64,000 nucleotides of DNA, taken from contig NZ_CP109132.1 of NCBI RefSeq assembly GCF_035918015.1, positions 4,712,001 through 4,776,000 on the forward strand, written 5' to 3'. Source of the stretch: Streptomyces sp. NBC_01754 (GTDB lineage Bacteria > Actinomycetota > Actinomycetes > Streptomycetales > Streptomycetaceae). The notes below the pieces were generated by a model that did not search any database, had not been told where the DNA came from, and saw only the letters and a list, made by a program, of their open reading frames with translations. The number at the start of each line of letters is the position of its first letter. Position 1 is the first letter of the stretch. The translations under genes were made by a program, and so were the position numbers. Positions 1 through 64,000 of this stretch are shown in pieces.

Positions 1-127
1 TCAGCGGTTATGTCGCCAGTGATCACTGGCCGCATTGGTGGCCGCCGGTGAAGGGGGTCGAGGGTGTGGGCCAAAACCTGTTACCGACGGGTACCCAAAG
101 CGTGCGGCGGGACATACTCTCGGCCTC
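1..127 (+). promoter_or_regulatory. Upstream region of the first gene with a 16-bp palindrome
   Basis: A perfect 16-bp palindrome, GCCAGTGATCACTGGC, lies at 15-30, about 98 bases before the ATG at 128. A -10-like CATACT sits at 113-118, only nine bases before that ATG, so the transcript may have almost no leader. No convincing -35 was found. The palindrome looks like an operator, but no regulator gene is visible on this side of the window. Confidence 0.45.
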
Positions 128-1762
128 ATGACGGACTCGCAGGCATCCTCGACCGCCGCCGCTCCCGGTGCCCGTGTCGGCACCAATCCGGTGGCCGCCA
201 CCCCCGCGGGCGCGCGCACCGCAGCCGACGTGATCACCCCCGAGGTGCTGGCACAGCTCACCCGGGGCGTCGTCGGCTCGGGCAGCACGGTCAGCCACAC
301 GCCGTTCACCGGGCAGAAGCTCGCGGACCTGCCCGAGTCCACACCGCAGGACGTGCACACCGCCTTCGAGCGCGCCCGTGCCGGGCAGCCCGCCTGGGCC
401 GCGACGCCGGTCCGGGACCGGGCGGAGGTGCTGCTGCGCTTCCACGACCTGCTCCTCGGCCGCCAGAGCGAGGTCCTCGACCTCATCCAGCTGGAGACCG
501 GCAAGGCCCGGCTGCACGCCCACGAGGAGGTGCAGGCCGTCGCCGTCGCTGCCCGGCACTACGGGCGCCGGGCCGCCACCTATCTGAAGCCCAAGCGGCA
601 CACCGGCGTCGTCCCGGTCCTCACCAAGGTCACCGAGCTGCGCCAGCCGCGGGGAGTCGTGGGTCAGATCGCCCCCTGGAACTACCCGCTGGAGCTGTCC
701 GTCGGGGACGCGCTGCCGGCCTTCGTCTCCGGCAACGCCGTCGTGATGAAGCCCGACACCGAGACCGCGCTGACCGCGCTGTGGGCCCGTGACCTGCTGA
801 TCGAGGCCGGGCTGCCCGCCGAGGTGTTCCAGGTCGTGCTCGGCGAGGGCCCGGTCGTGGGACCCGAGGTCGTCTCGCGCGCCGACTACGTCTCCTTCAC
901 CGGCTCGACCCGCACCGGCCGCGACGTCGCCCAACGGGCCGCCGCCCGGCTGGTCGGCGTCTCGCTGGAACTCGGCGGCAAGAACCCCATGCTCGTCCTG
1001 GCCGACGCCGACGTGGAGAAGGCCGCCGCAGGTGCCGTCCGCGCCTGCTTCTCCTCCGCCGGACAGCTCTGCATCTCCATCGAGCGGCTCTACGTCCACG
1101 CATCCGTCGCGGACGACTTCGTGGAGCGCTTCGCCGCCCGCACCAAGGCGATGCGCCTCGGCAACTCCCTGGCGTACGGAGCCGACATGGGCTCCCTGGT
1201 GGGGGAACGGCAGCTGGAGACCGTCAGCCGGCACGTGGCCGAGGCCGTGGAGAAGGGCGCCACCCTCGTCGCCGGCGGGGTCGCCCGCCCCGACATCGGT
1301 CCGCTCTTCTACGAGCCGACCATTCTCGACGGCGTCCAGGAGCCGATGGCGGTCTGCGCCGAGGAGACCTTCGGGCCCGTCGTCTCCCTCTACCGCTTCA
1401 CCGACGAGGACGAGGCGGTCGCCCTGGCCAACGCCACCCCGTACGGCCTCAACGCCAGTGTCTGGACCAAGGACTCCCGGCGCGGCCACCGGATCGCCGC
1501 CCGGCTGCGGGCCGGCACGGTCAACATCAACGAGGGATACGCGTCCGCCTACGGCAGCGCCCAGTCGCCGATGGGCGGCATGAAGGACTCCGGTCTCGGC
1601 CGGCGGCACGGCTCCGAGGGCATCCTCAAGTACACCGAGGCCCAGACCGTCGCCCAGCAGCGGCTGCTTCCGCTCGCCCCGGCCTTCGGGATGGACGACG
1701 AGAAGCACGCCGCCTTCATGAGCCGCAGCCTCAAGGCGATGAAGGCCTTCCGGCTCCGCTGA
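128..1762 (+). CDS. gabD2: Succinate-semialdehyde dehydrogenase (NADP+)
   Basis: Aldehyde dehydrogenase of 544 residues, expected to oxidise succinate semialdehyde to succinate in the cytosol. The first 60 residues are Ala/Thr-rich and poorly conserved. The family motifs follow: a PWNYP segment, the cofactor-site FTGS, the LELGGKNP segment with the catalytic Glu, and SAGQLC with the catalytic Cys. An EETFGP motif lies near the C-terminus. I chose the ATG at 128 because it begins just after a -10-like element, whereas the longer open frame starts inside it. A GMC oxidoreductase follows 78 bases later on the same strand. The aldehyde dehydrogenase class is certain; the exact substrate is inferred from resemblance to the GabD2 type. 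Confidence 0.85.
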   Translation: MTDSQASSTAAAPGARVGTNPVAATPAGARTAADVITPEVLAQLTRGVVGSGSTVSHTPFTGQKLADLPESTPQDVHTAFERARAGQPAWAATPVRDRAEVLLRFHDLLLGRQSEVLDLIQLETGKARLHAHEEVQAVAVAARHYGRRAATYLKPKRHTGVVPVLTKVTELRQPRGVVGQIAPWNYPLELSVGDALPAFVSGNAVVMKPDTETALTALWARDLLIEAGLPAEVFQVVLGEGPVVGPEVVSRADYVSFTGSTRTGRDVAQRAAARLVGVSLELGGKNPMLVLADADVEKAAAGAVRACFSSAGQLCISIERLYVHASVADDFVERFAARTKAMRLGNSLAYGADMGSLVGERQLETVSRHVAEAVEKGATLVAGGVARPDIGPLFYEPTILDGVQEPMAVCAEETFGPVVSLYRFTDEDEAVALANATPYGLNASVWTKDSRRGHRIAARLRAGTVNINEGYASAYGSAQSPMGGMKDSGLGRRHGSEGILKYTEAQTVAQQRLLPLAPAFGMDDEKHAAFMSRSLKAMKAFRLR

Positions 1763-1840
1763 CCCTCCCCGCCCCGCCGACCTGGCCCGTTCCCGTCCCG
1801 CGTCCCCTTCCCGTACCCGGCCTTTCTACCGAGGAGAGCC

Positions 1841-3679
1841 ATGTCCCAGGACAGCCCTGCCCAGAAACCGGCCGGTCCGGCCGTCCCGGCGGCGGACGAC
1901 GCCGACTACGACTACGACGTCCTCGTCGTGGGATCGGGCTTCGGCGGGGCGGTCTCGGCCCTGCGACTGAGTGAGAAGGGATACCGGGTCGGTGTGCTGG
2001 AGGCGGGCCGCCGCTTCACCCGGGAGACCCTGCCCAGGAACTCCTGGGACATCAAGAACTACCTGTGGGCCCCGGCGCTGGGCCTGTTCGGCATCCAGCG
2101 GGTGCACCTGCTGGGCAAGGTGATGGTGCTGGCCGGCGCCGGGGTGGGCGGCGGCTCCCTCAACTACGCCAACACCCTGTACGTGCCGCCCGCGCCGTTC
2201 TTCGAGGACCGCCAGTGGGCCGGCATCACGGACTGGCAGGACGAACTGGCCCCCTACTACGACCAGGCGAAGCGGATGCTGGGCGTCCGGCTCAATCCGA
2301 CCACGACCCCCGCGGACGTCCACCTCAAGGCCGCCGCCGAGACCATGGGCGTCGGGGACACCTTCCACCTCGCCCCGGTCGGCGTCTTCTTCGGAGACGG
2401 CCGGGACGCCGAAGGCACCGCACGGGCGAAGCCCGGCGCGGAGGTCGCCGATCCCTACTTCGGTGGCGCCGGCCCCGCCCGCCGGGCCTGCACCGAATGC
2501 GGTGAGTGCATGACGGGCTGCCGCCACGGGGCGAAGAACACCCTCAACGAGAACTACCTGTACCTGGCCCAGAAGGCGGGAGCGGTCATCCACCCGATGA
2601 CCTCCGTCCTCGCGGTCACCGACGACCCGGACGGCGGTTACCGGGTGTCGGCCGTGCCGACGCACCGCCGCCGCAAGGCGAAGCCCACCGTGCTGCGCGC
2701 CCGCCAGGTGGTCGTGGCGGCGGGCACGTACGGCACCCAGACCCTGCTGCACACCATGAAGGACCGGGGCCTGCTGCCGAGGCTCTCCGCGCGGCTCGGG
2801 GAGCTGACCCGGACCAACTCCGAGGGCCTGGTCGGCGCACAGACCAGCGACCGCCGCTACCGCGGGAAGCACGGTGTCGCGAAGGCCGACTTCACCAAGG
2901 GCGTCGCCATCACCTCCTCGGTCCACCCCGACGAGAACACCCACATCGAACCCGTGCGCTACGGCAGGGGTTCCAACGCGATGGGGGCGCTGACCGTCCT
3001 CCAGGTCCCCTACAGCAGGCACCGGGTCCGGGCCTGGTTCGGCAACGTGGCCAGGCACCCGCTGCTGACGGTGCGTTCACTGTCCAACCGGCGCTGGTCG
3101 GAGCGGACCATCATCGGGCTCGTCATGCAGTCGCTGGACAACTCCCTGACGGCGTACCGCAAACCGGGCGGTATCGGCAAGGGGCTGCTCACCGCCCGGC
3201 AGGGCCACGGGGCGCCCAACCCGACGCAGATAGCGGAGGCGACCCAGGCCGCCACCCTGCTCGCCCAGGAGATCAACGGCTTCGCCGGCTCGAACATCGG
3301 GGAGCTGATGGGGACCCCGCTCACCGCGCACTTCCTCGGCGGCTGCGCGATCGGGGAGAGCGCCGAGACGGGTGTCATCGACCCGTACCACCGGCTCTAC
3401 GGGCATCCGGGCATCTCGGTGGTCGACGGCTCGGCGGTCTCCGCCAACCTCGGCGTCAACCCGTCGCTGACCATCACCGCGCAGGCGGAACGGGCGATGT
3501 CGTTCTGGCCCAACAAGGGTGAGGCGGACCCGCGTCCGGCGCAGGGCGAGGGCTACGCGCGGCTGGCCGCGGTCGAGCCGCAGACGCCCGCGGTACCGGA
3601 GAAGGCCTTCGGGGCGCTGAGGCTTCCCTTCCTGGGGATGCCGGCCATGCCCCCGAAGGCGGCCGCTCCCGACGCCTGA
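1841..3679 (+). CDS. GMC-family FAD oxidoreductase, cholesterol-oxidase-like
   Basis: Flavoprotein of 612 residues. Near residue 30 is a Rossmann GSGFGGAVSALRL motif that binds FAD. Around residues 216-226 four cysteines form CTECGECMTGC, a CxxCxxCxxxC spacing usual for a 4Fe-4S cluster, followed by RHGAKN. The C-terminal part has the family HFLGGCAIG and GVNPSLTITAQAERA motifs of GMC enzymes. Related actinobacterial proteins are annotated as cholesterol or choline oxidase-like; the substrate here cannot be read from sequence. It is probably co-transcribed with the preceding dehydrogenase, and AGGAGAG six bases before the ATG is a good ribosome site. The reading ends before a large inverted repeat. 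Confidence 0.8.
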   Translation: MSQDSPAQKPAGPAVPAADDADYDYDVLVVGSGFGGAVSALRLSEKGYRVGVLEAGRRFTRETLPRNSWDIKNYLWAPALGLFGIQRVHLLGKVMVLAGAGVGGGSLNYANTLYVPPAPFFEDRQWAGITDWQDELAPYYDQAKRMLGVRLNPTTTPADVHLKAAAETMGVGDTFHLAPVGVFFGDGRDAEGTARAKPGAEVADPYFGGAGPARRACTECGECMTGCRHGAKNTLNENYLYLAQKAGAVIHPMTSVLAVTDDPDGGYRVSAVPTHRRRKAKPTVLRARQVVVAAGTYGTQTLLHTMKDRGLLPRLSARLGELTRTNSEGLVGAQTSDRRYRGKHGVAKADFTKGVAITSSVHPDENTHIEPVRYGRGSNAMGALTVLQVPYSRHRVRAWFGNVARHPLLTVRSLSNRRWSERTIIGLVMQSLDNSLTAYRKPGGIGKGLLTARQGHGAPNPTQIAEATQAATLLAQEINGFAGSNIGELMGTPLTAHFLGGCAIGESAETGVIDPYHRLYGHPGISVVDGSAVSANLGVNPSLTITAQAERAMSFWPNKGEADPRPAQGEGYARLAAVEPQTPAVPEKAFGALRLPFLGMPAMPPKAAAPDA

Positions 3680-3707
3680 GACCGGCGCCCGGGAAACGTA
3701 CGCCGAA

Positions 3708-3774
3708 GGGGCCGCACCCTCACTGACCGGGACGAACAAACCAACAGCGTCCCTCACTGACCGGGTGCGGCCCC
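3708..3774. terminator. Large hairpin with internal direct repeat, between convergent genes
   Basis: GGGGCCGCACCC at 3708-3719 is the exact reverse complement of GGGTGCGGCCCC at 3763-3774. The 43-base loop is long for a terminator. A 15-bp direct repeat, CCCTCACTGACCGGG, overlaps both arms (3717-3731 and 3751-3765). It lies between two convergent genes, so it may serve both. There is no T-run. Confidence 0.5.
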
Positions 3775-3831
3775 TCACGTACACGGGTGTCCCAGGAGCG
3801 TCCCGGTCTCCCTGGTGGTCTCGTTACCGCC

Positions 3832-4875
3832 TTACGCGGCGGCGTCGCCGTTGGTGCGGCGGCGCACGACGAACATCGCGCCGGCGCCGAGCACCACGGC
3901 CGCGCCGCCCGCGAGGGCGATCACCGGCGTCGAGGAGAGTGAACCGGTCTCGGCCAGGGTGCCCGTGAGCCGGGCGGTGCCGGCCTTCGGCTTCGTCGTC
4001 GGCGGGAGCGGGATCCTGCCACCCTCCTGGGGCTTGGCGCCGTCCTCGGCCCCGGCCCCGACGATCTGGAACCGGTAGCTGACATCCGTGAAGCACGGCT
4101 CGGACGCCTCGTCCTCGCCGAAGACGAGACCGCCGCCGAGGGTGAAGCCCGCACCCACCGGGGCGCTCTTCTTCACCTTGACGCGCAGTTCGATGTCGAC
4201 CTCGTAGCCCGGCTTGATCACGTCGGTCGCACCGACGATGCCCGCTGCCAGCCCTGAATCGGACACGTCCTTCCAGGTCCCCTCGTTGAGGGCCTGAAGC
4301 TCGACCTGCTTCGTGGTGAAGAGGTCGTCACCGTGCTTGTCCGTCGAGGCGCCCGCGAAGAACAGGACGTTGTCCACCGTGGTCCTCGAGTCGTTGTAGG
4401 CGTTGAGCCGGAAGGTGTGCCAGCCGCTGCCCCGGACGATCTTGGCGGCGAGACCCTCGACGGAGAGCTCCAGCGGGCGGGGCTCGCACGTCGCTGTGGG
4501 CTCCTCCTCGGGGCCGGCGTCCTCGGAGCGCGTGGGGGTCGGCTCCGGGGGCGTGCCCGGTGTCTCGGACGGTGTGGCGGAAGGCTCCGTGCCGCCGCCC
4601 TCCCCGCCCTCCTCGGGCTTCGCGGTCTCCTCGCCCTCCTCGGTGGTGTCACCCGGGGTCCCGGGCTTGTCGGTGTCGGGGGCGGCCGACTCGTTCCCCT
4701 CCGGAGTGGTGTCCGTGCCGGACGACGGGGAGGGAGACGGGGAGGCGGACTCCGGGGAGCTGCTCTCGGTCGTCGCGGGGTCCGGGTCGGCGTACGCGGC
4801 CGACGCCGAGAGGAGGACGACGGGTGCGACGACGGCGGTGGCGGCGGCGAGCGCCATGCTGCGGCGAAGCTTCAT
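3832..4875 (-). CDS. LAETG-anchored cell-surface protein (sortase substrate)
   Basis: Secreted wall protein of 347 residues. It has an N-terminal signal peptide (MKLRRS, then an Ala/Val-rich core ending near SAAYA), followed by about 100 residues rich in Ser, Thr, Pro, Glu and Gly. A folded region follows. Near the C-terminus come LAETG, a hydrophobic helix and a VVRRR tail. This is the cell-wall sorting signal of the LAXTG type used by class E sortases in Streptomyces, which would attach the protein to peptidoglycan. The start was set at the methionine beginning the signal peptide; the frame is open 35 codons further upstream but without a signal there. No sortase gene is in the window. Function of the folded part is unknown. 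Confidence 0.75.
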   Translation of the reverse strand: MKLRRSMALAAATAVVAPVVLLSASAAYADPDPATTESSSPESASPSPSPSSGTDTTPEGNESAAPDTDKPGTPGDTTEEGEETAKPEEGGEGGGTEPSATPSETPGTPPEPTPTRSEDAGPEEEPTATCEPRPLELSVEGLAAKIVRGSGWHTFRLNAYNDSRTTVDNVLFFAGASTDKHGDDLFTTKQVELQALNEGTWKDVSDSGLAAGIVGATDVIKPGYEVDIELRVKVKKSAPVGAGFTLGGGLVFGEDEASEPCFTDVSYRFQIVGAGAEDGAKPQEGGRIPLPPTTKPKAGTARLTGTLAETGSLSSTPVIALAGGAAVVLGAGAMFVVRRRTNGDAAA

Positions 4876-5434
4876 GTGGGCCTCAACGGTCCGTGGTACC
4901 ACGTGGGTTGCGGTACGGCGAAAGTATGGACGGCCTGCCGTTGTGGGGCACGGAACGAGCCGGGTGTTTTCGCCGTTCAAGACTTGTGAACCGGGTCAAC
5001 GGTTGTCTGTGAGCTCACAGAAACTTTATGTGGCGCCCGCCACACCGGGCCGGTGTGCGGTGCGCGGACGCACGGGCGGGCAGTGCCTGGACGGGCGGTG
5101 CGCGCGGGTGGGGCGGATGAGCGCCGTCTCCGCGGGTGGCCGGTCCCGGGCGTCCCCGGGGCCGGCCGTCCGCGGGCGGGTGGGCCGGACGGCTGTACCC
5201 TGCCGACCGGTCACATGCGCCGGAACGCGGTCCCACGGCGTACCTGCGGCACGCCACGCGCTCCGGCGGAACCACGCGTGGTCCCCTCTCGCTCCCGCCC
5301 CTGGCCGGCGCGGGCACCCGGACCAACGAGGGTTCCGGGAGCCGGTCACGCGCCGTACGGGTGAGAGCGGGCCCGAAGGACCGGGTGGGGCCCTCCTGCG
5401 GCCCCGCGTTCCCGTACGGCGCCGGCGCGGCGCC
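4876..5434. promoter_or_regulatory. 559-bp gene-free region with 14-bp palindrome
   Basis: No open frame here has convincing codon use. A perfect palindrome CTGTGAGCTCACAG lies at 5007-5020, about 130 bases upstream of the surface-protein start, in a locally AT-richer stretch. It could be an operator for that gene. The rest (5040-5434) is very GC-rich and I see nothing recognisable in it. Confidence 0.35.
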
Positions 5435-5737
5435 TCACACCCGGCCGCGGCACAACTCCAGCAGCGTCATGGCGAGGGCCGTGCCCGGCTTGCCCAGGGC
5501 GTCGCTGTAGTGGCCCAGGACGTCCATCTCGCGGGAGAGGTTCACCCGGCGGCCGCCGGAGGTGATCCTCGCCTCCTGGATCACCGCCGAGACCGCCATG
5601 CGTTCCTGGACGAGGCCGATGATCCGGTCGTCCAGGGTGTCGATGCGCGTCCGGGCGTCGCCGATCAGGGCGGCGGCCTCGTCGGTGTGCGCGCCGGTGC
5701 GCTCGGCGGCCGTCTTCGTGGGTGCGGTGCTGGTCAT
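5435..5737 (-). CDS. Chorismate mutase, AroQ type
   Basis: Small all-helical enzyme of 100 residues that converts chorismate to prephenate, the first committed step to phenylalanine and tyrosine. The AroQ pattern is clear: an N-terminal helix with RTRIDTLDDRIIGLVQERM, a middle helix with basic residues, and a GKPGTALAMTLLELCRG C-terminus. AGGAG lies six bases before the ATG. It is a stand-alone mutase domain with no fused prephenate dehydratase. The mRNA leader upstream encodes a short Phe/Tyr-rich peptide followed by a GC-rich hairpin, so it is probably controlled by attenuation in response to its own end products. It is divergent from guaA. Confidence 0.85.
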   Translation of the reverse strand: MTSTAPTKTAAERTGAHTDEAAALIGDARTRIDTLDDRIIGLVQERMAVSAVIQEARITSGGRRVNLSREMDVLGHYSDALGKPGTALAMTLLELCRGRV

Positions 5738-5792
5738 CCGTGACTCCTGGAGAGATCGCGGCTCCCGGACCGACGGCCCCGCAACGTCAGAA

Positions 5793-5818
5793 CGCCCCGG
5801 GCCTGTCGGCCCGGGGCG
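5793..5818 (-). terminator. Attenuator hairpin upstream of chorismate mutase
   Basis: On the minus strand CGCCCCGGGCC, a TGTC-complement loop of four bases, and GGCCCGGGGCG form a perfect 11-bp stem, followed by TTCTGACGTT. It lies 24 bases after the leader-peptide stop and 55 bases before the mutase start, the position expected for a transcription attenuator. A second hairpin, GGCA-C-CCGG with a four-base loop, at 5860-5881 begins directly after the Phe/Tyr codons. A GGCCCG at 5869-5874 (minus strand) could pair with the terminator's left arm at 5808-5813. The precise antiterminator was not resolved. Confidence 0.65.
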
Positions 5819-5842
5819 CCTGGAAAGATGCTTGTCAGTTGC

Positions 5843-5914
5843 TCAAGCAGCACGACCATGGCAGCCGGCGGGCCGGGTGCCATAGGTAAAGACGAAGGTC
5901 GTGTGCTGACGCAT
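5843..5914 (-). CDS. Aromatic leader peptide of the chorismate mutase gene
   Basis: A 23-codon open frame starting with ATG at 5914. Residues 7 to 11 are Phe-Val-Phe-Thr-Tyr, a dense run of the two amino acids made downstream of chorismate mutase. TTT and TAT are used, both rare in such GC-rich DNA. No Shine-Dalgarno precedes it; the -10 element ends eight bases upstream, so the message probably begins at this ATG. The stop at 5843-5845 is followed by a terminator-like hairpin and then by chorismate mutase. The composition and placement match classical attenuation leaders. The function is inferred, not known to me from the literature for this gene. Confidence 0.7.
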
Positions 5915-5921
5915 GGGCGCA

Positions 5922-5951
5922 AGTATGACCCCGTCCCGGTACCGCGTCCAA
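5922..5951 (-). promoter_or_regulatory. Promoter of leader peptide and chorismate mutase
   Basis: On the minus strand TTGGAC (5946-5951), an 18-base spacer and CATACT (5922-5927) form a good housekeeping-sigma promoter. Seven bases separate the -10 from the leader ATG at 5914, predicting a leaderless transcript. Confidence 0.65.
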
Positions 5952-6005
5952 CGTCCGGCCCGCATCGTGAGACGGGAGCCCGGCGGGGGAGAACCGCGGG
6001 CCCGG

Positions 6006-6011
6006 TAGAAT
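6006..6011 (+). promoter_or_regulatory. -10 element of guaA
   Basis: TAGAAT at 6006-6011 matches the Streptomyces -10 consensus and would start transcription about 35 bases before the GTG of guaA. No clear -35 was found. Confidence 0.4.
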
Positions 6012-6052
6012 CGGGAGGACACACCCCTCTCCACCGCCGGAAGGCCGCCCCA

Positions 6053-7645
6053 GTGCCAGCAGCACCCCCCGCCGCCCCCGACAGCACCACAGACGTGGTC
6101 CTCGTAGTCGACTTCGGCGCCCAGTACGCCCAGCTCATCGCCCGCCGTGTCCGGGAGGCCCGGGTCTACAGCGAGATCGTCCCGTCCACCATGCCGGTGG
6201 CCGAGATGCTGGCCAAGAACCCACGCGCGATCATCCTGTCCGGCGGTCCGTCCTCGGTGTACGCGGAGGGGGCGCCCCGTCTGGACCGGTCGCTGTTCGA
6301 GGCCGGGGTCCCGGTCTTCGGCATGTGCTACGGCTTCCAGCTGATGGCCACCGTCCTCGGCGGCACGGTCGACGACAACGGCGCGCGTGAGTACGGCCGC
6401 ACCCCGCTGGCCGTCTCCGAGCCCGGCTCCACCCTCTTCGAGGGGACGCCCGCCGAGCAGTCCGTGTGGATGTCCCACGGCGACGCCTGCTCCGCCGCCC
6501 CCGAGGGCTTCACCGTCACCGCGTCCACGGACGTCGTCCCGGTCGCCGCCTTCGAGAACGACGAGAAGAAGCTCTACGGCGTCCAGTACCACCCGGAGGT
6601 CATGCACTCGGCCTACGGCCAGCAGGTCCTGGAGCACTTCCTCTACCGGGGCGCGGGCATCGAGCCGGCCTGGACGACCAGCAACGTCGTCGAGGAGCAG
6701 GTCGCCCTGATCCGCGAGCAGGTCGGCACCAAGCGGGCCATCTGCGGCCTCTCCGGCGGTGTGGACTCGGCGGTCGCCGCGGCCCTCGTCCAGAAGGCCA
6801 TCGGCTCCCAGCTCACCTGCGTGTACGTCGACCACGGCCTGATGCGCAAGGGCGAGAGCGAGCAGGTCGAGAAGGACTTCGTGGCGTCCACCGGCGTCAG
6901 GCTCAAGGTGGTCGACGCCGAGAAGCGCTTCCTCGACGCGCTGGCCGGGGTCAGCGACCCCGAGCAGAAGCGGAAGATCATCGGCCGGGAGTTCATCCGG
7001 GTCTTCGAGCAGGCCCAGGCCGAGATCGTGGCCGAGGCGGCGGAGGGCGAGGACGTCGCGTTCCTCGTGCAGGGCACCCTCTACCCGGACGTGGTGGAGT
7101 CCGGCGGCGGCACCGGCACCGCCAACATCAAGTCCCACCACAATGTCGGTGGCCTCCCCGAGGACATCGAGTTCCAGCTCGTCGAGCCGCTGCGCCAGCT
7201 GTTCAAGGACGAGGTCCGGATGGTCGGCCAGGAGCTCGGCCTGCCGGAGGAGATCGTCCAGCGCCAGCCGTTCCCCGGCCCCGGTCTCGGCATCCGTATC
7301 GTGGGCGAGGTCACCAAGGAGCGCCTCGACCTGCTGCGTGAGGCCGACGCCATCGCCCGCGAGGAGCTGACCGCGGCCGGTCTCGACCGCGACATCTGGC
7401 AGTGCCCGGTGGTCCTGCTCGCGGACGTGCGGAGCGTCGGCGTCCAGGGCGACGGCCGGACGTACGGCCACCCGATCGTGCTGCGCCCGGTCTCCTCCGA
7501 GGACGCGATGACGGCCGACTGGTCGCGCCTGCCGTACGAGACCCTGGCGAAGATCTCCACCCGCATCACCAACGAGGTCGCCGAGGTCAACCGCGTGGTG
7601 CTCGACGTGACGAGCAAGCCGCCGGGGACCATCGAGTGGGAGTGA
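6053..7645 (+). CDS. guaA: GMP synthase (glutamine-hydrolysing)
   Basis: Two-domain enzyme of 530 residues converting XMP to GMP with ATP and glutamine. The N-terminal class I glutamine amidotransferase shows the catalytic Cys92 in GMCYGFQ and the His/Glu of QYHPEV. The ATP-pyrophosphatase domain carries the P-loop [11 protein letters not shown], and the C-terminal dimerisation domain ends in KPPGTIEWE, the typical terminus. The GTG at 6053 was chosen: GGAAGG stands nine bases upstream, and the resulting N-terminus is a normal short tail before VLVVDFGAQ. The frame is open further upstream, but that part overlaps the promoter. Essential purine gene. Confidence 0.95.
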
Positions 7646-7980
7646 TCCCCGCTCTTGGGACCTCCGCGGTCGGACGCCGATGCCGTCGCTCATTCGTCTG
7701 GGCGGCGGCATCGTCGTGTGCGCCGGTACGCCGGGTACGCCGGCCGGGGAGCCGGGACGGAAGGGGCCACGGCCGTCGACGTCCGCCGCACCGGTTGCCA
7801 CGGGGATACCGCCCGACGCCTGGCCCCGCCCATCTCGTACGCGGCGCCTGGTAATCGCACATATGTGCAAGGGTTGTCCCGGGGCTGCCCCGATGTGGGC
7901 CGATCCCGCTCCGTACGGCACAATTCGCAGAAATCACAGGTGAGTTGGTTGTACCGGGGCGGGAAAGGGCGGCGTTCTCC
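7646..7980 (+). promoter_or_regulatory. 335-bp intergenic region: hairpin and 12-bp palindrome
   Basis: Just after guaA, CGATGCCG (7678-7685) and CGGCATCG (7706-7713) can form an 8-bp stem with a 20-base loop, a weak terminator candidate without a T-run. A perfect 12-bp palindrome GCACATATGTGC lies at 7857-7868, 113 bases before the next start, and could be an operator for it. Small open frames here look like chance. Confidence 0.35.
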
Positions 7981-9249
7981 GTGGCGTTGGACGAGTCGAG
8001 GGCGAAGAGCCCGCACGCAGGCAGCTGCACGTGCGGCGACTGCCCGCACGGAGCGCGCGAGGGGCACCGCCGGGCCGTGGCGGCCTTCCTGACCCGACGG
8101 GACGAACTGGCCACCGGCAAGGGGCTGCCCGCCGGTGTCGCCCGGTCACCCTCCGCGTCCCGCCAGTGGGTGTCGGACGAGCTGACCGAGTCGGCCCGCA
8201 CCCTCGCCGAGCGGAGCCGTGAGGCCGGTGAGGCCTGGCTCCACACCGTGCGGCAGCGCACCCTGGTCATCGTCTGGGGCGCCGTGGTCCTCCTGGCCCT
8301 GGGCGAACTGGTCACCGCCGTCGGGGCCGGCTGGTCCACCGCCCGCACGGCCGGCTTGGTCGCCGGGCTGGTCACGGCCGCCCTGCTCACCGCGGCCGCC
8401 CACGTACACCGTGCCCGCGGCGGGCTGCTCGCCCCGCTGATCGGCGAGGACAACCGGCTCTCCACCTCGCGTACGGTGGCCGCCTCCTGGGTACTGCTCG
8501 CCGTCTTCGCGGTGCTGGTCCTCGCCCTCCAGCTGACGGGGGCCTCCGACCACGCGGACCGCGACGCCCTGATCGAGGGCCTTGACCTGGTCCGCTCGGC
8601 CGGGGTGCTCACCGTGCTCGCGCTGGTCTGCGCCGTCGCCGTCGTCGTGCGCCGGGTGGTGACCGTACGCGTCCTGGGGCAGCGGCTTCAGAAGCTGCGG
8701 GCCGACCGGCCCCGGGCCGCCGACCTGCTCACCGACGACTCCGGGCGCGGCAGCTTCACGGATGTGCAGTACGTGCTGGTCAGCACCGTCGCCGTGCTGT
8801 TCGCGGCGGTCCGCCTGGCCCGCCGGCCCGAACAGCTGCCGGACCTGCCGTGGGGCCTGGCACTCCTGGTGGCCGTCTCCGCGGCGACCTACTTCGCCGG
8901 GAAGTACGCCGAGGGCGGCCGCCCCGTCGTCCTCTCGGTGGTCCGGGCCCGCGAGGCCGGCGACCTGGACGCCCCGATCCGTACCGGGGACGACATCGAG
9001 ATCCGGGGCGCCGGTTTCGTACCGCCCGGAGCCGGCCCCCCGGACCGCCTCGCCCGGGTCGTCGTCCGGATCGGCCGGGTGCACGTCCACGTACCGCTGA
9101 TCCCGGTCGCCGGAGGCTTCGCCAACCCCGCCGACACGGTGCTGACCGTGCCGGTGCCGGTCGAGGTCGAACCGGGTGTCGTGGACGTCCAGGTGATCAC
9201 CGCGGCGGGCGTGGAGACCGCGCCCTGCGCGATCGACGTCACGGACTGA
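7981..9249 (+). CDS. Integral membrane protein, function unknown
   Basis: Protein of 422 residues. A soluble N-terminus carries three clustered cysteines in GSCTCGDCPHG (CxCxxC) and is followed by about six hydrophobic segments between roughly residues 90 and 320. The last 110 residues are soluble and beta-rich, with a DDIEIRGAGFVPPG stretch reminiscent of IPT/TIG-type immunoglobulin-like folds. I chose the GTG at 7981, preceded by GGGAAAGGG about 11 bases away; a TTG at 7945 would add 12 residues. I do not recognise a named family. The cysteines could bind a metal. Confidence 0.6.
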   Translation: MALDESRAKSPHAGSCTCGDCPHGAREGHRRAVAAFLTRRDELATGKGLPAGVARSPSASRQWVSDELTESARTLAERSREAGEAWLHTVRQRTLVIVWGAVVLLALGELVTAVGAGWSTARTAGLVAGLVTAALLTAAAHVHRARGGLLAPLIGEDNRLSTSRTVAASWVLLAVFAVLVLALQLTGASDHADRDALIEGLDLVRSAGVLTVLALVCAVAVVVRRVVTVRVLGQRLQKLRADRPRAADLLTDDSGRGSFTDVQYVLVSTVAVLFAAVRLARRPEQLPDLPWGLALLVAVSAATYFAGKYAEGGRPVVLSVVRAREAGDLDAPIRTGDDIEIRGAGFVPPGAGPPDRLARVVVRIGRVHVHVPLIPVAGGFANPADTVLTVPVPVEVEPGVVDVQVITAAGVETAPCAIDVTD

Positions 9250-9317
9250 CCCCACCGGATACCCACCGTCCGCCCCGCCTCCGTATGGTCTGTTGAAAAG
9301 CTGACGGAAGGCGGGCA

Positions 9318-9830
9318 GTGATGCAGAGGTACGGCACGGGGTCCTACGGGCTGCGGGAACCGAAGGGCGTCCGGGACCTGGCCCGGCGGTACGCGCTGCT
9401 GCCCCTGCGGATCTTCCTCGGCGCCACCTTCGTCTACGCGGGGCTCGACAAGCTGACCGACAGCGCGTTCCTGTCGGCGGGCGGCCCCGGATCCATCGGC
9501 GAGCTGATGGAGTCGGTCCGCGACACCTCCGCGATCCCGGGCCTGGTCGACCTGGGCCTGAGGAGCCCCGACGGCTTCGGGTACGCCCTCGCCGTCGGTG
9601 AACTCCTCGTGGGCCTCGGCACCCTGGCCGGCCTGTGGTCACGGATCGCGGCCCTCGGCGGCGTACTGATCTCACTGACCCTGTGGCTGACGGTGAGCTG
9701 GCAGTCCACGCCCTACTACTACGGCAACGACCTGCCCTACCTCATGGCCTGGCTGCCGCTGCTGCTCGCGGGGTCCGAGGTCCTGTCCGCCGACGCCTTC
9801 CTGACCTCCCGGCGGCGGCGCATCCGGTAG
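9318..9830 (+). CDS. DoxX-family membrane protein
   Basis: Protein of 170 residues with four hydrophobic helices. LPLRIFLGATFVYAGLDKLTD is typical of the first helix of the DoxX/DoxD family, and GVLISLTLWLTVSW is the third. Related proteins are linked to membrane redox defence, but no partner is visible here. The GTG at 9318 is directly followed by an ATG at 9321, and GGAAG lies upstream, so the start is uncertain by one codon. Its 3' end overlaps the end of a small convergent gene by 94 bases. Confidence 0.65.
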   Translation: MMQRYGTGSYGLREPKGVRDLARRYALLPLRIFLGATFVYAGLDKLTDSAFLSAGGPGSIGELMESVRDTSAIPGLVDLGLRSPDGFGYALAVGELLVGLGTLAGLWSRIAALGGVLISLTLWLTVSWQSTPYYYGNDLPYLMAWLPLLLAGSEVLSADAFLTSRRRRIR

Positions 9831-10000
9831 CCCACCCACGTCGCCGTCAGCGCGAGCCAGAGGCCGCCGAGGAACAGCGGGAGGAAGAACGTCCACGGCA
9901 CGTGCCAGGCCCCGGTCGCGTCCGCCGCGTAGCCACCGGCCAGGGCGAGCATGACGAGGCCCACGACCGCGCGGCCGGGACGGAACTCATGGCGTAGCAC
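9737..10000 (-). CDS. Small membrane protein downstream of the PspC protein
   Basis: Protein of 87 residues with two hydrophobic segments, GLVMLALAGGYAAD and FLPLFLGGLWLALTATWVG, then a basic RMRRRREVRK tail. The GTG start at 10000 overlaps the last 14 bases of the upstream PspC gene, suggesting translational coupling. Its end overlaps the convergent DoxX-like gene. It is probably a helper of the PspC protein, which is inference from position only. Confidence 0.55.
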   Translation of the reverse strand: MLRHEFRPGRAVVGLVMLALAGGYAADATGAWHVPWTFFLPLFLGGLWLALTATWVGYRMRRRREVRKASADRTSDPASSSGSQAMR

Positions 10001-11312
10001 GGGTGACCTCCACCTGTCCGACGCCGACTTCCAGGTCCAGTACGACCGTGCCGGCGGGCTTGCTGTCCTCCAGGGGGCCGAAGGTGCGCCGGGTGTGCAG
10101 ACCGGTGGCCAGGCGCACGCCGTCGTGGGCCGCGGTGAACAGCCGGATGTCGCCGAGACCCGCTTCGGCGTCCACCTGCACCGTCACCCCGTTCGGTACG
10201 ACGACGCGGGCGACGCCCGCCCCGACCTCGACGTGGGTGCGCAGCGTGTCGCCCTCCGGGACGGTGAGGTGGGACAGGTCCAGCTTTCCGACTCCGGTGC
10301 TCAGCTCGTACCGGGGCTGGACCGCGGCTACGGAGGCGGGCCGCCACTCCTCGTTGATCCAGTCGGTGCCGATCTCCTTCGGTACGACCGACGCGCCGGC
10401 CAGCAGGGCCGCCGTGATCACCGCCAGCACGATCGTGCCGAAGCCGGTCCGGCCGACGAACGAGGAGATCAGCAGGCCGACCCCGAACACCGCGAGCGCG
10501 GCGGTGAGCCCGAACTGCAGGCTCGTCCCGAGGGGGTGGGTGTCCCAGCTCAGCCCCGTGCCCAGACCGCCCGCGACCAGCGCCAGCAGGAAGATCAGTC
10601 CGCCGATCGAACCGCCGCCCCGGGTCCCCGGCGAGCCGCGCGGGGTCCGGAAGGGGTCGGCCGCACTCGCCCTGGACCCACCCTCGTCGAGCGGCTGGTC
10701 CGATGGGCCCCACAGATAGCCGGGGCCCATCGGTCCGGTCGTGCCGTCCTTGACGATCGGGTCACGCCACCAGGACGGGCTGCCCGGTGTGGGCGGAGCC
10801 TTCACCTCGGGCGGTGCCCCGGGTGCCGTCGCGTGCGCGGTGGTCCAGGGGGGCTGCGCCGGGGCGCCCGGCGGTTCCTCCAGGACCGTCGTCCGGCGGT
10901 GCTGGGTCCAGACCGAGAAGCCGACGACGGCCAGTGACAGCATCGCCGCGAAGGCGAGCATCCCGCTGTTGTGCAGCATCGACAGCAGGAGGCCGCAGCC
11001 CACCAGCGCGAGCATCAGCGCGGCCAGCGAGGCGCCCTCGACCCGGCCGGACAGCAGCTTGCGCGCCTCGTTCTCCTCCTCTCCCTCCATGGGGAGCAGG
11101 AGCCAGGCGAAACCGTAGAAGATCAGGCCGATGCCTCCGGTGGCCGCGAGGACGCCGATCACGATCCGGAAGATCACCGGGTCCACGTCGCAGTACCGGC
11201 CCAGTCCGCCGCACACGCCGGCCACGACCTTCTGCCGTGGACTGCGCTGCAACGGGGGCTCGGGCCCGGTGTCCGGTGCGACACCGGGGGCGGTGTCCTG
11301 GGGAGCGGTCAT
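9987..11312 (-). CDS. PspC-domain envelope-stress membrane protein
   Basis: Protein of 441 residues. After about 25 residues, RSPRQKVVAGVCGGLGRYCDVDPVIFRIV marks a PspC domain in two shorter motifs (KVVAGVCGGLGRYC and DPVIFRIVIGVL), followed by its membrane helix. Further helices follow, then a long Pro/Gly-rich linker, two more helices near residues 250-310, and a C-terminal beta-rich part (LSTGVGKLDLSHL, GVGQVEV) like the LiaF-type cell-wall-stress domain. It is divergent from a sensor kinase that also begins with a PspC domain, so the three proteins likely form one sensing module. The ATG at 11312 was chosen because the upstream open frame has no membrane or domain signature. Confidence 0.75.
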   Translation of the reverse strand: MTAPQDTAPGVAPDTGPEPPLQRSPRQKVVAGVCGGLGRYCDVDPVIFRIVIGVLAATGGIGLIFYGFAWLLLPMEGEEENEARKLLSGRVEGASLAALMLALVGCGLLLSMLHNSGMLAFAAMLSLAVVGFSVWTQHRRTTVLEEPPGAPAQPPWTTAHATAPGAPPEVKAPPTPGSPSWWRDPIVKDGTTGPMGPGYLWGPSDQPLDEGGSRASAADPFRTPRGSPGTRGGGSIGGLIFLLALVAGGLGTGLSWDTHPLGTSLQFGLTAALAVFGVGLLISSFVGRTGFGTIVLAVITAALLAGASVVPKEIGTDWINEEWRPASVAAVQPRYELSTGVGKLDLSHLTVPEGDTLRTHVEVGAGVARVVVPNGVTVQVDAEAGLGDIRLFTAAHDGVRLATGLHTRRTFGPLEDSKPAGTVVLDLEVGVGQVEVTRATP

Positions 11313-11487
11313 GACTCCATGGTGACGGCCCGTACGCCCCGGCGGGACCCAGGACGACCCTGGTCGGTCCCTGATATCGGCCCCTGAGGGGCGGGCCCCG
11401 GTACCGTGGCGGTCCCGCCGGGCCTCAGGGTCGCCTCCGGGACGGACCCTGATGCAGGCGGCGCCCGCCGCATGTGACCATCGGACC

Positions 11488-12774
11488 ATGCCAGCCGCCA
11501 CCACCCGAGCCCCGAGCTCCCCCTCCCCGGACCTGGAGGAGCCGCCGCCGCGCAAGTTGTACCGCAGTGCCGACGGCCGGATGCTGGGGGGCGTCGCCCG
11601 GGGGCTCGGCGGGCACCTGGGGCTGCCGGTGGCCTGGGTCCGGTTCCTGTTCCTGGGGCTGTTCCTCGCGGACGGGCTCGGCGCCCTGCTCTACGCGGTG
11701 TTCTGGATCGTGGTCCCGCTGGGGGTGGGCGGGGTCGAGGCACCGAAGTCCGTCTTCGAGACCGCCCCGGACGGCCGGCGCCGGCTCCGCAAGCCGGACA
11801 AGGGCCAGGTCTTCGCCCTGGTCGCCCTCCTGGTGGGGGCCGTGAGCTTCGTCGGCAACGTCGACATGGGCAACGGCGCCGACCGGTACATCTGGCCGAC
11901 CCTGCTGATCGGCGCGGGTTCCGTCCTGGTGTGGCGCCAGGCCGACAACGCGCGCCGCGCCCGCTGGATGGAGGTCGGGCGCCGCCGCCGGGTGCTGCGG
12001 CTGGCCCGGGGTCTCGCGGGCGTCGCCCTCGTCGGGCTCGGACTCGCCGTCTTCATGGTGGTCCGCGGCTCCGCGGCCCAGCTCGGCAACGTACTGACCG
12101 CCGCGATCGCCGTGCTCACGGGCATCGCGCTGCTGGCCGGCCCCTATCTCGTACGGATGACCCAGGACCTCTCCGAGGAGCGTCTGATGCGCATCCGCGC
12201 CCAGGAACGCGCCGAGGTCGCCGCCCACGTCCACGACTCCGTCCTGCACACCCTCACCCTGATCCAGCGCAACGCCGACGACGGGGGCGAGGTCCGCAGG
12301 CTCGCCCGCGCCCAGGAGCGGGAGCTGCGGAACTGGCTGTACAACCCGGAGGGCACCGGCAAGGACGAGGCCGACGAACCCGAGAACCTCGCCGAGGCCG
12401 TCAAGCGCGCCGCCGCCGAGGTCGAGGACAAGCACGGTGTTCCGCTGGAGGTCGTCGTGGTCGGCGACTGCCCGCTCGACGAGAAGCTGGCGGCCCAGAT
12501 GCAGGCCGCGCGTGAAGCGATGGTCAACGCCGCCAAGTACGGTGGCGAGGGCGGTGCCGTACAGGTCTTCGCGGAGGTGGAGGGGAACACGGTCTTCGTC
12601 TCCGTACGGGACCGGGGGCCGGGATTCGACCTGGACGCCGTTCCCGGCGACAGGATGGGCGTACGAGAATCGATCATCGGCCGGATGCAGCGCAACGGCG
12701 GTACGGCGCGGCTGCGTTCGGTGCCCGGTGGGGGCACGGAAGTCGAGCTGGAGATGGAGAGGGCGGGTCAATGA
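11488..12774 (+). CDS. PspC-domain sensor histidine kinase
   Basis: Protein of 428 residues. Residues 22-80 form a PspC domain (SADGRMLGGVARGLGGHLG and a following helix). Four more membrane helices occur between about 107 and 225. A HisKA_3 dimerisation helix has the phospho-acceptor His249 in VHDSVLHTL. The HATPase domain shows REAMVNAAKYG (N box), RDRGPGFD (G1) and GVRESIIGRM. This NarL/LiaS-type kinase sits directly before its response regulator, with start and stop overlapping as ATGA. It probably senses envelope damage together with the divergent PspC protein; the stimulus is inferred from families only. Confidence 0.85.
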   Translation: MPAATTRAPSSPSPDLEEPPPRKLYRSADGRMLGGVARGLGGHLGLPVAWVRFLFLGLFLADGLGALLYAVFWIVVPLGVGGVEAPKSVFETAPDGRRRLRKPDKGQVFALVALLVGAVSFVGNVDMGNGADRYIWPTLLIGAGSVLVWRQADNARRARWMEVGRRRRVLRLARGLAGVALVGLGLAVFMVVRGSAAQLGNVLTAAIAVLTGIALLAGPYLVRMTQDLSEERLMRIRAQERAEVAAHVHDSVLHTLTLIQRNADDGGEVRRLARAQERELRNWLYNPEGTGKDEADEPENLAEAVKRAAAEVEDKHGVPLEVVVVGDCPLDEKLAAQMQAAREAMVNAAKYGGEGGAVQVFAEVEGNTVFVSVRDRGPGFDLDAVPGDRMGVRESIIGRMQRNGGTARLRSVPGGGTEVELEMERAGQ

Positions 12775-13466
12775 CCGAGAACACCGAAGCGACCGGGGGT
12801 CCGGAGCGCCGGGTACGGGTCGTGCTCGTCGACGACCACCGGATGTTCCGCACCGGGGTCCAGGCCGAGATCGGCCGCACCGAGGAGACCGGTGTCGAGG
12901 TCGTCGGCGAGGCCGCCGACGTCGACCAGGCGGTCACCGTGATCACGGCGACCCGTCCCGAGGTCGTCCTCCTGGACGTCCATCTGCCCGGCGGCGGCGG
13001 CGTCGAGGTGCTGCGCCGGTGCGCCCCGATGATGGGCGCGGTGGAGGACCCCGTGCGCTTCCTGGCGCTGTCCGTGTCGGACGCCGCCGAGGACGTCATC
13101 GGGGTCATCCGGGGCGGTGCCCGGGGCTATGTCACCAAGACCATCACCGGGGCCGACCTGGTCGACTCGGTCTTCCGGGTGCAGGAGGGCGACGCGGTGT
13201 TCTCGCCGCGGCTCGCCGGCTTCGTCCTGGACGCCTTCGCCTCGACGGACGCGCCCCCGATCGACGAGGACATGGACCGGCTCACGCAGCGCGAGCGGGA
13301 GGTGCTGCGGCTGATCGCGCGCGGGTACGCGTACAAGGAGATCGCCAAGCAGCTGTTCATCTCGGTGAAGACGGTCGAGTCCCACGTCTCGGCGGTGCTG
13401 CGCAAGCTCCAGCTCTCCAACCGCCACGAACTGACCCGGTGGGCGACGGCGCGGCGGCTGGTCTGA
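12771..13466 (+). CDS. LuxR-type response regulator
   Basis: Protein of 231 residues. The receiver domain has the acidic pair in VLVDDHRMF, the phospho-acceptor Asp69 in VLLDVHLPGGGG and the conserved Lys in YVTKTITG. The C-terminal helix-turn-helix is of LuxR/GerE type: LTQREREVLRLIARGY, then IAKQLFISVKTVESHVS. The ATG overlaps the kinase stop by four bases, so the two are translated together. The obvious candidate targets are its own operon and the divergent PspC gene. Confidence 0.9.
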   Translation: MTENTEATGGPERRVRVVLVDDHRMFRTGVQAEIGRTEETGVEVVGEAADVDQAVTVITATRPEVVLLDVHLPGGGGVEVLRRCAPMMGAVEDPVRFLALSVSDAAEDVIGVIRGGARGYVTKTITGADLVDSVFRVQEGDAVFSPRLAGFVLDAFASTDAPPIDEDMDRLTQREREVLRLIARGYAYKEIAKQLFISVKTVESHVSAVLRKLQLSNRHELTRWATARRLV

Positions 13467-13501
13467 GGGGCCCACCGGTACCCGCACGGTCCGGTCGGCG
13501 C

Positions 13502-14557
13502 CTACGCCACCCTGGTCGCCCCCGAGAAGGGCATGTCGTTGATCGACGCGACCCGGACCGGCGCACCCGGGCGCGGCGCGTGGATCATCTGTCCGCCGCC
13601 GATGTACATCCCGACGTGGGAGATCCCGGAGTAGAAGAACACCAGGTCACCCGGGGCCAGTTCGGAGCGGGAGACGCGCGTGCCCGTGTCGATCTGGGAG
13701 TAGGTGGTGCGGGGCAGGGAGACACCGGCGGCGCGCCAGGCGGCCTGGGTGAGGCCGGAGCAGTCGAAGGAGTCGGGGCCGGTGGCACCCCAGACGTACG
13801 GCTTACCGATGGCCCCGTACGCGAAGGCGACGGCCTGGGCGGCGCGGGCGTTGGGGGCGGGGGTGGCGCCGCGGGGGGTGCGTACGGAACCGCCGTGGGC
13901 GCCGTCGCCCGCGCCCTCGTAGGCGGCGCGCTGGTCGTCGGACAGGGTGGCCAGCAGCTTCTGGGCGGCGGCCAGTTTCGTGCGGACGGTGTCCTTCTGC
14001 TCGCGCAGTTCGGCCCGGCGGGCGGTGAGGGCCTCCAGCTGGTCCTCGGCCCGGGCCCGCAGCTGCGCGATCTCGCCGATCTGGCGGCGGACGCCGTTCA
14101 CCGCGCCGGCCTGACGGTCGCCGACCCGGTCCTGGTAGGAGGCGCGCTCGAGGAACGCGTCGGGGTCGGAGGAGAGGGCCAGCTGGACCGCCGGGTCGAT
14201 GCCGCCGCTGCGGTACTGAGCGGTGGCGAACGAACCGAGGGCGTTGCGCGCGGCGTTGAGGCGTTCCGTCCTGCGGGCGGCCTCGTCGCTCAGCGCGCCG
14301 AGCGACTTCTCGGTGGCGGCCGCCTTCTCCTTGGCGCCGTTGTACTTCTCGGTGGCGACCTCGGCCTCGTGGTAGAGCCGGTCCACCGCGGCCTTGACCT
14401 CGACCGGGGTGAGCTGGGGCTCGGCCTGTGCGGCACCCTCGAAGGCGGTCGCGGTCGCCGCCCCGGCGAGGGCCAGGGAGGCCGCGGTACGGACAGCAGG
14501 TGCGGTGAACAGTCCCTGCCTGGGTTTGCGGTGAGCGGCTTTGCGCTGGGCGGCCAC
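13502..14557 (-). CDS. Secreted NlpC/P60 peptidoglycan endopeptidase
   Basis: Protein of 351 residues that should cut cell-wall peptides. It has a basic N-terminus and hydrophobic signal core ending near EGAAQA, a long coiled-coil region (about 45-210) and a C-terminal NlpC/P60 domain. The catalytic Cys is in DSFDCSGLTQAAW, the His in GISHVGMYIG and the third polar His in MIHAPRPG. I chose the GTG at 14557 because GGAAGGA lies ten bases upstream and the signal peptide then starts properly; the GTG at 14611 would add 18 unlikely residues. It is a paralogue of the hydrolase at 15239-16390. Unlike that gene, its leader lacks the conserved 3' core of the c-di-AMP riboswitch. Confidence 0.85.
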   Translation of the reverse strand: MAAQRKAAHRKPRQGLFTAPAVRTAASLALAGAATATAFEGAAQAEPQLTPVEVKAAVDRLYHEAEVATEKYNGAKEKAAATEKSLGALSDEAARRTERLNAARNALGSFATAQYRSGGIDPAVQLALSSDPDAFLERASYQDRVGDRQAGAVNGVRRQIGEIAQLRARAEDQLEALTARRAELREQKDTVRTKLAAAQKLLATLSDDQRAAYEGAGDGAHGGSVRTPRGATPAPNARAAQAVAFAYGAIGKPYVWGATGPDSFDCSGLTQAAWRAAGVSLPRTTYSQIDTGTRVSRSELAPGDLVFFYSGISHVGMYIGGGQMIHAPRPGAPVRVASINDMPFSGATRVA

Positions 14558-14704
14558 GGGGGCGTGGGTCCTTCCGTTCGACTGCCCGTTCGGGGAGACA
14601 CGGGCGGGCACGCCGGGTTCGGCGGTACCTGGGAGGGACGCTAAACCCGGGGCATGGGGAAGGGTCGTAATGACTGCTATTCACCCTGGTGTGACGTTTC
14701 GGTT

Positions 14705-14720
14705 TTCGAACATGATCGAA
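14705..14720. promoter_or_regulatory. 16-bp near-perfect dyad between divergent genes
   Basis: TTCGAACATGATCGAA is symmetric except for one A/T pair each side of the central CATG. It lies in a locally AT-rich stretch between the NlpC/P60 gene (start 14557, minus) and a small membrane-protein gene (start 14824, plus). It resembles an operator but does not match the actinobacterial LexA box, which needs GTTCG in the right half. Confidence 0.35.
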
Positions 14721-14823
14721 ATAGTCAAGCGGGGGCTCGGTAATCCGTTCCTGTCACGTGCAGGCTCGTAGGTAAGTCCTACCTGGCTGAAGAGTGGTGA
14801 TATGCCGTGGTTAGGCTGCGGCC

Positions 14824-15177
14824 ATGAACGCACTCATCCATGTCTTCGTGGCCCTGCACATCATCGGCATCGCCTCCCTGCTGGGCGGCTTCCTGACCCA
14901 GATGAAGGCGATGGGCGCGGGTACGGCGCGCTTCGTGCCGGCGATGCTGCACGGTGCGCTCACCATGCTGGTCACGGGCGTCGCCCTCGTCGGACTCGAC
15001 CAGGCCGACGACCGTGCCGTGAACAACGTGAAGATCGCCGTCAAGCTGTTGATCCTCATCGTGATCCTGGCGCTCGTCTACGTGAAGCGGGACGAGGAGA
15101 AGGTGAGCAAGGGGGTGTTCGCTGCGGTCGGCGGACTGACGGTCGCCAACATCTTCATCGCCACGCTCTGGACCTGA
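14824..15177 (+). CDS. Small four-helix membrane protein
   Basis: Protein of 117 residues made almost wholly of four hydrophobic helices (ALIHVFVALHIIGIASLL, MLHGALTMLVTGVALVGL, IAVKLLILIVILALVYV, and a last one ending in LWT). No catalytic motif is seen. A -10-like TAGGCT at 14812-14817 lies six bases before the ATG, so the mRNA may be leaderless. It stands between two cell-wall hydrolase genes, but that gives no firm role. It is compact, conserved-looking and likely real. Confidence 0.6.
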   Translation: MNALIHVFVALHIIGIASLLGGFLTQMKAMGAGTARFVPAMLHGALTMLVTGVALVGLDQADDRAVNNVKIAVKLLILIVILALVYVKRDEEKVSKGVFAAVGGLTVANIFIATLWT

Positions 15178-15238
15178 GCCGCGGACGGTACGTCGCGGGG
15201 GCGGGCCGGCCCGGTCCGCCCCCGCGACGTGTCCCGGG

Positions 15239-16390
15239 TCAGGCCGGGCGCACGCTGCCGTAGACGGGCATGGAGTAGATCGACTCCTCACGGACGTCGG
15301 CCCCCGGCTTCGGCGCGTGGATCATCATCCCGTCGCCCCTGTAGATGCCGACGTGGCTGATGTCGTCGTAGAAGAAGACCAGGTCTCCCGGCCGGAGGTC
15401 CGCGGTGGCGACCCGGGTGCCGGTCTCGACCTGGTCCCAGGTGGTGCGGGGCAGATCCACGCCCGCCGCCTTCCAGGCGGCCTGGGTGAGCCCGGAGCAG
15501 TCGTACGAGGACGGGCCCGTCGCGCCCCAGACGTACGGCTTGCCGATCTGGGCGCGGGCGAAGGCCAGTACCTTGTCGGCCTTGGCCGCGTAGCCGCCGG
15601 AGGCCGAGCCGGTGTCGCTGCCGGAACCCGTCCCCGTACCCTGGTCCGCGGTCTTCTCCTTGGCGGCCCGGCCGGCCTCCTCCTTCGCCGCGGCGGCCTG
15701 CCGGCGGGCCAGCTCCTCGGCCTTCCGCTCGGCCTCGGCCTCCTTCTCGCGCTCCAGCTCGGCGAGGCGGGCCTTCTCCTCGGCGGTCAGCTTCGACAGC
15801 AGGGTGCGGGCCTCGGACAGCTTCTCCTGGACCCGCTGTTTGCTGGTGCGCAGCTCGGCCTGCGACTCGGTGAGCGTCTCAAGGCTCTTCGTCGCCTCCA
15901 CCCGCTTCTCCGCCGCCTCCTTCTGCCGCGTACGGAAGTCCGCGACCGCCTTCTGCTGCCTGCTGGTCAGCCGGTCCAGCAGCTGGCTCTGGTCGAAGTA
16001 GGACTGCGGGTCGTCCGCCAGGAAGAACGTCATCGTCGGGGAGGGCGCGCCGCCGCGGTACTGCGCGGCCGCGTAGGCGCCCAGCTCACGGCGCGTCTCG
16101 TTGAGCTTCTCGGCGTGCTCGGCCGCGGCCTCCAGAAGGGCGTCCACCTCGGCGCGCTGCTCGGTGGAGGCGGTCTTGGCCTCGTTGTACTTCTGCGTCG
16201 CGGTGCCCGCCTGCCGGAACAGGGCGTCGACCTTCTTCTGCACCTCCTCGACGGTGGGTGCCGGCTTCGCCGGGGCGGCCGTCGCGCTCTGGGTGGAGAG
16301 CAGCGTGACGGAGGCGAGCGCCGCCGTGGTGAGGCCGACGGCGGGGGTGGTGGTGCGCAGGCGGGTGCGCGGTCTGCGATGCGACGCCAA
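15239..16390 (-). CDS. Secreted NlpC/P60 endopeptidase under c-di-AMP riboswitch control
   Basis: Protein of 383 residues. It begins with a basic ASHRRPRTR segment and a signal core ending near SATAAPA. Next is a long coiled coil to about residue 240, rich in Glu, Lys and Ala (AELEREKEAEAERKAEELAR), a Gly/Ser linker, and an NlpC/P60 domain with catalytic Cys in SSYDCSGLTQAAW, His in DISHVGIYRG and MIHAPKPG. The TTG at 16390 was chosen: GGAAGGAG lies nine bases before it, whereas the ATG at 16399 would abut that sequence with no spacing. The leader contains a ydaO-type riboswitch, linking this hydrolase to cyclic-di-AMP as known for other Streptomyces wall hydrolases and rpfA. Confidence 0.85.
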   Translation of the reverse strand: MASHRRPRTRLRTTTPAVGLTTAALASVTLLSTQSATAAPAKPAPTVEEVQKKVDALFRQAGTATQKYNEAKTASTEQRAEVDALLEAAAEHAEKLNETRRELGAYAAAQYRGGAPSPTMTFFLADDPQSYFDQSQLLDRLTSRQQKAVADFRTRQKEAAEKRVEATKSLETLTESQAELRTSKQRVQEKLSEARTLLSKLTAEEKARLAELEREKEAEAERKAEELARRQAAAAKEEAGRAAKEKTADQGTGTGSGSDTGSASGGYAAKADKVLAFARAQIGKPYVWGATGPSSYDCSGLTQAAWKAAGVDLPRTTWDQVETGTRVATADLRPGDLVFFYDDISHVGIYRGDGMMIHAPKPGADVREESIYSMPVYGSVRPA

Positions 16391-16412
16391 GGCCGGCATC
16401 TCCTTCCGTGGA

Positions 16413-16567
16413 CCGCCTACCGGGTGAGCCGCCGCCGGTCCTGTGGCGGACGAGAGGGGCGGGCGGAACGGAAGGCTGCCCTGCGGTCCGGTGGGGCCGG
16501 ACCGGTTCACCCCGGTGCTGCGTGTGGTCCCGGTTCCGGGCCCCGCGAGGGAGTACGGATTCGGCGG
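16413..16567 (-). promoter_or_regulatory. c-di-AMP (ydaO/yuaA) riboswitch
   Basis: On the minus strand the leader opens with CCGCCGAATCCG (from 16567), then GGAACCGGG and ACCGGGGTGAACCGG, continues with GGCAGCCTTCC, and ends with ACCCGGTAGGCGG at 16413. The outer CCGCC/GGCGG pair closes helix P1. These blocks and their order match the ydaO class as I recall it from the Streptomyces rpfA leader, where GGGGTGAATCGG and AACCCGGTAGGCG occur. The gene's ribosome site follows within 10 bases, so ligand binding would be expected to reduce expression. A covariance-model search was not possible. Confidence 0.75.
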
Positions 16568-16876
16568 AGGTGCCCGCGCGGCGTGGTTCGCCTCATAGGG
16601 GAAACGGGCCACCTGACCGAGCACGCTAGCCATGGCGCGGTGTCCTGTGAAGGCCGATGTTCGATATGCCCGATACGATTTCGTGACCTTCCCCGAATGA
16701 CGGTCGACGGGCGGCCCCGGGGAGCCGGACTCGTACGCTCCGTGTGCGGACCGTCCCTCTGTGTGCGCGGTCGTCCCCGCGTGTCCACGTGCCGGAGCCT
16801 TCCCGGTGCATGTGCCGGGGCCCTTCCCGACGATGCCGCCCGGACTGTCGGTGCGTCCGCCTAGACTCGTGAGGCG
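16568..16876. other. Divergent promoter region upstream of pcrA
   Basis: This stretch should hold the promoter of the riboswitch transcript and that of pcrA. A -10-like TAGACT at 16862-16867 lies nine bases before the pcrA ATG, with only a GAGG two bases from the start, so pcrA may be leaderless or nearly so. Nothing else recognisable was seen. Confidence 0.35.
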
Positions 16877-19351
16877 ATGAGCAGCCTCTTTGACGACAGT
16901 TTCCTGACCGGCCTCCAGCAGGCGGACGAAGCCCCCCCGCCGCCTCCCGAGGAGCAGGCACCCGAAGCGGTGCCGGAGGGTCTCTTCGGCGACGTCTTCG
17001 ACACGCCTCCGCCGCCGCGTGAGACGCACTACCGCGACGGGGCCCCGCGCCCCGTCATCGACTCCGCGGCGCTGCTCGACGGGCTGAACACCGAGCAGCG
17101 CGCCGCCGTCGTGCACGCCGGTTCCCCGCTGCTCATCGTCGCCGGGGCCGGCTCCGGCAAGACCCGGGTGCTGACCCACCGGATCGCCCACCTGCTGGCC
17201 GAGCGCGGGGTGCATCCGGGGCAGATCCTCGCGATCACCTTCACCAACAAGGCCGCCGGCGAGATGAAGGAGCGCGTCGAGGAGCTCGTCGGCCCGCGCG
17301 CCAACGCCATGTGGGTCATGACGTTCCACAGCGCCTGCGTGCGGATCCTGCGCCGCGAGTCCAAGCTGCTCGGCTTCACCTCGTCGTTCTCGATCTACGA
17401 CGCCGCCGACTCCAAGCGGTTGATGGCACTGGTCTGCCGCGACCTGGACCTCGACCCGAAGCGTTACCCGCCCAAGTCGTTCACGGCCAAGATCTCGAAC
17501 CTCAAGAACGAGCTCATCGACGAGGAGACGTTCGCCGGGCAGGCCGCCGGGGGCACCTCCCATTCGAGCGAAGCCGAGAACGGGGGAGGGTTCGAGAGGA
17601 CCCTGGCCCAGGCGTACGCGCTCTACCAGGCGCGGCTGCGCGAGGCCAACGCCCTGGACTTCGACGACATCATCATGACGACGGTGCACCTGCTCCAGGC
17701 GTTCCCCGACGTCGCCGAGCACTACCGCCGCCGCTTCCGGCACGTCCTGGTCGACGAGTACCAGGACACCAACCACGCCCAGTACACCCTGGTGCGCGAG
17801 CTGGTCGGCCCGGCCGGGGAACACGACGCCCCCGGTGAGCTGTGTGTCGTCGGCGACGCGGACCAGTCGATCTACGCCTTCCGGGGCGCGACCATCCGCA
17901 ACATCCTCCAGTTCGAGGAGGACTACCCGGACGCCACGACGATCATGCTGGAGCAGAACTACCGCTCCACGCAGACGATCCTGTCCGCGGCCAACGCCGT
18001 CATCGAGCGCAACGAGAGCCGCCGCCCCAAGAACCTCTGGACGAACGCCGGGGCCGGCACCCGGATCACCGGGTACGTCGCCGACACCGAGCACGACGAG
18101 GCGCAGTTCGTCGCCGACGAGATCGACCGGCTGACGGACGCCGGAGAGGCGAAGGCGGGCGACGTCGCGGTCTTCTACCGGACGAACGCCCAGTCCCGGG
18201 TCTTCGAAGAGATCTTCATCCGCGTCGGCCTGCCCTACAAGGTCGTCGGCGGGGTCCGCTTCTACGAGCGCAAGGAGGTCAGGGACGTCCTGGCCTACCT
18301 CCGTGTCCTCGCCAACTCCGAGGACACCGTCCCGCTGCGCCGTATCCTCAACGTGCCCAAGCGCGGCATCGGTGACCGGGCCGAGGCGATGATCGACGCC
18401 CTGTCGCTGCGCGAGAAGATCTCGTTCTCGCAGGCGCTGCGCCGCGTCGACGAGGCGTACGGCATGGCGGCCCGCTCCGCCAACGCCGTGAAGCGGTTCA
18501 ACACGCTGATGGAGGAGCTCCGCACGATCGTGGAGTCGGGTGCCGGTCCCGCCGTCGTGCTGGAGGCGGTCCTGGAGCGCACGGGCTATCTCGCCGAGCT
18601 CCAGACGTCCACCGACCCGCAGGACGAGACCCGCGTCGAGAACCTCCAGGAGCTCGCCGCCGTCGCCCTCGAGTTCGAGCAGGAGCGCGCTGACGAGGAG
18701 GGCGCGGGCACACTCGCCGAGTTCCTGGAGAAGGTGGCACTCGTCGCCGACTCCGACCAGATCCCGGACGAGGACGAGGACGGCTCCGGCGTCATCACGC
18801 TGATGACCCTGCACACCGCCAAGGGCCTCGAGTTCCCCGTGGTCTTCCTGACCGGCCTGGAGGACGGGGTCTTCCCTCACATGCGGGCGCTGGGCCAGGT
18901 GAAGGAGCTGGAGGAGGAGCGCCGGCTCGCCTACGTCGGCATCACGCGCGCCCGTGAGCGGCTGTATCTCACCCGGGCCGCGATGCGGAGCGCGTGGGGG
19001 CAGCCCTCGTACAACCCGCCGTCGCGGTTCCTGGAGGAGATCCCGGACCAGCACCTGGAGTGGAGGCGCAAGGGCCCGATGGCGGCTCCGGCGGGACCGA
19101 CCTCGGGCATCACCTCGTCGCTGTCCTCGTCCCGCTCGAAGTCCGGTCCCTCGGGCTTCGCGACCCGGCGCACGTCGGAGAAGCCGGTCGTCACCCTGGT
19201 GGTGGGGGACCGGGTCACACACGACCAGTTCGGTCTGGGCACGGTGACGGCGGTCGAGGGGTTCGGCGATCAGGCCAAAGCCACGGTGGACTTCGGCGAC
19301 GAGCGGCCGAAGAAGCTGCTTCTGAGGTACGCCCCGGTCGAGAAGCTCTGA
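16877..19351 (+). CDS. pcrA: ATP-dependent DNA helicase PcrA/UvrD
   Basis: Superfamily 1 3'-5' DNA helicase of 824 residues for repair and replication-fork maintenance. The motifs appear in order: Q-motif region LNTEQRAAVVH; Walker A GAGSGKTRVLTHR; FTNKAAGEMKERV; Walker B DEYQDTN; GDADQSIYAFRGA; EQNYRST; TLHTAKGLEFPVVFL; and YVGITRARERLYL. An acidic and Pro-rich N-terminal extension of about 60 residues precedes the core. The C-terminal 80 residues contain a Ser-rich linker and a Tudor-like segment (VGDRVTHDQFGLGTV) typical of PcrA and used for RNA polymerase contact. A small GTSHSSEAENGGG insertion lies in domain 1B. Confidence 0.95.
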   Translation: MSSLFDDSFLTGLQQADEAPPPPPEEQAPEAVPEGLFGDVFDTPPPPRETHYRDGAPRPVIDSAALLDGLNTEQRAAVVHAGSPLLIVAGAGSGKTRVLTHRIAHLLAERGVHPGQILAITFTNKAAGEMKERVEELVGPRANAMWVMTFHSACVRILRRESKLLGFTSSFSIYDAADSKRLMALVCRDLDLDPKRYPPKSFTAKISNLKNELIDEETFAGQAAGGTSHSSEAENGGGFERTLAQAYALYQARLREANALDFDDIIMTTVHLLQAFPDVAEHYRRRFRHVLVDEYQDTNHAQYTLVRELVGPAGEHDAPGELCVVGDADQSIYAFRGATIRNILQFEEDYPDATTIMLEQNYRSTQTILSAANAVIERNESRRPKNLWTNAGAGTRITGYVADTEHDEAQFVADEIDRLTDAGEAKAGDVAVFYRTNAQSRVFEEIFIRVGLPYKVVGGVRFYERKEVRDVLAYLRVLANSEDTVPLRRILNVPKRGIGDRAEAMIDALSLREKISFSQALRRVDEAYGMAARSANAVKRFNTLMEELRTIVESGAGPAVVLEAVLERTGYLAELQTSTDPQDETRVENLQELAAVALEFEQERADEEGAGTLAEFLEKVALVADSDQIPDEDEDGSGVITLMTLHTAKGLEFPVVFLTGLEDGVFPHMRALGQVKELEEERRLAYVGITRARERLYLTRAAMRSAWGQPSYNPPSRFLEEIPDQHLEWRRKGPMAAPAGPTSGITSSLSSSRSKSGPSGFATRRTSEKPVVTLVVGDRVTHDQFGLGTVTAVEGFGDQAKATVDFGDERPKKLLLRYAPVEKL

Positions 19352-19360
19352 CGGCGGGCG

Positions 19361-19399
19361 GGGCGGGGGAGGTGGCGCGGTCCACCGGTGCCCCCGCCC
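19361..19399. terminator. Bidirectional terminator between pcrA and the M23 peptidase gene
   Basis: GGGCGGGGG and GGTGG (19361-19375) pair with CCACC and CCCCCGCCC (19382-19399), giving an interrupted 14-bp GC stem between two convergent genes. No T-run. Confidence 0.5.
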
Positions 19400-19414
19400 T
19401 CCGGCGGTGACGCG

Positions 19415-21109
19415 TCAGTTGGGGTTGACGCCGTGACTGCGGAGCCAGGGCGCCGGGTCGATCGCGGCGCCACCGCCGGGCCGGACCTCGAAGTGGAGAT
19501 GCGGGCCGGTGGAGTTGCCGGAGCTTCCGGAGTACGCGATCACGTCCCCGGCCTTGACGGAGCCGGAGCGGATCCGGGTGGTGCTGAGGTGGCAGTACCA
19601 GGTCTCGGTGCCGTCGGCGGCGGTCACGATGGCCATGTTCCCGTAGGCGCTGTTCCACTGGGTGCGGACGGTGCCGTCGGTGGCCGCCATGACGGGGGTG
19701 CCGTACTGGACGGGGAAGTCGATGCCCGTGTGCACGGACATCCAGTTCACACCCGCCTGGCCGTACGAGGCGCTGAGCCCGTGCTGCTTCACCGGGAGCA
19801 CGAACTTGGGGCGCAGTGCCTCACGGCGGGCCGCCTCCTCCTCCCGCTTCTTCTTCTCGGCCGCCTGACGCTCCTTCAGGTCGATGCGTTCCTGGGTGCG
19901 GCTGGCGCGGTCGGCGAAGTTCGCGGCGTCGGCGCTGAGGTTGGCGAGCTGGGTGTCGAGCTTGCTGTTGGCCAGAGCCGGCTTGACCGTGTCGGCGGCC
20001 GCCATGGTCGTGGTGTCGTCCTTCTTCTCCTCCGTGCCGCCCACTCCGCTCACGGAGGCGGCGGCGATGCCCGCGACACTCATCACACAGGCGGAGGGAA
20101 CGGCCACGGTGAGCAGCGCGGAGCGCTTCGCCGGTGTGCGGCGCCGGCCGCGGCCGCCGCCGCGCTGGACGGAACGTCCCGCCGGGGCCGCGGGGGAGGG
20201 GACACGAGCCGCGGTCACGTCGATGACCTCGGCCATCTCGGTGACCGCGTCGTGGATGCTGTCGACCTGTGCGGACGGCTCGTACCCCGCCGTGGAGGAC
20301 AGGCGGTCGGGCGAGGCCACCGGCTGCTCCCCGGTCGCCTCGTCGGCGTAGTCGTGGACGGCGAACTCGGCCGTGTCGTACTGCGCGGGCGACTCGGCCC
20401 GGTGTTCGTACGGCGGGTACGACGTCTGTTCGGTGGTGTACAGCGTGCTCTCGGGCGTGTCGCCGGTGGTCCAGGCGGTGGCGTCCCATGCTCCGGTGTC
20501 GGCCGAGCCGTACCCGGAGGCGTCGAAGGCGGCCGCCGGGAAGTCCGGGACGGCGTAGCTGCCCGTGGCGTACGCCGTGCCGGTCGTCGTGAGGGTGGGG
20601 AAGGCACCGGTGTCGGTGGTACCCCACTGGCCGGCCGGGGCGGTCTGGTTCCACCCGGTGGTGTCCCACTGGCCCGTCGCGTCGGGGGAGGTCATCTGGG
20701 TGGGGAGGCCGACTTCGGGCATCCAGACGGCGGTGGTGTCGTAGGTCTGCTGCGCCTGCGCGCCGTAGGTCTCGTACGGGGCGGCCTGCTGGTGGGCCCC
20801 GGTGTCCCACTGCCCGCTGTCCCACTGCCCGGTGTCGTACGTCCCGGTGTCGTACGTCCGGCTGTCGTGTGTACCGGTGTCGTACGGGTCGGGCCCTTGC
20901 GGCTGCGGCTCGTACGGGCCGGTTCCGCCGTAGCCGCCGTACGTGGCGTCCGGGGTGTCGTACGCGGTGCTGAAACCGCTGCCGTACGTGGTGTGGGGGC
21001 TGTTCTCGGGGTGATCCGGAAGTGTTCCGAAGAGCGGATCGGTGTCGTAGCTGCCGGTGGAACCGCTGTCGGATCCGGCATACCCGGCGTGGGGGTGCTG
21101 GTCGTTCAC
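19415..21109 (-). CDS. M23 (LytM-like) metallopeptidase with long disordered N-terminus
   Basis: Protein of 564 residues. The first 310 are low-complexity, rich in Tyr, Thr, Asp, Gly and Ser with YDTGT/QWDTG repeats, and should lie in the cytoplasm. A basic RGRRRTPAKR stretch and one membrane helix follow (about 330-356), then an extracytoplasmic coiled coil, then an M23 domain. The domain has its metal-binding HTGID, a central WYCH and GPHLHFEV, so the catalytic residues are intact. It should cut peptidoglycan cross-links or activate other hydrolases. The GTG at 21109 was chosen because a promoter lies between it and the upstream TTG at 21211; GAGAGAAG precedes it closely. Confidence 0.75.
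   Translation of the reverse strand: MNDQHPHAGYAGSDSGSTGSYDTDPLFGTLPDHPENSPHTTYGSGFSTAYDTPDATYGGYGGTGPYEPQPQGPDPYDTGTHDSRTYDTGTYDTGQWDSGQWDTGAHQQAAPYETYGAQAQQTYDTTAVWMPEVGLPTQMTSPDATGQWDTTGWNQTAPAGQWGTTDTGAFPTLTTTGTAYATGSYAVPDFPAAAFDASGYGSADTGAWDATAWTTGDTPESTLYTTEQTSYPPYEHRAESPAQYDTAEFAVHDYADEATGEQPVASPDRLSSTAGYEPSAQVDSIHDAVTEMAEVIDVTAARVPSPAAPAGRSVQRGGGRGRRRTPAKRSALLTVAVPSACVMSVAGIAAASVSGVGGTEEKKDDTTTMAAADTVKPALANSKLDTQLANLSADAANFADRASRTQERIDLKERQAAEKKKREEEAARREALRPKFVLPVKQHGLSASYGQAGVNWMSVHTGIDFPVQYGTPVMAATDGTVRTQWNSAYGNMAIVTAADGTETWYCHLSTTRIRSGSVKAGDVIAYSGSSGNSTGPHLHFEVRPGGGAAIDPAPWLRSHGVNPN
20799..20888. repeat. Six 15-bp tandem units inside the M23 peptidase gene
   Basis: Six in-phase 15-bp units (20799, 20814, 20829, 20844, 20859, 20874), for example CCGGTGTCGTACGTC, encode YDTGT and QWDTG/QWDSG pentapeptides on the minus strand. 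The length is a multiple of three, so unit number can change without breaking the frame. Confidence 0.7.
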
Positions 21110-21635
21110 CAACTTCTCTCTCGCCTCGGCAGCAGGACCTGCGCTGGGGTCGTGGGGATCCCAGGGGGAGCAGTGGCCGCGACTGTACCCGGCGGTATGC
21201 GACGGCGACAATCTTCGCCGGGTGCCAGGCCCTCAGGAAACGGGCAATCGGCCGCCTTTCGGTGAACGGGTGGCGGAGGCTTGGCTCTACGTTCGAAGTT
21301 TGTTCTATTTGCAGGGCCGGATGAACGGCGAAAGGCGCTTCCGAGGTGGTCCAGGCAGGGCGCGGACGCGACGTGCTCGGTAGCGGGGTGGGGAAGGGCA
21401 GGCCCTCATCGGCCGGCCCCTTGCACGGCACGAGGGAGGCCGGTTCCCGCGGCATCGGTCCCTGGATGGGCGGCAGATCTGCCGCAGGGCGCGGGGAGCG
21501 ACGCTCGGCGAACATGTCCCATGTGTGATTTCCCCCTCCCCGTCCACCGCGAATCGGCGGCGTGCGGGATGCTGTGGATAACGTTCGTTCACATCCCCGG
21601 CCCGTCAGGCACGGGAGACGCATGTGGAGGCAGTG
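21110..21635. promoter_or_regulatory. 526-bp divergent intergenic region
   Basis: A minus-strand promoter, TTGTCG (21206-21211), 18 bases, TACAGT (21182-21187), should drive the M23 gene. An inverted repeat ACATG-TCC-CATGT lies at 21512-21524. TGTGGATAA at 21573-21581 matches a single DnaA-box sequence. Open frames here (for example 21305-21592, minus) have poor codon bias and I do not believe them. Confidence 0.4.
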
Positions 21636-22049
21636 ATGGGTGTGACCGGTCCGATTCGTGTGGTGGTGGCCAAGCCGGGCCTCGACGGCCATGACCGCGG
21701 GGCGAAGGTGATCGCGAGGGCGCTGCGGGACGCGGGTATGGAGGTCATCTATACGGGGCTCCACCAGACGCCCGAGCAGATCGTGGACACCGCGATCCAG
21801 GAGGACGCCGACGCGATCGGCCTCTCGATTCTCTCGGGCGCGCACAACACGCTGTTCGCCAAGGTCATCGCCCTGTTGAAGGAACGCGAGGCGGAGGACA
21901 TCAAGGTCTTCGGCGGCGGCATCATCCCCGAGGCGGACATCCCTCCGCTGAAGGAGCAGGGGGTGGCGGAGATCTTCACGCCCGGGGCGACGACGGCGTC
22001 GATCGTCGACTGGGTGAACACCCACGTCCGCCAGCCGGCCCAGGCCTGA
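21636..22049 (+). CDS. icmB: Isobutyryl-CoA mutase small (B12-binding) subunit
   Basis: Cobalamin-binding protein of 137 residues. It shows the base-off B12 signature [18 protein letters not shown], with the cobalt-ligating His in DGHDRG, and the later GLSILSGAH and [12 protein letters not shown] motifs. It closely matches the IcmB subunit of isobutyryl-CoA mutase as I remember it, which interconverts isobutyryl- and n-butyryl-CoA together with a separate large subunit IcmA. IcmA is not in the window, as expected in Streptomyces, where the genes are unlinked. GGAGG lies five bases before the ATG at 21636. A C-terminal fragment of methylmalonyl-CoA mutase is a less likely reading because the protein is complete and stand-alone. 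Confidence 0.88.
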
Positions 22050-22372
22050 GCCGACCGGATTCCGAGTCGGCGGATAGCTGGTCCGAGTCGGCGGGGAGCC
22101 GGTCCGAGTCGGCGGCCGTGCGAGCCGGGAGGGGTCCCGGACCGGTGGCCGGGCCCGTACCGACGACACTCCGTAGCCACCAGGCGGCCTCCCACCGGAC
22201 CTGAGGCCGTGGGCCGCCCGCTGGGAGAGGTGTCGCGGGTGGAGGACGGGCGGTGTGGTGTGCCGGGATGCCGAGAGGCGGCCGCGCCCGCGCCGTGGAC
22301 AGGTCGCTCCGTCTCCCCTCACTCCCCCCCTCACCGCGCACGAGTCACCGTGCGCGAGACATGCCCGACAGG
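22050..22372. repeat. Intergenic region with three 21-bp tandem repeats
   Basis: TCCGAGTCGGCGG occurs at 22061-22073, 22082-22094 and 22103-22115, an exact 21-bp period with varied spacers, starting just after the icmB stop. Each copy contains the small palindrome CCGAGTCGG. The remainder of this 323-bp region between two convergent genes holds nothing I recognise. Confidence 0.6.
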
Positions 22373-24229
22373 TCACGTGTCGCGTTCGGCGGGTACACCA
22401 GGCGTGGGCGCCGTGCCTGCGGCGGAGTCCGTACCCCGGGGGTCCGAGGCGGCGCGGGCGGGGGACGTACACCCTGGGGCCGGGGGCTCCCCGAGCTCCG
22501 CGTCCATGGCGGCCCGCAGACGCAGGGTGGAGACCAGGCGCCGGAAGGCTTCCGACCAGTAGCCGCCCGCACCCGGTGAGGCGTCCTCCGATTCGTCCTG
22601 GAGGGTGGTGAGTATCTCCAGCCGGTCTGCCTCGGCGGGGTCCAGGCACCGCTCGGCGAGCCCCATCACCCCGCTGAAGCTCCACGGATAGCTCCCCGCG
22701 TCCCGGGCGATGTCCAGCGCGTCGACCACGGAACGCCCGAGCGGTCCGGTCCAGGGGACCGTGCAGACGCCGAGCAGCTGGAAAGCCTCGGACAGGCCGT
22801 GTGCCGCGATGAAACCGGCCACCCAGTCCGCGCGTTCGGCAGAGGGCAGGGTGGCCAGGAGCTGTGACCGCTCCGCGAGTGAGGACGTCCCGGGGCCGTT
22901 CGCCGGAGGTGTGGAGGGGGAGCCCAGCAGAGCCCGGGACCATACGGAGTCCCGTTGCCGCACGGCTGCCCGGCACCAGGCGGCGTGCAGCTCCGCCTCC
23001 CAGCCGTCGGCCACCGGCAGCCCGACGATCTCCTGAGCGGTGCGGCCACCGAAGCGCTCCCGCCATATGGCGAGCGGAGCGGACTCCACCAACTGCCCCA
23101 GCCACCACGAGCGTTCGCCGCGGCCGGAAGGAGGGACCGGCGTGAGGCCGTCGCGCTGCATGTCCGCGTCGCACTCGTGCGGGGCCTCGACTGCGATGGC
23201 CAGGCCGTCACCCGTCCGGTCAGGGTTCACACAGGTCGTGGCGCGGGCCGCCATCCGCCGGGCCAGCGCCGACTCCGGCAGCGCGGACAGCAGTTCGGCG
23301 GCCGTCGAGCGGACGTTGCGACTGCGGTCGGACAACGCCTGCTCCAGAAAGGGTTCGTCGGCGTCCTCGAGGCCCACGCGGAGCGAATCGAGGAACATCA
23401 GCCGGTCCTCGGCGCGCTCACCGGGCCACGTGCCGGCGAGGAGCGCCCGGGCGGCCTCGGGGTCCCGTGCCCGTACGGTGCCGAGCAGGGCGACACGCTC
23501 TGCGAAGAGCCCCTCCTCCCAGAGCCGTCGCAACTCCTCCGGGCTCTCGGCGGCGGTGCGGTGTGCCCCGGCCGAGGCGCGCAGGGCGAACCTCCAGTCC
23601 GGGTTCAGCGCGGCCAGCCAGAGTCCGCGCGGCCCCGCGAACGCCAGCACGTGCGGGCGCAGGTCCGTCCGGGCCCGGGCCGCGTCCAGCAGGGCGGGCA
23701 GCAGCTCGGCGGGCGCGCGGAAGCCGCGCTCACCGGCCATGGCCAGCCACTGGGGGATGAGCTCGGTGAGGTCGGGCGCCGATCCCCGGCGTCCTCCGCC
23801 GGACGGTGCCGAACGGTCGGTCAGCAACTGTGCGAGCCGGCGCCGCGCGGCTGCCGGCAGAGGGCGCCGGGGATCGGGGGGCGCGGGCACGGGCCGGGCG
23901 GCGCCGGTGGCCGGCAACAACGCTGCCCGGCGGCGCACCGTGTGCAGGGCGGCCGCTTCCAGAAGGGCGGCCGGACCGCCGGCGGAACCGGGAATCGACG
24001 CGCCCGACGAGGCCGGGGCCGATCTGCCTCCGGTGGGAGAGCGGGTCGCGTCGGGGCCGGGCCGCAGCGGACGCCGGTCCGTGCCCAGCAGAGCCGAGGA
24101 GACGAGCTCCTCCCACGGCACGGTCGCTGTCGGCGCACCGGTCGTGCTGGGTGTGTCGGGCGTGTCGGCGGGAGTTGCCGCTCCGGCGATGCCGGCGGCG
24201 GCCGTTGACGCGGTGGTCGCGGCACACAT
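22373..24229 (-). CDS. DUF5691 (HEAT-repeat-like) protein of the MoxR/VWA cluster
   Basis: Protein of 618 residues, mostly alpha-helical with repeated Ala/Leu-rich helix pairs (LLEAAALHTV, FLDSLRVGLEDADEPFLEQAL, VRSTAAELLSALPESALA) like HEAT repeats, and a conserved WEELVSSALLGTDRR near the N-terminus. Such a scaffold would bind proteins. I match it to the DUF5691 family. The ATG at 24229 has GGAAGGA about seven bases upstream; an in-frame ATG at 24253 is less well placed. It lies 86 bases after the SWIM-protein gene on the same strand, opposite to the MoxR, DUF5682 and VWA genes. Biochemical role unknown. Confidence 0.7.
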   Translation of the reverse strand: MCAATTASTAAAGIAGAATPADTPDTPSTTGAPTATVPWEELVSSALLGTDRRPLRPGPDATRSPTGGRSAPASSGASIPGSAGGPAALLEAAALHTVRRRAALLPATGAARPVPAPPDPRRPLPAAARRRLAQLLTDRSAPSGGGRRGSAPDLTELIPQWLAMAGERGFRAPAELLPALLDAARARTDLRPHVLAFAGPRGLWLAALNPDWRFALRASAGAHRTAAESPEELRRLWEEGLFAERVALLGTVRARDPEAARALLAGTWPGERAEDRLMFLDSLRVGLEDADEPFLEQALSDRSRNVRSTAAELLSALPESALARRMAARATTCVNPDRTGDGLAIAVEAPHECDADMQRDGLTPVPPSGRGERSWWLGQLVESAPLAIWRERFGGRTAQEIVGLPVADGWEAELHAAWCRAAVRQRDSVWSRALLGSPSTPPANGPGTSSLAERSQLLATLPSAERADWVAGFIAAHGLSEAFQLLGVCTVPWTGPLGRSVVDALDIARDAGSYPWSFSGVMGLAERCLDPAEADRLEILTTLQDESEDASPGAGGYWSEAFRRLVSTLRLRAAMDAELGEPPAPGCTSPARAASDPRGTDSAAGTAPTPGVPAERDT

Positions 24230-24315
24230 ACGGGTCCTTCCGATGTCGGACATACGCGGGTCGAGTGACGGTGCGGGCAACAGCGGGCAGCGACGGCGGC
24301 GGGAACGACGGGGCG

Positions 24316-25842
24316 TCAGACGAGCGCGACGATCGTGTGGGCGTCCGCGCTCGTCGGGTCCGCTCCCGCTGTGTCGGCGTCCTGGGTGTCGGCGCCCCGG
24401 GGGGCCTGGACGTGTGCCTTTGGTGTGTGCGCGTCCAGACCACCCGAGGACCGAACGCGTGGGCTCCACGCCGCCATTGGGTCGAAGCCCTGGTGGCCGC
24501 ACTCACCGAACACCGAGACGGGGCGCCCGCCGGCGAGCGCGACGAGCTTCCATATGCCGGCCCGGGACAGCGCGGAGGGCGTGACCGGCAGGGCCGAGCC
24601 GTCCGCCGCCACCAGCTGCCAGCCGTCCCCCGAAGGGGCGGGTATGACATCGCGCAGGGTGACCGGCCAGGCGTCCAGCCACGGATCGTCGTGCAGGGCA
24701 CGGCCGTACGCCGCGACGGCCTCGGCCGCCGTGCCGCCGGGCGGCGGCGAGGCCCCCGCCTCGGGTGCCTCGAAACGCTCCCCCAGGTCACCCCGCATCC
24801 GGCCGCCCCCCGGGTACGGCGTGACCTCCGCGTCGATCACCGCTCCCACCGGGAGTGACTGGGCGGGAGCTCGTCCGGCGGCTCCGAAGGACAGCAGCAG
24901 CGTCGTGCGCCCGGACTCCTGTCCGTACAGCCAGACACGGCGGGTCACCAGCTTGCCGTCCGGGGTGTCGTACTGAGCGAGGACCAGCCACCGGTCGCGG
25001 AGAGGCGGTCCCTCGGCGGGTACGGTCAGCCCGACCCTGCCCCGCACCGTCGCGGCCAGCGGGGCGGGCAGGTGATCCCGCCGGAGCCAGGCCGAACCGA
25101 GGAGATGCAACAGCGCGCACTCCTCCAGCAGCCGCACCGGCCAGCCCGGACCGGATGCCGTGATCGCCCCCAACGCCCGCACCCGGGCCGCGAGCCCCGG
25201 AGCCTGGGCGTCGACCATGCGGGCCGCCGTCTCCTCCCACAGGCCGTGATCAGGGCGGTCGGCCGCGGCCAGCCCGCCGCGCAGCAGGTCGGCGAGGCGC
25301 TGCTCCAACTCCCGTGCTCCGCCCGTGATCCGCTCGGCGCGTCGGTCGGCGCGTCGCCTGGCCGCCGACGGATCGGCGGGGCCGGTGGCGCCCGGACCGG
25401 CCGCCGTGGCCCCGTCCGGCCGGGCCCGGACCGCGCTTCGGCCCTCCAGCCACCCGCGCACCCAGTCCGGTGCCGCCTCGCCCGTCCGCAGCGCGGCGTC
25501 ACCGGTGGCCCACAACAGCAACAGACCCAGAGCGTGCGCGCACGGGGACGCACGGCTGGGGCAACCGCACCGGTACGCCGGCCCGGTGGTGTCGACCGCC
25601 GTGCGGTACGGCCGACCGTCGGGGCCCGGGCTCAGCCCCCACAGCACCCCCGGCTCCGCCCGGCCCGCCTCCGGCCACCGCCGGCCGGACGCGAGTGCGC
25701 GCCCGGCGGCGCGTGAAGCCTCGTCAGGAGCGAGTGCCAGCACCTGTTCCACCGTCCGGCGTGCCGACGGCCCACCGGTGCGCGTGGGTTCCCCCTCGTG
25801 AGACAGCAGCATGGGTACGACGGTAGGACGCACCACTGACAT
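24316..25842 (-). CDS. SWIM zinc-finger protein of the MoxR/VWA cluster
   Basis: Protein of 508 residues. Residues 92-103 form a SWIM zinc finger, CxCx6CxH, in RCGCPSRASPCAHALGLLLLW. SWIM fingers bind DNA or proteins. The rest is Ala/Arg-rich and helical, with TRRVWLYGQESGRTTLLLSFG in a beta-rich part after residue 250. GGAG precedes the ATG at 25842. Only 97 bases separate this start from the divergent MoxR start, so the two transcripts probably share control. E. coli yehQ, next to the AAA gene yehL and VWA gene yehP, also encodes a SWIM protein as I recall, which supports a common system. Function unknown. Confidence 0.75.
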   Translation of the reverse strand: MSVVRPTVVPMLLSHEGEPTRTGGPSARRTVEQVLALAPDEASRAAGRALASGRRWPEAGRAEPGVLWGLSPGPDGRPYRTAVDTTGPAYRCGCPSRASPCAHALGLLLLWATGDAALRTGEAAPDWVRGWLEGRSAVRARPDGATAAGPGATGPADPSAARRRADRRAERITGGARELEQRLADLLRGGLAAADRPDHGLWEETAARMVDAQAPGLAARVRALGAITASGPGWPVRLLEECALLHLLGSAWLRRDHLPAPLAATVRGRVGLTVPAEGPPLRDRWLVLAQYDTPDGKLVTRRVWLYGQESGRTTLLLSFGAAGRAPAQSLPVGAVIDAEVTPYPGGGRMRGDLGERFEAPEAGASPPPGGTAAEAVAAYGRALHDDPWLDAWPVTLRDVIPAPSGDGWQLVAADGSALPVTPSALSRAGIWKLVALAGGRPVSVFGECGHQGFDPMAAWSPRVRSSGGLDAHTPKAHVQAPRGADTQDADTAGADPTSADAHTIVALV

Positions 25843-25939
25843 CGGCTCCGACCTGCACGTCCGTCGTTCGTCGGCCGACTGTCAGTGCCATGGTGCACGG
25901 TGGTGAGCACATCGGGTCGAACGATCTGGAGGGGGAACC

Positions 25940-27100
25940 ATGACCGTGTCCGAGTCCGTAGGCACCACCTCGACCGCTGCCGCCTCGACCACTCCCGCGG
26001 GTGCCGTCGACGCCGCGGAGGACAGGGTGCTGAGACCACACGCCGAGCAGGCGTTCGCGGCCGAACTCACCGCGCTCGCCGCTGCGGACGACCGGCCCCG
26101 GCCCGACCGCTGGCGGCTCTCGCCGTGGGGCGTCGCCACCTACCTGCTCGGCGGCACGCTCCCGGACGGCACGGTGATCACCCCGAAGTACGTGGGCCCG
26201 CGCCGGCTCGTGGAGGTCGCCGTCAGCACCCTCGCGACCGACCGGGCGCTCCTCCTTCTCGGGGTGCCGGGCACGGCCAAGACCTGGGTGTCCGAGCATC
26301 TCGCGGCGGCGGTCAGCGGGGACTCGACCCTGCTCGTGCAGGGCACGGCCGGCACCCCGGAGGAGGCCGTCCGCTACGGATGGAACTACGCGCAGCTGCT
26401 CGCCCACGGACCCAGCCGTGACGCCCTTGTGCCGAGCCCCGTCATGCGGGCCATGGCCGAAGGCATGACCGTGCGGGTCGAGGAGCTCACCCGTATCCCC
26501 GCCGATGTGCAGGACGCGCTCATCACCGTCCTGTCGGAGAAGACCCTGCCCGTCCCGGAACTCGGCCAGGAGGTCCAGGCCGTGCGCGGGTTCAACCTCG
26601 TCGCCACCGCCAACGACCGCGACCGGGGGGTCAACGAGCTCTCCGGCGCACTGCGCCGGCGCTTCAACACCGTGGTGCTGCCGCTGCCCGCCACACCCGA
26701 TGACGAGGTCGACATCGTGTCCCGGCGCGTGGAGCAGATCGGCCGTTCGCTCGACCTGCCGCCCACGCCCGACGGCATGGCGGAGATCAGACGCGTCGTC
26801 ACCGTCTTCCGCGAGCTGCGCGACGGGGTCACCACGGACGGCCGCACCCGACTGAAGTCGCCCTCCGGGACACTGTCCACGGCCGAGGCGATCTCCGTCG
26901 TCACCGGCGGTCTCGCGCTCGCGGCCCACTTCGGCGACGGCGTCCTGCGGCCCGGAGACGTGGCGGCCGGCATCCGTGGCGCCGTCGTCCGCGACCCCGC
27001 CACGGACCGGGTGGTGTGGCAGGAGTATCTGGAAACGGTCGTCCGGGAGCGGGAGGGCTGGAAGGACTTCTACCGCGCCTGCCGTGAGGCCTCCGCATGA
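25940..27100 (+). CDS. MoxR-family AAA+ ATPase (YehL type)
   Basis: AAA+ ATPase of 386 residues. Walker A is GVPGTAKT at 108-115. The Walker B position reads MTVRVEELTRIP (176-187), with Glu-Glu in place of the usual Asp-Glu. Sensor 1 is ATANDRD (222-228) and the arginine-finger region ALRRRF. MoxR proteins act as chaperones that load metals or assemble complexes, usually with a VWA partner. Here the next two genes encode DUF5682 and a VWA protein, joined by ATGA overlaps, which is the YehL-subfamily arrangement. The strongly helical N-terminal 85 residues precede the ATPase. Expressed from the divergent promoter region shared with the SWIM gene. Confidence 0.85.
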   Translation: MTVSESVGTTSTAAASTTPAGAVDAAEDRVLRPHAEQAFAAELTALAAADDRPRPDRWRLSPWGVATYLLGGTLPDGTVITPKYVGPRRLVEVAVSTLATDRALLLLGVPGTAKTWVSEHLAAAVSGDSTLLVQGTAGTPEEAVRYGWNYAQLLAHGPSRDALVPSPVMRAMAEGMTVRVEELTRIPADVQDALITVLSEKTLPVPELGQEVQAVRGFNLVATANDRDRGVNELSGALRRRFNTVVLPLPATPDDEVDIVSRRVEQIGRSLDLPPTPDGMAEIRRVVTVFRELRDGVTTDGRTRLKSPSGTLSTAEAISVVTGGLALAAHFGDGVLRPGDVAAGIRGAVVRDPATDRVVWQEYLETVVREREGWKDFYRACREASA

Positions 27101-29577
27101 CGGCCCGTGCGGCGACCGGACGGGCGCGACGCGGTGGTGCGGGGAGCGCGGCGCCCGCCGGATCCGGCGGCCCGCTCCTGCTCGGGGTGCGCCACCACGG
27201 TCCGGGTTCCGCGCGCGCGGTGCGTGCCGCCCTGGAGCACGCACGGCCGGCCGCCGTGCTCGTCGAGGGACCGCCGGAGGCCGACGCCCTGCTGCCGCTG
27301 GCCGCCGACGAGCGGCTGCGGCCGCCCGTCGCCCTGCTCGCCCACGCCGTGGAGGACCCGGGGCGTGCCGCGTTCTGGCCGATGGCGGCGTTCTCACCCG
27401 AGTGGGTGGCCATCCGCTGGGCGCTCGCGCACCAGGTCCCGGTGCGGTTCATGGATCTGCCCGCCGCGCACGGCCTGGCCGTACCGGAACAGCTCGAGAA
27501 GGGACCCGAGGGCGTCCGGACGGTCGATCCGATCGGCGTCCTGGCCACGACCGCGGGGTACGACGACCCGGAGCGCTGGTGGGAGGACGTGGTCGAGCAC
27601 CGTACGGAGGGCGGTGCGCCGACCGACCCGAGGGCACCGTTCGCCGCGCTCGCCGAGGCGATGGGCGCGCTGCGCGAGGCGTACGGCGACGGCGGGTATC
27701 CCCGGGGCGCGGTCCGTGAGGCGGCGATGCGCCTGCGGTTGCGCGCCGCCCGCAAGGAGTTCGGGGACGGCGTCGCGGTCGTCTGCGGTGCCTGGCACGT
27801 CCCCGCACTCGCCGCGCGGACGACGATCGCCGCCGACAAGGCGCTGCTCAAGGGGATCCCCAAGGTCAGGACGGAGACGACCTGGGTGCCCTGGACCCAC
27901 CGCAGGCTCGCCCGGCACAGCGGATACGGCGCCGGGATCGAGTCGCCCGGCTGGTACGGGCATCTCTTCGAGGCCCGGGACAGACCCGTCGAACGCTGGA
28001 TGGCGAAGGTCGCCGGACTGCTCCGCGAGGAGGACCGCCTCGTCTCCACCGCCCATGTCATCGAAGCGGTGCGGCTGGCCGGGACCCTGGCCGCGATGAG
28101 GGACCGGCCGGTCCCCGGCCTCGCCGAGGTCACCGACGCGGCCCGTGCCGTCATGTGCGAGGGATCAGACGTCCCGCTCGCCCTCGTCCAGGACCGGCTG
28201 GTCGTCGGCGAGACCCTCGGGGAGGTCCCGGACAGCGCGCCGGCCGTCCCCTTGCAGCGGGACCTCGCCCGGCAGCAGCGCGCGCTCCGGCTCAGGCCCG
28301 AGGCGGGGCGGCGTGAGCTGGAGCTCGATCTCCGCAAGGACACCGACGCGGCCCGCAGCAGACTCCTGCACCGGCTGCGGCTCCTCGACGTCGGCTGGGG
28401 CGAACCCGTGGCCGGCCGCGGCAGCACCGGCACCTTCCGCGAGAGCTGGCGGCTGCACTGGCAGCCCGAGCTGTCCGTCCGGATCGCGGAGGCCGGGGTG
28501 TGGGGCACCACGGTGACCTCCGCGGCGGCCGCCCGGGCCGAGTCCGACGCGGTGTCGGCGACGACGCTCGCCGAGGTGACCGTGCTCGCCGAGCGCTGCC
28601 TCCTGGCCGGGCTGTCCGGCGCGCTGTCCGTCGTCATGAGCGCCCTCGCGGACCGTGCCGCCCTCGACACGGACGTCGGCCGCCTCGCCGACGCGCTGCC
28701 CGCGCTGGCACGTTCCCTGCGCTACGGAGACGTGCGCTCGACCGGCACGGCGGCGCTGTCGAGGGTCGCCGTCGGCCTCGCCGAACGCGTCTGTGTGGGC
28801 CTGCCGCCCGCCTGCACCGGGCTCGACCCGGACGGAGCCGAGGAACAGCGCCGCCGGGTGGACGGCGTGCACACCGCCGTCGCACTGCTCGCGGGGGCGG
28901 AAGCCGACGCGGCGTCGGCAGGAGGCCCGGCCACGGACGCACCGGACCAACGGGTGGACCGACCGGACCAACGGGTGGACGGACCGGACCAACGGGTGGA
29001 CGGACCGGACGAACGGGTCGACGGACCGGCCGGCCGGGCGGGCGGGCTGAGGGAGCGCTGGTCCGGTGTCCTGCGCGGGCTGGCCACCCGGGACACGGTG
29101 GCCGGCGTCGTCCGGGGACGTGCGACCCGGCTGCTCCTCGACGACGGCCACCTCCCCGACGACGAGACGGCCCGGCTGATGGGCCTCGCCCTCTCACCCG
29201 GCGCACCACCGGCCGACGGCGCGGCCTGGATCGAGGGGTTCGTCGGCGGGACGGCCGGCGGCGGCATGCTGCTCGTCCACGACGAACGCCTCCTGGGCCT
29301 CGTCGACGACTGGCTGACCGCTGTACCCGGCGAGACGTTCACCGCCGTGCTGCCCCTGCTCCGGCGCACCTTCTCGACGTACGAACCAGGGGCCCGCCGC
29401 GCCCTGGGCGAGCTCGTCCGGCGAGGCCCGTCCCCCGGCGGCGACCACCGTGCCGCCTGCGCCACGGCGGCCGGCTTCGGCGCGGGGCTCGACCGGGAGC
29501 GGGCCGACGCGGTGGTCCCGGTGGTGCGGTTGCTCCTCGGGCCCGGCACCGGAGCGGAGAGGAAGGCGACCCGATGA
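27097..29577 (+). CDS. DUF5682 protein of the MoxR/VWA cluster
   Basis: Protein of 826 residues. The start overlaps the MoxR stop by four bases. The N-terminal 250 residues carry LLGVRHHGPGSARAVRAAL, LVEGPPEADALL, a PVRFMDLPAAH segment and VVCGAWHVPAL. These are motifs seen in ChaN/TraB-like hydrolase folds, in which His and Glu residues cluster, so a catalytic role is possible. The remainder is helical and includes a Gly-rich FVGGTAGGGMLL. Residues about 616-643 are four heptads of the type PDQRVDG, encoded by 21-bp tandem repeats. It corresponds by order and length to E. coli YehM, another protein of unknown function. Confidence 0.75.
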   Translation: MTARAATGRARRGGAGSAAPAGSGGPLLLGVRHHGPGSARAVRAALEHARPAAVLVEGPPEADALLPLAADERLRPPVALLAHAVEDPGRAAFWPMAAFSPEWVAIRWALAHQVPVRFMDLPAAHGLAVPEQLEKGPEGVRTVDPIGVLATTAGYDDPERWWEDVVEHRTEGGAPTDPRAPFAALAEAMGALREAYGDGGYPRGAVREAAMRLRLRAARKEFGDGVAVVCGAWHVPALAARTTIAADKALLKGIPKVRTETTWVPWTHRRLARHSGYGAGIESPGWYGHLFEARDRPVERWMAKVAGLLREEDRLVSTAHVIEAVRLAGTLAAMRDRPVPGLAEVTDAARAVMCEGSDVPLALVQDRLVVGETLGEVPDSAPAVPLQRDLARQQRALRLRPEAGRRELELDLRKDTDAARSRLLHRLRLLDVGWGEPVAGRGSTGTFRESWRLHWQPELSVRIAEAGVWGTTVTSAAAARAESDAVSATTLAEVTVLAERCLLAGLSGALSVVMSALADRAALDTDVGRLADALPALARSLRYGDVRSTGTAALSRVAVGLAERVCVGLPPACTGLDPDGAEEQRRRVDGVHTAVALLAGAEADAASAGGPATDAPDQRVDRPDQRVDGPDQRVDGPDERVDGPAGRAGGLRERWSGVLRGLATRDTVAGVVRGRATRLLLDDGHLPDDETARLMGLALSPGAPPADGAAWIEGFVGGTAGGGMLLVHDERLLGLVDDWLTAVPGETFTAVLPLLRRTFSTYEPGARRALGELVRRGPSPGGDHRAACATAAGFGAGLDRERADAVVPVVRLLLGPGTGAERKATR
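28942..29025 (+). repeat. Four 21-bp tandem repeats inside the DUF5682 gene
   Basis: Units of 21 bp start at 28942, 28963, 28984 and 29005 and encode PDQRVDR, PDQRVDG, PDQRVDG and PDERVDG. They lie in a linker between two helical parts. The in-frame unit allows copy-number change without a frameshift. Confidence 0.8.
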
Positions 29578-30779
29578 CCACGTCCCCGGAGAGGACCGGC
29601 GAAAGGGAGGGACCCATGGCGGCGGCCGGGGCGGACGACGAGCGGCTACGGCGCTGGCGCATGGTGCTCGGCCCGGACGGTGCCGAGCGCGGCGGACAGA
29701 CGCTCACCGGCCGGGACGCCGCGATGGACGGTGCGCTGAGCACGCTGTACGGCGGCGGGAGGATGCCCGGCGGCCGCGCCCGGACCGGGCGTTCAGCCGG
29801 ACTCGGTGCCTCCGTCCCGGCGGTCGCCCGCTGGCTCGGTGACATCCGTACGTACTTCCCGTCCTCCGTCGTCCAGGTCATGCAGCGGGACGCGATCGAC
29901 CGCCTGGGGCTGTCCGCACTGCTGCTGGAGCCGGAGATGCTGGAGGCCCTGGAGCCGGACGTCCATCTCGTCGGTACCCTGCTTTCCCTGAACGAGGCGA
30001 TGCCCGAGACGACGAAGGAGACGGCGCGGGCCGTGGTCCGCAAGGTCGTGGAGGACCTGGAGAGGCGGCTGGCCACCCGCACCCGGTCCACGCTCACCGG
30101 CGCGCTGGACCGCTCGGCCGGCACGGGCCGGCCGCGCCACCAGGACATCGACTGGGACCGCACCATCCGGGCGAACCTCAGGAACTACCTCCCCGCACAT
30201 CGCACGGTCGTACCCGAACGGCTCGTCGGATACGTCCGCGCGGCCCGGTCGGTGAAGAAGGACGTAGTCCTCTGCGTCGACCAGTCCGGGTCCATGGCCG
30301 CCTCCGTCGTCCACGCCGCGGTCTTCGGCGCGGTGCTCGCCTCCATGCGCACCCTCACGACGCGGCTGGTCGTGTTCGACACGGCCGTGGTGGATCTCAC
30401 CGATCAGCTGGACGACCCGGTCGACGTGCTGTTCGGTACGCGACTCGGCGGCGGCACGGACATCAACCGGGCGCTCGCCTACTGTCAGTCGAGGATCACC
30501 CGGCCCGCAGACACCGTCGTCGTGCTCGTCAGCGACCTCTACGAGGGAGGTATCCGGGACGAGATGCTCGGACGCGTAGCCGCGATGACGGCCTCCGGGG
30601 TCCAGTTCGTGACATTGCTCGCACTCTCGGACGAGGGAGCGCCGGCGTACGACCGGGAGCACGCGGCGGCGCTGGGGGCGCTCGGCACGCCCGCCTTCGC
30701 CTGCACCCCCGACCTCTTCCCGGACGTCATGGCGGCAGCCCTGGAGAAGAGGCCGCCGCCCCTGCCGGACACCGCCTGA
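29574..30779 (+). CDS. VWA-domain protein, partner of the MoxR ATPase
   Basis: Protein of 401 residues. The ATG overlaps the DUF5682 stop by four bases. The N-terminal half is helical (WRMVLGPDG, ARWLGDIRTYFP, QVMQRDAIDRLGL). The VWA domain spans about 228-390 with a complete metal-ion-dependent adhesion site: DQSGS at 236-240, the Thr of GGGTDINRAL, and the Asp of LVSDLYEGG. The last residues, TPDLFPDVMAAALEKR, are family-typical for CoxE/YehP-like proteins. MoxR-VWA pairs are known to act as metal- or cofactor-insertion chaperones; which client is served here is unknown. It is the last gene of a three-gene operon. Confidence 0.85.
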   Translation: MTTSPERTGEREGPMAAAGADDERLRRWRMVLGPDGAERGGQTLTGRDAAMDGALSTLYGGGRMPGGRARTGRSAGLGASVPAVARWLGDIRTYFPSSVVQVMQRDAIDRLGLSALLLEPEMLEALEPDVHLVGTLLSLNEAMPETTKETARAVVRKVVEDLERRLATRTRSTLTGALDRSAGTGRPRHQDIDWDRTIRANLRNYLPAHRTVVPERLVGYVRAARSVKKDVVLCVDQSGSMAASVVHAAVFGAVLASMRTLTTRLVVFDTAVVDLTDQLDDPVDVLFGTRLGGGTDINRALAYCQSRITRPADTVVVLVSDLYEGGIRDEMLGRVAAMTASGVQFVTLLALSDEGAPAYDREHAAALGALGTPAFACTPDLFPDVMAAALEKRPPPLPDTA

Positions 30780-31229
30780 CCGGGCGGAACGAACGCCGGA
30801 CCGACCCGGTGCGAGCGGCCCGGGAGGCGTGCCGTGCGAGGCCCCGCCGGTTACCGGGAGGTGTGGTCCCGGGCGGGACGCCTGGGGGCGGAGTGGCGGC
30901 CGTCACCACGGCGGTACCACGGCGGCGCACCGCCTCACCGCACCCCGGGGGCGCGCGGCCACCGGCGCACGGCAAGGGCCCGCACCCCGTCCGACGTGCC
31001 GTTTCGTCATCCGCGCTCCGGCCGCCGGTCCGCTCTGTGACTGTTATCACCGCTCAGGTGTGATCTGCGATTTAGGGTCCTGCCGAGCGCGGAGATAACC
31101 TGCCGGTTGGACATGCCGCGTACCGGAACACACGAGTGCGCATCCCCTGTGACCGCGCAGTCACGTTGCCCTCGCGGCACGCCCACGCAGAAAACGAACC
31201 GCGAGACCACTAAATAGGGACGGACGCGC
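30780..31229 (+). promoter_or_regulatory. 450-bp region upstream of sucC with CRP-like dyad
   Basis: GTGACTGTTATCAC at 31037-31050 is a TGTGA-N6-TCAC type dyad resembling a Crp site (Streptomyces Crp prefers GTG-N6-GNCAC; one position differs). A -10-like TAGGGT lies at 31073-31078 but without a well-spaced -35. An AT-richer segment runs 31040-31110. The GC-rich part nearer the VWA gene shows no clear terminator and no believable gene. Confidence 0.4.
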
Positions 31230-32411
31230 GTGGACCTGTTCGAGTACCAGGCGAGGGACCTCTTCGCCAAGCACGGTGTACCGGTGCTGGCCGGTGAAGT
31301 CATCGACACGCCTGAGGCAGCCCGCGAGGCGACCGAGCGGCTGGGCGGCAAGTCTGTCGTCAAGGCCCAGGTGAAGGTCGGCGGCCGCGGCAAGGCCGGC
31401 GGCGTCAAGCTGGCCGCAACCCCCGACGAGGCGGTCGCCCGGGCGACCGACATCCTCGGCATGGACATCAAGGGCCACACGGTCCACAAGGTGATGATCG
31501 CCGAGACCGCCCCGGAGATCCTTGAGGAGTACTACGTCTCCTACCTCCTCGACCGCACCAACCGCACCTTCCTGGCCATGGCCTCGGTGCAGGGCGGCAT
31601 GGACATCGAGGAGGTCGCGGAGAAGACCCCCGAGGCCCTCGCGAAGGTCCCGGTCGACTCCAACACCGGTGTCACCATCGAGAAGGCCCGCGAGATCGTC
31701 GCGCAGGCGAAGTTCCCGGCCGAGGTGGCCGAGAAGGTCGCCGAGGTCATGGTGACGCTGTGGGACACCTTCGTCGCCGAGGACGCGCTCCTCGTCGAGG
31801 TCAACCCCCTGGCCAAGGTCGCCTCCGGTGACGTCCTGGCGCTGGACGGCAAGGTCTCGCTCGACGAGAACGCCGCTTTCCGCCAGCCGGACCACGAGGC
31901 CCTCGAGGACAAGGCCGCGGCCAACCCGCTCGAGGCCGCCGCCAAGGCCAAGAACCTCAACTACGTCAAGCTCGACGGCCAGGTCGGCATCATCGGTAAC
32001 GGTGCCGGTCTGGTCATGTCGACCCTGGACGTCGTCGCGTACGCCGGTGAGAAGCACGGCGAGGTGAAGCCCGCCAACTTCCTCGACATCGGTGGCGGTG
32101 CCTCCGCCGAGGTCATGGCGAACGGCCTCGAGATCATTCTCGGCGACCCGGACGTCCGTTCCGTCTTCGTCAACGTCTTCGGCGGCATCACCGCCTGCGA
32201 CGAGGTCGCCAACGGCATCGTCCAGGCTCTGGAGCTGCTCAAGTCCAAGGGCGAGGACGTCACCAAGCCGCTGGTCGTGCGCCTCGACGGCAACAACGCG
32301 GAGCTGGGTCGCAAGATCCTCTCCGACGCCAACCACCCGCTCGTGCAGCGCGTGGACACCATGGACGGCGCGGCCGACAAGGCCGCCGAGCTCGCCGCGG
32401 CTGCGAAGTAA
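31230..32411 (+). CDS. sucC: Succinyl-CoA ligase (ADP-forming) beta subunit
   Basis: TCA-cycle enzyme subunit of 393 residues that, with SucD, converts succinyl-CoA to succinate with nucleotide triphosphate formation. The N-terminal ATP-grasp begins [33 protein letters not shown] binds nucleotide; VNPLAKV holds metal-binding residues; and the CoA-ligase domain has the [19 protein letters not shown] motif. The start is a GTG at 31230 after AGGGACGG. SucD starts 20 bases after its stop. Length and sequence are ordinary for the family. Confidence 0.95.
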
Positions 32412-32431
32412 GGACGAGGGACTCCAACACC

Positions 32432-33316
32432 ATGGCTATCTTCCTCACCAAGGACAGCAAGGTCATCGTCCAGGGGATGACCGGCGCCACCGGCATGAAG
32501 CACACCAAGCTCATGCTGGCCGACGGCACCGACATCGTCGGTGGCGTGAACCCGCGTAAGGCCGGTACCTCCGTCGACTTCGACGGCACCGAGGTACCCG
32601 TGTTCGGTTCCGTCAAGGAAGCGATGGAGAAGACGGGCGCCGACGTGTCCGTCCTCTTCGTACCCCCGGCCTTCGCGAAGGCCGCGGTCGTCGAGGCGAT
32701 CGACGCCGAGATCCCGCTGGCCGTCGTGATCACCGAGGGAATCGCCGTCCACGACTCGGCCGCCTTCTGGGCGTACGCCGGTTCGAAGGGCAACAAGACC
32801 CGGATCATCGGCCCGAACTGCCCCGGCCTGATCACCCCCGGTCAGTCCAACGCGGGCATCATCCCGGGCGACATCACCAAGCCCGGCCGCATCGGTCTCG
32901 TGTCCAAGTCCGGCACGCTGACCTACCAGATGATGTACGAGCTCCGCGACCTCGGCTTCTCCTCAGCCGTCGGCATCGGTGGCGACCCGGTCATCGGCAC
33001 GACCCACATCGACGCCCTCGCGGCGTTCGAGGCCGACCCCGAGACCGACATCATCGTGATGATCGGCGAGATCGGCGGCGACGCCGAGGAGCGTGCGGCC
33101 GACTACATCGCGAAGAACGTCACCAAGCCGGTCGTCGGATACGTCGCGGGCTTCACCGCCCCCGAGGGCAAGACCATGGGCCACGCCGGCGCCATCGTCT
33201 CCGGCTCCTCCGGCACCGCCGCCGCCAAGAAGGAGGCCCTCGAGGCCGCCGGTGTGAAGGTCGGCAAGACGCCGACCGAGACCGCCAAGCTGGCGCGCGA
33301 GATCCTCGCCGGCTGA
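32432..33316 (+). CDS. sucD: Succinyl-CoA ligase (ADP-forming) alpha subunit
   Basis: Partner of SucC, 294 residues. The CoA-binding Rossmann domain opens with [31 protein letters not shown] and [12 protein letters not shown] follow, and the phosphorylated catalytic His is in [13 protein letters not shown] well-formed GC hairpin with an internal T4 tract stands 56 bases after the stop, closing the sucCD operon. Nothing is unusual. Confidence 0.95.
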
Positions 33317-33372
33317 CCGCGCGCCGTGGCGGTCCGACGCCACGGCACCGTGTCACCGCCGTACCGCGAGAG

Positions 33373-33421
33373 AACGGCGCGGGCCCGCCCCCTTTTCCCA
33401 GGGGTGCGGGCCCACGCCGTT
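33373..33421 (+). terminator. Terminator after sucCD
   Basis: AACGGCGCGGGCCCGC (33373-33388) pairs with GCGGGCCCACGCCGTT (33406-33421) with one mismatch. A second short CCCC/GGGG stem closes the loop, which contains TTTT. Confidence 0.75.
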
Positions 33422-33512
33422 TCCGTACCCGTACGCTTCCGGCGCCGGCCATCGGGTGACGCCACGTCAGGGCGCCCGCGTCAGAACGCTCGCTCGTCAG
33501 GGTTCACGCCGG

Positions 33513-34892
33513 TCAGGGGACCTGGGGGACCAGGCGTTCCGGGCCGTGCGCGAGTTCGCCGTGCAGCGCCTTCTGGAGCTTCAGGTCCTGCGGCGTCAGC
33601 TTCCCGGGGCCACTCAGCACCGGGACCCCTTCGACCCGGGCGGCCGGTGAGATCGGTGCCACGTACTGGGTGGGGGCGGTACTGAGGGTGAAGCCGGTGG
33701 CGCCGGCGAGCAGTACGCCGAAGCACACCACCGCCCGGGTCCACTGCCGCGCCCGGCGCTCGCCGCCCGTGCGTACCGCCTCGGCGGGGGGTGGTGCGGG
33801 GACCCGTTCCGCGAGGGCGAGTGCTCCCAGCCGCTCATGGAGCAGCGCCGACTGCCCGGCGGGGGTCGGGTGCCGGGCCAGTTCGGGCAGCCGTTCGGCG
33901 ACGGCGGTCCGCGCGTTCACCAGCCGGCCCGCCGTGGCGGGCGTGCTGGCCTCCGTCTCGGCCGCCGTCTCGGCGAGGCCCAGCCCCACACCGTCGTGGA
34001 GCAGCAGGGTGCGGCGGTAGGAGGGCGGCATGTCCAGCAGGGCACCGAGCAGCGCACGACGGCCCTGGTCCTCGGGCAGCGCGTCGGGGCGGCGGTGGCC
34101 GCGGCGCATCCGGTGCCAGGGTGACATCGCGTACTCGTACGCCGCGGCTCGCACCCATCCGGCCGGGTCGCGGTCCCTGGCGACCTCGGGCCAGCGATGC
34201 CAGGCGAGTTGGAAGGCGTGCTCGACGGCCTCCCCGGCGAGCTGCCGACGCCCGGTCAGGACGTACGCCTGGCGGACGAGGCCGGGCGCGGTGTGCGTGT
34301 ACAGGGTGTCGAACGCCTCGGCGGCGGTGAGACCGGCCGGGACGGGGGCGGGGTCGGACGCCGTGTCGGGTTCGGTGCCGGGCGCCGTGTCCGGTGCCCG
34401 TTCCGTGTCCTGTGCGGGCTCGGTGGGCCGTGCCCCGGCGGACGTCTCCGGGGCTTCCCGTACCTCCGGGAGCTCCGGACTCCCTGGGTTCCCCGGCCCC
34501 TCCGACGCGCCCGTTGTCTGTGTTGTCTCTGTCACCTCTGCGAGCGTCGCGGCCGCCGGGGCCTCCGCCGCCTGGGCGGCCTCAAGCGCCTCCGGTCCGG
34601 CAGTCGTACCCGGTTCCGCACCCGCATCCGGGCTGCCACCCCGGCGCGTGGGCGGGGCGGTGCCCGCCGACGCACGCGGGTCGGCGGAGCTGATGATCCT
34701 GGCGTACGCCACCCGCCTGCGCCCCCGTGGACTGGTCCGTCCCGTCTCCCAGGCGCGGATGGTCGCCGGGGTGACCCCGACGGCCGTGGCGACCTGTTCC
34801 TCACTCAGTTCCCTTGCCTCGCGCAGCCGCCGGCGCTCCTTGGGCGAGGGCAACGGGGGTACGTCGGCCGGGCCGCTGGTCTTGCGCGTCAT
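33513..34892 (-). CDS. XRE helix-turn-helix / sigma-70-like / membrane fusion regulator
   Basis: Protein of 459 residues with an unusual order of parts. Residues 13-65 are an XRE-type helix-turn-helix (REARELSEEQVATAVGVTPATIRAWETGRTSPRG in two motifs, ELSEEQVATAVGVT and IRAWETGRTSPRG). A long acidic Pro/Thr/Glu linker follows to about 200. Then comes an ECF-sigma-like part with a region 2 (LVRQAYVLTGRRQLAGEAV, AFQLAWHRWPEV, YEYAMSPWHRMRR) and a region 4-like helix pair (MPPSYRRTLLLHDGVGLGL). One membrane helix (AVVCFGVLLAGATGFTL) lies near the C-terminus, with about 50 residues outside. GGAGGG precedes the ATG. It is divergent from the DUF6350 gene across an AT-rich 108 bp. Confidence 0.7.
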   Translation of the reverse strand: MTRKTSGPADVPPLPSPKERRRLREARELSEEQVATAVGVTPATIRAWETGRTSPRGRRRVAYARIISSADPRASAGTAPPTRRGGSPDAGAEPGTTAGPEALEAAQAAEAPAAATLAEVTETTQTTGASEGPGNPGSPELPEVREAPETSAGARPTEPAQDTERAPDTAPGTEPDTASDPAPVPAGLTAAEAFDTLYTHTAPGLVRQAYVLTGRRQLAGEAVEHAFQLAWHRWPEVARDRDPAGWVRAAAYEYAMSPWHRMRRGHRRPDALPEDQGRRALLGALLDMPPSYRRTLLLHDGVGLGLAETAAETEASTPATAGRLVNARTAVAERLPELARHPTPAGQSALLHERLGALALAERVPAPPPAEAVRTGGERRARQWTRAVVCFGVLLAGATGFTLSTAPTQYVAPISPAARVEGVPVLSGPGKLTPQDLKLQKALHGELAHGPERLVPQVP

Positions 34893-35000
34893 GTCCGCCC
34901 TCCACCAACACCGCAATGGGTGAAAAAGTACATAAACGTATATTGAGCGACACAGCGGCCTTTCGCTCGTTACACGGATTAGGTGCGTGTCGTTGGCAGC

Positions 35001-36869
35001 ATGGCCCGGGTGACCCAAGTGACCGAGCGCAGCCCGATGTTGCCGGCCGAGCGGAGCAGGTCCGCCGTGCTGGCCTCCGCCTTCGTACGCGGTACGTTCG
35101 CCGCGGGGGTGGGGCTGGCCGCGGTCACCGTCCTGGTCATGGTGCTGTGGGTCAGCTCCGCTCCGCCCGGCAGCAGTCCGGGCGGAGCCCTGCACGTCGC
35201 GACCGGTCTGTGGCTGCTGGCGCACGGAGCGGAACTGGTCAGGACCGGCACGCCGAGCGGCCATCCGGCACCGGTGGCGATTGTTCCGCTGCTGCTCACG
35301 GCGGTGCCCGTGTGGCTGGCCCACCGCGCGGGCCGCGACTCCACGGAGCCCGGCGACGGCGAGCAGTCCGCCGGCCGGCATGCGGCGGCGGGTGTCTGCT
35401 GTGCGGTGGCCGCCGGCTATCTGCTGGTGGTGCTGGGCGCCGCGGCGTACGCGCGGGGCAGCGGGATGCCCGCCGAGCCGGCCTCGCTCGGCTTCCCGCT
35501 CGTCGTCGTGGTGGGCGCGGCCGCGGCCGGGGTGTGGACGGCGCGGGGGCGGCCGTGGGGCCCGGTGCCGGCCTGGGCGCCGCTGTGGTTGCAGGAGGCC
35601 GCGGCTCGCACACGGTTCCGGGCCGGGGCGGAGGCGGCGGTGCGGTCGGCGGCGGCCGGTGTGGCGGTGCTGCTCGGCGGTGGGGCCCTGCTGGTGGCGG
35701 TGGCCCTGGTGTGGCACGTGGGGGAGGCCCAGCAGTCGTTCCTGACCCTGGCGGACGACTGGGCGGGCCGGATCTGTGTCCTGCTGCTGGCCCTGGTGCT
35801 GGTCCCGAACGCCGCGATGTGGGGCGCCTCGTACGGGCTGGGGCCGGGCTTCGCCCTCGGTACGGCGTCCACGGCCGGCCCGCTCACCTTCGGCGGACGC
35901 CCCGCGCTGCCCGACTTCCCGCTGCTGGCCGCCGTGCCCGACCAGGGCCCGGGGACGGCGGTGAACTGGGCGTCCGTCGCGGTGCCGATCGTCGCCGGTC
36001 TGGTGCTGGCGCGGTTCACAGCCCGGGCCGCCGCCCCCGAATCCGGCGTACGGGAGGAGGCGTGGGGTCCCGGTGGTACGGCGGTGGTGGCGGGGCTGGC
36101 GTCCGCCGGGTGCGGGGTGGGTGCGGCATTGCTGGCCGCCGTGTCGGGCGGCCCCCTGGGGGCGGGGAGGCTGGCGGAGTTCGGCCCCGTGTGGTGGCTG
36201 GTGGGGCCGGCGGCGCTGTTCTGGACGGCGCTGCTCGGCGTACCGGCGGCGCTGCTCATGCGGGCCTGGCGGCTGCGGGAGGAAGGGTGGGGGTGGCGGC
36301 GCGACGTCACCGTCGTCTCCCCTGAGGAGAGGGTCTCCCGTGAGGAGGAGAAGCCGGAGCCCGCCGCCCCGGCGGCGGCGAAGGGGAAGAAGGCGGAGGG
36401 GAAGAGGAAGAAGAAGACCGGGGTCATGGCTTCCTCCGGGGAGGGGTATGACTTCCTGTCTGCGGACTCATGGCACGGGGAATGGGCGCGGAAGGCCCGC
36501 TGGGCGTCGCTCAAGAGGGGGTCGGGCGGGCTGATGGCGGACTTCCCGGCCGCGAAGTCCGGGCTGCCCGCCGACCCGGTCGCGGCCTCAGGGACACGGG
36601 AGCCCACGCACCCTGCCGTTCCCCCCGCTGTGCCACCGGCCGTCCCCCCGCACGCGCCGGCGGACCCGCCCCGGGATCCGAAGGGCGCCGTCGGTGGCGC
36701 CCTCACCGCCGACGGTGGTACCGGGACCGGTACAGGCAGCCGGAGCGGGGCGGAGCAGCCTGACGTGAGTGGCGGCGGTGAAACGGCGAGCGGCCGGCTT
36801 CCGGATGCCCAAGGGCCCCCGGAAGCCGGCCGGGGGACGCGCCGTGACGAAGGGCCTACGGGCGCCTAG
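35001..36869 (+). CDS. DUF6350 / PerM-like polytopic membrane protein
   Basis: Protein of 622 residues with about ten membrane helices in the first 440 residues (for example [48 protein letters not shown]) and a charged, Lys/Glu- then Pro-rich cytoplasmic tail. I assign it to DUF6350, related to mycobacterial PerM, which supports cell division under stress; that role is transferred from the family. The ATG at 35001 was preferred to a GTG at 34983; neither has a strong ribosome site. A perfect 14-bp hairpin lies inside the last coding part, so the extreme C-terminus may be poorly transcribed or the annotated end may be too long. Confidence 0.7.
36791..36832. terminator. 14-bp stem hairpin inside the DUF6350 3' end
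   Basis: CGGCCGGCTTCCGG (36791-36804) and CCGGAAGCCGGCCG (36819-36832) are perfect complements with a 14-base loop. The stop codon lies 37 bases beyond. It may act as terminator for this gene and for the convergent gene starting its end at 36895. Confidence 0.6.
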
Positions 36870-36894
36870 TGCTTCAGCCGGACCGGAGTGCCGG

Positions 36895-37797
36895 CTAGTC
36901 CCGCACCCCGAAGAACGGCTCCAGCGGGTCGGGCAGCTTCTTGTTGCAGGCCAGCGCGCCGGACTTGGTGAGGGCGTCGTTCACGCAGGTGTAGTAGTCG
37001 CGGTAGACCAACTGGACCGTGTAGCTCGTGGCGACGATCGACAAGGCCAGCAGGGCCGTCACCAGACCGCTCACGGCGGCCGTCGTCAGCTGCCGTCCGT
37101 TGTTCTGGGGTGTGCCCGCGACGGCACCCCGCTGTGCGGTCGCCGCGGGGCGGTCCGGGGATCCCCCGGGCGTCCCCCCGGTGCTCTCCGCGTCGGACGG
37201 CTGGCTCCTGCGGGGCCCCGCACGCAGGGAGCTGACGGCCCAGTACACGGAGAGCGAGCCGAGGAGCAGGGCGATCTCGGGGAAATCGAAGAGGGCGAAG
37301 AAGAACGCCCACATGCCGCCGAGCACCGCGTAGCGCGCGCGCCGCTGGGCGGGGTCGGTCGGGTCCCAGCGCGGCCCACCGGGCTTGCCCTCGGGGCCGC
37401 CCTGGCCGCGGGGGCCGCCGGAACGGCCGCCGAAGCCGCCGTCCTGCCGACCCGGCTGCCGGTCGCTCCACTGGCTGCCCCAGACCGGGCGGTCGTCGGA
37501 AGGGCGGCCGTCGCCGTCGCCCTCGTCGCCTTGCGACGGGCGGCGGGGCTGCCAGGGCTGATCCGGGCGACCCTCGGGCGGTGCGGCGAACGGATTGTCA
37601 TCGGCACCCGGGGAGGAGCCGGCACCCGAGCCCGAAGACCCTGATCCCGAAGACCCCGACCCCGACGAAGAGCCCGATGCCGAAGAGGGGCCCGACTGCG
37701 TCGACGGGTCCGGCGAAGAGGACTGGCGTTCCCGCATCAGCGTGGATGCCCGCTCGGGCAGCGGGTGGCCATAGGCGGTGCGGAGGCGGTCCGGCAT
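36895..37797 (-). CDS. Membrane protein with disordered Ser/Gly N-terminus
   Basis: Protein of 300 residues. The first 140 are low-complexity: Ser/Gly repeats ([11 protein letters not shown]), then Pro/Arg/Gly-rich. A conserved [19 protein letters not shown] segment leads into two close helices ([26 protein letters not shown]), a second linker, and a third helix ([21 protein letters not shown]). The outside tail has [20 protein letters not shown] with two Cys that may form a disulphide. No enzyme motif is seen. It is convergent with DUF6350 and divergent from purN. Confidence 0.65.
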
Positions 37798-37912
37798 GTG
37801 GTGAACGTCTTCCCCATCTCGTCTTGTCCGCCCGGGGGCGGTTCCCTGTCCCCTGACGCTACCCCCCGGTCACGCCCCCGTCCCGTGGGGGCCGCCGGGT
37901 GTGCCGGTATCG

Positions 37913-37983
37913 TTGCTGACGGTCGGGCCGTTCGTAGAGTTCCCCGTATCGCGGGGCACGATTCTTTCGTACGACCGTACAAA
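37913..37983 (+). promoter_or_regulatory. purN promoter with downstream 18-bp dyad
   Basis: TTGCTG (37913-37918), 16 bases, TAGAGT (37935-37940) is a fair promoter. Directly downstream CCCCG-TATCG-CGGGG can fold (37942-37956). At 37966-37983, TTCGTACGACCGTACAAA is an imperfect dyad with arms TTnGTACG and CGTACnAA. It sits 66 bases before purN, in the untranslated leader, a position suiting a repressor. No known Streptomyces purine operator is matched with confidence. Confidence 0.45.
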
Positions 37984-38048
37984 CGTCGGCCTGCGCACAC
38001 GCCTCCCGCTCCACCGCATCTGTCTCACCCGCGAGAAAGGGCCCCGTC

Positions 38049-38702
38049 GTGGCCTCCCCGCCCCCCTCCGCCCCGGTCCGACTGGTCGTCCTCGTCTCCG
38101 GTTCGGGTACCAACCTCCAGGCCCTGCTCGACGCCATCGGTGACGACCCCCAGGGCTACGGCGCCCGGGTCGTCGCGGTCGGAGCGGACCGCCACGGCAC
38201 CCTCGGGGTGGAGCGGGCCGAGCGGGCGGGGATCCCCACCTTCGTGTGCAGGCTCCGCGACCACGCGAGCCGGGAGGAGTGGGACGCGGCGCTGACCGCG
38301 GCCGTGGCGGAGCACCGCCCCGACCTCGTCGTCTCCGCCGGGTTCATGAAGATCGTCGGCAAGGGCTTCCTCGCCGAGTTCGGCGGCCGCGTCGTCAACA
38401 CCCATCCCGCCCTGCTGCCCAGCTTTCCCGGTGCCCACGGGGTGCGCGACGCGCTCGCGCACGGCGTGAAGGTCACCGGGTGCACCGTCCACTTCGTCGA
38501 CGACGGCGTCGACACCGGCCCGATCATCGCGCAGGGCGTGGTCGAGGTGACCGAAGAGGACACCGCGGAGGGCGAAGCCGCCCTCCATGAACGCATCAAG
38601 GAAGTCGAGCGCACACTGCTCGTCGAGGCCGTAGGGCGGCTCGCCCGCGACGGCTATCGCATTGAGGGACGAAAGGTTCATCTCGGTCATGTCGGTGAAT
38701 AA
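38049..38702 (+). CDS. purN: Phosphoribosylglycinamide formyltransferase
   Basis: Purine enzyme of 217 residues that formylates GAR using 10-formyl-tetrahydrofolate. It has the phosphate-binding [16 protein letters not shown] loop. The catalytic trio is the Asn and His of [17 protein letters not shown] and the Asp of [13 protein letters not shown]. The start is a GTG at 38049. Its stop lies 14 bases inside purH, so the two are coupled. The folate substrate is made by FolD, encoded at 42894. Confidence 0.95.
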
Positions 38703-40242
38703 GCCCATCCGCCGCGCCCTGGTCAGTGTCTACGACAAGACGGGGCTCGACGACCTCGCCCGCGGTCTGCACGAGGCGGGGGTCGAGCTGGTCTCGACCG
38801 GCTCCACCGCCGGGAAGATCGCCGCAGCCGGGGTCCCGGTCACCAAGGTCGAGGAGCTCACCGGCTTCCCCGAGTGCCTCGACGGCCGTGTGAAGACGCT
38901 GCACCCCCGGGTGCACGCCGGCATCCTCGCCGACCTGCGCCTGGACGCCCACCGCGAGCAGCTCGCCGAACTCGGCGTGGAGCCGTTCGATCTCGTGGTC
39001 GTCAACCTCTACCCGTTCGGTGCGACCGTCGCCTCCGGCGCGTCCGACGACGCGTGTGTGGAGCAGATCGACATCGGCGGCCCCTCCATGGTCCGCGCCG
39101 CCGCCAAGAATCACCCGTCCGTGGCCGTCGTGACCAGCCCGGAGCGTTACGCCGACGTCCTGGCCGCCGTCAAGGCGGGCGGCTTCGACCTGACCGCCCG
39201 CAAGCGGCTCGCCGCCGAGGCCTTCCAGCACACCGCCGCCTACGACGTGGCCGTGGCCTCCTGGTTCGCGGACGGCTACGCGGCCGCCGACGACTCCGGC
39301 TTCCCCGACTTCACCGGTTCCACCTACGCGCGCAAGAACGTCCTGCGCTACGGCGAGAACCCGCACCAGCCCGCCGCGCTCTACACCTCCGGCGAAGGCG
39401 GCCTCGCGGAGGCCGAGCAGCTGCACGGCAAGGAGATGTCCTACAACAACTACACGGACACCGACGCCGCCCGCCGCGCCGCCTACGACCACGCCGAGCC
39501 GTGCGTCGCCGTCATCAAGCACGCCAACCCCTGCGGTATCGCGATCGCCGGTGACGTCGCCGAGGCACACCGCAAGGCACACGCCTGCGACCCGCTCTCC
39601 GCGTTCGGCGGGGTCATCGCGGTCAACCGTCCGGTGACCGTGGAGCTTGCCGCGCAGGTCGCCGAGATCTTCACCGAGGTCATCGTCGCCCCGGCGTACG
39701 AGGACGGCGCCGTCGAGATCCTCGCCCGCAAGAAGAACATCCGGGTGCTCCGCTGCCCCGACGCCCCGACCGCGCCCGTCGAGGTCAAGCCGATCGACGG
39801 CGGCGCGCTGCTCCAGGTCACCGACCGCCTCCAGTCCGAGGGTGACGACCCGGCCCACTGGACGCTCGCCACCGGTGAGGCCCTGTCCGCCGACGAGCTG
39901 GCCGAACTCGCCTTCGCGTGGAAGGCCTGCCGGGCCGTCAAGTCCAACGCCGTCCTGCTGGCCAAGGACGGTGCCTCGGTCGGTGTCGGCATGGGCCAGG
40001 TCAACCGCGTGGACTCCGCGAAGCTCGCCGTCGAGCGGGCCGGTGAGAAGCGCGCCCAGGGCTCCTACGCCGCGTCCGACGCCTTCTTCCCCTTCCCGGA
40101 CGGGCTGGAGATCCTGACGGCCGCCGGCGTCAAGGCCGTGGCCCAGCCGGGCGGTTCGGTCCGTGACGAGCTGGTCGTCGAGGCCGCGAAGAAGGCGGGC
40201 GTGACCATGTACTTCACCGGCACCCGCCACTTCTTCCACTGA
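38689..40242 (+). CDS. purH: Bifunctional AICAR formyltransferase / IMP cyclohydrolase
   Basis: Enzyme of 517 residues for the last two steps to IMP. The N-terminal MGS-like cyclohydrolase domain begins [20 protein letters not shown] and includes [14 protein letters not shown] and [15 protein letters not shown]. The C-terminal transformylase has the Lys and His of [14 protein letters not shown] and [10 protein letters not shown], and ends in TGTRHFFH, the normal terminus. I took the ATG at 38689, which overlaps purN by 14 bases; the open frame extends nine codons upstream. A strong hairpin follows. Confidence 0.95.
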
Positions 40243-40253
40243 CCCACCGTTAC

Positions 40254-40290
40254 GCCGCGGGCCGCATCCGTCCCGGGTGCGGCCCGCGGC
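40254..40290 (+). terminator. Terminator after purNH
   Basis: GCCGCGGGCCGCA (40254-40266) pairs perfectly with TGCGGCCCGCGGC (40278-40290) around an 11-base loop. No T-run, as usual in Streptomyces. Confidence 0.75.
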
Positions 40291-40420
40291 CGTGTCACGG
40301 GCCTCCCGGGGTAGGGGGACGGCTCGACCCTCTGTTCTAATGAATGGCCTTGCCGGGCCGGGCCCTGTGGCACGCGCGACCGGCAGGTGACCAAGTGAGG
40401 GACTGGCCGGCGGGGGCATC

Positions 40421-42001
40421 GTGCGTGACCTGAACCAGAGCGGAACGGACGTGCCGGGGGACGGGGAGCCGAACCCGGACGCGGCCCCTGGGACGACCGC
40501 CGAAAAGACCCCTGAGACTGAGACGACACCTGAGACGGCTCCTGAGACCGCCGCCGAAAAGACCCCTGAGACGGCTCCTGAGACCGCCGCAGAGACGGCC
40601 GTCCGCATCCTCCACCCCGCACCACTGCGCCCCCACCTCGTCACCGCCGCCGTGCTGTGCGCGGTGTACTTCCTCTACGCCTACCTGCGGTACAGCCACT
40701 TCCACGCGCCCTCCTGGGACCTCGGGATCTTCGAGCAGGAGGTACGGGCGTACGCCGGCTTCCGCGCCCCCGTCGTCGACATCAAGGGCCCCGGCTACCT
40801 CATACTCGGCGACCACTTCAGCCCCGTGGTCGCCCTGTTGGTCCCCCTCTACTGGATCTGGCCCTCCGCCCTCGCCCTGCTCTTCGCCCAGGCCGCGCTG
40901 TTCGCCGCCTCCGCCGTCGTCGTCGGCCGTACCGCCCAGCAGATCCTGGGCGGCCGCTCGGGCCTCTGCGTCACGGTGGCGTACGGGCTGTCCTGGGGGC
41001 TCCAGGAAGCGGCCAAGTCGGAGTTCCACGAGATCGCCCTCGCGGTCCCGCTGATCGCCCTGGTCTGCCGGGCGCTGCTGCTGGAGCGGTGGCGGGCCGC
41101 CGTCCTGTGGGCGCTGCCCCTGGTCCTGGTCAAGGAGGACCTCGGGGTCACCGTCGCGGCCGTCGGGCTGGTCCTGGCCCTCCTCGGCCGCAGGCTCCAG
41201 GGACTGCTGCTGGCGGCGTACGGGATCTTCGCGTTCGCACTGACCGTGCTCGTCCTCATACCGGCGGCCAGCAGCGGAGGGACCTACGACTACTGGACGA
41301 AGATCGAGAAGAACGGCGAGCAGGACGTCTCCCCGCTCGACTCCCTCCTCGGCGTCCTCGACTCGTCCGTGAAGCTGGAGATGCTCGTCTTCCTGGTCGG
41401 CATCACGGCCTTCATGGCCCTGCGCTCACCGCTGATCCTGCTGGTCCTGCCCACGCTCGGCTGGCGACTGCTGTCCCAGGACTCCCACCACTGGGGCATG
41501 GCCTGGCACTACAGTGCGATCCTCATGCCGGTGGTCTTCCTGGCCATGGCCGACGGCATCCGCCGCAGCCGCGCCTCGAAGCGGCCCTGGCTCGTCTCGT
41601 ACGCGAAGGTGGCCGTCCCCGTCACCACCGCGATCGCCGTGACACTCACCCAGCACCTTCCGCTGCGCGACCTGCTGCGCCCGGAGACGTACGCCACCGA
41701 GGCGCGCACCGAGCAGGCGGAGCGGGCCCTGGAGGCGATCCCCGTCGGCGCGCGGGTCGAGACCGACATCACACTGATGTCGCATCTGACGGCGGACCGT
41801 ACGGTCTACTGGATCGGCGGGGCCCCGGGCACCGCCCCCGACGTCGTGGCCGTCAACCTGGACTTCGGCTGGTCGCAGCCGATCGAGGACCCGGTGGCGT
41901 ACGCCGAGCAGCTCCACCCCGAGGGGCGTTACCGGATCACCCTCCGGTCCGGGCCCTTCGTCGTCATGGAGCGGACGACCCCGGCACCCGGAAACGGCTG
42001 A
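40421..42001 (+). CDS. DUF2079 polytopic membrane protein
   Basis: Protein of 526 residues. The first 60 are acidic TPET/APET repeats, expected in the cytoplasm. About ten membrane helices follow ([35 protein letters not shown] and others). SWDLGIFEQ and [16 protein letters not shown] are typical of DUF2079, a family with a GT-C glycosyltransferase-like fold; HFSP-type loops near the start could be catalytic. A soluble segment of about 110 residues ends the protein. GTG start at 40421 with GGGGG seven bases upstream. Substrate unknown. The acidic repeat DNA (40500-40600) is partly duplicated, suggesting recent slippage. Confidence 0.7.
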
Positions 42002-42040
42002 AGGCCGCGCACCCGCCGGTGAGCGGGTGATCGCGGCCTT
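42001..42040. terminator. Bidirectional terminator
   Basis: AAGGCCGCG (42001-42009) pairs with CGCGGCCTT (42032-42040). CACCCGC and GCGGGTG extend the stem inside. The outer A and T bases give short A and T tracts for both convergent genes. Confidence 0.75.
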
Positions 42041-42062
42041 CGCGTATGGAAAGCGTGGCGGG

Positions 42063-42656
42063 TCAGTACTGCGGCTGCCGCTGCCGGTTGAACCAGGCAC
42101 CGCCGTCGGAGTTCGCCACGAACACGGTGACCAGGATGGCGAGGACCGTGTGGACGAGGCCGAACAGGACGAACGGGTAGATACCGAGGATCGCGGTGAT
42201 CGTGCCGAAGACGATGGTCGTGATGCGCAGGCCGTTGCCCCCCTTGTCGAACTTGATGGCGAGGACGACGGCGAAGACCAGCCACAGCGCCGCGAAGACG
42301 GTGAAGCCCCACAGGACACCGCCGGAGTAGTCCACAAGGTCCTGGAACTGGGCGTCGTTCTTGAGGGTCTCGTCGTTCTTCGCGGCGTTCACGGCCGCCG
42401 CGGCCAGCCCGAAGAGGATCACGCCGATGACCTGGAGACCGGCGATCACCCAGAGCATGACGCGGGCGGCCTTCACACCACCCGGCATCTCGGTGGGACC
42501 ACCGGGGAAGCCGTAGCCGCCCCCCATGACCGGGGGTGCCTGGGGGTAGCCGTAGCCCTGCTGCGGCACACCTTGCGGTGCCTGCTGGGGATAGCCGTAG
42601 CCCGGCTGCCCGCCCTGCTGCTGGCCGTAGGGGTTGTTCGGATCGCCGAAGCTCAT
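42063..42656 (-). CDS. Gln/Gly/Pro/Tyr-rich four-helix membrane protein
   Basis: Protein of 197 residues. The N-terminal 70 are a low-complexity Tyr-Gly-Tyr-Pro-Gln tail ([10 protein letters not shown] repeats). Four membrane helices follow ([63 protein letters not shown], and LAILVTVFV). GGAGGAA stands seven bases before the ATG at 42656. No catalytic motif. Such small proteins with YGQQ-type tails are common in actinobacteria and lack known functions. Confidence 0.65.
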
Positions 42657-42893
42657 GGCGAGATTCCTCCGTTGCGGATCTGCGGGGACGACGCGGTCCG
42701 GGCGGAGGAACGCTGCGCAAATCTGAACGGCTGGTCCCCCGACGCTGTCCGCGGTGCTGCGCACCTCATCGTCGTCGCGGAATCGGCTTTCTGTCCAGTG
42801 GGACGCCGGATGTGTTGTGCAAGTGCAACCTCGGGTGTGTCCCAGGGGGCCGCAATTGGTATGCGGGGCGGGTCATCCGCAAAGATGGGTGCT

Positions 42894-43769
42894 ATGACTG
42901 CCCAGATTCTCGATGGCAAGGCCACCGCAGCTGAGATCAAGTCCGATCTGACCGCCCGCGTGGCGGCCCTCAAGGCACAGGGCATCACCCCGGGTCTCGG
43001 GACGCTGCTGGTCGGCGACGACCCGGGCAGCCGCTGGTACGTGAACGGCAAACACCGTGACTGTGCCGAGGTCGGCATGGGCTCCATCCAGCGGGAACTG
43101 CCCGGCACCGCGACCCAGGCGGAGATCGAGGACGTCGTACGGGAGCTCAACGCCGACCCCGCGTGCACGGGCTACATCGTGCAGCTGCCTCTGCCCAAGG
43201 GGATCGACACCAACCGGATCCTGGAGCTGATGGACCCGGCGAAGGACGCGGACGGGCTGCACCCGACGAACCTGGGCAGGCTCGTGCTGAACGAGGCCGG
43301 CCCGCTGCCCTGTACCCCGCAGGGCGTCGTCACCCTGCTGCGCCGGCACGGCGTGGAGATCAACGGTGCCCATGTGGTGGTCGTCGGACGGGGCGTCACC
43401 ATCGGGCGGCCGCTGCCGCTGCTGCTGACCCGCAAGTCGGAGAACGCCACCGTCACCCAGTGCCACACGGGCACCCGTGACCTCGCCGCGCACCTCCGCG
43501 AGGCCGACATCGTCGTCGCCGCCGCCGGGGTCCCCCACCTCGTCAAGCCCGAGGACGTCAAGCCGGGCGCGGCCGTACTCGACGTCGGCGTCAGCCGGGA
43601 CGAGAACGGCAAGATCGTCGGGGACGTGCACCCCGGCGTTCGTGAGGTGGCCGCCTGGGTCGCCCCCAACCCGGGCGGTGTCGGTCCCATGACCCGCGCC
43701 CAACTGCTGGTCAACGTGGTCGAGGCGGCCGAGCGCGCCGCTGCCGCGTCCGCCGTCTCAGCCGGCTGA
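42894..43769 (+). CDS. folD: Methylenetetrahydrofolate dehydrogenase / cyclohydrolase
   Basis: Bifunctional folate enzyme of 291 residues giving 10-formyl-tetrahydrofolate, used by PurN and PurH. The active-site Tyr and Lys lie in [21 protein letters not shown] and the [14 protein letters not shown] nucleotide-binding loop are present, and [14 protein letters not shown] is the C-terminal signature. A -10-like AAAGAT (42881-42886) stands seven bases before the ATG at 42894, so the message may start at that codon; an in-frame ATG at 42885 lies inside the -10. DUF3017 follows 21 bases later. Confidence 0.95.
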
Positions 43770-43790
43770 TCCCGGCCCGGAAGGAACGCC

Positions 43791-44531
43791 ATGGGTGCTG
43801 GTACGAGTCCGGTGGACGGCGTGCTGCCGGACGGCACAGGGCCGGGCGGCGCGCATGCCGACGGGCCGCCCGAACCCGCCGGGGCGACCGTGTCCCCGGG
43901 ACCGGAGGGGTCCGTGGAGCCGGGGAAGAGCGGGAAGGCCCCGGCGAGGGGGAAGGCCGAGGAGTCCGGGGACGCCCCCGAGCCCGAGGAGGCCTCCGGG
44001 ACGGGGGAGCCCCGGGAGGCGGACACGGCGGAGAACTCCGGGGCCGTCGAGGCGACGGCGTCGCCGGACCGCACGTCGCCGGACCGCACGACGGCGGAGA
44101 GCGCGACCGCGCCGGGCGCGGGCGGCGGTTCGACCGTGGCGTCACGGCGGTTCTCCCTGACCCATGACACGGCCCGCCCCGAGGGCGGCGGCCGGGCGGC
44201 GTCGGGCGGTGCCCCCGCACCCGCCCGGCAGTGGCCCCTGCTGACGGTGCTCTGCGCCGCCGGTGCCGGACTGCTGATCGTGGCGATCGAGCCCTTCGCC
44301 GATGCCTTCAGGATCGGCGCGATCCTGATCGGGGCGGCCCTGCTCGCGGGTGGAGTCCTGCGCTGGTTGGTGCCGTCCGTCGGCATGCTCGCCGTGCGAT
44401 CCCGGTTCACCGACCTCGTCACCTACGGCCTGATGGGCGCCCTGATCGTGCTGCTCGCGCTGATGGCGCAGCCCAAGCCGTGGCTGTACGTCCCGTTTCT
44501 CCAGGACCTCGTCCACTTCACGATCCGTTAG
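43791..44531 (+). CDS. DUF3017 membrane protein
   Basis: Protein of 246 residues. The first 140 are disordered (Glu, Pro, Gly, Ala). The C-terminal 105 residues hold three membrane helices: LLTVLCAAGAGLLIVAI, IGAILIGAALLAGGVLRWLV and LMGALIVLLALMA. This is the DUF3017 core, which often follows folD in actinobacteria. The last residues, LQDLVHFTIR, are outside or at the membrane surface. AAGGAA precedes the ATG at 43791. Function unknown; probable operon with folD. Confidence 0.75.
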   Translation: MGAGTSPVDGVLPDGTGPGGAHADGPPEPAGATVSPGPEGSVEPGKSGKAPARGKAEESGDAPEPEEASGTGEPREADTAENSGAVEATASPDRTSPDRTTAESATAPGAGGGSTVASRRFSLTHDTARPEGGGRAASGGAPAPARQWPLLTVLCAAGAGLLIVAIEPFADAFRIGAILIGAALLAGGVLRWLVPSVGMLAVRSRFTDLVTYGLMGALIVLLALMAQPKPWLYVPFLQDLVHFTIR

Positions 44532-44908
44532 GGCCTCGCCCCCGCTCGCGACGGTGGTGTCCGTCCCTTCCCCCGAACAGGGACGGACACCGGACGGGCG
44601 CGTCGGCCCTGGTCACGCAGGAACGCGATGCCCTGGGCGGCCTTGCCCCGTCTGCCTCCAGCGTCATGGACATGAGGTGCCTGCTTCAAGGGACGGCTGG
44701 TTCCTGTGGCACGGAAGTGACCATTCCGCCACCGTGTGATCGTCGGGCAACGAGTTGCCGCCAAGGTGTCACCGGCCCGGCGCGTGGCACGGCGTGAGAC
44801 CGGGTTCCGCGTAACGCCGAATGCATCCGTGCGCCCCCATGTCCGGAAACTGGGGCCCCGGTGCCGTGCATCCTCCCGGGTAGTCCGGGGAAACCGACTG
44901 GGGGAACG
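44532..44908 (+). terminator. Gene-free region with strong terminator
   Basis: GTGTCCGTCCCT (44557-44568) and AGGGACGGACAC (44579-44590) form a perfect 12-bp stem with a 10-base loop, closing the folD transcript. Between 44591 and 44908 no believable gene is seen; it should hold the promoter of the next gene, but no clear -35/-10 pair was found. Confidence 0.7.
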
Positions 44909-45982
44909 ATGCCGCGTTGGAAGGCGCTTCCGAAGGAACTCGATCCACAGGTGGGGGAGTTCACAGGGCACCTGCGCAGACTGATCGACCGCAGCGGGCT
45001 CAGCCTGGCCGCGGTCGCCGACCGCACGGGGTACAGCAGGACGTCGTGGGAGCGGTATCTGAACGGCAGGCTGCTCGCGCCCAGAGGGGCGGTGGTCGCG
45101 CTGGCCGAGGTGACGGGCACGCACCGGAACCATCTGACGACGCTGTGGGAGCTGGCGGAGCGGGCCTGGAGCCGTTCCGAGATGCGACACGACATGACGA
45201 TGGAGGCCGTCAGGATCTCCCAGGCGCGCGCGGCGCTCGCCGAGGCCTGCGCGGCCACGACGGCGGCCGGCGGCCGGGGTGGTGGCGCCGGTGTCCTGGC
45301 CGGTCCGGGCGGCCCCCGACGACCCGAGCGGACGCCTCATCAGGAGACTGCGGCCCGACTGAGCCCCACGGCCCTTCAAGGCACCGGCCTCCCTCCGGGC
45401 ACCGGCCTCCCTCCGGGCACCGGCCTCCCTCCGGGCACCGGCTTGCCCCCGGAGGGACGGGGCGGCCGGGGCCGCAGGGTGACGCTGTTCCTCGCCGGTG
45501 CCCTCGGCGCACTGCTGGTGACCGCCGCCGCCGTACTGCTCACCGACCCGGATGCCGGGCTGCTCACCCGCGTGGGCGCCGGGGACGGCGGCGCGGGCGT
45601 GGCCGCCCCGCCCGCCCGGCCGGGCACCGGCACTCCCCGTGCCCTGGAGGGCGCCGGCTGCGCCGGTGCCGACTGCGCGGGACAGGACCCGGAAGCCATG
45701 GGCTGCGGCGGGGAGTTCGCGAGCACCACCGCCACGGTCACGGTCGGCGGCCGTCTCGTCGAGGTGCGCCACAGCAGGACGTGCGGGACGGTGTGGGCCC
45801 GCCTCACCGGGGCCGCGCCGGGGGACACCGTGCGGATCGACGTGGGATCCGTACGGGAGCACGGCACGGTGGACGCGGAGGGGGACGCCTACACCCCGAT
45901 GGTGGCGGTGACCGGCGCCGCCGGCGCCCGGGCCTGCACGACTCTCGCCTCCGGCAGGACCGGCTGTGCCGCACCCGGGTGA
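44909..45982 (+). CDS. XRE helix-turn-helix protein with membrane helix and DUF2690
   Basis: Protein of 357 residues. Residues 14-75 form an XRE DNA-binding domain (LRRLIDRSGLSLAAVADRTG, SRTSWERYLNGRLLAPRG). A helical region and a linker with four GTGLPP repeats follow. One membrane helix (VTLFLAGALGALLVTAAAVLL) leads to an outer domain whose cysteines (GCAGADCAGQDPEAMGC, RTCGTVWARLTG) match DUF2690. The layout would couple an outside domain to a DNA-bound or DNA-capable inside domain. GGGGGAAC lies before the ATG at 44909. Such genes are numerous in Streptomyces; targets are unknown. Confidence 0.78.
   Translation: MPRWKALPKELDPQVGEFTGHLRRLIDRSGLSLAAVADRTGYSRTSWERYLNGRLLAPRGAVVALAEVTGTHRNHLTTLWELAERAWSRSEMRHDMTMEAVRISQARAALAEACAATTAAGGRGGGAGVLAGPGGPRRPERTPHQETAARLSPTALQGTGLPPGTGLPPGTGLPPGTGLPPEGRGGRGRRVTLFLAGALGALLVTAAAVLLTDPDAGLLTRVGAGDGGAGVAAPPARPGTGTPRALEGAGCAGADCAGQDPEAMGCGGEFASTTATVTVGGRLVEVRHSRTCGTVWARLTGAAPGDTVRIDVGSVREHGTVDAEGDAYTPMVAVTGAAGARACTTLASGRTGCAAPG
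45380..45451 (+). repeat. Four 18-bp tandem repeats in the XRE-DUF2690 gene
   Basis: Three identical units GGCACCGGCCTCCCTCCG at 45380, 45398 and 45416, and a variant at 45434, encode GTGLPP four times in the linker before the membrane helix. Confidence 0.8.
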
Positions 45983-46070
45983 CGCGCCGGTGCGGATGCG
46001 CTACGTGACCGGCTGTGCGCGGTGACACAGGGGGGCGGGCGGCTGTGGAGGGGCGGGTCGGATAGCCTGA

Positions 46071-47147
<1,077 letters not shown>

Positions 47148-47185
47148 CCGGCCTCCGGCCCCGGCCGGACCCGGAACCGTACGAC

Positions 47186-47220
47186 AGGGCGCCCCCGGCA
47201 CACACTGCCGGGGGCGCCCT
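47186..47220. terminator. Terminator after mdh
   Basis: AGGGCGCCCCCGGCA (47186-47200) and TGCCGGGGGCGCCCT (47206-47220) are perfect complements with a five-base loop, the strongest simple hairpin in the window. Confidence 0.85.
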
Positions 47221-47298
47221 CGTCGCGCCACCCCCGCCGACCGGGGCGGCGGGGGTGGCGCGGAAGGCCCGTCCCACACCCGGGTACGGGGCCCCCGG

Positions 47299-47811
47299 TC
47301 AGTGCTTGAGGTCCCCGGGAGTGTAGTGACCCGGCACCTGACGGGTCGCCACCCCGAAGCGGTTCCAGGCGTTGATGACGGTGACGGCGGCGATCAGCTG
47401 CGCGAGTTCGGCCTCCTCGAAGTGCTCGGCAGCCTTGGCGTAGACCTCGTCCGGGACGAAGCCGTCGGTCAGGACCGTCACGGCCTCCGTCAGCTCGATC
47501 GCCGCCAGTTCCTTCTCCGTGTAGAAGTGCTGGGACTCCTCCCAGGCGCTGAGCTGGACGAGCCGCTCGACGGACTCACCCGCCGCGAGGGCGTCCTTGG
47601 AGTGCATGTCCAGGCAGAGGGCGCAGCGGTTGATCTGCGAGGCGCGGACCTTCACCAGCTCCACCAGCTTCGGGTCCAGCCCCTTACGGGACGCGGCGTC
47701 CAGCCTGACCATGGCCTTGTACACCTCGGGCGCGAGCGTGGCCCACGCAAGTCGCGCGGGGTGCTCGGGGGCGTGGTCGGAGGGCGTGTGGCGGTGTTCG
47801 TTCGTCGTCAT
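47299..47811 (-). CDS. AhpD-like carboxymuconolactone decarboxylase family protein
   Basis: Protein of 170 residues, all helical. The CxxC-type redox site with its following His is NRCALCLDMHSKDAL. The surrounding KLVELVKVRASQI and AWNRFGVATRQVPG are typical of AhpD-like alkylhydroperoxidases. It probably reduces peroxides or related electrophiles, but physiological substrates are unclear. I took the ATG of MTTNEHRH at 47811. It is divergent from a MocR-family regulator 47 bases away, which may control it. Confidence 0.8.
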   Translation of the reverse strand: MTTNEHRHTPSDHAPEHPARLAWATLAPEVYKAMVRLDAASRKGLDPKLVELVKVRASQINRCALCLDMHSKDALAAGESVERLVQLSAWEESQHFYTEKELAAIELTEAVTVLTDGFVPDEVYAKAAEHFEEAELAQLIAAVTVINAWNRFGVATRQVPGHYTPGDLKH

Positions 47812-47858
47812 GGAGACGACGCTACGGTCTCGGTGGCGCACCGGTATGGTCCATTTCC

Positions 47859-49262
47859 ATGACGGATTCCTGGGCCGCCTTCGGTGCCGACCTGCACATC
47901 GAACGGGTCGGTCCCGGGCTCCGCAGCGGGCTGACGACGGCGCTGCGCGACGCCGTCCGGTCGGGACGGCTGCTCCCGGGGACCCGGCTGCCCTCCTCCC
48001 GGACGCTCGCCGCCGATCTGGGGGTGGCCCGCAACACCGTCGCCGACGCCTACGCGGACCTGGTCGCCGAGGGCTGGCTCACGGCACGGCAGGGTTCGGG
48101 GACGAGGGTCGCCCGACGGGCCCCGGCCGCACGCCCGTCCGGTACGGGGGCGACCCGGACCCCGCGAGCGCTGCGGCGGCCGGTCCACAGCCTGCTGCCC
48201 GGGTCGCCCGACGTCTCGTCCTTCCCGCGCGCGGAGTGGCTGAAGGCCGCCCGCCGCGCCCTCACCGCCGCTCCCCACGAGGCCTTCGGGTACTCCGACC
48301 CCCAGGGCCGCGTCGAGCTGCGCACCGTGCTGGCGGAGTACCTGGCCCGGGCCCGCGGTGTCTACGCGGCACCGGAACGCATCGTCGTCTGCGCCGGGTT
48401 CGTCCACGGGCTGTCGCTGCTGGGGCAGGTGCTGCGGCGGCGCGGGGTACGGGAAGCGGCCGTCGAGTCGTACGGCCTGGACATCCACCGGAATCTGCTG
48501 ACCGGGGCGGGACTGCGCACCCCGTGCCTGCCGGTGGACGGCCTCGGGGCGAGGACCGGGGAGCTCACCGGGACGCGGGGGGTCGGCGCGGTCCTGATGA
48601 CCCCCGCGCACCAGTTCCCGACGGGCGTGCCCCTGCACTCCGACCGGCGGGCCGCGGTGGTCGACTGGGCGCGGTCCCGGGCCGGGCTGATCCTGGAGGA
48701 CGACTACGACGGGGAGTTCCGCTACGACCGGCAGTCGGTCGGCGCCCTCCAGGGCCTCGACCCGGATCGGGTCGTCTATCTCGGGACCGCCAGCAAGTCC
48801 CTCGCACCGGGGCTGCGGCTGGGATGGATGGTGCTGCCGCAGAGCCTGGTGGCAGAGGTCTGCGAGGTGAAGGGGGGCGCCGAGTGGATGCCGCCCTCGC
48901 CGGACCAGCTGACACTCGCGGAGTTCATCGCGTCGGGGGCGTACGACCGGCATGTGCGGTCCATGCGGCTGCGCTACCGGCGCCGCCGTGACGCGCTCGT
49001 GGCCGCGCTCGCCGAGCGGGCGCCGGACGTCCGGGTGAGCGGTATCGCGGCCGGGCTGCACGCCGTCCTCGAACTCCCGGCGGACACCGAGCGGACGGTG
49101 GTGCAGGCGGCCGCCTGGCAGGGGCTCGCCCTGGAAGGACTGACCCGCTTCCGGCACCCGGATCTGGAGTCCGGCCGCGAAGGGCTGGTCATCGGCTACG
49201 GCTCGCCGGCCGAGAGCGGCTGGGCGAGCGCGCTCGACGCCCTGTGCCGGGTGCTGCCGTAA
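47859..49262 (+). CDS. MocR/PdxR-type GntR regulator with aminotransferase domain
   Basis: Protein of 467 residues. Residues 17-85 form a GntR winged helix (ALRDAVRSGRLLPGTRLPSS, LAADLGVARNTVADAYADL). The remainder is an aminotransferase class I fold. The pyridoxal phosphate Lys is in GTASKSLAPGLRLGWM, the Asp in LEDDYDGEFRYDR. MocR proteins use PLP or its adducts as effector and often control the divergent gene, here the AhpD-like gene. A start at 47859 puts only 47 bases between the two genes, so both promoters overlap. Catalytic activity is not expected. Confidence 0.85.
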   Translation: MTDSWAAFGADLHIERVGPGLRSGLTTALRDAVRSGRLLPGTRLPSSRTLAADLGVARNTVADAYADLVAEGWLTARQGSGTRVARRAPAARPSGTGATRTPRALRRPVHSLLPGSPDVSSFPRAEWLKAARRALTAAPHEAFGYSDPQGRVELRTVLAEYLARARGVYAAPERIVVCAGFVHGLSLLGQVLRRRGVREAAVESYGLDIHRNLLTGAGLRTPCLPVDGLGARTGELTGTRGVGAVLMTPAHQFPTGVPLHSDRRAAVVDWARSRAGLILEDDYDGEFRYDRQSVGALQGLDPDRVVYLGTASKSLAPGLRLGWMVLPQSLVAEVCEVKGGAEWMPPSPDQLTLAEFIASGAYDRHVRSMRLRYRRRRDALVAALAERAPDVRVSGIAAGLHAVLELPADTERTVVQAAAWQGLALEGLTRFRHPDLESGREGLVIGYGSPAESGWASALDALCRVLP

Positions 49263-49271
49263 AGGTGCCCC

Positions 49272-49302
49272 GGGAACCGGGAACCGGGACCCGGGACCCG
49301 GG
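49272..49302. repeat. 7-bp tandem repeats after the MocR gene
   Basis: GGGAACC twice and GGGACCC twice, followed by GGG, form four 7-bp units at 49272-49302 in the 239-bp gap between convergent genes. Probably slippage-derived simple sequence. Confidence 0.6.
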
Positions 49303-49501
49303 CGGCCCTGGACCCGAGGGGGCCCTGGATCCGGACGGGGAGCGGCCCGGGCGCACGGGCGTCCCCAGCCGCGTCCGTCTCGGCACACGGCGCCCGGCAC
49401 ACGGGGTCCAGGGCCTTTCGCTCCGGCGCACGGAGCACAGCGTCCGACCCGCGTCCGCCCCGGCGCGTGGGGCACGCCCGCTCGTGCCCGCTCGCCCCGA
49501 C

Positions 49502-50707
49502 TCAGCCGCGCAGGACCTCGCGGAGCTGGTCCAGACCCCAGTCCAGGTCCTCCTTGCTGATCACCAGGGGTGGCGCGATCCGGATGGTGGACCCGTGGGT
49601 GTCCTTGACCAGCACACCGCGGTCCATCAGCTTCTCGGAGATCTCCCGGCCCGTCCCGAGCCTCGGCGCGATGTCGATCCCGGCCCACAGCCCGCGCCCC
49701 CGGACCGCCGTCACCGCGTCGCCGCCGGCCAGCAGCCCCAGCTCGCGGTGGAGGTGGTCGCCCAGCTCCGCCGCCCGCTCCTGGAACTCACCGGTGCGCA
49801 GCATCGCGATCACCTCCAGCGCGACCGCGCAGGCGAGCGGATTCCCGCCGAACGTCGACCCGTGCTCACCGGGGCGGAAGACCCCGAGCACGGCGGCCGA
49901 CGAGACGACGGCCGACACCGGCACGACACCCCCGCCCAGGGCCTTGCCCAGGAGGTACATGTCGGGGACGACGCCCTCGTGTTCCAGGGCGAAGGTCCGC
50001 CCGGTGCGCCCGAGCCCCGACTGGATCTCGTCAGCGACGAAGAGCACGTTCCGCCGCCGGGTCAGCTCACGCACCCCCGCCAGGTAGCCCGGCGGCGGCA
50101 CCAGGACCCCGGCCTCCCCCTGGATCGGCTCCAGCAGCACCGCGACCGTGTTCCCGGTCATCGCCGCGTCGAGCGCGGCCAGGTCCCCGTACGGCACGAT
50201 CTCGAACCCCGGTGTGTACGGACCGTAGTCGGCGCGCGCCTCCGGGTCCGTGGAGAAGCTGACGACGGTGGTGGTCCGGCCGTGGAAGTTGCCGGCCGCG
50301 ACGATGATCTTCGCCATGCCGTCCGGGACGCCCTTGACGCGGTAGCCCCACTTGCGGGCGGTCTTCACCGCCGTCTCCACGGCTTCCGCCCCGGTGTTCA
50401 TCGGCAGGACCGTCTCCATGCCGCACAGCTCGGCGAGTTGCGTGCAGAAGTCGGCGAAACGGTCGTGGTGGAAGGCCCGTGAGGTGAGGGTCACCCGCTC
50501 CAGCTGGGCTCTGGCCGCGTCGATCAGACGCCGGTTGCCGTGGCCGAAGTTGAGCGCCGAGTAGCCGGCCAGCAGGTCGAGGTACCGGCGGCCCTCGACG
50601 TCGGTCATCCAGGCACCCTCCGCGGTCGCGACGACGACGGGCAGCGGGTGGTAGTTGTGCGCGCTGTGCGCCTCGGCGGAGGCGATGGCGGTCTCCGTGG
50701 TCGTCAC
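49502..50707 (-). CDS. rocD: Ornithine--oxo-acid transaminase
   Basis: Class III PLP aminotransferase of 401 residues that converts ornithine to glutamate semialdehyde. MNTGAEAVETAVKTARKWGY, ADEIQSGLGRTG with the PLP-binding Asp, the Lys of LLGKALGGGVVPVSA, and GEHGSTFGGNPLA fit the ornithine group rather than acetylornithine transaminases. The GTG at 50707 is preceded by CGGAGA six bases away. No dimethylarginine hydrolase or other arginine-degradation gene adjoins, although that linkage occurs in some Streptomyces. Confidence 0.88.
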   Translation of the reverse strand: MTTTETAIASAEAHSAHNYHPLPVVVATAEGAWMTDVEGRRYLDLLAGYSALNFGHGNRRLIDAARAQLERVTLTSRAFHHDRFADFCTQLAELCGMETVLPMNTGAEAVETAVKTARKWGYRVKGVPDGMAKIIVAAGNFHGRTTTVVSFSTDPEARADYGPYTPGFEIVPYGDLAALDAAMTGNTVAVLLEPIQGEAGVLVPPPGYLAGVRELTRRRNVLFVADEIQSGLGRTGRTFALEHEGVVPDMYLLGKALGGGVVPVSAVVSSAAVLGVFRPGEHGSTFGGNPLACAVALEVIAMLRTGEFQERAAELGDHLHRELGLLAGGDAVTAVRGRGLWAGIDIAPRLGTGREISEKLMDRGVLVKDTHGSTIRIAPPLVISKEDLDWGLDQLREVLRG

Positions 50708-50902
50708 GGGGTCTCCGTTCGTCGTGCGGGGCGGGCGGGGTGTGCCCACTGTGTATCGTCGGCCGGATCCCGGACCGGGAAACCTCCACGGCGTGGCGCA
50801 CCCGGAAGGCCTCCCGCGAGGGCCGCGGGGCGTACCGGAGGGCCCCTCGCGGGGGCCCGCGCCTTTCCCGTACCGGCTGCCGGGGATCGTCCCCGTACCT
50901 GA

Positions 50903-51928
<1,026 letters not shown>

Positions 51929-52053
51929 GTCCAAGGGCCCTGGCGAGATCACCGCCCGAGGGGTCACACTGGCGTCGGCACGAGTGACGGCAGATGTCCG
52001 GCGTGACGGTCGGCAGGGTCGGGAACCGGCCATCGACAACAGAGGAGAACGAT

Positions 52054-52644
52054 GTGGGGACCGTAACGCTCGGCGTTTCGATCGCGGTCCCGGAGCCCTA
52101 CGGCAGCCTGCTCCAGGAGCGGCGCGCGAGCTTCGGGGACCCTGCCGCGTACGGCATTCCCACCCACGTCACCCTTCTGCCCCCGACCGAGGCGGAGTCG
52201 GCCGACCTGACGGCGATCGAGGCGCACCTCGCGCGGATCGCCACGGCCGGCCGCCCCTTCCCGATGCGGCTGTCCGGCACGGGCACCTTCCGGCCGCTGT
52301 CGCCGGTGGTCTTCGTCCAGGTCGTCGAGGGGGCATCGGCCTGTTCCTGGTTGCAGAAGCGGGTCCGGGAGCCCTCGGGGCCGCTGGTGCGTGAGCTGAT
52401 GTTCCCGTACCACCCGCACGTGACCGTGGCCCACGGCATCGCGGAGGAGGCCATGGACCGCGCCTACGAGGAGCTGTCCGCCTACGAGGCGGCCTGGACC
52501 TGTGGCTCCTTCGCGCTGTACGAACAGGGTCCGGACGCGGTCTGGCGCAAGATCCAGGAGTTCCCCTTCGGGGGCGGTGGGGGCGTACCGGCGGTGCCGG
52601 CCCAGGGCGGCTGGTCCGTGGGCCGGCCCTCCCTCCATCCCTGA
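52054..52644 (+). CDS. 2H phosphoesterase (2'-5' RNA ligase-like)
   Basis: Protein of 196 residues. The two HxT motifs of the 2H phosphoesterase fold are THVTLLPP (about residues 31-38) and HPHVTVAHG. Family members hydrolyse or ligate 2'-5' or cyclic phosphates; this one's substrate is not known. I chose the GTG at 52054 because GAGGAGAA lies five bases before it, and it makes the protein begin right at the first strand (GTVTLGVSIAVP). It follows trpS on the same strand after 125 bases. Confidence 0.8.
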   Translation: MGTVTLGVSIAVPEPYGSLLQERRASFGDPAAYGIPTHVTLLPPTEAESADLTAIEAHLARIATAGRPFPMRLSGTGTFRPLSPVVFVQVVEGASACSWLQKRVREPSGPLVRELMFPYHPHVTVAHGIAEEAMDRAYEELSAYEAAWTCGSFALYEQGPDAVWRKIQEFPFGGGGGVPAVPAQGGWSVGRPSLHP

Positions 52645-52705
52645 CCCCGCCCCCCGGCCCTGCGGGTCCCGCCCGGCCCCGGCCCGCGGATGCCACCTCA
52701 GGCGT

Positions 52706-53464
52706 CTAACGCACGGGCAGCCGCCGGAACAGCGGGCGCGGCACATGCCGCAGGGCCGACATCACCACCCGCAGGGCCCCCGGCACCCACACCGTCTCGG
52801 AGCGGCGCCGCAGCCCCGTCACGATCGCGTCCGCGACGGCCCCCGGTGTCGTCGCGAGCGGCCCCTCCTCACGTCCCGCCGTCATACGGGTCCGTACGAA
52901 GCCGGGGCGTACGACCATCACGTGCACCCCCGTCCCGTGCAGCGCGTCCCCCAGGCCCTGGGCGAACGCGTCCAGGCCCGCCTTGCTGGAGCCGTAGATG
53001 AAGTCGGCGCGGCGGGCACGTTCGCCCGCCACCGAGGAGAGCACCACCAGCGATCCGTGGCCCTGCGCCTGGAGCGCGCCGGCGCACACCAGTCCGGCGG
53101 AGACCGCGCCGGTGTAGTTGGTCTGCGCCACCTGGACCGCGGAGAGCGGTTCCTCCTCGTCGCGCGCCTGGTCGCCGAGGATGCCGAAGGCAAGCAGCAC
53201 CATGTCGGTGTCGCCGTCGCTGAAGACCTTGCCGAGCACCTCCTCGTGCGAGGCGGGGTCCAGTGCGTCGAAGTCGACGGTCCGCACGTCGGCGCCCAGC
53301 TCGCGCAGTTCGGCGGCGGCCCGCTCCAGTGCGGGGGAGGGGCGCCCGGCCAGCCGGACCGTACGGGTGCGGCGGGCGATCAGCCGGCGGGCGGTGGCCA
53401 GGCCGATCTCCGAGGTGCCGCCGAGGACGAGCAGGGACTGCGGGGCACCGAAGGCGTCCTTCAC
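52706..53464 (-). CDS. Short-chain dehydrogenase, DprE2-like
   Basis: NAD(P)-dependent reductase of 252 residues. The Rossmann loop is VLGGTSEIGLATARRL and the catalytic Tyr and Lys are in YGSSKAGLDAF after a VVLSSVAGERAR Ser. Together with the upstream FAD enzyme, 39 bases away, it matches the DprE1/DprE2 pair that epimerises decaprenylphosphoryl ribose to arabinose in mycobacteria, DprE2 being the keto-reductase. Streptomyces lack arabinogalactan, so the true substrate is probably another polyprenyl sugar or related lipid. Start is a GTG at 53464 after GGAG. Confidence 0.78.
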   Translation of the reverse strand: MKDAFGAPQSLLVLGGTSEIGLATARRLIARRTRTVRLAGRPSPALERAAAELRELGADVRTVDFDALDPASHEEVLGKVFSDGDTDMVLLAFGILGDQARDEEEPLSAVQVAQTNYTGAVSAGLVCAGALQAQGHGSLVVLSSVAGERARRADFIYGSSKAGLDAFAQGLGDALHGTGVHVMVVRPGFVRTRMTAGREEGPLATTPGAVADAIVTGLRRRSETVWVPGALRVVMSALRHVPRPLFRRLPVR

Positions 53465-53503
53465 GGGGAACTCCTAGTGACGGGGGCGTGAGGGCGGGGG
53501 CGG

Positions 53504-54853
53504 TCAGAGGGCGAGCCGGCGGGACAGGTCCGAGCGGAAGGCGCCGTCCGGGTCCCGCTCCCCGCGCAGCGCCCGGAAGTCCGCCAGCCGCGGATACATC
53601 GCGGCCAGCGCCTCCGGCCGCATCCGGGCGTCCTGGGCGAGGCAGACCCGGCCCCCGGCCGCCGCCACATCCTCGTCGAGTCGGTCGAGCAGCCGCGCCA
53701 GACCCGGTACCCCCGCGGGCAGGGCGAAGGAGAGCGACCAGCCGGGCACCGGGAAGGAGAGCCATCCGGGCCCGCCCGCCCCGAGCCGCTGGAGCTCGGC
53801 GTGGAAGGCCGGGCAGCGCCGCAGCGAGAGCCGCCGGACGACGCGGTGCAGGGTCTGCTCCTGCCCCGCTCCCACGGCGAACCGGTACTGCACGAAGCCG
53901 TCCCGGCCGTGGAGGCGGTTCCATCCGGGGAGCGCGTCCAGGGGGTGGAGGAAGGACGAGACACGCTGGAGGCGCCCGGCGCGCACGGCGCCCGCGCCCC
54001 GGAAGCGGAGCTCGGCCAGGAGCGCCGCGGAGGCGCGGCCGAGCAGCCCCTCCGGTACGTACGCCGGGGCGGCGGGCAGCTGGGCCGGACGGAACACCAG
54101 CGGTGTGCGCCGGGCGCGCGACGGGAGTGCGTCCAGGGGGGCGTGCTCCCCATGGGTCAGGACGGCGCGCCCGGTGGACTTCCCGCGCGCCAGGAGATCG
54201 ATCCTCGCCGCCGTGTACGGGAGGTCGCCGCCGGACGCGGAGAGCCGGGCCAGCGCCTCGTCCAGGTCGGCGGCCCGCTCGGTCACCACCGACATCCACG
54301 AGGTGGCGACCGGCCGGAGCGAGAGGGTGGCGGAGAGCACGACCCCGGTCAGTCCCAGGCCGCCGGCCGTCGCGTCGAAGAGAGCGCTGCCCGGCAGCAC
54401 CGTGTGGACGGCGCCGTCGGCGGTCAGCAGCTCGAGGGAGCGCACGTGCCGGGTGAAGGAGCCCGCGGCGAGGTGGTTGCGGCCGTGGAGGTCGGAGCCG
54501 ATCGCCCCGCCGACGGTGACGTACCGGGTCGAGGGCGTCACCGGGAGGAACCAGCCCAACGGCAGCAGTACCTCCATCAGACGGTGGAGACTCACCCCGG
54601 CGTCGCAGACGACCGTGCCGGTGGCGGTGTCGATCGTGTGGACGCGGTCCAGCCCGGTCATCTCGACCACCGAGCCGCCCGCGTTCTGCGCCGCGTCCCC
54701 GTGGGCCCGGCCCAGCCCCCGGGCGACCACCCCGCGCGGGCCGCGGCCCGTCACGGCGACCGCTGCCTCCTCGTACGTACGGGGGCGGAACCGGAGCGCG
54801 GTCGTCGGGGCGGTGCGGCCCCAGCCGGTCATGGACACCGTGTCGACGGACAT
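53504..54853 (-). CDS. FAD-linked oxidoreductase, DprE1-like, with altered active-site residues
   Basis: FAD enzyme of 449 residues of the vanillyl-alcohol-oxidase fold. VARGLGRAHGDAAQNAGG and VTPSTRYVTVGGAIGSDLHG bind FAD; the C-terminal AMYPRL and DLSRRL match mycobacterial DprE1. Aligned by eye, the benzothiazinone-target Cys387 of M. tuberculosis DprE1 is Ser375 here (PGWSLSF), and the catalytic Lys418 is Gln407 (LAQDAR). The enzyme may therefore have a different mechanism or substrate. No ribosome site precedes the ATG at 54853, but TACGGT lies seven bases upstream, so a leaderless message is likely. First gene of a two-gene operon. Confidence 0.75.
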   Translation of the reverse strand: MSVDTVSMTGWGRTAPTTALRFRPRTYEEAAVAVTGRGPRGVVARGLGRAHGDAAQNAGGSVVEMTGLDRVHTIDTATGTVVCDAGVSLHRLMEVLLPLGWFLPVTPSTRYVTVGGAIGSDLHGRNHLAAGSFTRHVRSLELLTADGAVHTVLPGSALFDATAGGLGLTGVVLSATLSLRPVATSWMSVVTERAADLDEALARLSASGGDLPYTAARIDLLARGKSTGRAVLTHGEHAPLDALPSRARRTPLVFRPAQLPAAPAYVPEGLLGRASAALLAELRFRGAGAVRAGRLQRVSSFLHPLDALPGWNRLHGRDGFVQYRFAVGAGQEQTLHRVVRRLSLRRCPAFHAELQRLGAGGPGWLSFPVPGWSLSFALPAGVPGLARLLDRLDEDVAAAGGRVCLAQDARMRPEALAAMYPRLADFRALRGERDPDGAFRSDLSRRLAL

Positions 54854-54981
54854 GGAGGTGACCGTATCGCCAAAGAAAACCCTTTTGAGGGATTTGTTAC
54901 ATCCCTCACCGAAATGGGTGATTGGTTCTTCAGGTGGCCCCGCGTGCCGGTTTTCCGCGACCGGGAGGGTACGCGTACGTC

Positions 54982-55902
54982 ATGGACTGGCTGAAGAAAC
55001 TTCCCGGCATCGGCCCGCTCGTCGGCCGGCTGATGGAGACCCACGCCTGGCGCTCGTACGAGACGCTGGTCCGGGTCCACTGGTCCCGGCTCGCCGCGGC
55101 GATCACCTTTCTCAGCTTCCTGGCGCTCTTCCCGCTGATCGCGGTCGGGGCCGCGGTCGGTGCGGCGCTCCTGTCGGACAAGCAGCTGAACAAGATCGAG
55201 AAGCAGCTGGCCGAGCAGGTCCCGGGCATCTCCGACCAGCTGGGCATCGACAACCTGGTGGCCCACGCGGGCACGGTCGGGCTGGTCGCCGGACTGCTGC
55301 TGGTCTTCACCGGTGTCGGCTGGGTCGGCTCCATGCGGGAGTGTCTGCTCGCCGTCTGGGAGAAGGACGACGCCGACCAGGGGAACCCCGTCGTCCGCAA
55401 GCTCAAGGACGCCGGTCTGCTGCTCGGTCTCGGCGGCGCCGCGCTGGCCACGCTCGCCGTCAGCACCATCGGCTCCACGGCCATCGGCTGGACCGCCGAC
55501 CAACTCGGCATCCCCCGGAACGGAGTCGGCGGTGTGCTGCTCCAGGTGGCCGCCCTGGCGGTGGCGGTCGGAGCGGACTTCCTGCTGCTGCTCTACATGC
55601 TGACCCTGCTGCCGGGGGTGGAGCCGCCCCGGCACCGGCTCTTCGTCGCCGGGCTCGTCGGCGCGGTCGGCTTCGAACTGCTCAAGCTGCTGCTCGGCAG
55701 CTATATCAAGGGCGTCGCGTCGAAGAGCATGTACGGCGCCTTCGGGGTGCCGATCGCGCTGCTGCTGTGGATCAACTTCAGCGCCAAGCTCCTGCTGGTC
55801 TGCGCCGCCTGGACCGCGACGCCCGAGCAGGACGCCGAGGACGCGTCCGTCAGCGGCGGGGAAGGCGGCGCGCCAGGTCGGGCAGCGGCCAGCGCCGGTT
55901 GA
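54982..55902 (+). CDS. YihY/BrkB-family inner-membrane protein
   Basis: Protein of 306 residues with six membrane helices. The family motifs are WSRLAAAITFLSFLALFPLI near the N-terminus and SYIKGVASKSMYGAFGVPIA with LLLWINFSAKLLL near the C-terminus. YihY proteins were once called ribonuclease BN in error; their real function is unresolved. The ATG at 54982 follows GGGAGGG at a long spacing, and 20 open codons upstream were excluded. Its end overlaps the convergent carboxypeptidase gene by 53 bases. Confidence 0.8.
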   Translation: MDWLKKLPGIGPLVGRLMETHAWRSYETLVRVHWSRLAAAITFLSFLALFPLIAVGAAVGAALLSDKQLNKIEKQLAEQVPGISDQLGIDNLVAHAGTVGLVAGLLLVFTGVGWVGSMRECLLAVWEKDDADQGNPVVRKLKDAGLLLGLGGAALATLAVSTIGSTAIGWTADQLGIPRNGVGGVLLQVAALAVAVGADFLLLLYMLTLLPGVEPPRHRLFVAGLVGAVGFELLKLLLGSYIKGVASKSMYGAFGVPIALLLWINFSAKLLLVCAAWTATPEQDAEDASVSGGEGGAPGRAAASAG

Positions 55903-57109
55903 CGAGGTACACCCCCGCCGCCAGTACCACCAGCGCCCCGGCGACGACCGACAGCGCGATCCACACCCCGGAACCCGCGGGGGCGGCGGCGACGCTGGTC
56001 CCGACGGCCGCCTGCTTGTCCTCGGCCCCGTCCGGCGTCTTGTTCGCCCCGGCGGCGGGCTCGTTGCCCTTTCCGGCGCCGGTGACGGCGGACTTCGGCG
56101 GCACCAGCGTGCCGACCGGCTTCACCTTGCCGGTCGCCGAGAACCCCCAGTCCAGCAGGGACGCGGCCTCCTTGTAGACGGCGTGGCTCACCTCGTCGTC
56201 GGGGTGCATGACGGTGACCAGGAGCACCCGCCCGTCACGCTCGGCGACACCGGTGAAGGTGTTGCCCGCCTGGGTGGTGTAGCCGTTCTTCACGCCCGCG
56301 ATACCCGGGTACTGGCCCACGCCGTCGGCGCCGGTGAGCAGCCGGTTGGTGTTCTGGATCCCGAAGGACTTCCGCTTCTTGCCCTTCTTCTGCTCTCCGG
56401 GGAACTGCGCGGTGGCCGTCGCGGCGTATTCGCGGAAGGCCGCCTTCTGTAGCCCGCTACGGGCGAACAGCGTCAGGTCGTACGCGCTGGAGACCTGGTT
56501 CCGGGCGTCGTAGCCGTCCGGGGAGACGACCTTGGTGTCGAGTGCCTGGAGCTCCTCCGCGTGCCGCTGCATCGCCGCGACCGTCGCGTCCACGCCGCCG
56601 TACATCGACGACAGCACGTGCACCGCGTCGTTGCCCGACTGGAGGAACACTCCCAGCCACAGGTCGTGGACGGTGTAGGTGTGGTCCTCCTTGACCCCCA
56701 CCAGGCTGCTGCCCTCCCCGATCCCGGCCAGCTCCTGGTCGGTCACCAGGTGGCTCGTGGTCGGCTGGAGGGCAGGCAGGACCGTGTCGGCGAAGAGCAT
56801 CTTCAGGGTGGACGCCGGCGGCAGCCGCCAGTGGGAGTTGTGCGCCGCGAGCACGTCGCCGTTCTCCGCGTCCGCGACGATCCACGACCGGGCGGTGAGG
56901 TCCTTCGGCAGCACCGGCGCGCCCGGCCCCAGGTCGGCCTGGGTGCCCACGGCGCCCAGCCGCTCCCCTCCCACGATGGACATGGGACCGGTCGGCTTGG
57001 GCTGTTTGCCGTCTTTGTCCTTGTCGGCTGCCCAAGCCGGACTGAGAGCGCAAACGGACAGCAAAGCGGCAGAGAGGACCGTCGCGACGGTCTTTTTTAG
57101 AGCAGGCAC
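55850..57109 (-). CDS. D-alanyl-D-alanine carboxypeptidase (PBP5/S11 family)
   Basis: Exported enzyme of 419 residues trimming the terminal D-Ala of peptidoglycan peptides. It has a signal peptide (VPALKKTVATVLSAALLSVC), then the three S11 motifs: SxxK as PPASTLKMLF, SxN as QSGNDAV, and KxG as GVKNGYTTQAG. A Thr/Ala/Pro-rich linker and a C-terminal membrane helix (WIALSVVAGALVVLAAGVYLV) with an RRW tail anchor it outside the membrane. The GTG at 57109 was chosen because the signal peptide begins there. It has no Shine-Dalgarno, but TACGTT (57117-57122) lies seven bases upstream, so leaderless translation is likely. Confidence 0.85.
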   Translation of the reverse strand: MPALKKTVATVLSAALLSVCALSPAWAADKDKDGKQPKPTGPMSIVGGERLGAVGTQADLGPGAPVLPKDLTARSWIVADAENGDVLAAHNSHWRLPPASTLKMLFADTVLPALQPTTSHLVTDQELAGIGEGSSLVGVKEDHTYTVHDLWLGVFLQSGNDAVHVLSSMYGGVDATVAAMQRHAEELQALDTKVVSPDGYDARNQVSSAYDLTLFARSGLQKAAFREYAATATAQFPGEQKKGKKRKSFGIQNTNRLLTGADGVGQYPGIAGVKNGYTTQAGNTFTGVAERDGRVLLVTVMHPDDEVSHAVYKEAASLLDWGFSATGKVKPVGTLVPPKSAVTGAGKGNEPAAGANKTPDGAEDKQAAVGTSVAAAPAGSGVWIALSVVAGALVVLAAGVYLVNRRWPLPDLARRLPRR

Positions 57110-57230
57110 GGTCGGAAACGTACATGGCCTGGTGATGGATCGGGGCCCGGATGGCCTGACCCGCCGCGCATACCGCCGGGACAGCCCACCCCGGGCGAGG
57201 GCCGCCGAGCGCGGTGGCGATACTGATTCC

Positions 57231-57335
57231 ATGAAGCTCAGCCGCCCCGTCTCCTGGTTCCTGCTCGCGTTCGGGGTGTGGAACTGGTTCATCTGGATCA
57301 CTTTCTATGGGCAACTAACCAGTAGAGCTTGGTAG
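57231..57335 (+). pseudogene. Truncated small membrane-protein gene at an integration site
   Basis: The first 25 codons, MKLSRPVSWFLLAFGVWNWF then IWITF, match the N-terminus of the Streptomyces membrane protein known in S. coelicolor as SCO4848. After ATCACTTTC the reading changes to YGQLTSRAW and stops at 57335. The break lies exactly at the sequence I remember as the phiBT1 attB core. The missing remainder should lie beyond the far end of the element, outside this window. The 34-residue remnant is unlikely to work. Confidence 0.8.
57283..57305. mobile_element. Attachment-site junction (attL or attR) of a phiBT1-type element
   Basis: The stretch from CTGGTTCATCTGG to ATCACTTTC matches the phiBT1 attB core GTGATCCAGATGA in reverse orientation, as I recall it. 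Host homology stops at 57305 and the integrase gene begins 65 bases later. The next bases hold a 10-bp direct repeat (GTAGAGCTT at 57322-57330 and 57332-57340) that could be an arm of attP. Confidence 0.75.
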
Positions 57336-57369
57336 AGCTTCAAGAACAGAAAAGAGCAGGTGAGAGACC

Positions 57370-59112
57370 TTGACCCCGTTCGTGTCGGCCGTCGGATCCG
57401 AACAACTCGACACGGTGCGAGTCGCCGTGTACGCGCGCCAGAGCAAGGCCCGCCCGGACTCGTCCGAGGCGTCCCCAGAGGCACAGCTCGCGGCCGGTGA
57501 GGCGCTGGCGGCGAGCCGGGGATGGGAGGTCGTTCACGCCTTCAAAGACGTCGGAAGGTCCGGTTGGGATCCAAACGCGGTCCGCCCGGCTTTCGAAGAC
57601 CTCATGTCCGCCGTGCGCGCGGGTGAGGTCGACGTGGTGGTGGTCAACGAGCTGTCGCGGCTGACCCGCAAGGGCGCGCATGACGCGCTGGACATCGACA
57701 AGGAGTTCAAGAAGTACGGCGTTCGCTTCGTCTCCGTACTCGAACCCTTCCTAGACACGTCGAACCCGATCGGCGTCGCGATCTTCGCGCTGATCGCGGC
57801 ACTCGCGAAGCAGGACAGCGACATCAAGGCGGAGCGCCTGCGCGGAGCCAAGGACGAGATCAAGGCGGTCGGTGGCCGGCACTCCAGCTCCGCCCCGTAC
57901 GCGATGCGGGCTGTCCGCGAGAAGATCGGCAACCTTGTCGTGTCGGTCCTTGAGCCGGACGAGGACAACCCGGAGCACGTCGAAATCGTCGAGCGCATGA
58001 TCGAGATGTCGTTCGCCGGGATCTCCGACAACAAGATCGCGACGACGCTGGCGTCAGAGGACGTACCGGCGCCCGGAGAGGCCGAACGACGAGCCACCGA
58101 CAAGCGGATGCAGTCCATCAAGAAGCGCCGCGTGTCGACGGATGACAGCCCGATCCGCTGGCGAGCCCAGACAGTCCGCTGGATCCTCTCCCACCCGGCC
58201 ATCGGAGGCTTCGCCAGCGAACGAGTGAAGCGGGGCAAGGCGTACGTGAACGTGATCGCCAGGAACGAGGCAGGGGTACCGCTGACGCCCCACCGGGGAG
58301 TCATCGAGGGGGCCCGGTGGTTGGAACTCCAGGAGCGGCGAAGCAAGCGCACGAAGACCAACAGGCAGCCCGGCGGCGAGGCCACGCCCACCCTCCTGAG
58401 CGGCTGGCGCTTCACAACCTGCGGGATCTGCTCGGGCTCCATGGGCCAGAGCAAGAACAACGGCGGGCAGGACTACTACATGTGCGCCAACCCCAAGGGC
58501 CACGGCGGCCTGAGCATCAAACGCGACCAGCTTGACGACTACGTGGCGGGCTGTGTCTGGGCACGGCTCCACGCTGCGGACATCGACGACGAAGAGGACA
58601 GGGGATGGCTCGCGGAGGCGGCACTCCGATTCGCCCTACAGCGTGACCTGTCCGGAGTCCAGGAGGAGCGGCGCGAGACGGAAGCGCACCTTGAGCACGT
58701 CCGGAACTCCATCGCCGAACTCCAGGCCGACCGCAAGGCGGGGCTGTACCGAGGGCGCGACGAACTGACCATGTGGCGCGCGACAATGACGCAATACCGG
58801 AGCTTCGAGGACCAGTGCACGGCCAAGTTGGAAGAACTGAGCGAGCTGACCACCGCAGCGATCAGGGTTCCGTCGGAATGGCATGAACCGGGGGAGAACC
58901 CGCTGGGCTCTGGTTCCCCGTGGGCTGGGTGGGACGTGTTCAAGCGCCGCGAGTTCCTCGACCTCTTCCTTGAGGGCGTCTCCGTCGGCCCTGGCCGGGA
59001 CCCTGAGACCCGGAAGTACATCGCGGTCGAGGACCGGGTGACGCTGAACTGGCGTCGCCTTGAGTCGGATGAGGACCACGAGGACGACGAGGAATCGCTG
59101 GCTGCCCTCTGA
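57370..59112 (+). CDS. int: Large serine recombinase (phiBT1-type integrase)
   Basis: Integrase of 580 residues that recombines attP with attB. The catalytic Ser lies in VAVYARQSKARPD. VGRSGWDPN, VVVVNELSRLTRKGAHDAL and ALIAALAKQDSD follow in the catalytic domain and its long helix. The recombinase domain has RWRAQTVRWILSHPAIGGF, and a zinc ribbon CGICSGSMG ... YMCANPKGHGG precedes a coiled-coil motif and C-terminal part. It matches the phiBT1 integrase as I remember it along its whole length, and it sits at the matching target gene. The TTG at 57370 has AGGTGAG five bases upstream. It probably also needs a directionality factor not seen here. Confidence 0.93.
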   Translation: MTPFVSAVGSEQLDTVRVAVYARQSKARPDSSEASPEAQLAAGEALAASRGWEVVHAFKDVGRSGWDPNAVRPAFEDLMSAVRAGEVDVVVVNELSRLTRKGAHDALDIDKEFKKYGVRFVSVLEPFLDTSNPIGVAIFALIAALAKQDSDIKAERLRGAKDEIKAVGGRHSSSAPYAMRAVREKIGNLVVSVLEPDEDNPEHVEIVERMIEMSFAGISDNKIATTLASEDVPAPGEAERRATDKRMQSIKKRRVSTDDSPIRWRAQTVRWILSHPAIGGFASERVKRGKAYVNVIARNEAGVPLTPHRGVIEGARWLELQERRSKRTKTNRQPGGEATPTLLSGWRFTTCGICSGSMGQSKNNGGQDYYMCANPKGHGGLSIKRDQLDDYVAGCVWARLHAADIDDEEDRGWLAEAALRFALQRDLSGVQEERRETEAHLEHVRNSIAELQADRKAGLYRGRDELTMWRATMTQYRSFEDQCTAKLEELSELTTAAIRVPSEWHEPGENPLGSGSPWAGWDVFKRREFLDLFLEGVSVGPGRDPETRKYIAVEDRVTLNWRRLESDEDHEDDEESLAAL

Positions 59113-59576
59113 CTCCTCCCCACAGCCCCGGCAGTCCCTTGCAGACCGCCGGGGCTTCGCTGTGCCCGCAGTTAGCCGACCAGCGGGCGGAGCCATGGTG
59201 GGGCCGCTCAACAGCGAGGGGCGAAAGGGTGTTGGGGGTGTCGAACTTCGACTGTTTTTGGGGAAGCTAAGAAAAACCTAGAGAGAAGAGAGCAGGGGGT
59301 CTCTGTCGTCACCCTCAACACCCCTTCGCTGCCCTCCGTCCACTCGACGGTGGCTGCCGAGGATTCCGACACATTGAAATGTTGCCTGCATCACACTTGG
59401 TGTCCGATTCGTCTGACCTGAATAGTTTTGCGGACAACCCTTGGTCCCTACTGTCCGTGAACCAGGAAGCGGCCCAGTCTCGGGGGTCACCGGCCCCGGA
59501 GCGTGCGGGCAACTTCCGTCCACACGAACCACGTTCAGGGCCCGTTGCGGCGCCTGAAACTCGCCTGAGAGGCGCG
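59113..59576. other. 464-bp region after the integrase without a believable gene
   Basis: It is AT-rich in parts: TTTTTGGGG and AAGAAAAACC at 59250-59280. TGTCCG at 59400-59405 and CGGACA further on near 59433-59438 form an inverted repeat around an AT-rich segment with TAGTTTTG, which may be a promoter-operator for the next gene. Minus-strand frames here have poor codon use. Confidence 0.3.
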
Positions 59577-59918
59577 ATGGGCACCACACGACACATCGAG
59601 GTCTGCGTGCTGCTGCGACGCGCTGAGAGCGCCGCACGGGACGCACTGAACGGCGACCAGGCCGCCGCACGTACAACGCTCGCCCTCGTGGCCGACGCGC
59701 GGCAGCGCGCCGAGGATACGGGTTCCGGCATCTGCGCACACCCGAACTGCTCGAACGAACTGCACTACGTCGGGCGGGGGCGTCGCCCGTTCTACTGCTC
59801 GGCGGACTGCCGCACGGACATATACCAGGCCACGCAGATGGCTGCGCGAGCGCTGATCAACGCCCCGGAAGGTATTCCTGCGCAGAGCCGACCTTCTATA
59901 CATCAGGCAATGACCTGA
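59577..59918 (+). CDS. Small zinc-ribbon protein
   Basis: Protein of 113 residues. The N-terminal half is helical (VCVLLRRAESAARDAL). The C-terminal half has four cysteines in CAHPNC and FYCSADC around a GRGRRP turn, a zinc ribbon typical of small DNA-binding proteins in actinobacterial mobile elements. GAGAGG lies four bases before the ATG at 59577. Role unknown, possibly regulation of the element. Confidence 0.55.
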   Translation: MGTTRHIEVCVLLRRAESAARDALNGDQAAARTTLALVADARQRAEDTGSGICAHPNCSNELHYVGRGRRPFYCSADCRTDIYQATQMAARALINAPEGIPAQSRPSIHQAMT

Positions 59919-59986
59919 ACTCTGTTTCTCCCCTGACGTGATGCACGCAGGGGCTTTTTCATGCCCTAACGCGCAACAAGGAAGTA

Positions 59987-60226
59987 ATGATGAATGAATT
60001 TCTCGACCGTGCCGAGTTCCTGGACGGAAAGCGGGATAGGGGACGGATTCGCGCCGACGCATTCAAGCGAGATGAGCGCATGGAAGCGCTCGTCGAACTG
60101 CGCGACTCTCGCCCCGAGGTATTCGAGACGCTGGGAACTTCCGTACGGATGGGCCTTGGCTACTACGAGAACGACAAGAGGATTGCAGCCGAGCGCGGCC
60201 GCGACGTGACGAAGGGGAGCAACTGA
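59987..60226 (+). CDS. Hypothetical protein, 79 residues
   Basis: Charged helical protein (FLDGKRDRGRIRADAFKRDERMEALVEL in two helices, FLDGKRDRGRIRADAF and DERMEALVELRDSRPEVF) with no recognised family. AAGGAAG precedes the ATG at 59987, which is followed by a second ATG. It begins a run of four closely spaced genes (gaps of 2 bases, then an 11-base overlap) that form an operon. Confidence 0.6.
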   Translation: MMNEFLDRAEFLDGKRDRGRIRADAFKRDERMEALVELRDSRPEVFETLGTSVRMGLGYYENDKRIAAERGRDVTKGSN

Positions 60227-60228
60227 TT

Positions 60229-60726
60229 ATGGCGACCGACATTCAGAAGGCAGTCGAGCGAGTCGCAAAGCTGCGGGCACAGGCAGAGAAGGCATCCGCC
60301 CCGCTTGCGGACGCCGAAGCACAGTTGCGGGCAGCGCAGGAGGCGGAATCGGCGCGGCGTGCGGAACGAGCCGCAGAGTACAACCGTGAGGTTGTCGAGA
60401 CGTGGCGCGAGCGCGCCGACGATGTGACCAACTCCGGTGACACCGCGCGAGAAACCTTCCTCACTGCCCTTTCCGCAGAGCCCTGGTTCGCGGCTTACGT
60501 CGAATACCGGGCAGCCCGCCACAAGCGCGGGCGCGTACTGACCGAGGCGCAGCGCGCGCAGACCGCATTGGGCGAGGTGCAGACCGTTCCCGAACAGCGC
60601 TGGTATGACGCAAGGCTGTTGGAAGACATGGTGTCGCACGCTGACCGAAAGGCTGCCGAACTCGGCGCAGAGTTCGACCAGGAACTGGCCGACAAGCGCG
60701 ACACCTACATTTTGGGAACGGACTGA
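60229..60726 (+). CDS. Coiled-coil hypothetical protein
   Basis: Protein of 165 residues. The N-terminal 60 are an Ala/Glu/Lys/Arg heptad coiled coil (VERVAKLRAQAEKASAPL), and two more long helices follow. No catalytic motif and no family recognised. It starts two bases after the preceding stop. Phage genomes often carry such small coiled-coil proteins near the DNA-packaging or early regions. Confidence 0.6.
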   Translation: MATDIQKAVERVAKLRAQAEKASAPLADAEAQLRAAQEAESARRAERAAEYNREVVETWRERADDVTNSGDTARETFLTALSAEPWFAAYVEYRAARHKRGRVLTEAQRAQTALGEVQTVPEQRWYDARLLEDMVSHADRKAAELGAEFDQELADKRDTYILGTD

Positions 60727-60728
60727 CC

Positions 60729-60986
60729 ATGGCGACTGACGCACTCGATCCCGGACCGAATGGGGATTACCCGTACTTCCCGCGCGATACCGAGGGCCGC
60801 CCCATGTGGTCCGACTCGCCGAGGGGAAACCCCGAAGGCGGGACCGTCATTCCACGCGGGATTCAGTACATGCGCGATCCGGGCGACCCTCGCCGGCTCA
60901 CGGCCCTGGATCTCATACCCCGCCTTCCGGACGGGGCCGTAATCGACCCTCCGGATATCCCGCCGGATATCCCACATGCCGCGTAA
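60729..60986 (+). CDS. Hypothetical Pro/Asp-rich protein, 85 residues
   Basis: Small acidic protein rich in Pro, Asp and Gly (DPGPNGDYPYFP, DPPDIPPDIPHAA), probably extended rather than folded. It lies two bases after the previous gene and overlaps the HNH endonuclease start by 11 bases. Family unknown. Confidence 0.5.
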   Translation: MATDALDPGPNGDYPYFPRDTEGRPMWSDSPRGNPEGGTVIPRGIQYMRDPGDPRRLTALDLIPRLPDGAVIDPPDIPPDIPHAA

Positions 60987-61368
60987 GCCCCGTACCCTCT
61001 GCCCGGTACCCGGGTGTCCCGAGCTGACGGCAGGGGGCCGCTGCAAGGCACACCAGCGGCAGGCGAATAAGGACCGTGCCTCACGTGGTGGCACTGTGTA
61101 CACCACGCAGTGGCAGCACACTCGACGCGCTTACCTGTACGCCAATCCGTGGTGCGTGCTCTGTGGCCAGTCCGCGAATGTGGCTGACCATTTCCCGCTC
61201 AGTCGACGCGAGTTGATATCACGCGGTGAGGCGAACCCGGACGCGTGGAAGCACCTTCGGCCGCTCTGCTCGAAATGCCATAACCGCGAGACAGCACGCA
61301 ATCAACCTGGCGGATTCGCTGCCGAAGCACGTTCACGGCGTGAGGCGTCCGAGCGTCCGCCGTTCTGA
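60976..61368 (+). CDS. HNH endonuclease
   Basis: Protein of 130 residues. An N-terminal CPVPGCPEL and GRCKAH pair likely binds zinc. The HNH core runs from YANPWCVLCGQ through VADHFPLSR to LCSKCHNRETARN, giving the Cys pairs and the catalytic His and Asn. In tailed phages such an HNH protein usually lies beside the small terminase gene and helps DNA packaging. Here no terminase follows; instead a minus-strand gene and an IS lie next, so the packaging region may have been interrupted or is absent. Confidence 0.85.
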   Translation: MPRKPRTLCPVPGCPELTAGGRCKAHQRQANKDRASRGGTVYTTQWQHTRRAYLYANPWCVLCGQSANVADHFPLSRRELISRGEANPDAWKHLRPLCSKCHNRETARNQPGGFAAEARSRREASERPPF

Positions 61369-61478
61369 CCAGGGGGGACTCCCGATCCCTCACGTTCCAG
61401 AGCGGGCGGGAGGCAAAAAACTCGCATGGCTCATTGGGGCGTTTCGGTGGGCCTTAGTGCCGCCCTCGAAGACGTTTA

Positions 61479-62123
61479 TTACTCCGGCGCTGGGTCAAGG
61501 CTGGGTGGTTCAGTGTCTACCACCCTCCTCAACTCCAACTCGTTTCTAATCTGTTCCGCAAGGAAGCTCAATGCGCCCGCTTGCTTCTCCTGAGCCTTTG
61601 TCGACTTCTTTGCCTGCTCAGCCATGACGTGAGTGCTCCACTCCAATGACTCTCTATCGAGCCCGGTGCTGCGTTGAACCTCTAGGTCGATGATGTAAGT
61701 CAAGGTCTCTACCTTGCCGAACGGGCCGAATGAGTCGACCGTCACGGTATAAAGCAGAGGAAGGTCGGAGTCGAAGAACTTGAAGCCAGCGTCAAGGTTG
61801 AAAAGGAGATTCCGCTTAGGTGGAAGCGTCGGAATCTTTCTTGTGATTGCGCGATTTATGACGACATCTCGTTCCTCGCCCCGGGTGGTTCTCAAGGGCG
61901 GATCGATCGTGATCTGCACGTCGCGCGCCAGCGTTGGGCCAATGTTCTCAATAGAGAAGACCATGAGTGAGGACCCTGGCACCCTGGGTCGAATATCGGC
62001 GATCACGTACGGCTCTGCTTGTTCGCGCTGCGATTTTTCCGTGAGCGCGTTGGCTCTGGCTGCCGTCGCTTTCTGTCTGTGGCTGTAAATGAATGTCGTC
62101 AGTGCCGTGGGGACGGAGATCAC
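61479..62123 (-). pseudogene. Probable membrane-anchored protein, 5' end interrupted by IS
   Basis: Open frame of 214 codons in AT-richer DNA. The visible start would be a GTG at 62123, one base outside the IS target. Its first residues (ISVPTALTTFIY) are hydrophobic but too short for a membrane helix. If the IS is removed and one TA restored, the frame continues upstream as GTLLV, completing a 17-residue helix. The rest is soluble, with VIADIRPRVPGSSLMVFSIE and a beta-rich middle part. I do not recognise a family. It is therefore probably a truncated gene, though a short GTG-started version cannot be excluded. Confidence 0.5.
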
Positions 62124-63211
62124 TAGTGTCCTGAGTCGTTAATTCGTGTGCAGTATGCGGCGAGGGTGTCGAGGATGTCGTCGGCGGTCTTCGTCCAGAT
62201 GAACGGCTTGGGGTTCTTGTTCCACTCGTTGATCCAGCGGCGGATGTCGCGTTCGAGCTCGACGACGCTGCGGTGAGCCGAGCGGCGGAGTTTGCGGCAG
62301 GTCAGTTCGGCGAACCAGCGCTCGACGAGGTTGAGCCATGAGGCGGAGGTGGGGGTGAAGTGCAGGTGGAAGCGGGGGTGCCGCAGCAGCCACTTCTTGA
62401 CCGGCTCGGTTTTGTGGGTGGCGTAGTTGTCCAGGATCAGGTGGAGTTCGAGGTTCTTGGGGACGGCGGCGTCGATGACCTTCAGGAAACGGAGGAACTC
62501 CTGGTGGCGATGGCGGCGGTAGTGCTGGGCGATGACCGAGCCGGAGGCGATGTCCAGGGCCGCGAACAGGCTGGTCGTGCCGTGCCGGACGTAGTCGTGG
62601 GTCATCTTCGCCGGCGTGGCCGGGGCCATCGGCAGCACTGGCTGGGTCCGGTCCAGGGCCTGTATCTGCGACTTCTCGTCCACCGCCAGGACCAGCGCGT
62701 TCTCGGGCGGGGAGAGGTAGATGCCCACCACGTCGCGGACTTTGGTCACGAACTGCGGGTCGGTCGACAGCTTCCAGGTCTCCACGATGTGCGGCTTGAG
62801 GCCGAAGGCCCGCCAGATCCGCGAGACGGCCGACTGCGACATTCCTGCGGCCTCGGCCATCGAACGCGTCGACCAGTGCGAATCACCCGTCGGCGGCGCC
62901 TGATCCAGGGTCCTGGTGACCAGCGCCTCGACCTGCTCGTCCGTGATCTTTCGCGGCGCCCCCGAACGGGGCCGGTCCACCAGGCCCTCCAGCCGGTCCG
63001 CGGCGAACCGGGCCCGCCACTTGCGTGCGGTCTCCCGCGAGACACCGAGATCCTGCGCGACCTGCGCGTTTGGCCGGCCCTCCGCGCACGCCAGCACGAT
63101 CCTCGACCGCAGCACCAACGCCTGAGACGCCGTCTGCTTGCGCAACCAGCCCCGCAGCACCCGGCGTTCGTGATCGGACAACTCCAGCGACAGCGGCTTC
63201 GGACCAGGCAT
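62123..63211 (-). CDS. IS630-family transposase
   Basis: Transposase of 362 residues. An N-terminal helix-turn-helix (VAQDLGVSRETARKWRARF) and a second one (MAEAAGMSQSAVSRIWRAFG) bind the ends. The DDE core has Asp in LAVDEKSQIQAL, Asp in LILDNYATHKT, and Glu in SWLNLVERWFAELT. It is full length and looks active. The ATG at 63211 was chosen over an adjacent TTG. The last sense codon is the terminal CAC of the IS; the TAG stop consists of the duplicated TA plus one flanking base, so it is supplied by the target. Confidence 0.9.
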   Translation of the reverse strand: MPGPKPLSLELSDHERRVLRGWLRKQTASQALVLRSRIVLACAEGRPNAQVAQDLGVSRETARKWRARFAADRLEGLVDRPRSGAPRKITDEQVEALVTRTLDQAPPTGDSHWSTRSMAEAAGMSQSAVSRIWRAFGLKPHIVETWKLSTDPQFVTKVRDVVGIYLSPPENALVLAVDEKSQIQALDRTQPVLPMAPATPAKMTHDYVRHGTTSLFAALDIASGSVIAQHYRRHRHQEFLRFLKVIDAAVPKNLELHLILDNYATHKTEPVKKWLLRHPRFHLHFTPTSASWLNLVERWFAELTCRKLRRSAHRSVVELERDIRRWINEWNKNPKPFIWTKTADDILDTLAAYCTRINDSGH

Positions 63212-63254
63212 CAACCCACTCTATAACCGCCCGCAGACTTACGACTCAGGACAC
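62126..63254 (-). mobile_element. IS630-family insertion sequence, 1129 bp
   Basis: Perfect 14-bp terminal inverted repeats are GTGTCCTGAGTCGT at 62126-62139 and its complement at 63241-63254. A TA dinucleotide flanks each end (62124-62125 and 63255-63256), the target duplication of IS630/Tc1-type elements, within a CTAG target. The IS lies within the integrated element, so it arrived later. Confidence 0.9.
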
Positions 63255-63268
63255 TAGGAGAGTGCCCA

Positions 63269-63535
63269 ATGGCCCTACAGTTCCTGGGGATTTGGCCCAA
63301 CACCCCCGATGACGGGTCGCCCACGATCTGGCTGGACGACACGACCGGTGACCTCATCATTCAGTCATGGAAGGCTGACGCGGAGACGATCCGGCAGGCG
63401 CAGGAAGTCGGCTCGGTGCCGGGTCACTCGACGGACGTGCCGGACCACGAGACCGTGATCCGGCTCCCTGCGAACATGCTCCAGTTCATTCCCCGTCCGG
63501 ACAGTGAGGGCAACGGTGGCAACAGCGGTACGTGA
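63269..63535 (+). CDS. Small partner of the DUF6879 protein
   Basis: Protein of 88 residues beginning ALQFLGIWPNTPDDGSPTIW and including LIIQSWKADAET and HETVIRLPANML. This pattern is common in short Streptomyces proteins encoded just before a DUF6879 gene, often near an XRE regulator. Its ribosome site GGAGAG begins at 63257, immediately after the IS target TA, so the IS has removed or replaced its upstream region. The stop lies 20 bases inside the next gene. Confidence 0.7.
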   Translation: MALQFLGIWPNTPDDGSPTIWLDDTTGDLIIQSWKADAETIRQAQEVGSVPGHSTDVPDHETVIRLPANMLQFIPRPDSEGNGGNSGT

Positions 63536-64000
63536 ATGCCTCGCGAAGGCGCAGCGCTCGGCGATGCACCTTGAGATGCGGGACAGCTACATGCGGGATG
63601 ACCCGGAGTTCATCCGTTGGCAGGAAGGGCACCGGTACGACCCTGCCGACCGTGACTCGTGGTGGCGCTCGTGGCTGGACGTGGTGGCTGAGACGACGGG
63701 CCGGGGTGTTGCCATGCGCCGTCTTCGGATTGTCTCCGAGCCCCTGAGCGACTACGTGCGGTACGAGTACGACGGCACCTTTACGAACGTCGCAGCCGGC
63801 GAGGACGTCCGTTGGTTGCCGCGCTCGCGGGCGCGTGATCTGCTGCTCCCCGCGCTGGACGGGTGGGTCATGGATGAGGAAACCGTGATCCTCCACCATT
63901 TCAGCGGCGATGGTCAGTGGACCGGTCCGCGCATGGAAGTCCTGCACGATCCGGCATTGGCAGCGCAGTACGTCAGCGCGTACGAGGCAGCGTGGGAGCG
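63516..64000 (+). CDS. DUF6879 protein (partial, runs off the window)
   Basis: Open reading of 161 codons from a GTG at 63516 with no stop before the edge. GAGGG lies five bases upstream. The residues MRDSYMRDDPEFIRWQEGHR, WWRSWLDVV, GVAMRRLRIVSEPLSDYVRY and FSGDGQWTG match DUF6879. This family is found beside XRE/DUF397 proteins in Streptomyces; function unknown. It was missed by frame lists because it lacks an end here. It overlaps the previous gene by 20 bases, suggesting coupled translation. Confidence 0.75.
   Translation, partial: MATAVRECLAKAQRSAMHLEMRDSYMRDDPEFIRWQEGHRYDPADRDSWWRSWLDVVAETTGRGVAMRRLRIVSEPLSDYVRYEYDGTFTNVAAGEDVRWLPRSRARDLLLPALDGWVMDEETVILHHFSGDGQWTGPRMEVLHDPALAAQYVSAYEAAWE

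Follow-up and report, generated by a model that had tools for sequence, protein, structure and literature searches.

Leader peptides in aromatic amino acid biosynthesis

At pheL-pheA of E. coli, the classical switch among the 1:2, 2:3 and 3:4 pairings of the leader RNA controls expression, as is proposed here for a chorismate mutase (CM) gene of Streptomyces sp. NBC_01754. The pheL frame is not leaderless, whereas the leader in the window (the whole 64,000-nucleotide stretch of DNA that was analysed, to which all coordinates refer) starts beside a -10 element. The pheA gene encodes a fusion of CM and prephenate dehydratase, in contrast to the separate 100-amino acid CM encoded in the window. 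The AroR-aroF attenuator of Corynebacterium glutamicum, reportedly studied by Neshat et al. in 2014, controls DAHP synthase whereas the window leader precedes CM, and the two are likened by description rather than by alignment of their sequences.

As in the window, pheL-pheA has a Phe leader peptide before a gene whose product includes CM activity (PMC11802643), and AroR is an actinobacterial leader with aromatic codons (Phe-Tyr-Phe) that precedes an enzyme belonging to the same pathway (PMC11802643, PMC7356990, PMC4046766). According to one account of AroR-aroF, Phe limitation raises transcription and Tyr availability has no effect (PMC11802643), a response which agrees with the folding profile predicted here; another account describes control by both Phe and Tyr (PMC7356990). 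For the CM of C. glutamicum, forming a complex with a DAHP synthase is said to be required for activity, and this complex formation is said to be inhibited by Phe (PMC11802643). Within Streptomyces, trpL, ilvL and leuL are leaderless short peptides with control codons located before amino acid genes (PMC8079986 Table 4; PMC1262725), as the window leader is predicted to be.

A reannotation of S. lividans presents eight leader peptides, none of them for Phe or Tyr, and the word chorismate is absent from its main text (PMC8079986). In its treatment of Phe and Tyr operons of Actinobacteria, a 2005 survey reports no conserved RNA structures upstream of these operons (PMC1262725), and it is there, where the shikimate pathway branches towards Phe and Tyr, that the candidate control point described here lies in nearly every genome of the genus examined. 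A web database of predicted attenuators (Merino), cited by PMC1173090, may include the present attenuator. No description of it was found in the open-licence PMC literature, with subscription papers and prediction websites outside the scope of the search. The first-pass annotation of the window, a reading of the sequence alone, knew of no CM attenuator in Streptomyces.

A ribosome-mediated transcription attenuator of the classical (trpL/pheL) type very probably controls CM. On the anatomy that was tested, the CM attenuator belongs with the classical leader-peptide attenuators. The sequence contains a short frame with codons for products of the pathway, which is present at all 80 loci compared; folding and covariation predict an intrinsic terminator between this frame and the gene; and folding predicts an antiterminator that excludes the terminator and is favoured by ribosome stalling.

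Organization of the chorismate mutase locus

The leader, its hairpins and the CM gene all lie on the minus strand, the leader region separating CM from guaA, which is divergent on the plus strand. The gene that is presumed to be regulated (5435..5737) encodes a CM of the AroQ type (PF01817) whose protein scores 120.5 bits against NF005894, for which the cut-off is 73. Among its closest solved relatives are 2qbv (Rv0948c; E 5.9e-12) and 5hub, which we take to be the C. glutamicum chorismate mutase. The putative promoter (5922..5951, minus strand) consists of a -35 element TTGGAC at 5951-5946, a spacer of 18 nucleotides and a -10 element CATACT at 5927-5922. The leader-peptide frame of 23 codons follows at 5914-5843 (minus strand), its ATG 7 nucleotides from the -10 element, and contains the control codons Phe7 (TTC, 5896-5894), Phe9 (TTT, 5890-5888) and Tyr11 (TAT, 5884-5882).

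Folding places a protector or pause hairpin (1:2) at 5858..5883 on the same strand, formed by AUGGCA..UGCCAU with an inner CCGG/CCGG. A pause hairpin had been proposed to begin right after the Tyr codon; the hairpin is there, although it begins within that codon, at 5883. Region 2, the 5' side of the antiterminator as folded with a placed ribosome, occupies 5856..5874 (GGCCCG-CC-GGC-U-GCC-A-UGG, minus strand). A small hairpin, UGCUUG..CAAGCA (5829..5849, minus strand), overlaps the leader stop codon and lies inside the antiterminator loop. Region 3, CCAGGCGCCCCGGGCC (5808..5823, minus strand), doubles as the 5' arm of the terminator and the 3' side of the antiterminator. The predicted terminator hairpin (3:4) of 11 bp, CGCCCCGGGCC/GGCCCGGGGCG with the loop GACA, is located at 5793..5818 (minus strand), where the first-pass annotation had placed a GC-rich hairpin of this length.

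Downstream of CM, a 382-amino acid protein is encoded at 3832-4980 on the minus strand. It has a C-terminal LAETG motif, a hydrophobic stretch and a basic tail and in these respects looks like a sortase-anchored surface protein; a Pfam search with this protein gave no match.

Conservation of the leader frame and its promoter

The leader frame was found in all 80 named CM loci, these being the 80 best among 423 confirmed ones, with 78 titled Streptomyces. It starts 157-323 nucleotides upstream of the CM match, the inspected region being 330 nucleotides long. Among these best 80 loci, position 9 is TTT and position 11 is TAT without exception, while position 7 is TTC in 74, TAC in three, TCC in two and GTC in one. 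Conservation of Phe and Tyr codons across Streptomyces had been named as a check on the proposal, and it is seen at positions 9 and 11. For comparison, two neighbouring genes of the window use TTT for none of their 32 Phe codons and TAT for none of their 33 Tyr codons. Of the 114 model matches, 23 reverse-strand or secondary ones were dropped and 91 kept. In the more divergent rows from the window's own family (n=74), TTT is kept in 71 and TAT in 71. These 74 exclude one member of the genus (L187), for which the script found only a hairpin of three pairs and no proper terminator; where 75 family leaders are counted below, this member is included. Since the scripts that pick leaders take the most aromatic short open reading frame, aromatic content alone is not independent evidence.

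Trp occurs anywhere in the peptide in 22 of 75 leaders of the window's family, and within the six codons before Tyr in 18 of 74. A subset of the family's CM leaders has Trp beside Phe, as in FWFTYG and QWFSYG (L158, L162, L165, L139, L141 and others). Five leaders (L041, L044, L122, L129 and L136) carry frameshifts 3' of the Tyr codon, such that the C-terminal part of the peptide is lost and the RNA is kept, which suggests that the latter half of the frame is maintained as RNA and not as peptide.

Of 81 upstream regions, 80 contain a recognisable -10 hexamer, which reads exactly CATACT in 77, and in 79 of the 81 it lies 6-7 nucleotides before the start codon. A Shine-Dalgarno sequence (GGAG/GAGG-like) before the leader start was seen in none of the 81 regions. 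At the level of sequence, this spacing, together with the lack of a Shine-Dalgarno sequence, supports well the view that the frame is probably leaderless, as the first-pass annotation had described it. The same annotation called the promoter a good one, which holds in part: the combination of TTGGAC, an 18-nucleotide spacer and CATACT is plausible, with the -35 element read from the window alone, but a strict sigma-70 scan of the window found no promoter. A strict terminator scan of the window likewise passed over the hairpin at 5818-5793, which lacks a long U-run, and both scans came up empty because of their consensus rules.

Further upstream, at 5961-5972 (minus strand), lies a TCTCACCATCCG-like block that recurs with at most two mismatches in 73 of the 81 upstream regions and is positioned 30-33 nucleotides before the leader -10 element in 68 of the 73. 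It is located between the divergent promoters of CM and guaA, and is a possible operator or upstream element.

Predicted switching between terminator and antiterminator

In the proposed mechanism, the RNA would start at or beside the leader ATG and a ribosome would load on the leaderless mRNA and follow RNA polymerase. Where charged tRNA-Phe (and tRNA-Tyr) is ample, the ribosome would reach the stop codon and mask region 2, upon which region 3 would pair with region 4 to form the terminator and CM would be left untranscribed. When charged tRNA-Phe is scarce, or to a lesser degree when tRNA-Tyr is, the ribosome would stall at Phe7, Phe9 or Tyr11 and block formation of hairpin 1:2. Region 2 would then take region 3 in a pairing of up to 15 bp that has the small hairpin nested in its loop, and the resulting antiterminator would allow transcription to read through into CM.

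The predicted fold of 5907-5786 has an energy of -64.9 kcal/mol, compared with -43.2 +/- 3.8 in 200 shuffles (z -5.7). When the window RNA is extended up to region 3 and a ribosome occupies Phe7 or Phe9, folding yields the antiterminator with the small hairpin inside it at -31.8 kcal/mol, paired as GGCCCG..GGC.GCC.UGG / CCA.GGC.GCC..CGGGCC. The value with the ribosome at Tyr11 is -22.6 kcal/mol, and with the ribosome at the stop codon the terminator alone is left. Across the 74 family leaders, the share of the terminator 5' arm that the leader is predicted to capture averages 0.86 with the ribosome at Phe9 (above 0.5 in 74 of 74), 0.63 at Tyr11 (above 0.5 in 97%) and 0.09 at the stop codon (above 0.5 in none), compared with 0.40 when no ribosome is placed. 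In a scan of codons around the Tyr codon, the capture profile peaks at -4 to -2, which corresponds to Phe7 to Phe9. Against a shuffled mean of 0.58, 30 of 37 leaders exceed their own shuffles at p <= 0.05, the null having been computed for every second family row (37 of 74). These profiles assume a ribosome footprint of 12 nucleotides downstream. Duplex energies stand out from shuffles only modestly, with a median z of -1.6 and 47% of 88 at p <= 0.05.

The idea that stalling at Phe and Tyr codons drives an attenuator is thereby supported, in that protector, antiterminator and terminator are mutually exclusive and the predicted switch peaks at Phe7-Phe9. Of the two amino acids first suggested as signals, Phe has the best-placed codons and is probably the main one, whereas the Tyr codon falls on the flank of the peak (0.63 versus 0.86) and so Tyr is probably a weaker signal. 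Outside the window's family the predicted ribosome-position switch is less clear, with capture of 0.59 at the position of Phe9, 0.44 at Tyr and 0.12 at the stop codon in 17 rows. Two codons before Tyr and at Tyr, respectively, capture is 0.66 and 0.36 in leaders of DAHP synthase (n=26), and 0.71 and 0.61 in CM leaders from outside the family (n=13).

Folding gives the terminator hairpin 12-18 pairs in the 74 family leaders, and the U-run that follows it is weak: among 80 leaders in which the end of the stem was found, 54 have at most five T in the 14 nucleotides past it. Leader peptides can also control translation, and the weak U-run would suit a leader in which stalling affects the translation of CM or the stability of its mRNA instead of transcription termination. 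The position of the hairpin argues against this, as it ends 55 nucleotides before the CM start and leaves the ribosome-binding site of CM outside. Moreover, a T-run directly follows the hairpin in some relatives from other families (L200, L218 and L224), and in some relatives the terminator stem is longer (to CCAGG/CCUGG) and is followed by CGTTT. The chance that stalling acts on translation or stability rather than termination is accordingly judged to be very small, and transcription attenuation remains the preferred reading.

Covariation in the leader RNA

Compensatory changes in the hairpins had been named as a check on the proposal, and they are found in the terminated structure, for which 73 cells are changed on both sides of a pair compared with 23.9 +/- 3.6 in shuffled alignments (none of 500 shuffles reaches this number). 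Slid versions of the same structure give 9-33 such cells. This test used a MAFFT alignment (A3) that was fitted to no structure and includes 72 of the 74 family leaders (L081 and L106 being out); alignments A4 and A5 were fitted to the leader covariance model R1 and are biased towards the structure, and the covariation claim rests on A3 instead. Among the 72 leaders, the six AUGGCA/UGCCAU pairs of hairpin 1:2 are formed in 94% of cells, and the small hairpin UGCUUG..CAAGCA is paired in 88% of cells with five of its six pairs changed on both sides. A longer form of the terminator, CCAGGCG..CGCCUGG, covaries in relatives. In 76 close Streptomyces sequences, three pairs are changed on both sides versus 1.7 +/- 0.9 in shuffles, a number reached by 83 of 500; these sequences are uninformative because they have changed too little.

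For the antiterminator, a count by columns shows no excess (4 cells versus 2.9 +/- 1.5; 166 of 500 shuffles reach it), but this count is hampered by the GGCCCG arm, whose register differs by one column from clade to clade. Inspection by eye shows regions 2, 3 and 4 changing in concert in two leaders (L005 and L050; GGUCC/GGACC/GGUCC) and, at another pair, in a third (L008; GUC/GAC/GUC). One leader with the arm CGGACC (L170) and eight with the arm CGGUCC (the L171 group) show no match to the leader there, and in several leaders with GGUCC (L016, for example) the match is through G-U only. Support for the antiterminator therefore comes from folding and the three concerted cases, not from column statistics.

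Nucleotide conservation in the Streptomyces leader goes beyond what pairing requires and extends to unpaired positions across a large part of the first 100 nucleotides. A spacer resembling CAGAC or CGACTT recurs just ahead of the terminator; it is present in 55 of the 75 leaders counted for the window's family, in 11 of 12 from family f19 and in 6 of 15 others, compared with 6% in base shuffles, the pattern having been picked after looking. Both features would fit a leader that mainly bound a regulatory protein or another trans-acting factor, with the Phe and Tyr codons as bystanders. There is a precedent in the LEU element, located ahead of leuA in Actinobacteria, for which binding of this kind was proposed and whose conserved leader peptide was argued not to function in classical attenuation (PMC1262725). 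Such a role is nevertheless highly unlikely to be the main one, since the terminator covaries and the antiterminator is predicted to depend on the position of the ribosome. Frameshifts after the Tyr codon are tolerated in the five leaders noted above. Outside the genus, conservation shrinks to a peptide with aromatic residues followed by YG and the terminator, and an aromatic-YG leader precedes CM or DAHP synthase in 34 of 41 non-genus genomes. These observations favour attenuation over a binding site.

Distribution and linkage to chorismate mutase

In the genus, 270 of 273 genomes carry a match to R1, and in the order as a whole 278 of 293 do. Of the genus genomes that lack a match, G091 has a CM that lies at the end of a contig, and G041 and G065 likewise lack a CM match. 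Absence of the leader where CM is conserved had been put forward as an outcome that would count against the proposal; across the 80 named loci and the genus genomes, the leader proved to be conserved along with CM. In the other families of the order, ten genomes have no R1 match and nine of these have a CM match. A leader is visible in each of the three loci that were read from R1-negative genomes (L188, L191 and L194), indicating that R1 misses some. At the gathering score, no Rfam family was found in the window or in L147, L150 and L208. The single weak match, RF02868, scores 22.7 bits against a cut-off of 112 and reflects chance.

CM is present on the same strand in all 84 loci fetched with R1, the set in which adjacency was read, and starts 100-420 nucleotides downstream of the 5' end of the stretch that the model covers. 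An open reading frame filter skipped five of the 84 loci, whose leaders (L131, L136, L176, L183 and L123) are still readable. The joint presence of leader and CM, which persists down to about 41% CM identity, bears on whether the small frame and its terminator could belong to an independent short RNA unconnected to the regulation of CM. So does their joint absence: four genomes that are at least 99% complete and lack a CM match (G041, G065, G227 and G265) also lack the leader. Two genomes (G256 and G284), whose assemblies run to about 800 contigs, have a leader match but none for CM. With predicted folding also varying with ribosome position, an independent short RNA is extremely improbable, and a leader that attenuates CM is preferred.

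Streptomyces are known for antibiotics, many of which are made from aromatic precursors. If the supply of Phe gates CM by attenuation, removal of the terminator would provide a simple handle on precursor supply in laboratory producers.

Related leaders on chorismate mutase and DAHP synthase

The attenuator was first seen as a device of Streptomyces and of CM, a view that needs to be widened since similar leaders occur in other families, preceding CM in at least six of them and type I DAHP synthase in two. A second model, R2, built from divergent members, matches 84 of 394 genomes of the class. Of the 45 non-genus genomes matched, 41 were followed up, with G474, G620, G639 and G645 left out. 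An aromatic leader precedes type I DAHP synthase in 26 of the 41 and CM in eight; the remaining seven have a bare terminator and no leader, which shows that R2 also picks up plain terminators. These eight CM leaders and five more from a neighbouring family in the window's order make up the 13 CM leaders from outside the window's family.

The aromatic residues end in YG in 25 of the 26 DAHP-synthase leaders and in all 13 CM leaders from outside the family. Trp codons occur in 23 of the 26 DAHP-synthase leaders versus none of the 13 CM leaders. Three further CM leaders from outside the family that are not among the 13 (L188, L191 and L194) have no Trp in the aromatic cluster, though L188 has one Trp at its end. 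Most of the DAHP-synthase leaders come from one family (f19, presumably Micromonosporaceae) and the two from family f30 are without Trp, which means that phylogeny confounds the Trp pattern. In the DAHP-synthase leaders, the small hairpin does not stand out on inspection by eye. A common origin of the CM and DAHP-synthase leaders is likely; it is not proven because similar GC-rich terminators occur without a leader.

Nine genomes with a DAHP-synthase leader were searched for CM_2 loci. Five of them yielded eight loci and the other four gave no CM_2 match. An aromatic-YG leader was found in none of the eight loci, one of which (L235) is cut by a contig end and some of which may not be orthologous CM, whereas the seven positive controls were found.

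A tentative reading of these distributions, held with slightly less than even confidence, is that a single ancient actinobacterial aromatic attenuator, consisting of an aromatic-YG leader and a GCCCCGGGCC-type terminator, was passed between type I DAHP synthase at the first step of the pathway and CM at the Phe/Tyr branch. Its control codons would have been re-tuned to the branch, with Phe, Tyr and Trp on the shared first step and Phe and Tyr alone on CM, and CM would be without an attenuator where DAHP synthase has one. That two enzymes of one pathway may have exchanged an attenuator is the more surprising part of the analysis. The CM and DAHP-synthase leaders also constitute a natural experiment in which control codons can be compared with where in a branched pathway the enzyme acts.

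The genome from which the window is taken has a type II DAHP synthase, near which no aromatic leader was found on the same strand, and no aromatic-YG leader was found in the whole locus. Divergent to this gene is a short Trp leader, MFAQTTQNWWWTAHPAAH, at 1480-1536 of locus L240 (near C1:1770599, plus strand). Its first residues resemble those of CM leaders of relatives (MFPQTT in L047, MFTQTT in L130 and MFAQTQ in L139), a likeness in sequence that hints at a shared 5' part of the leader.
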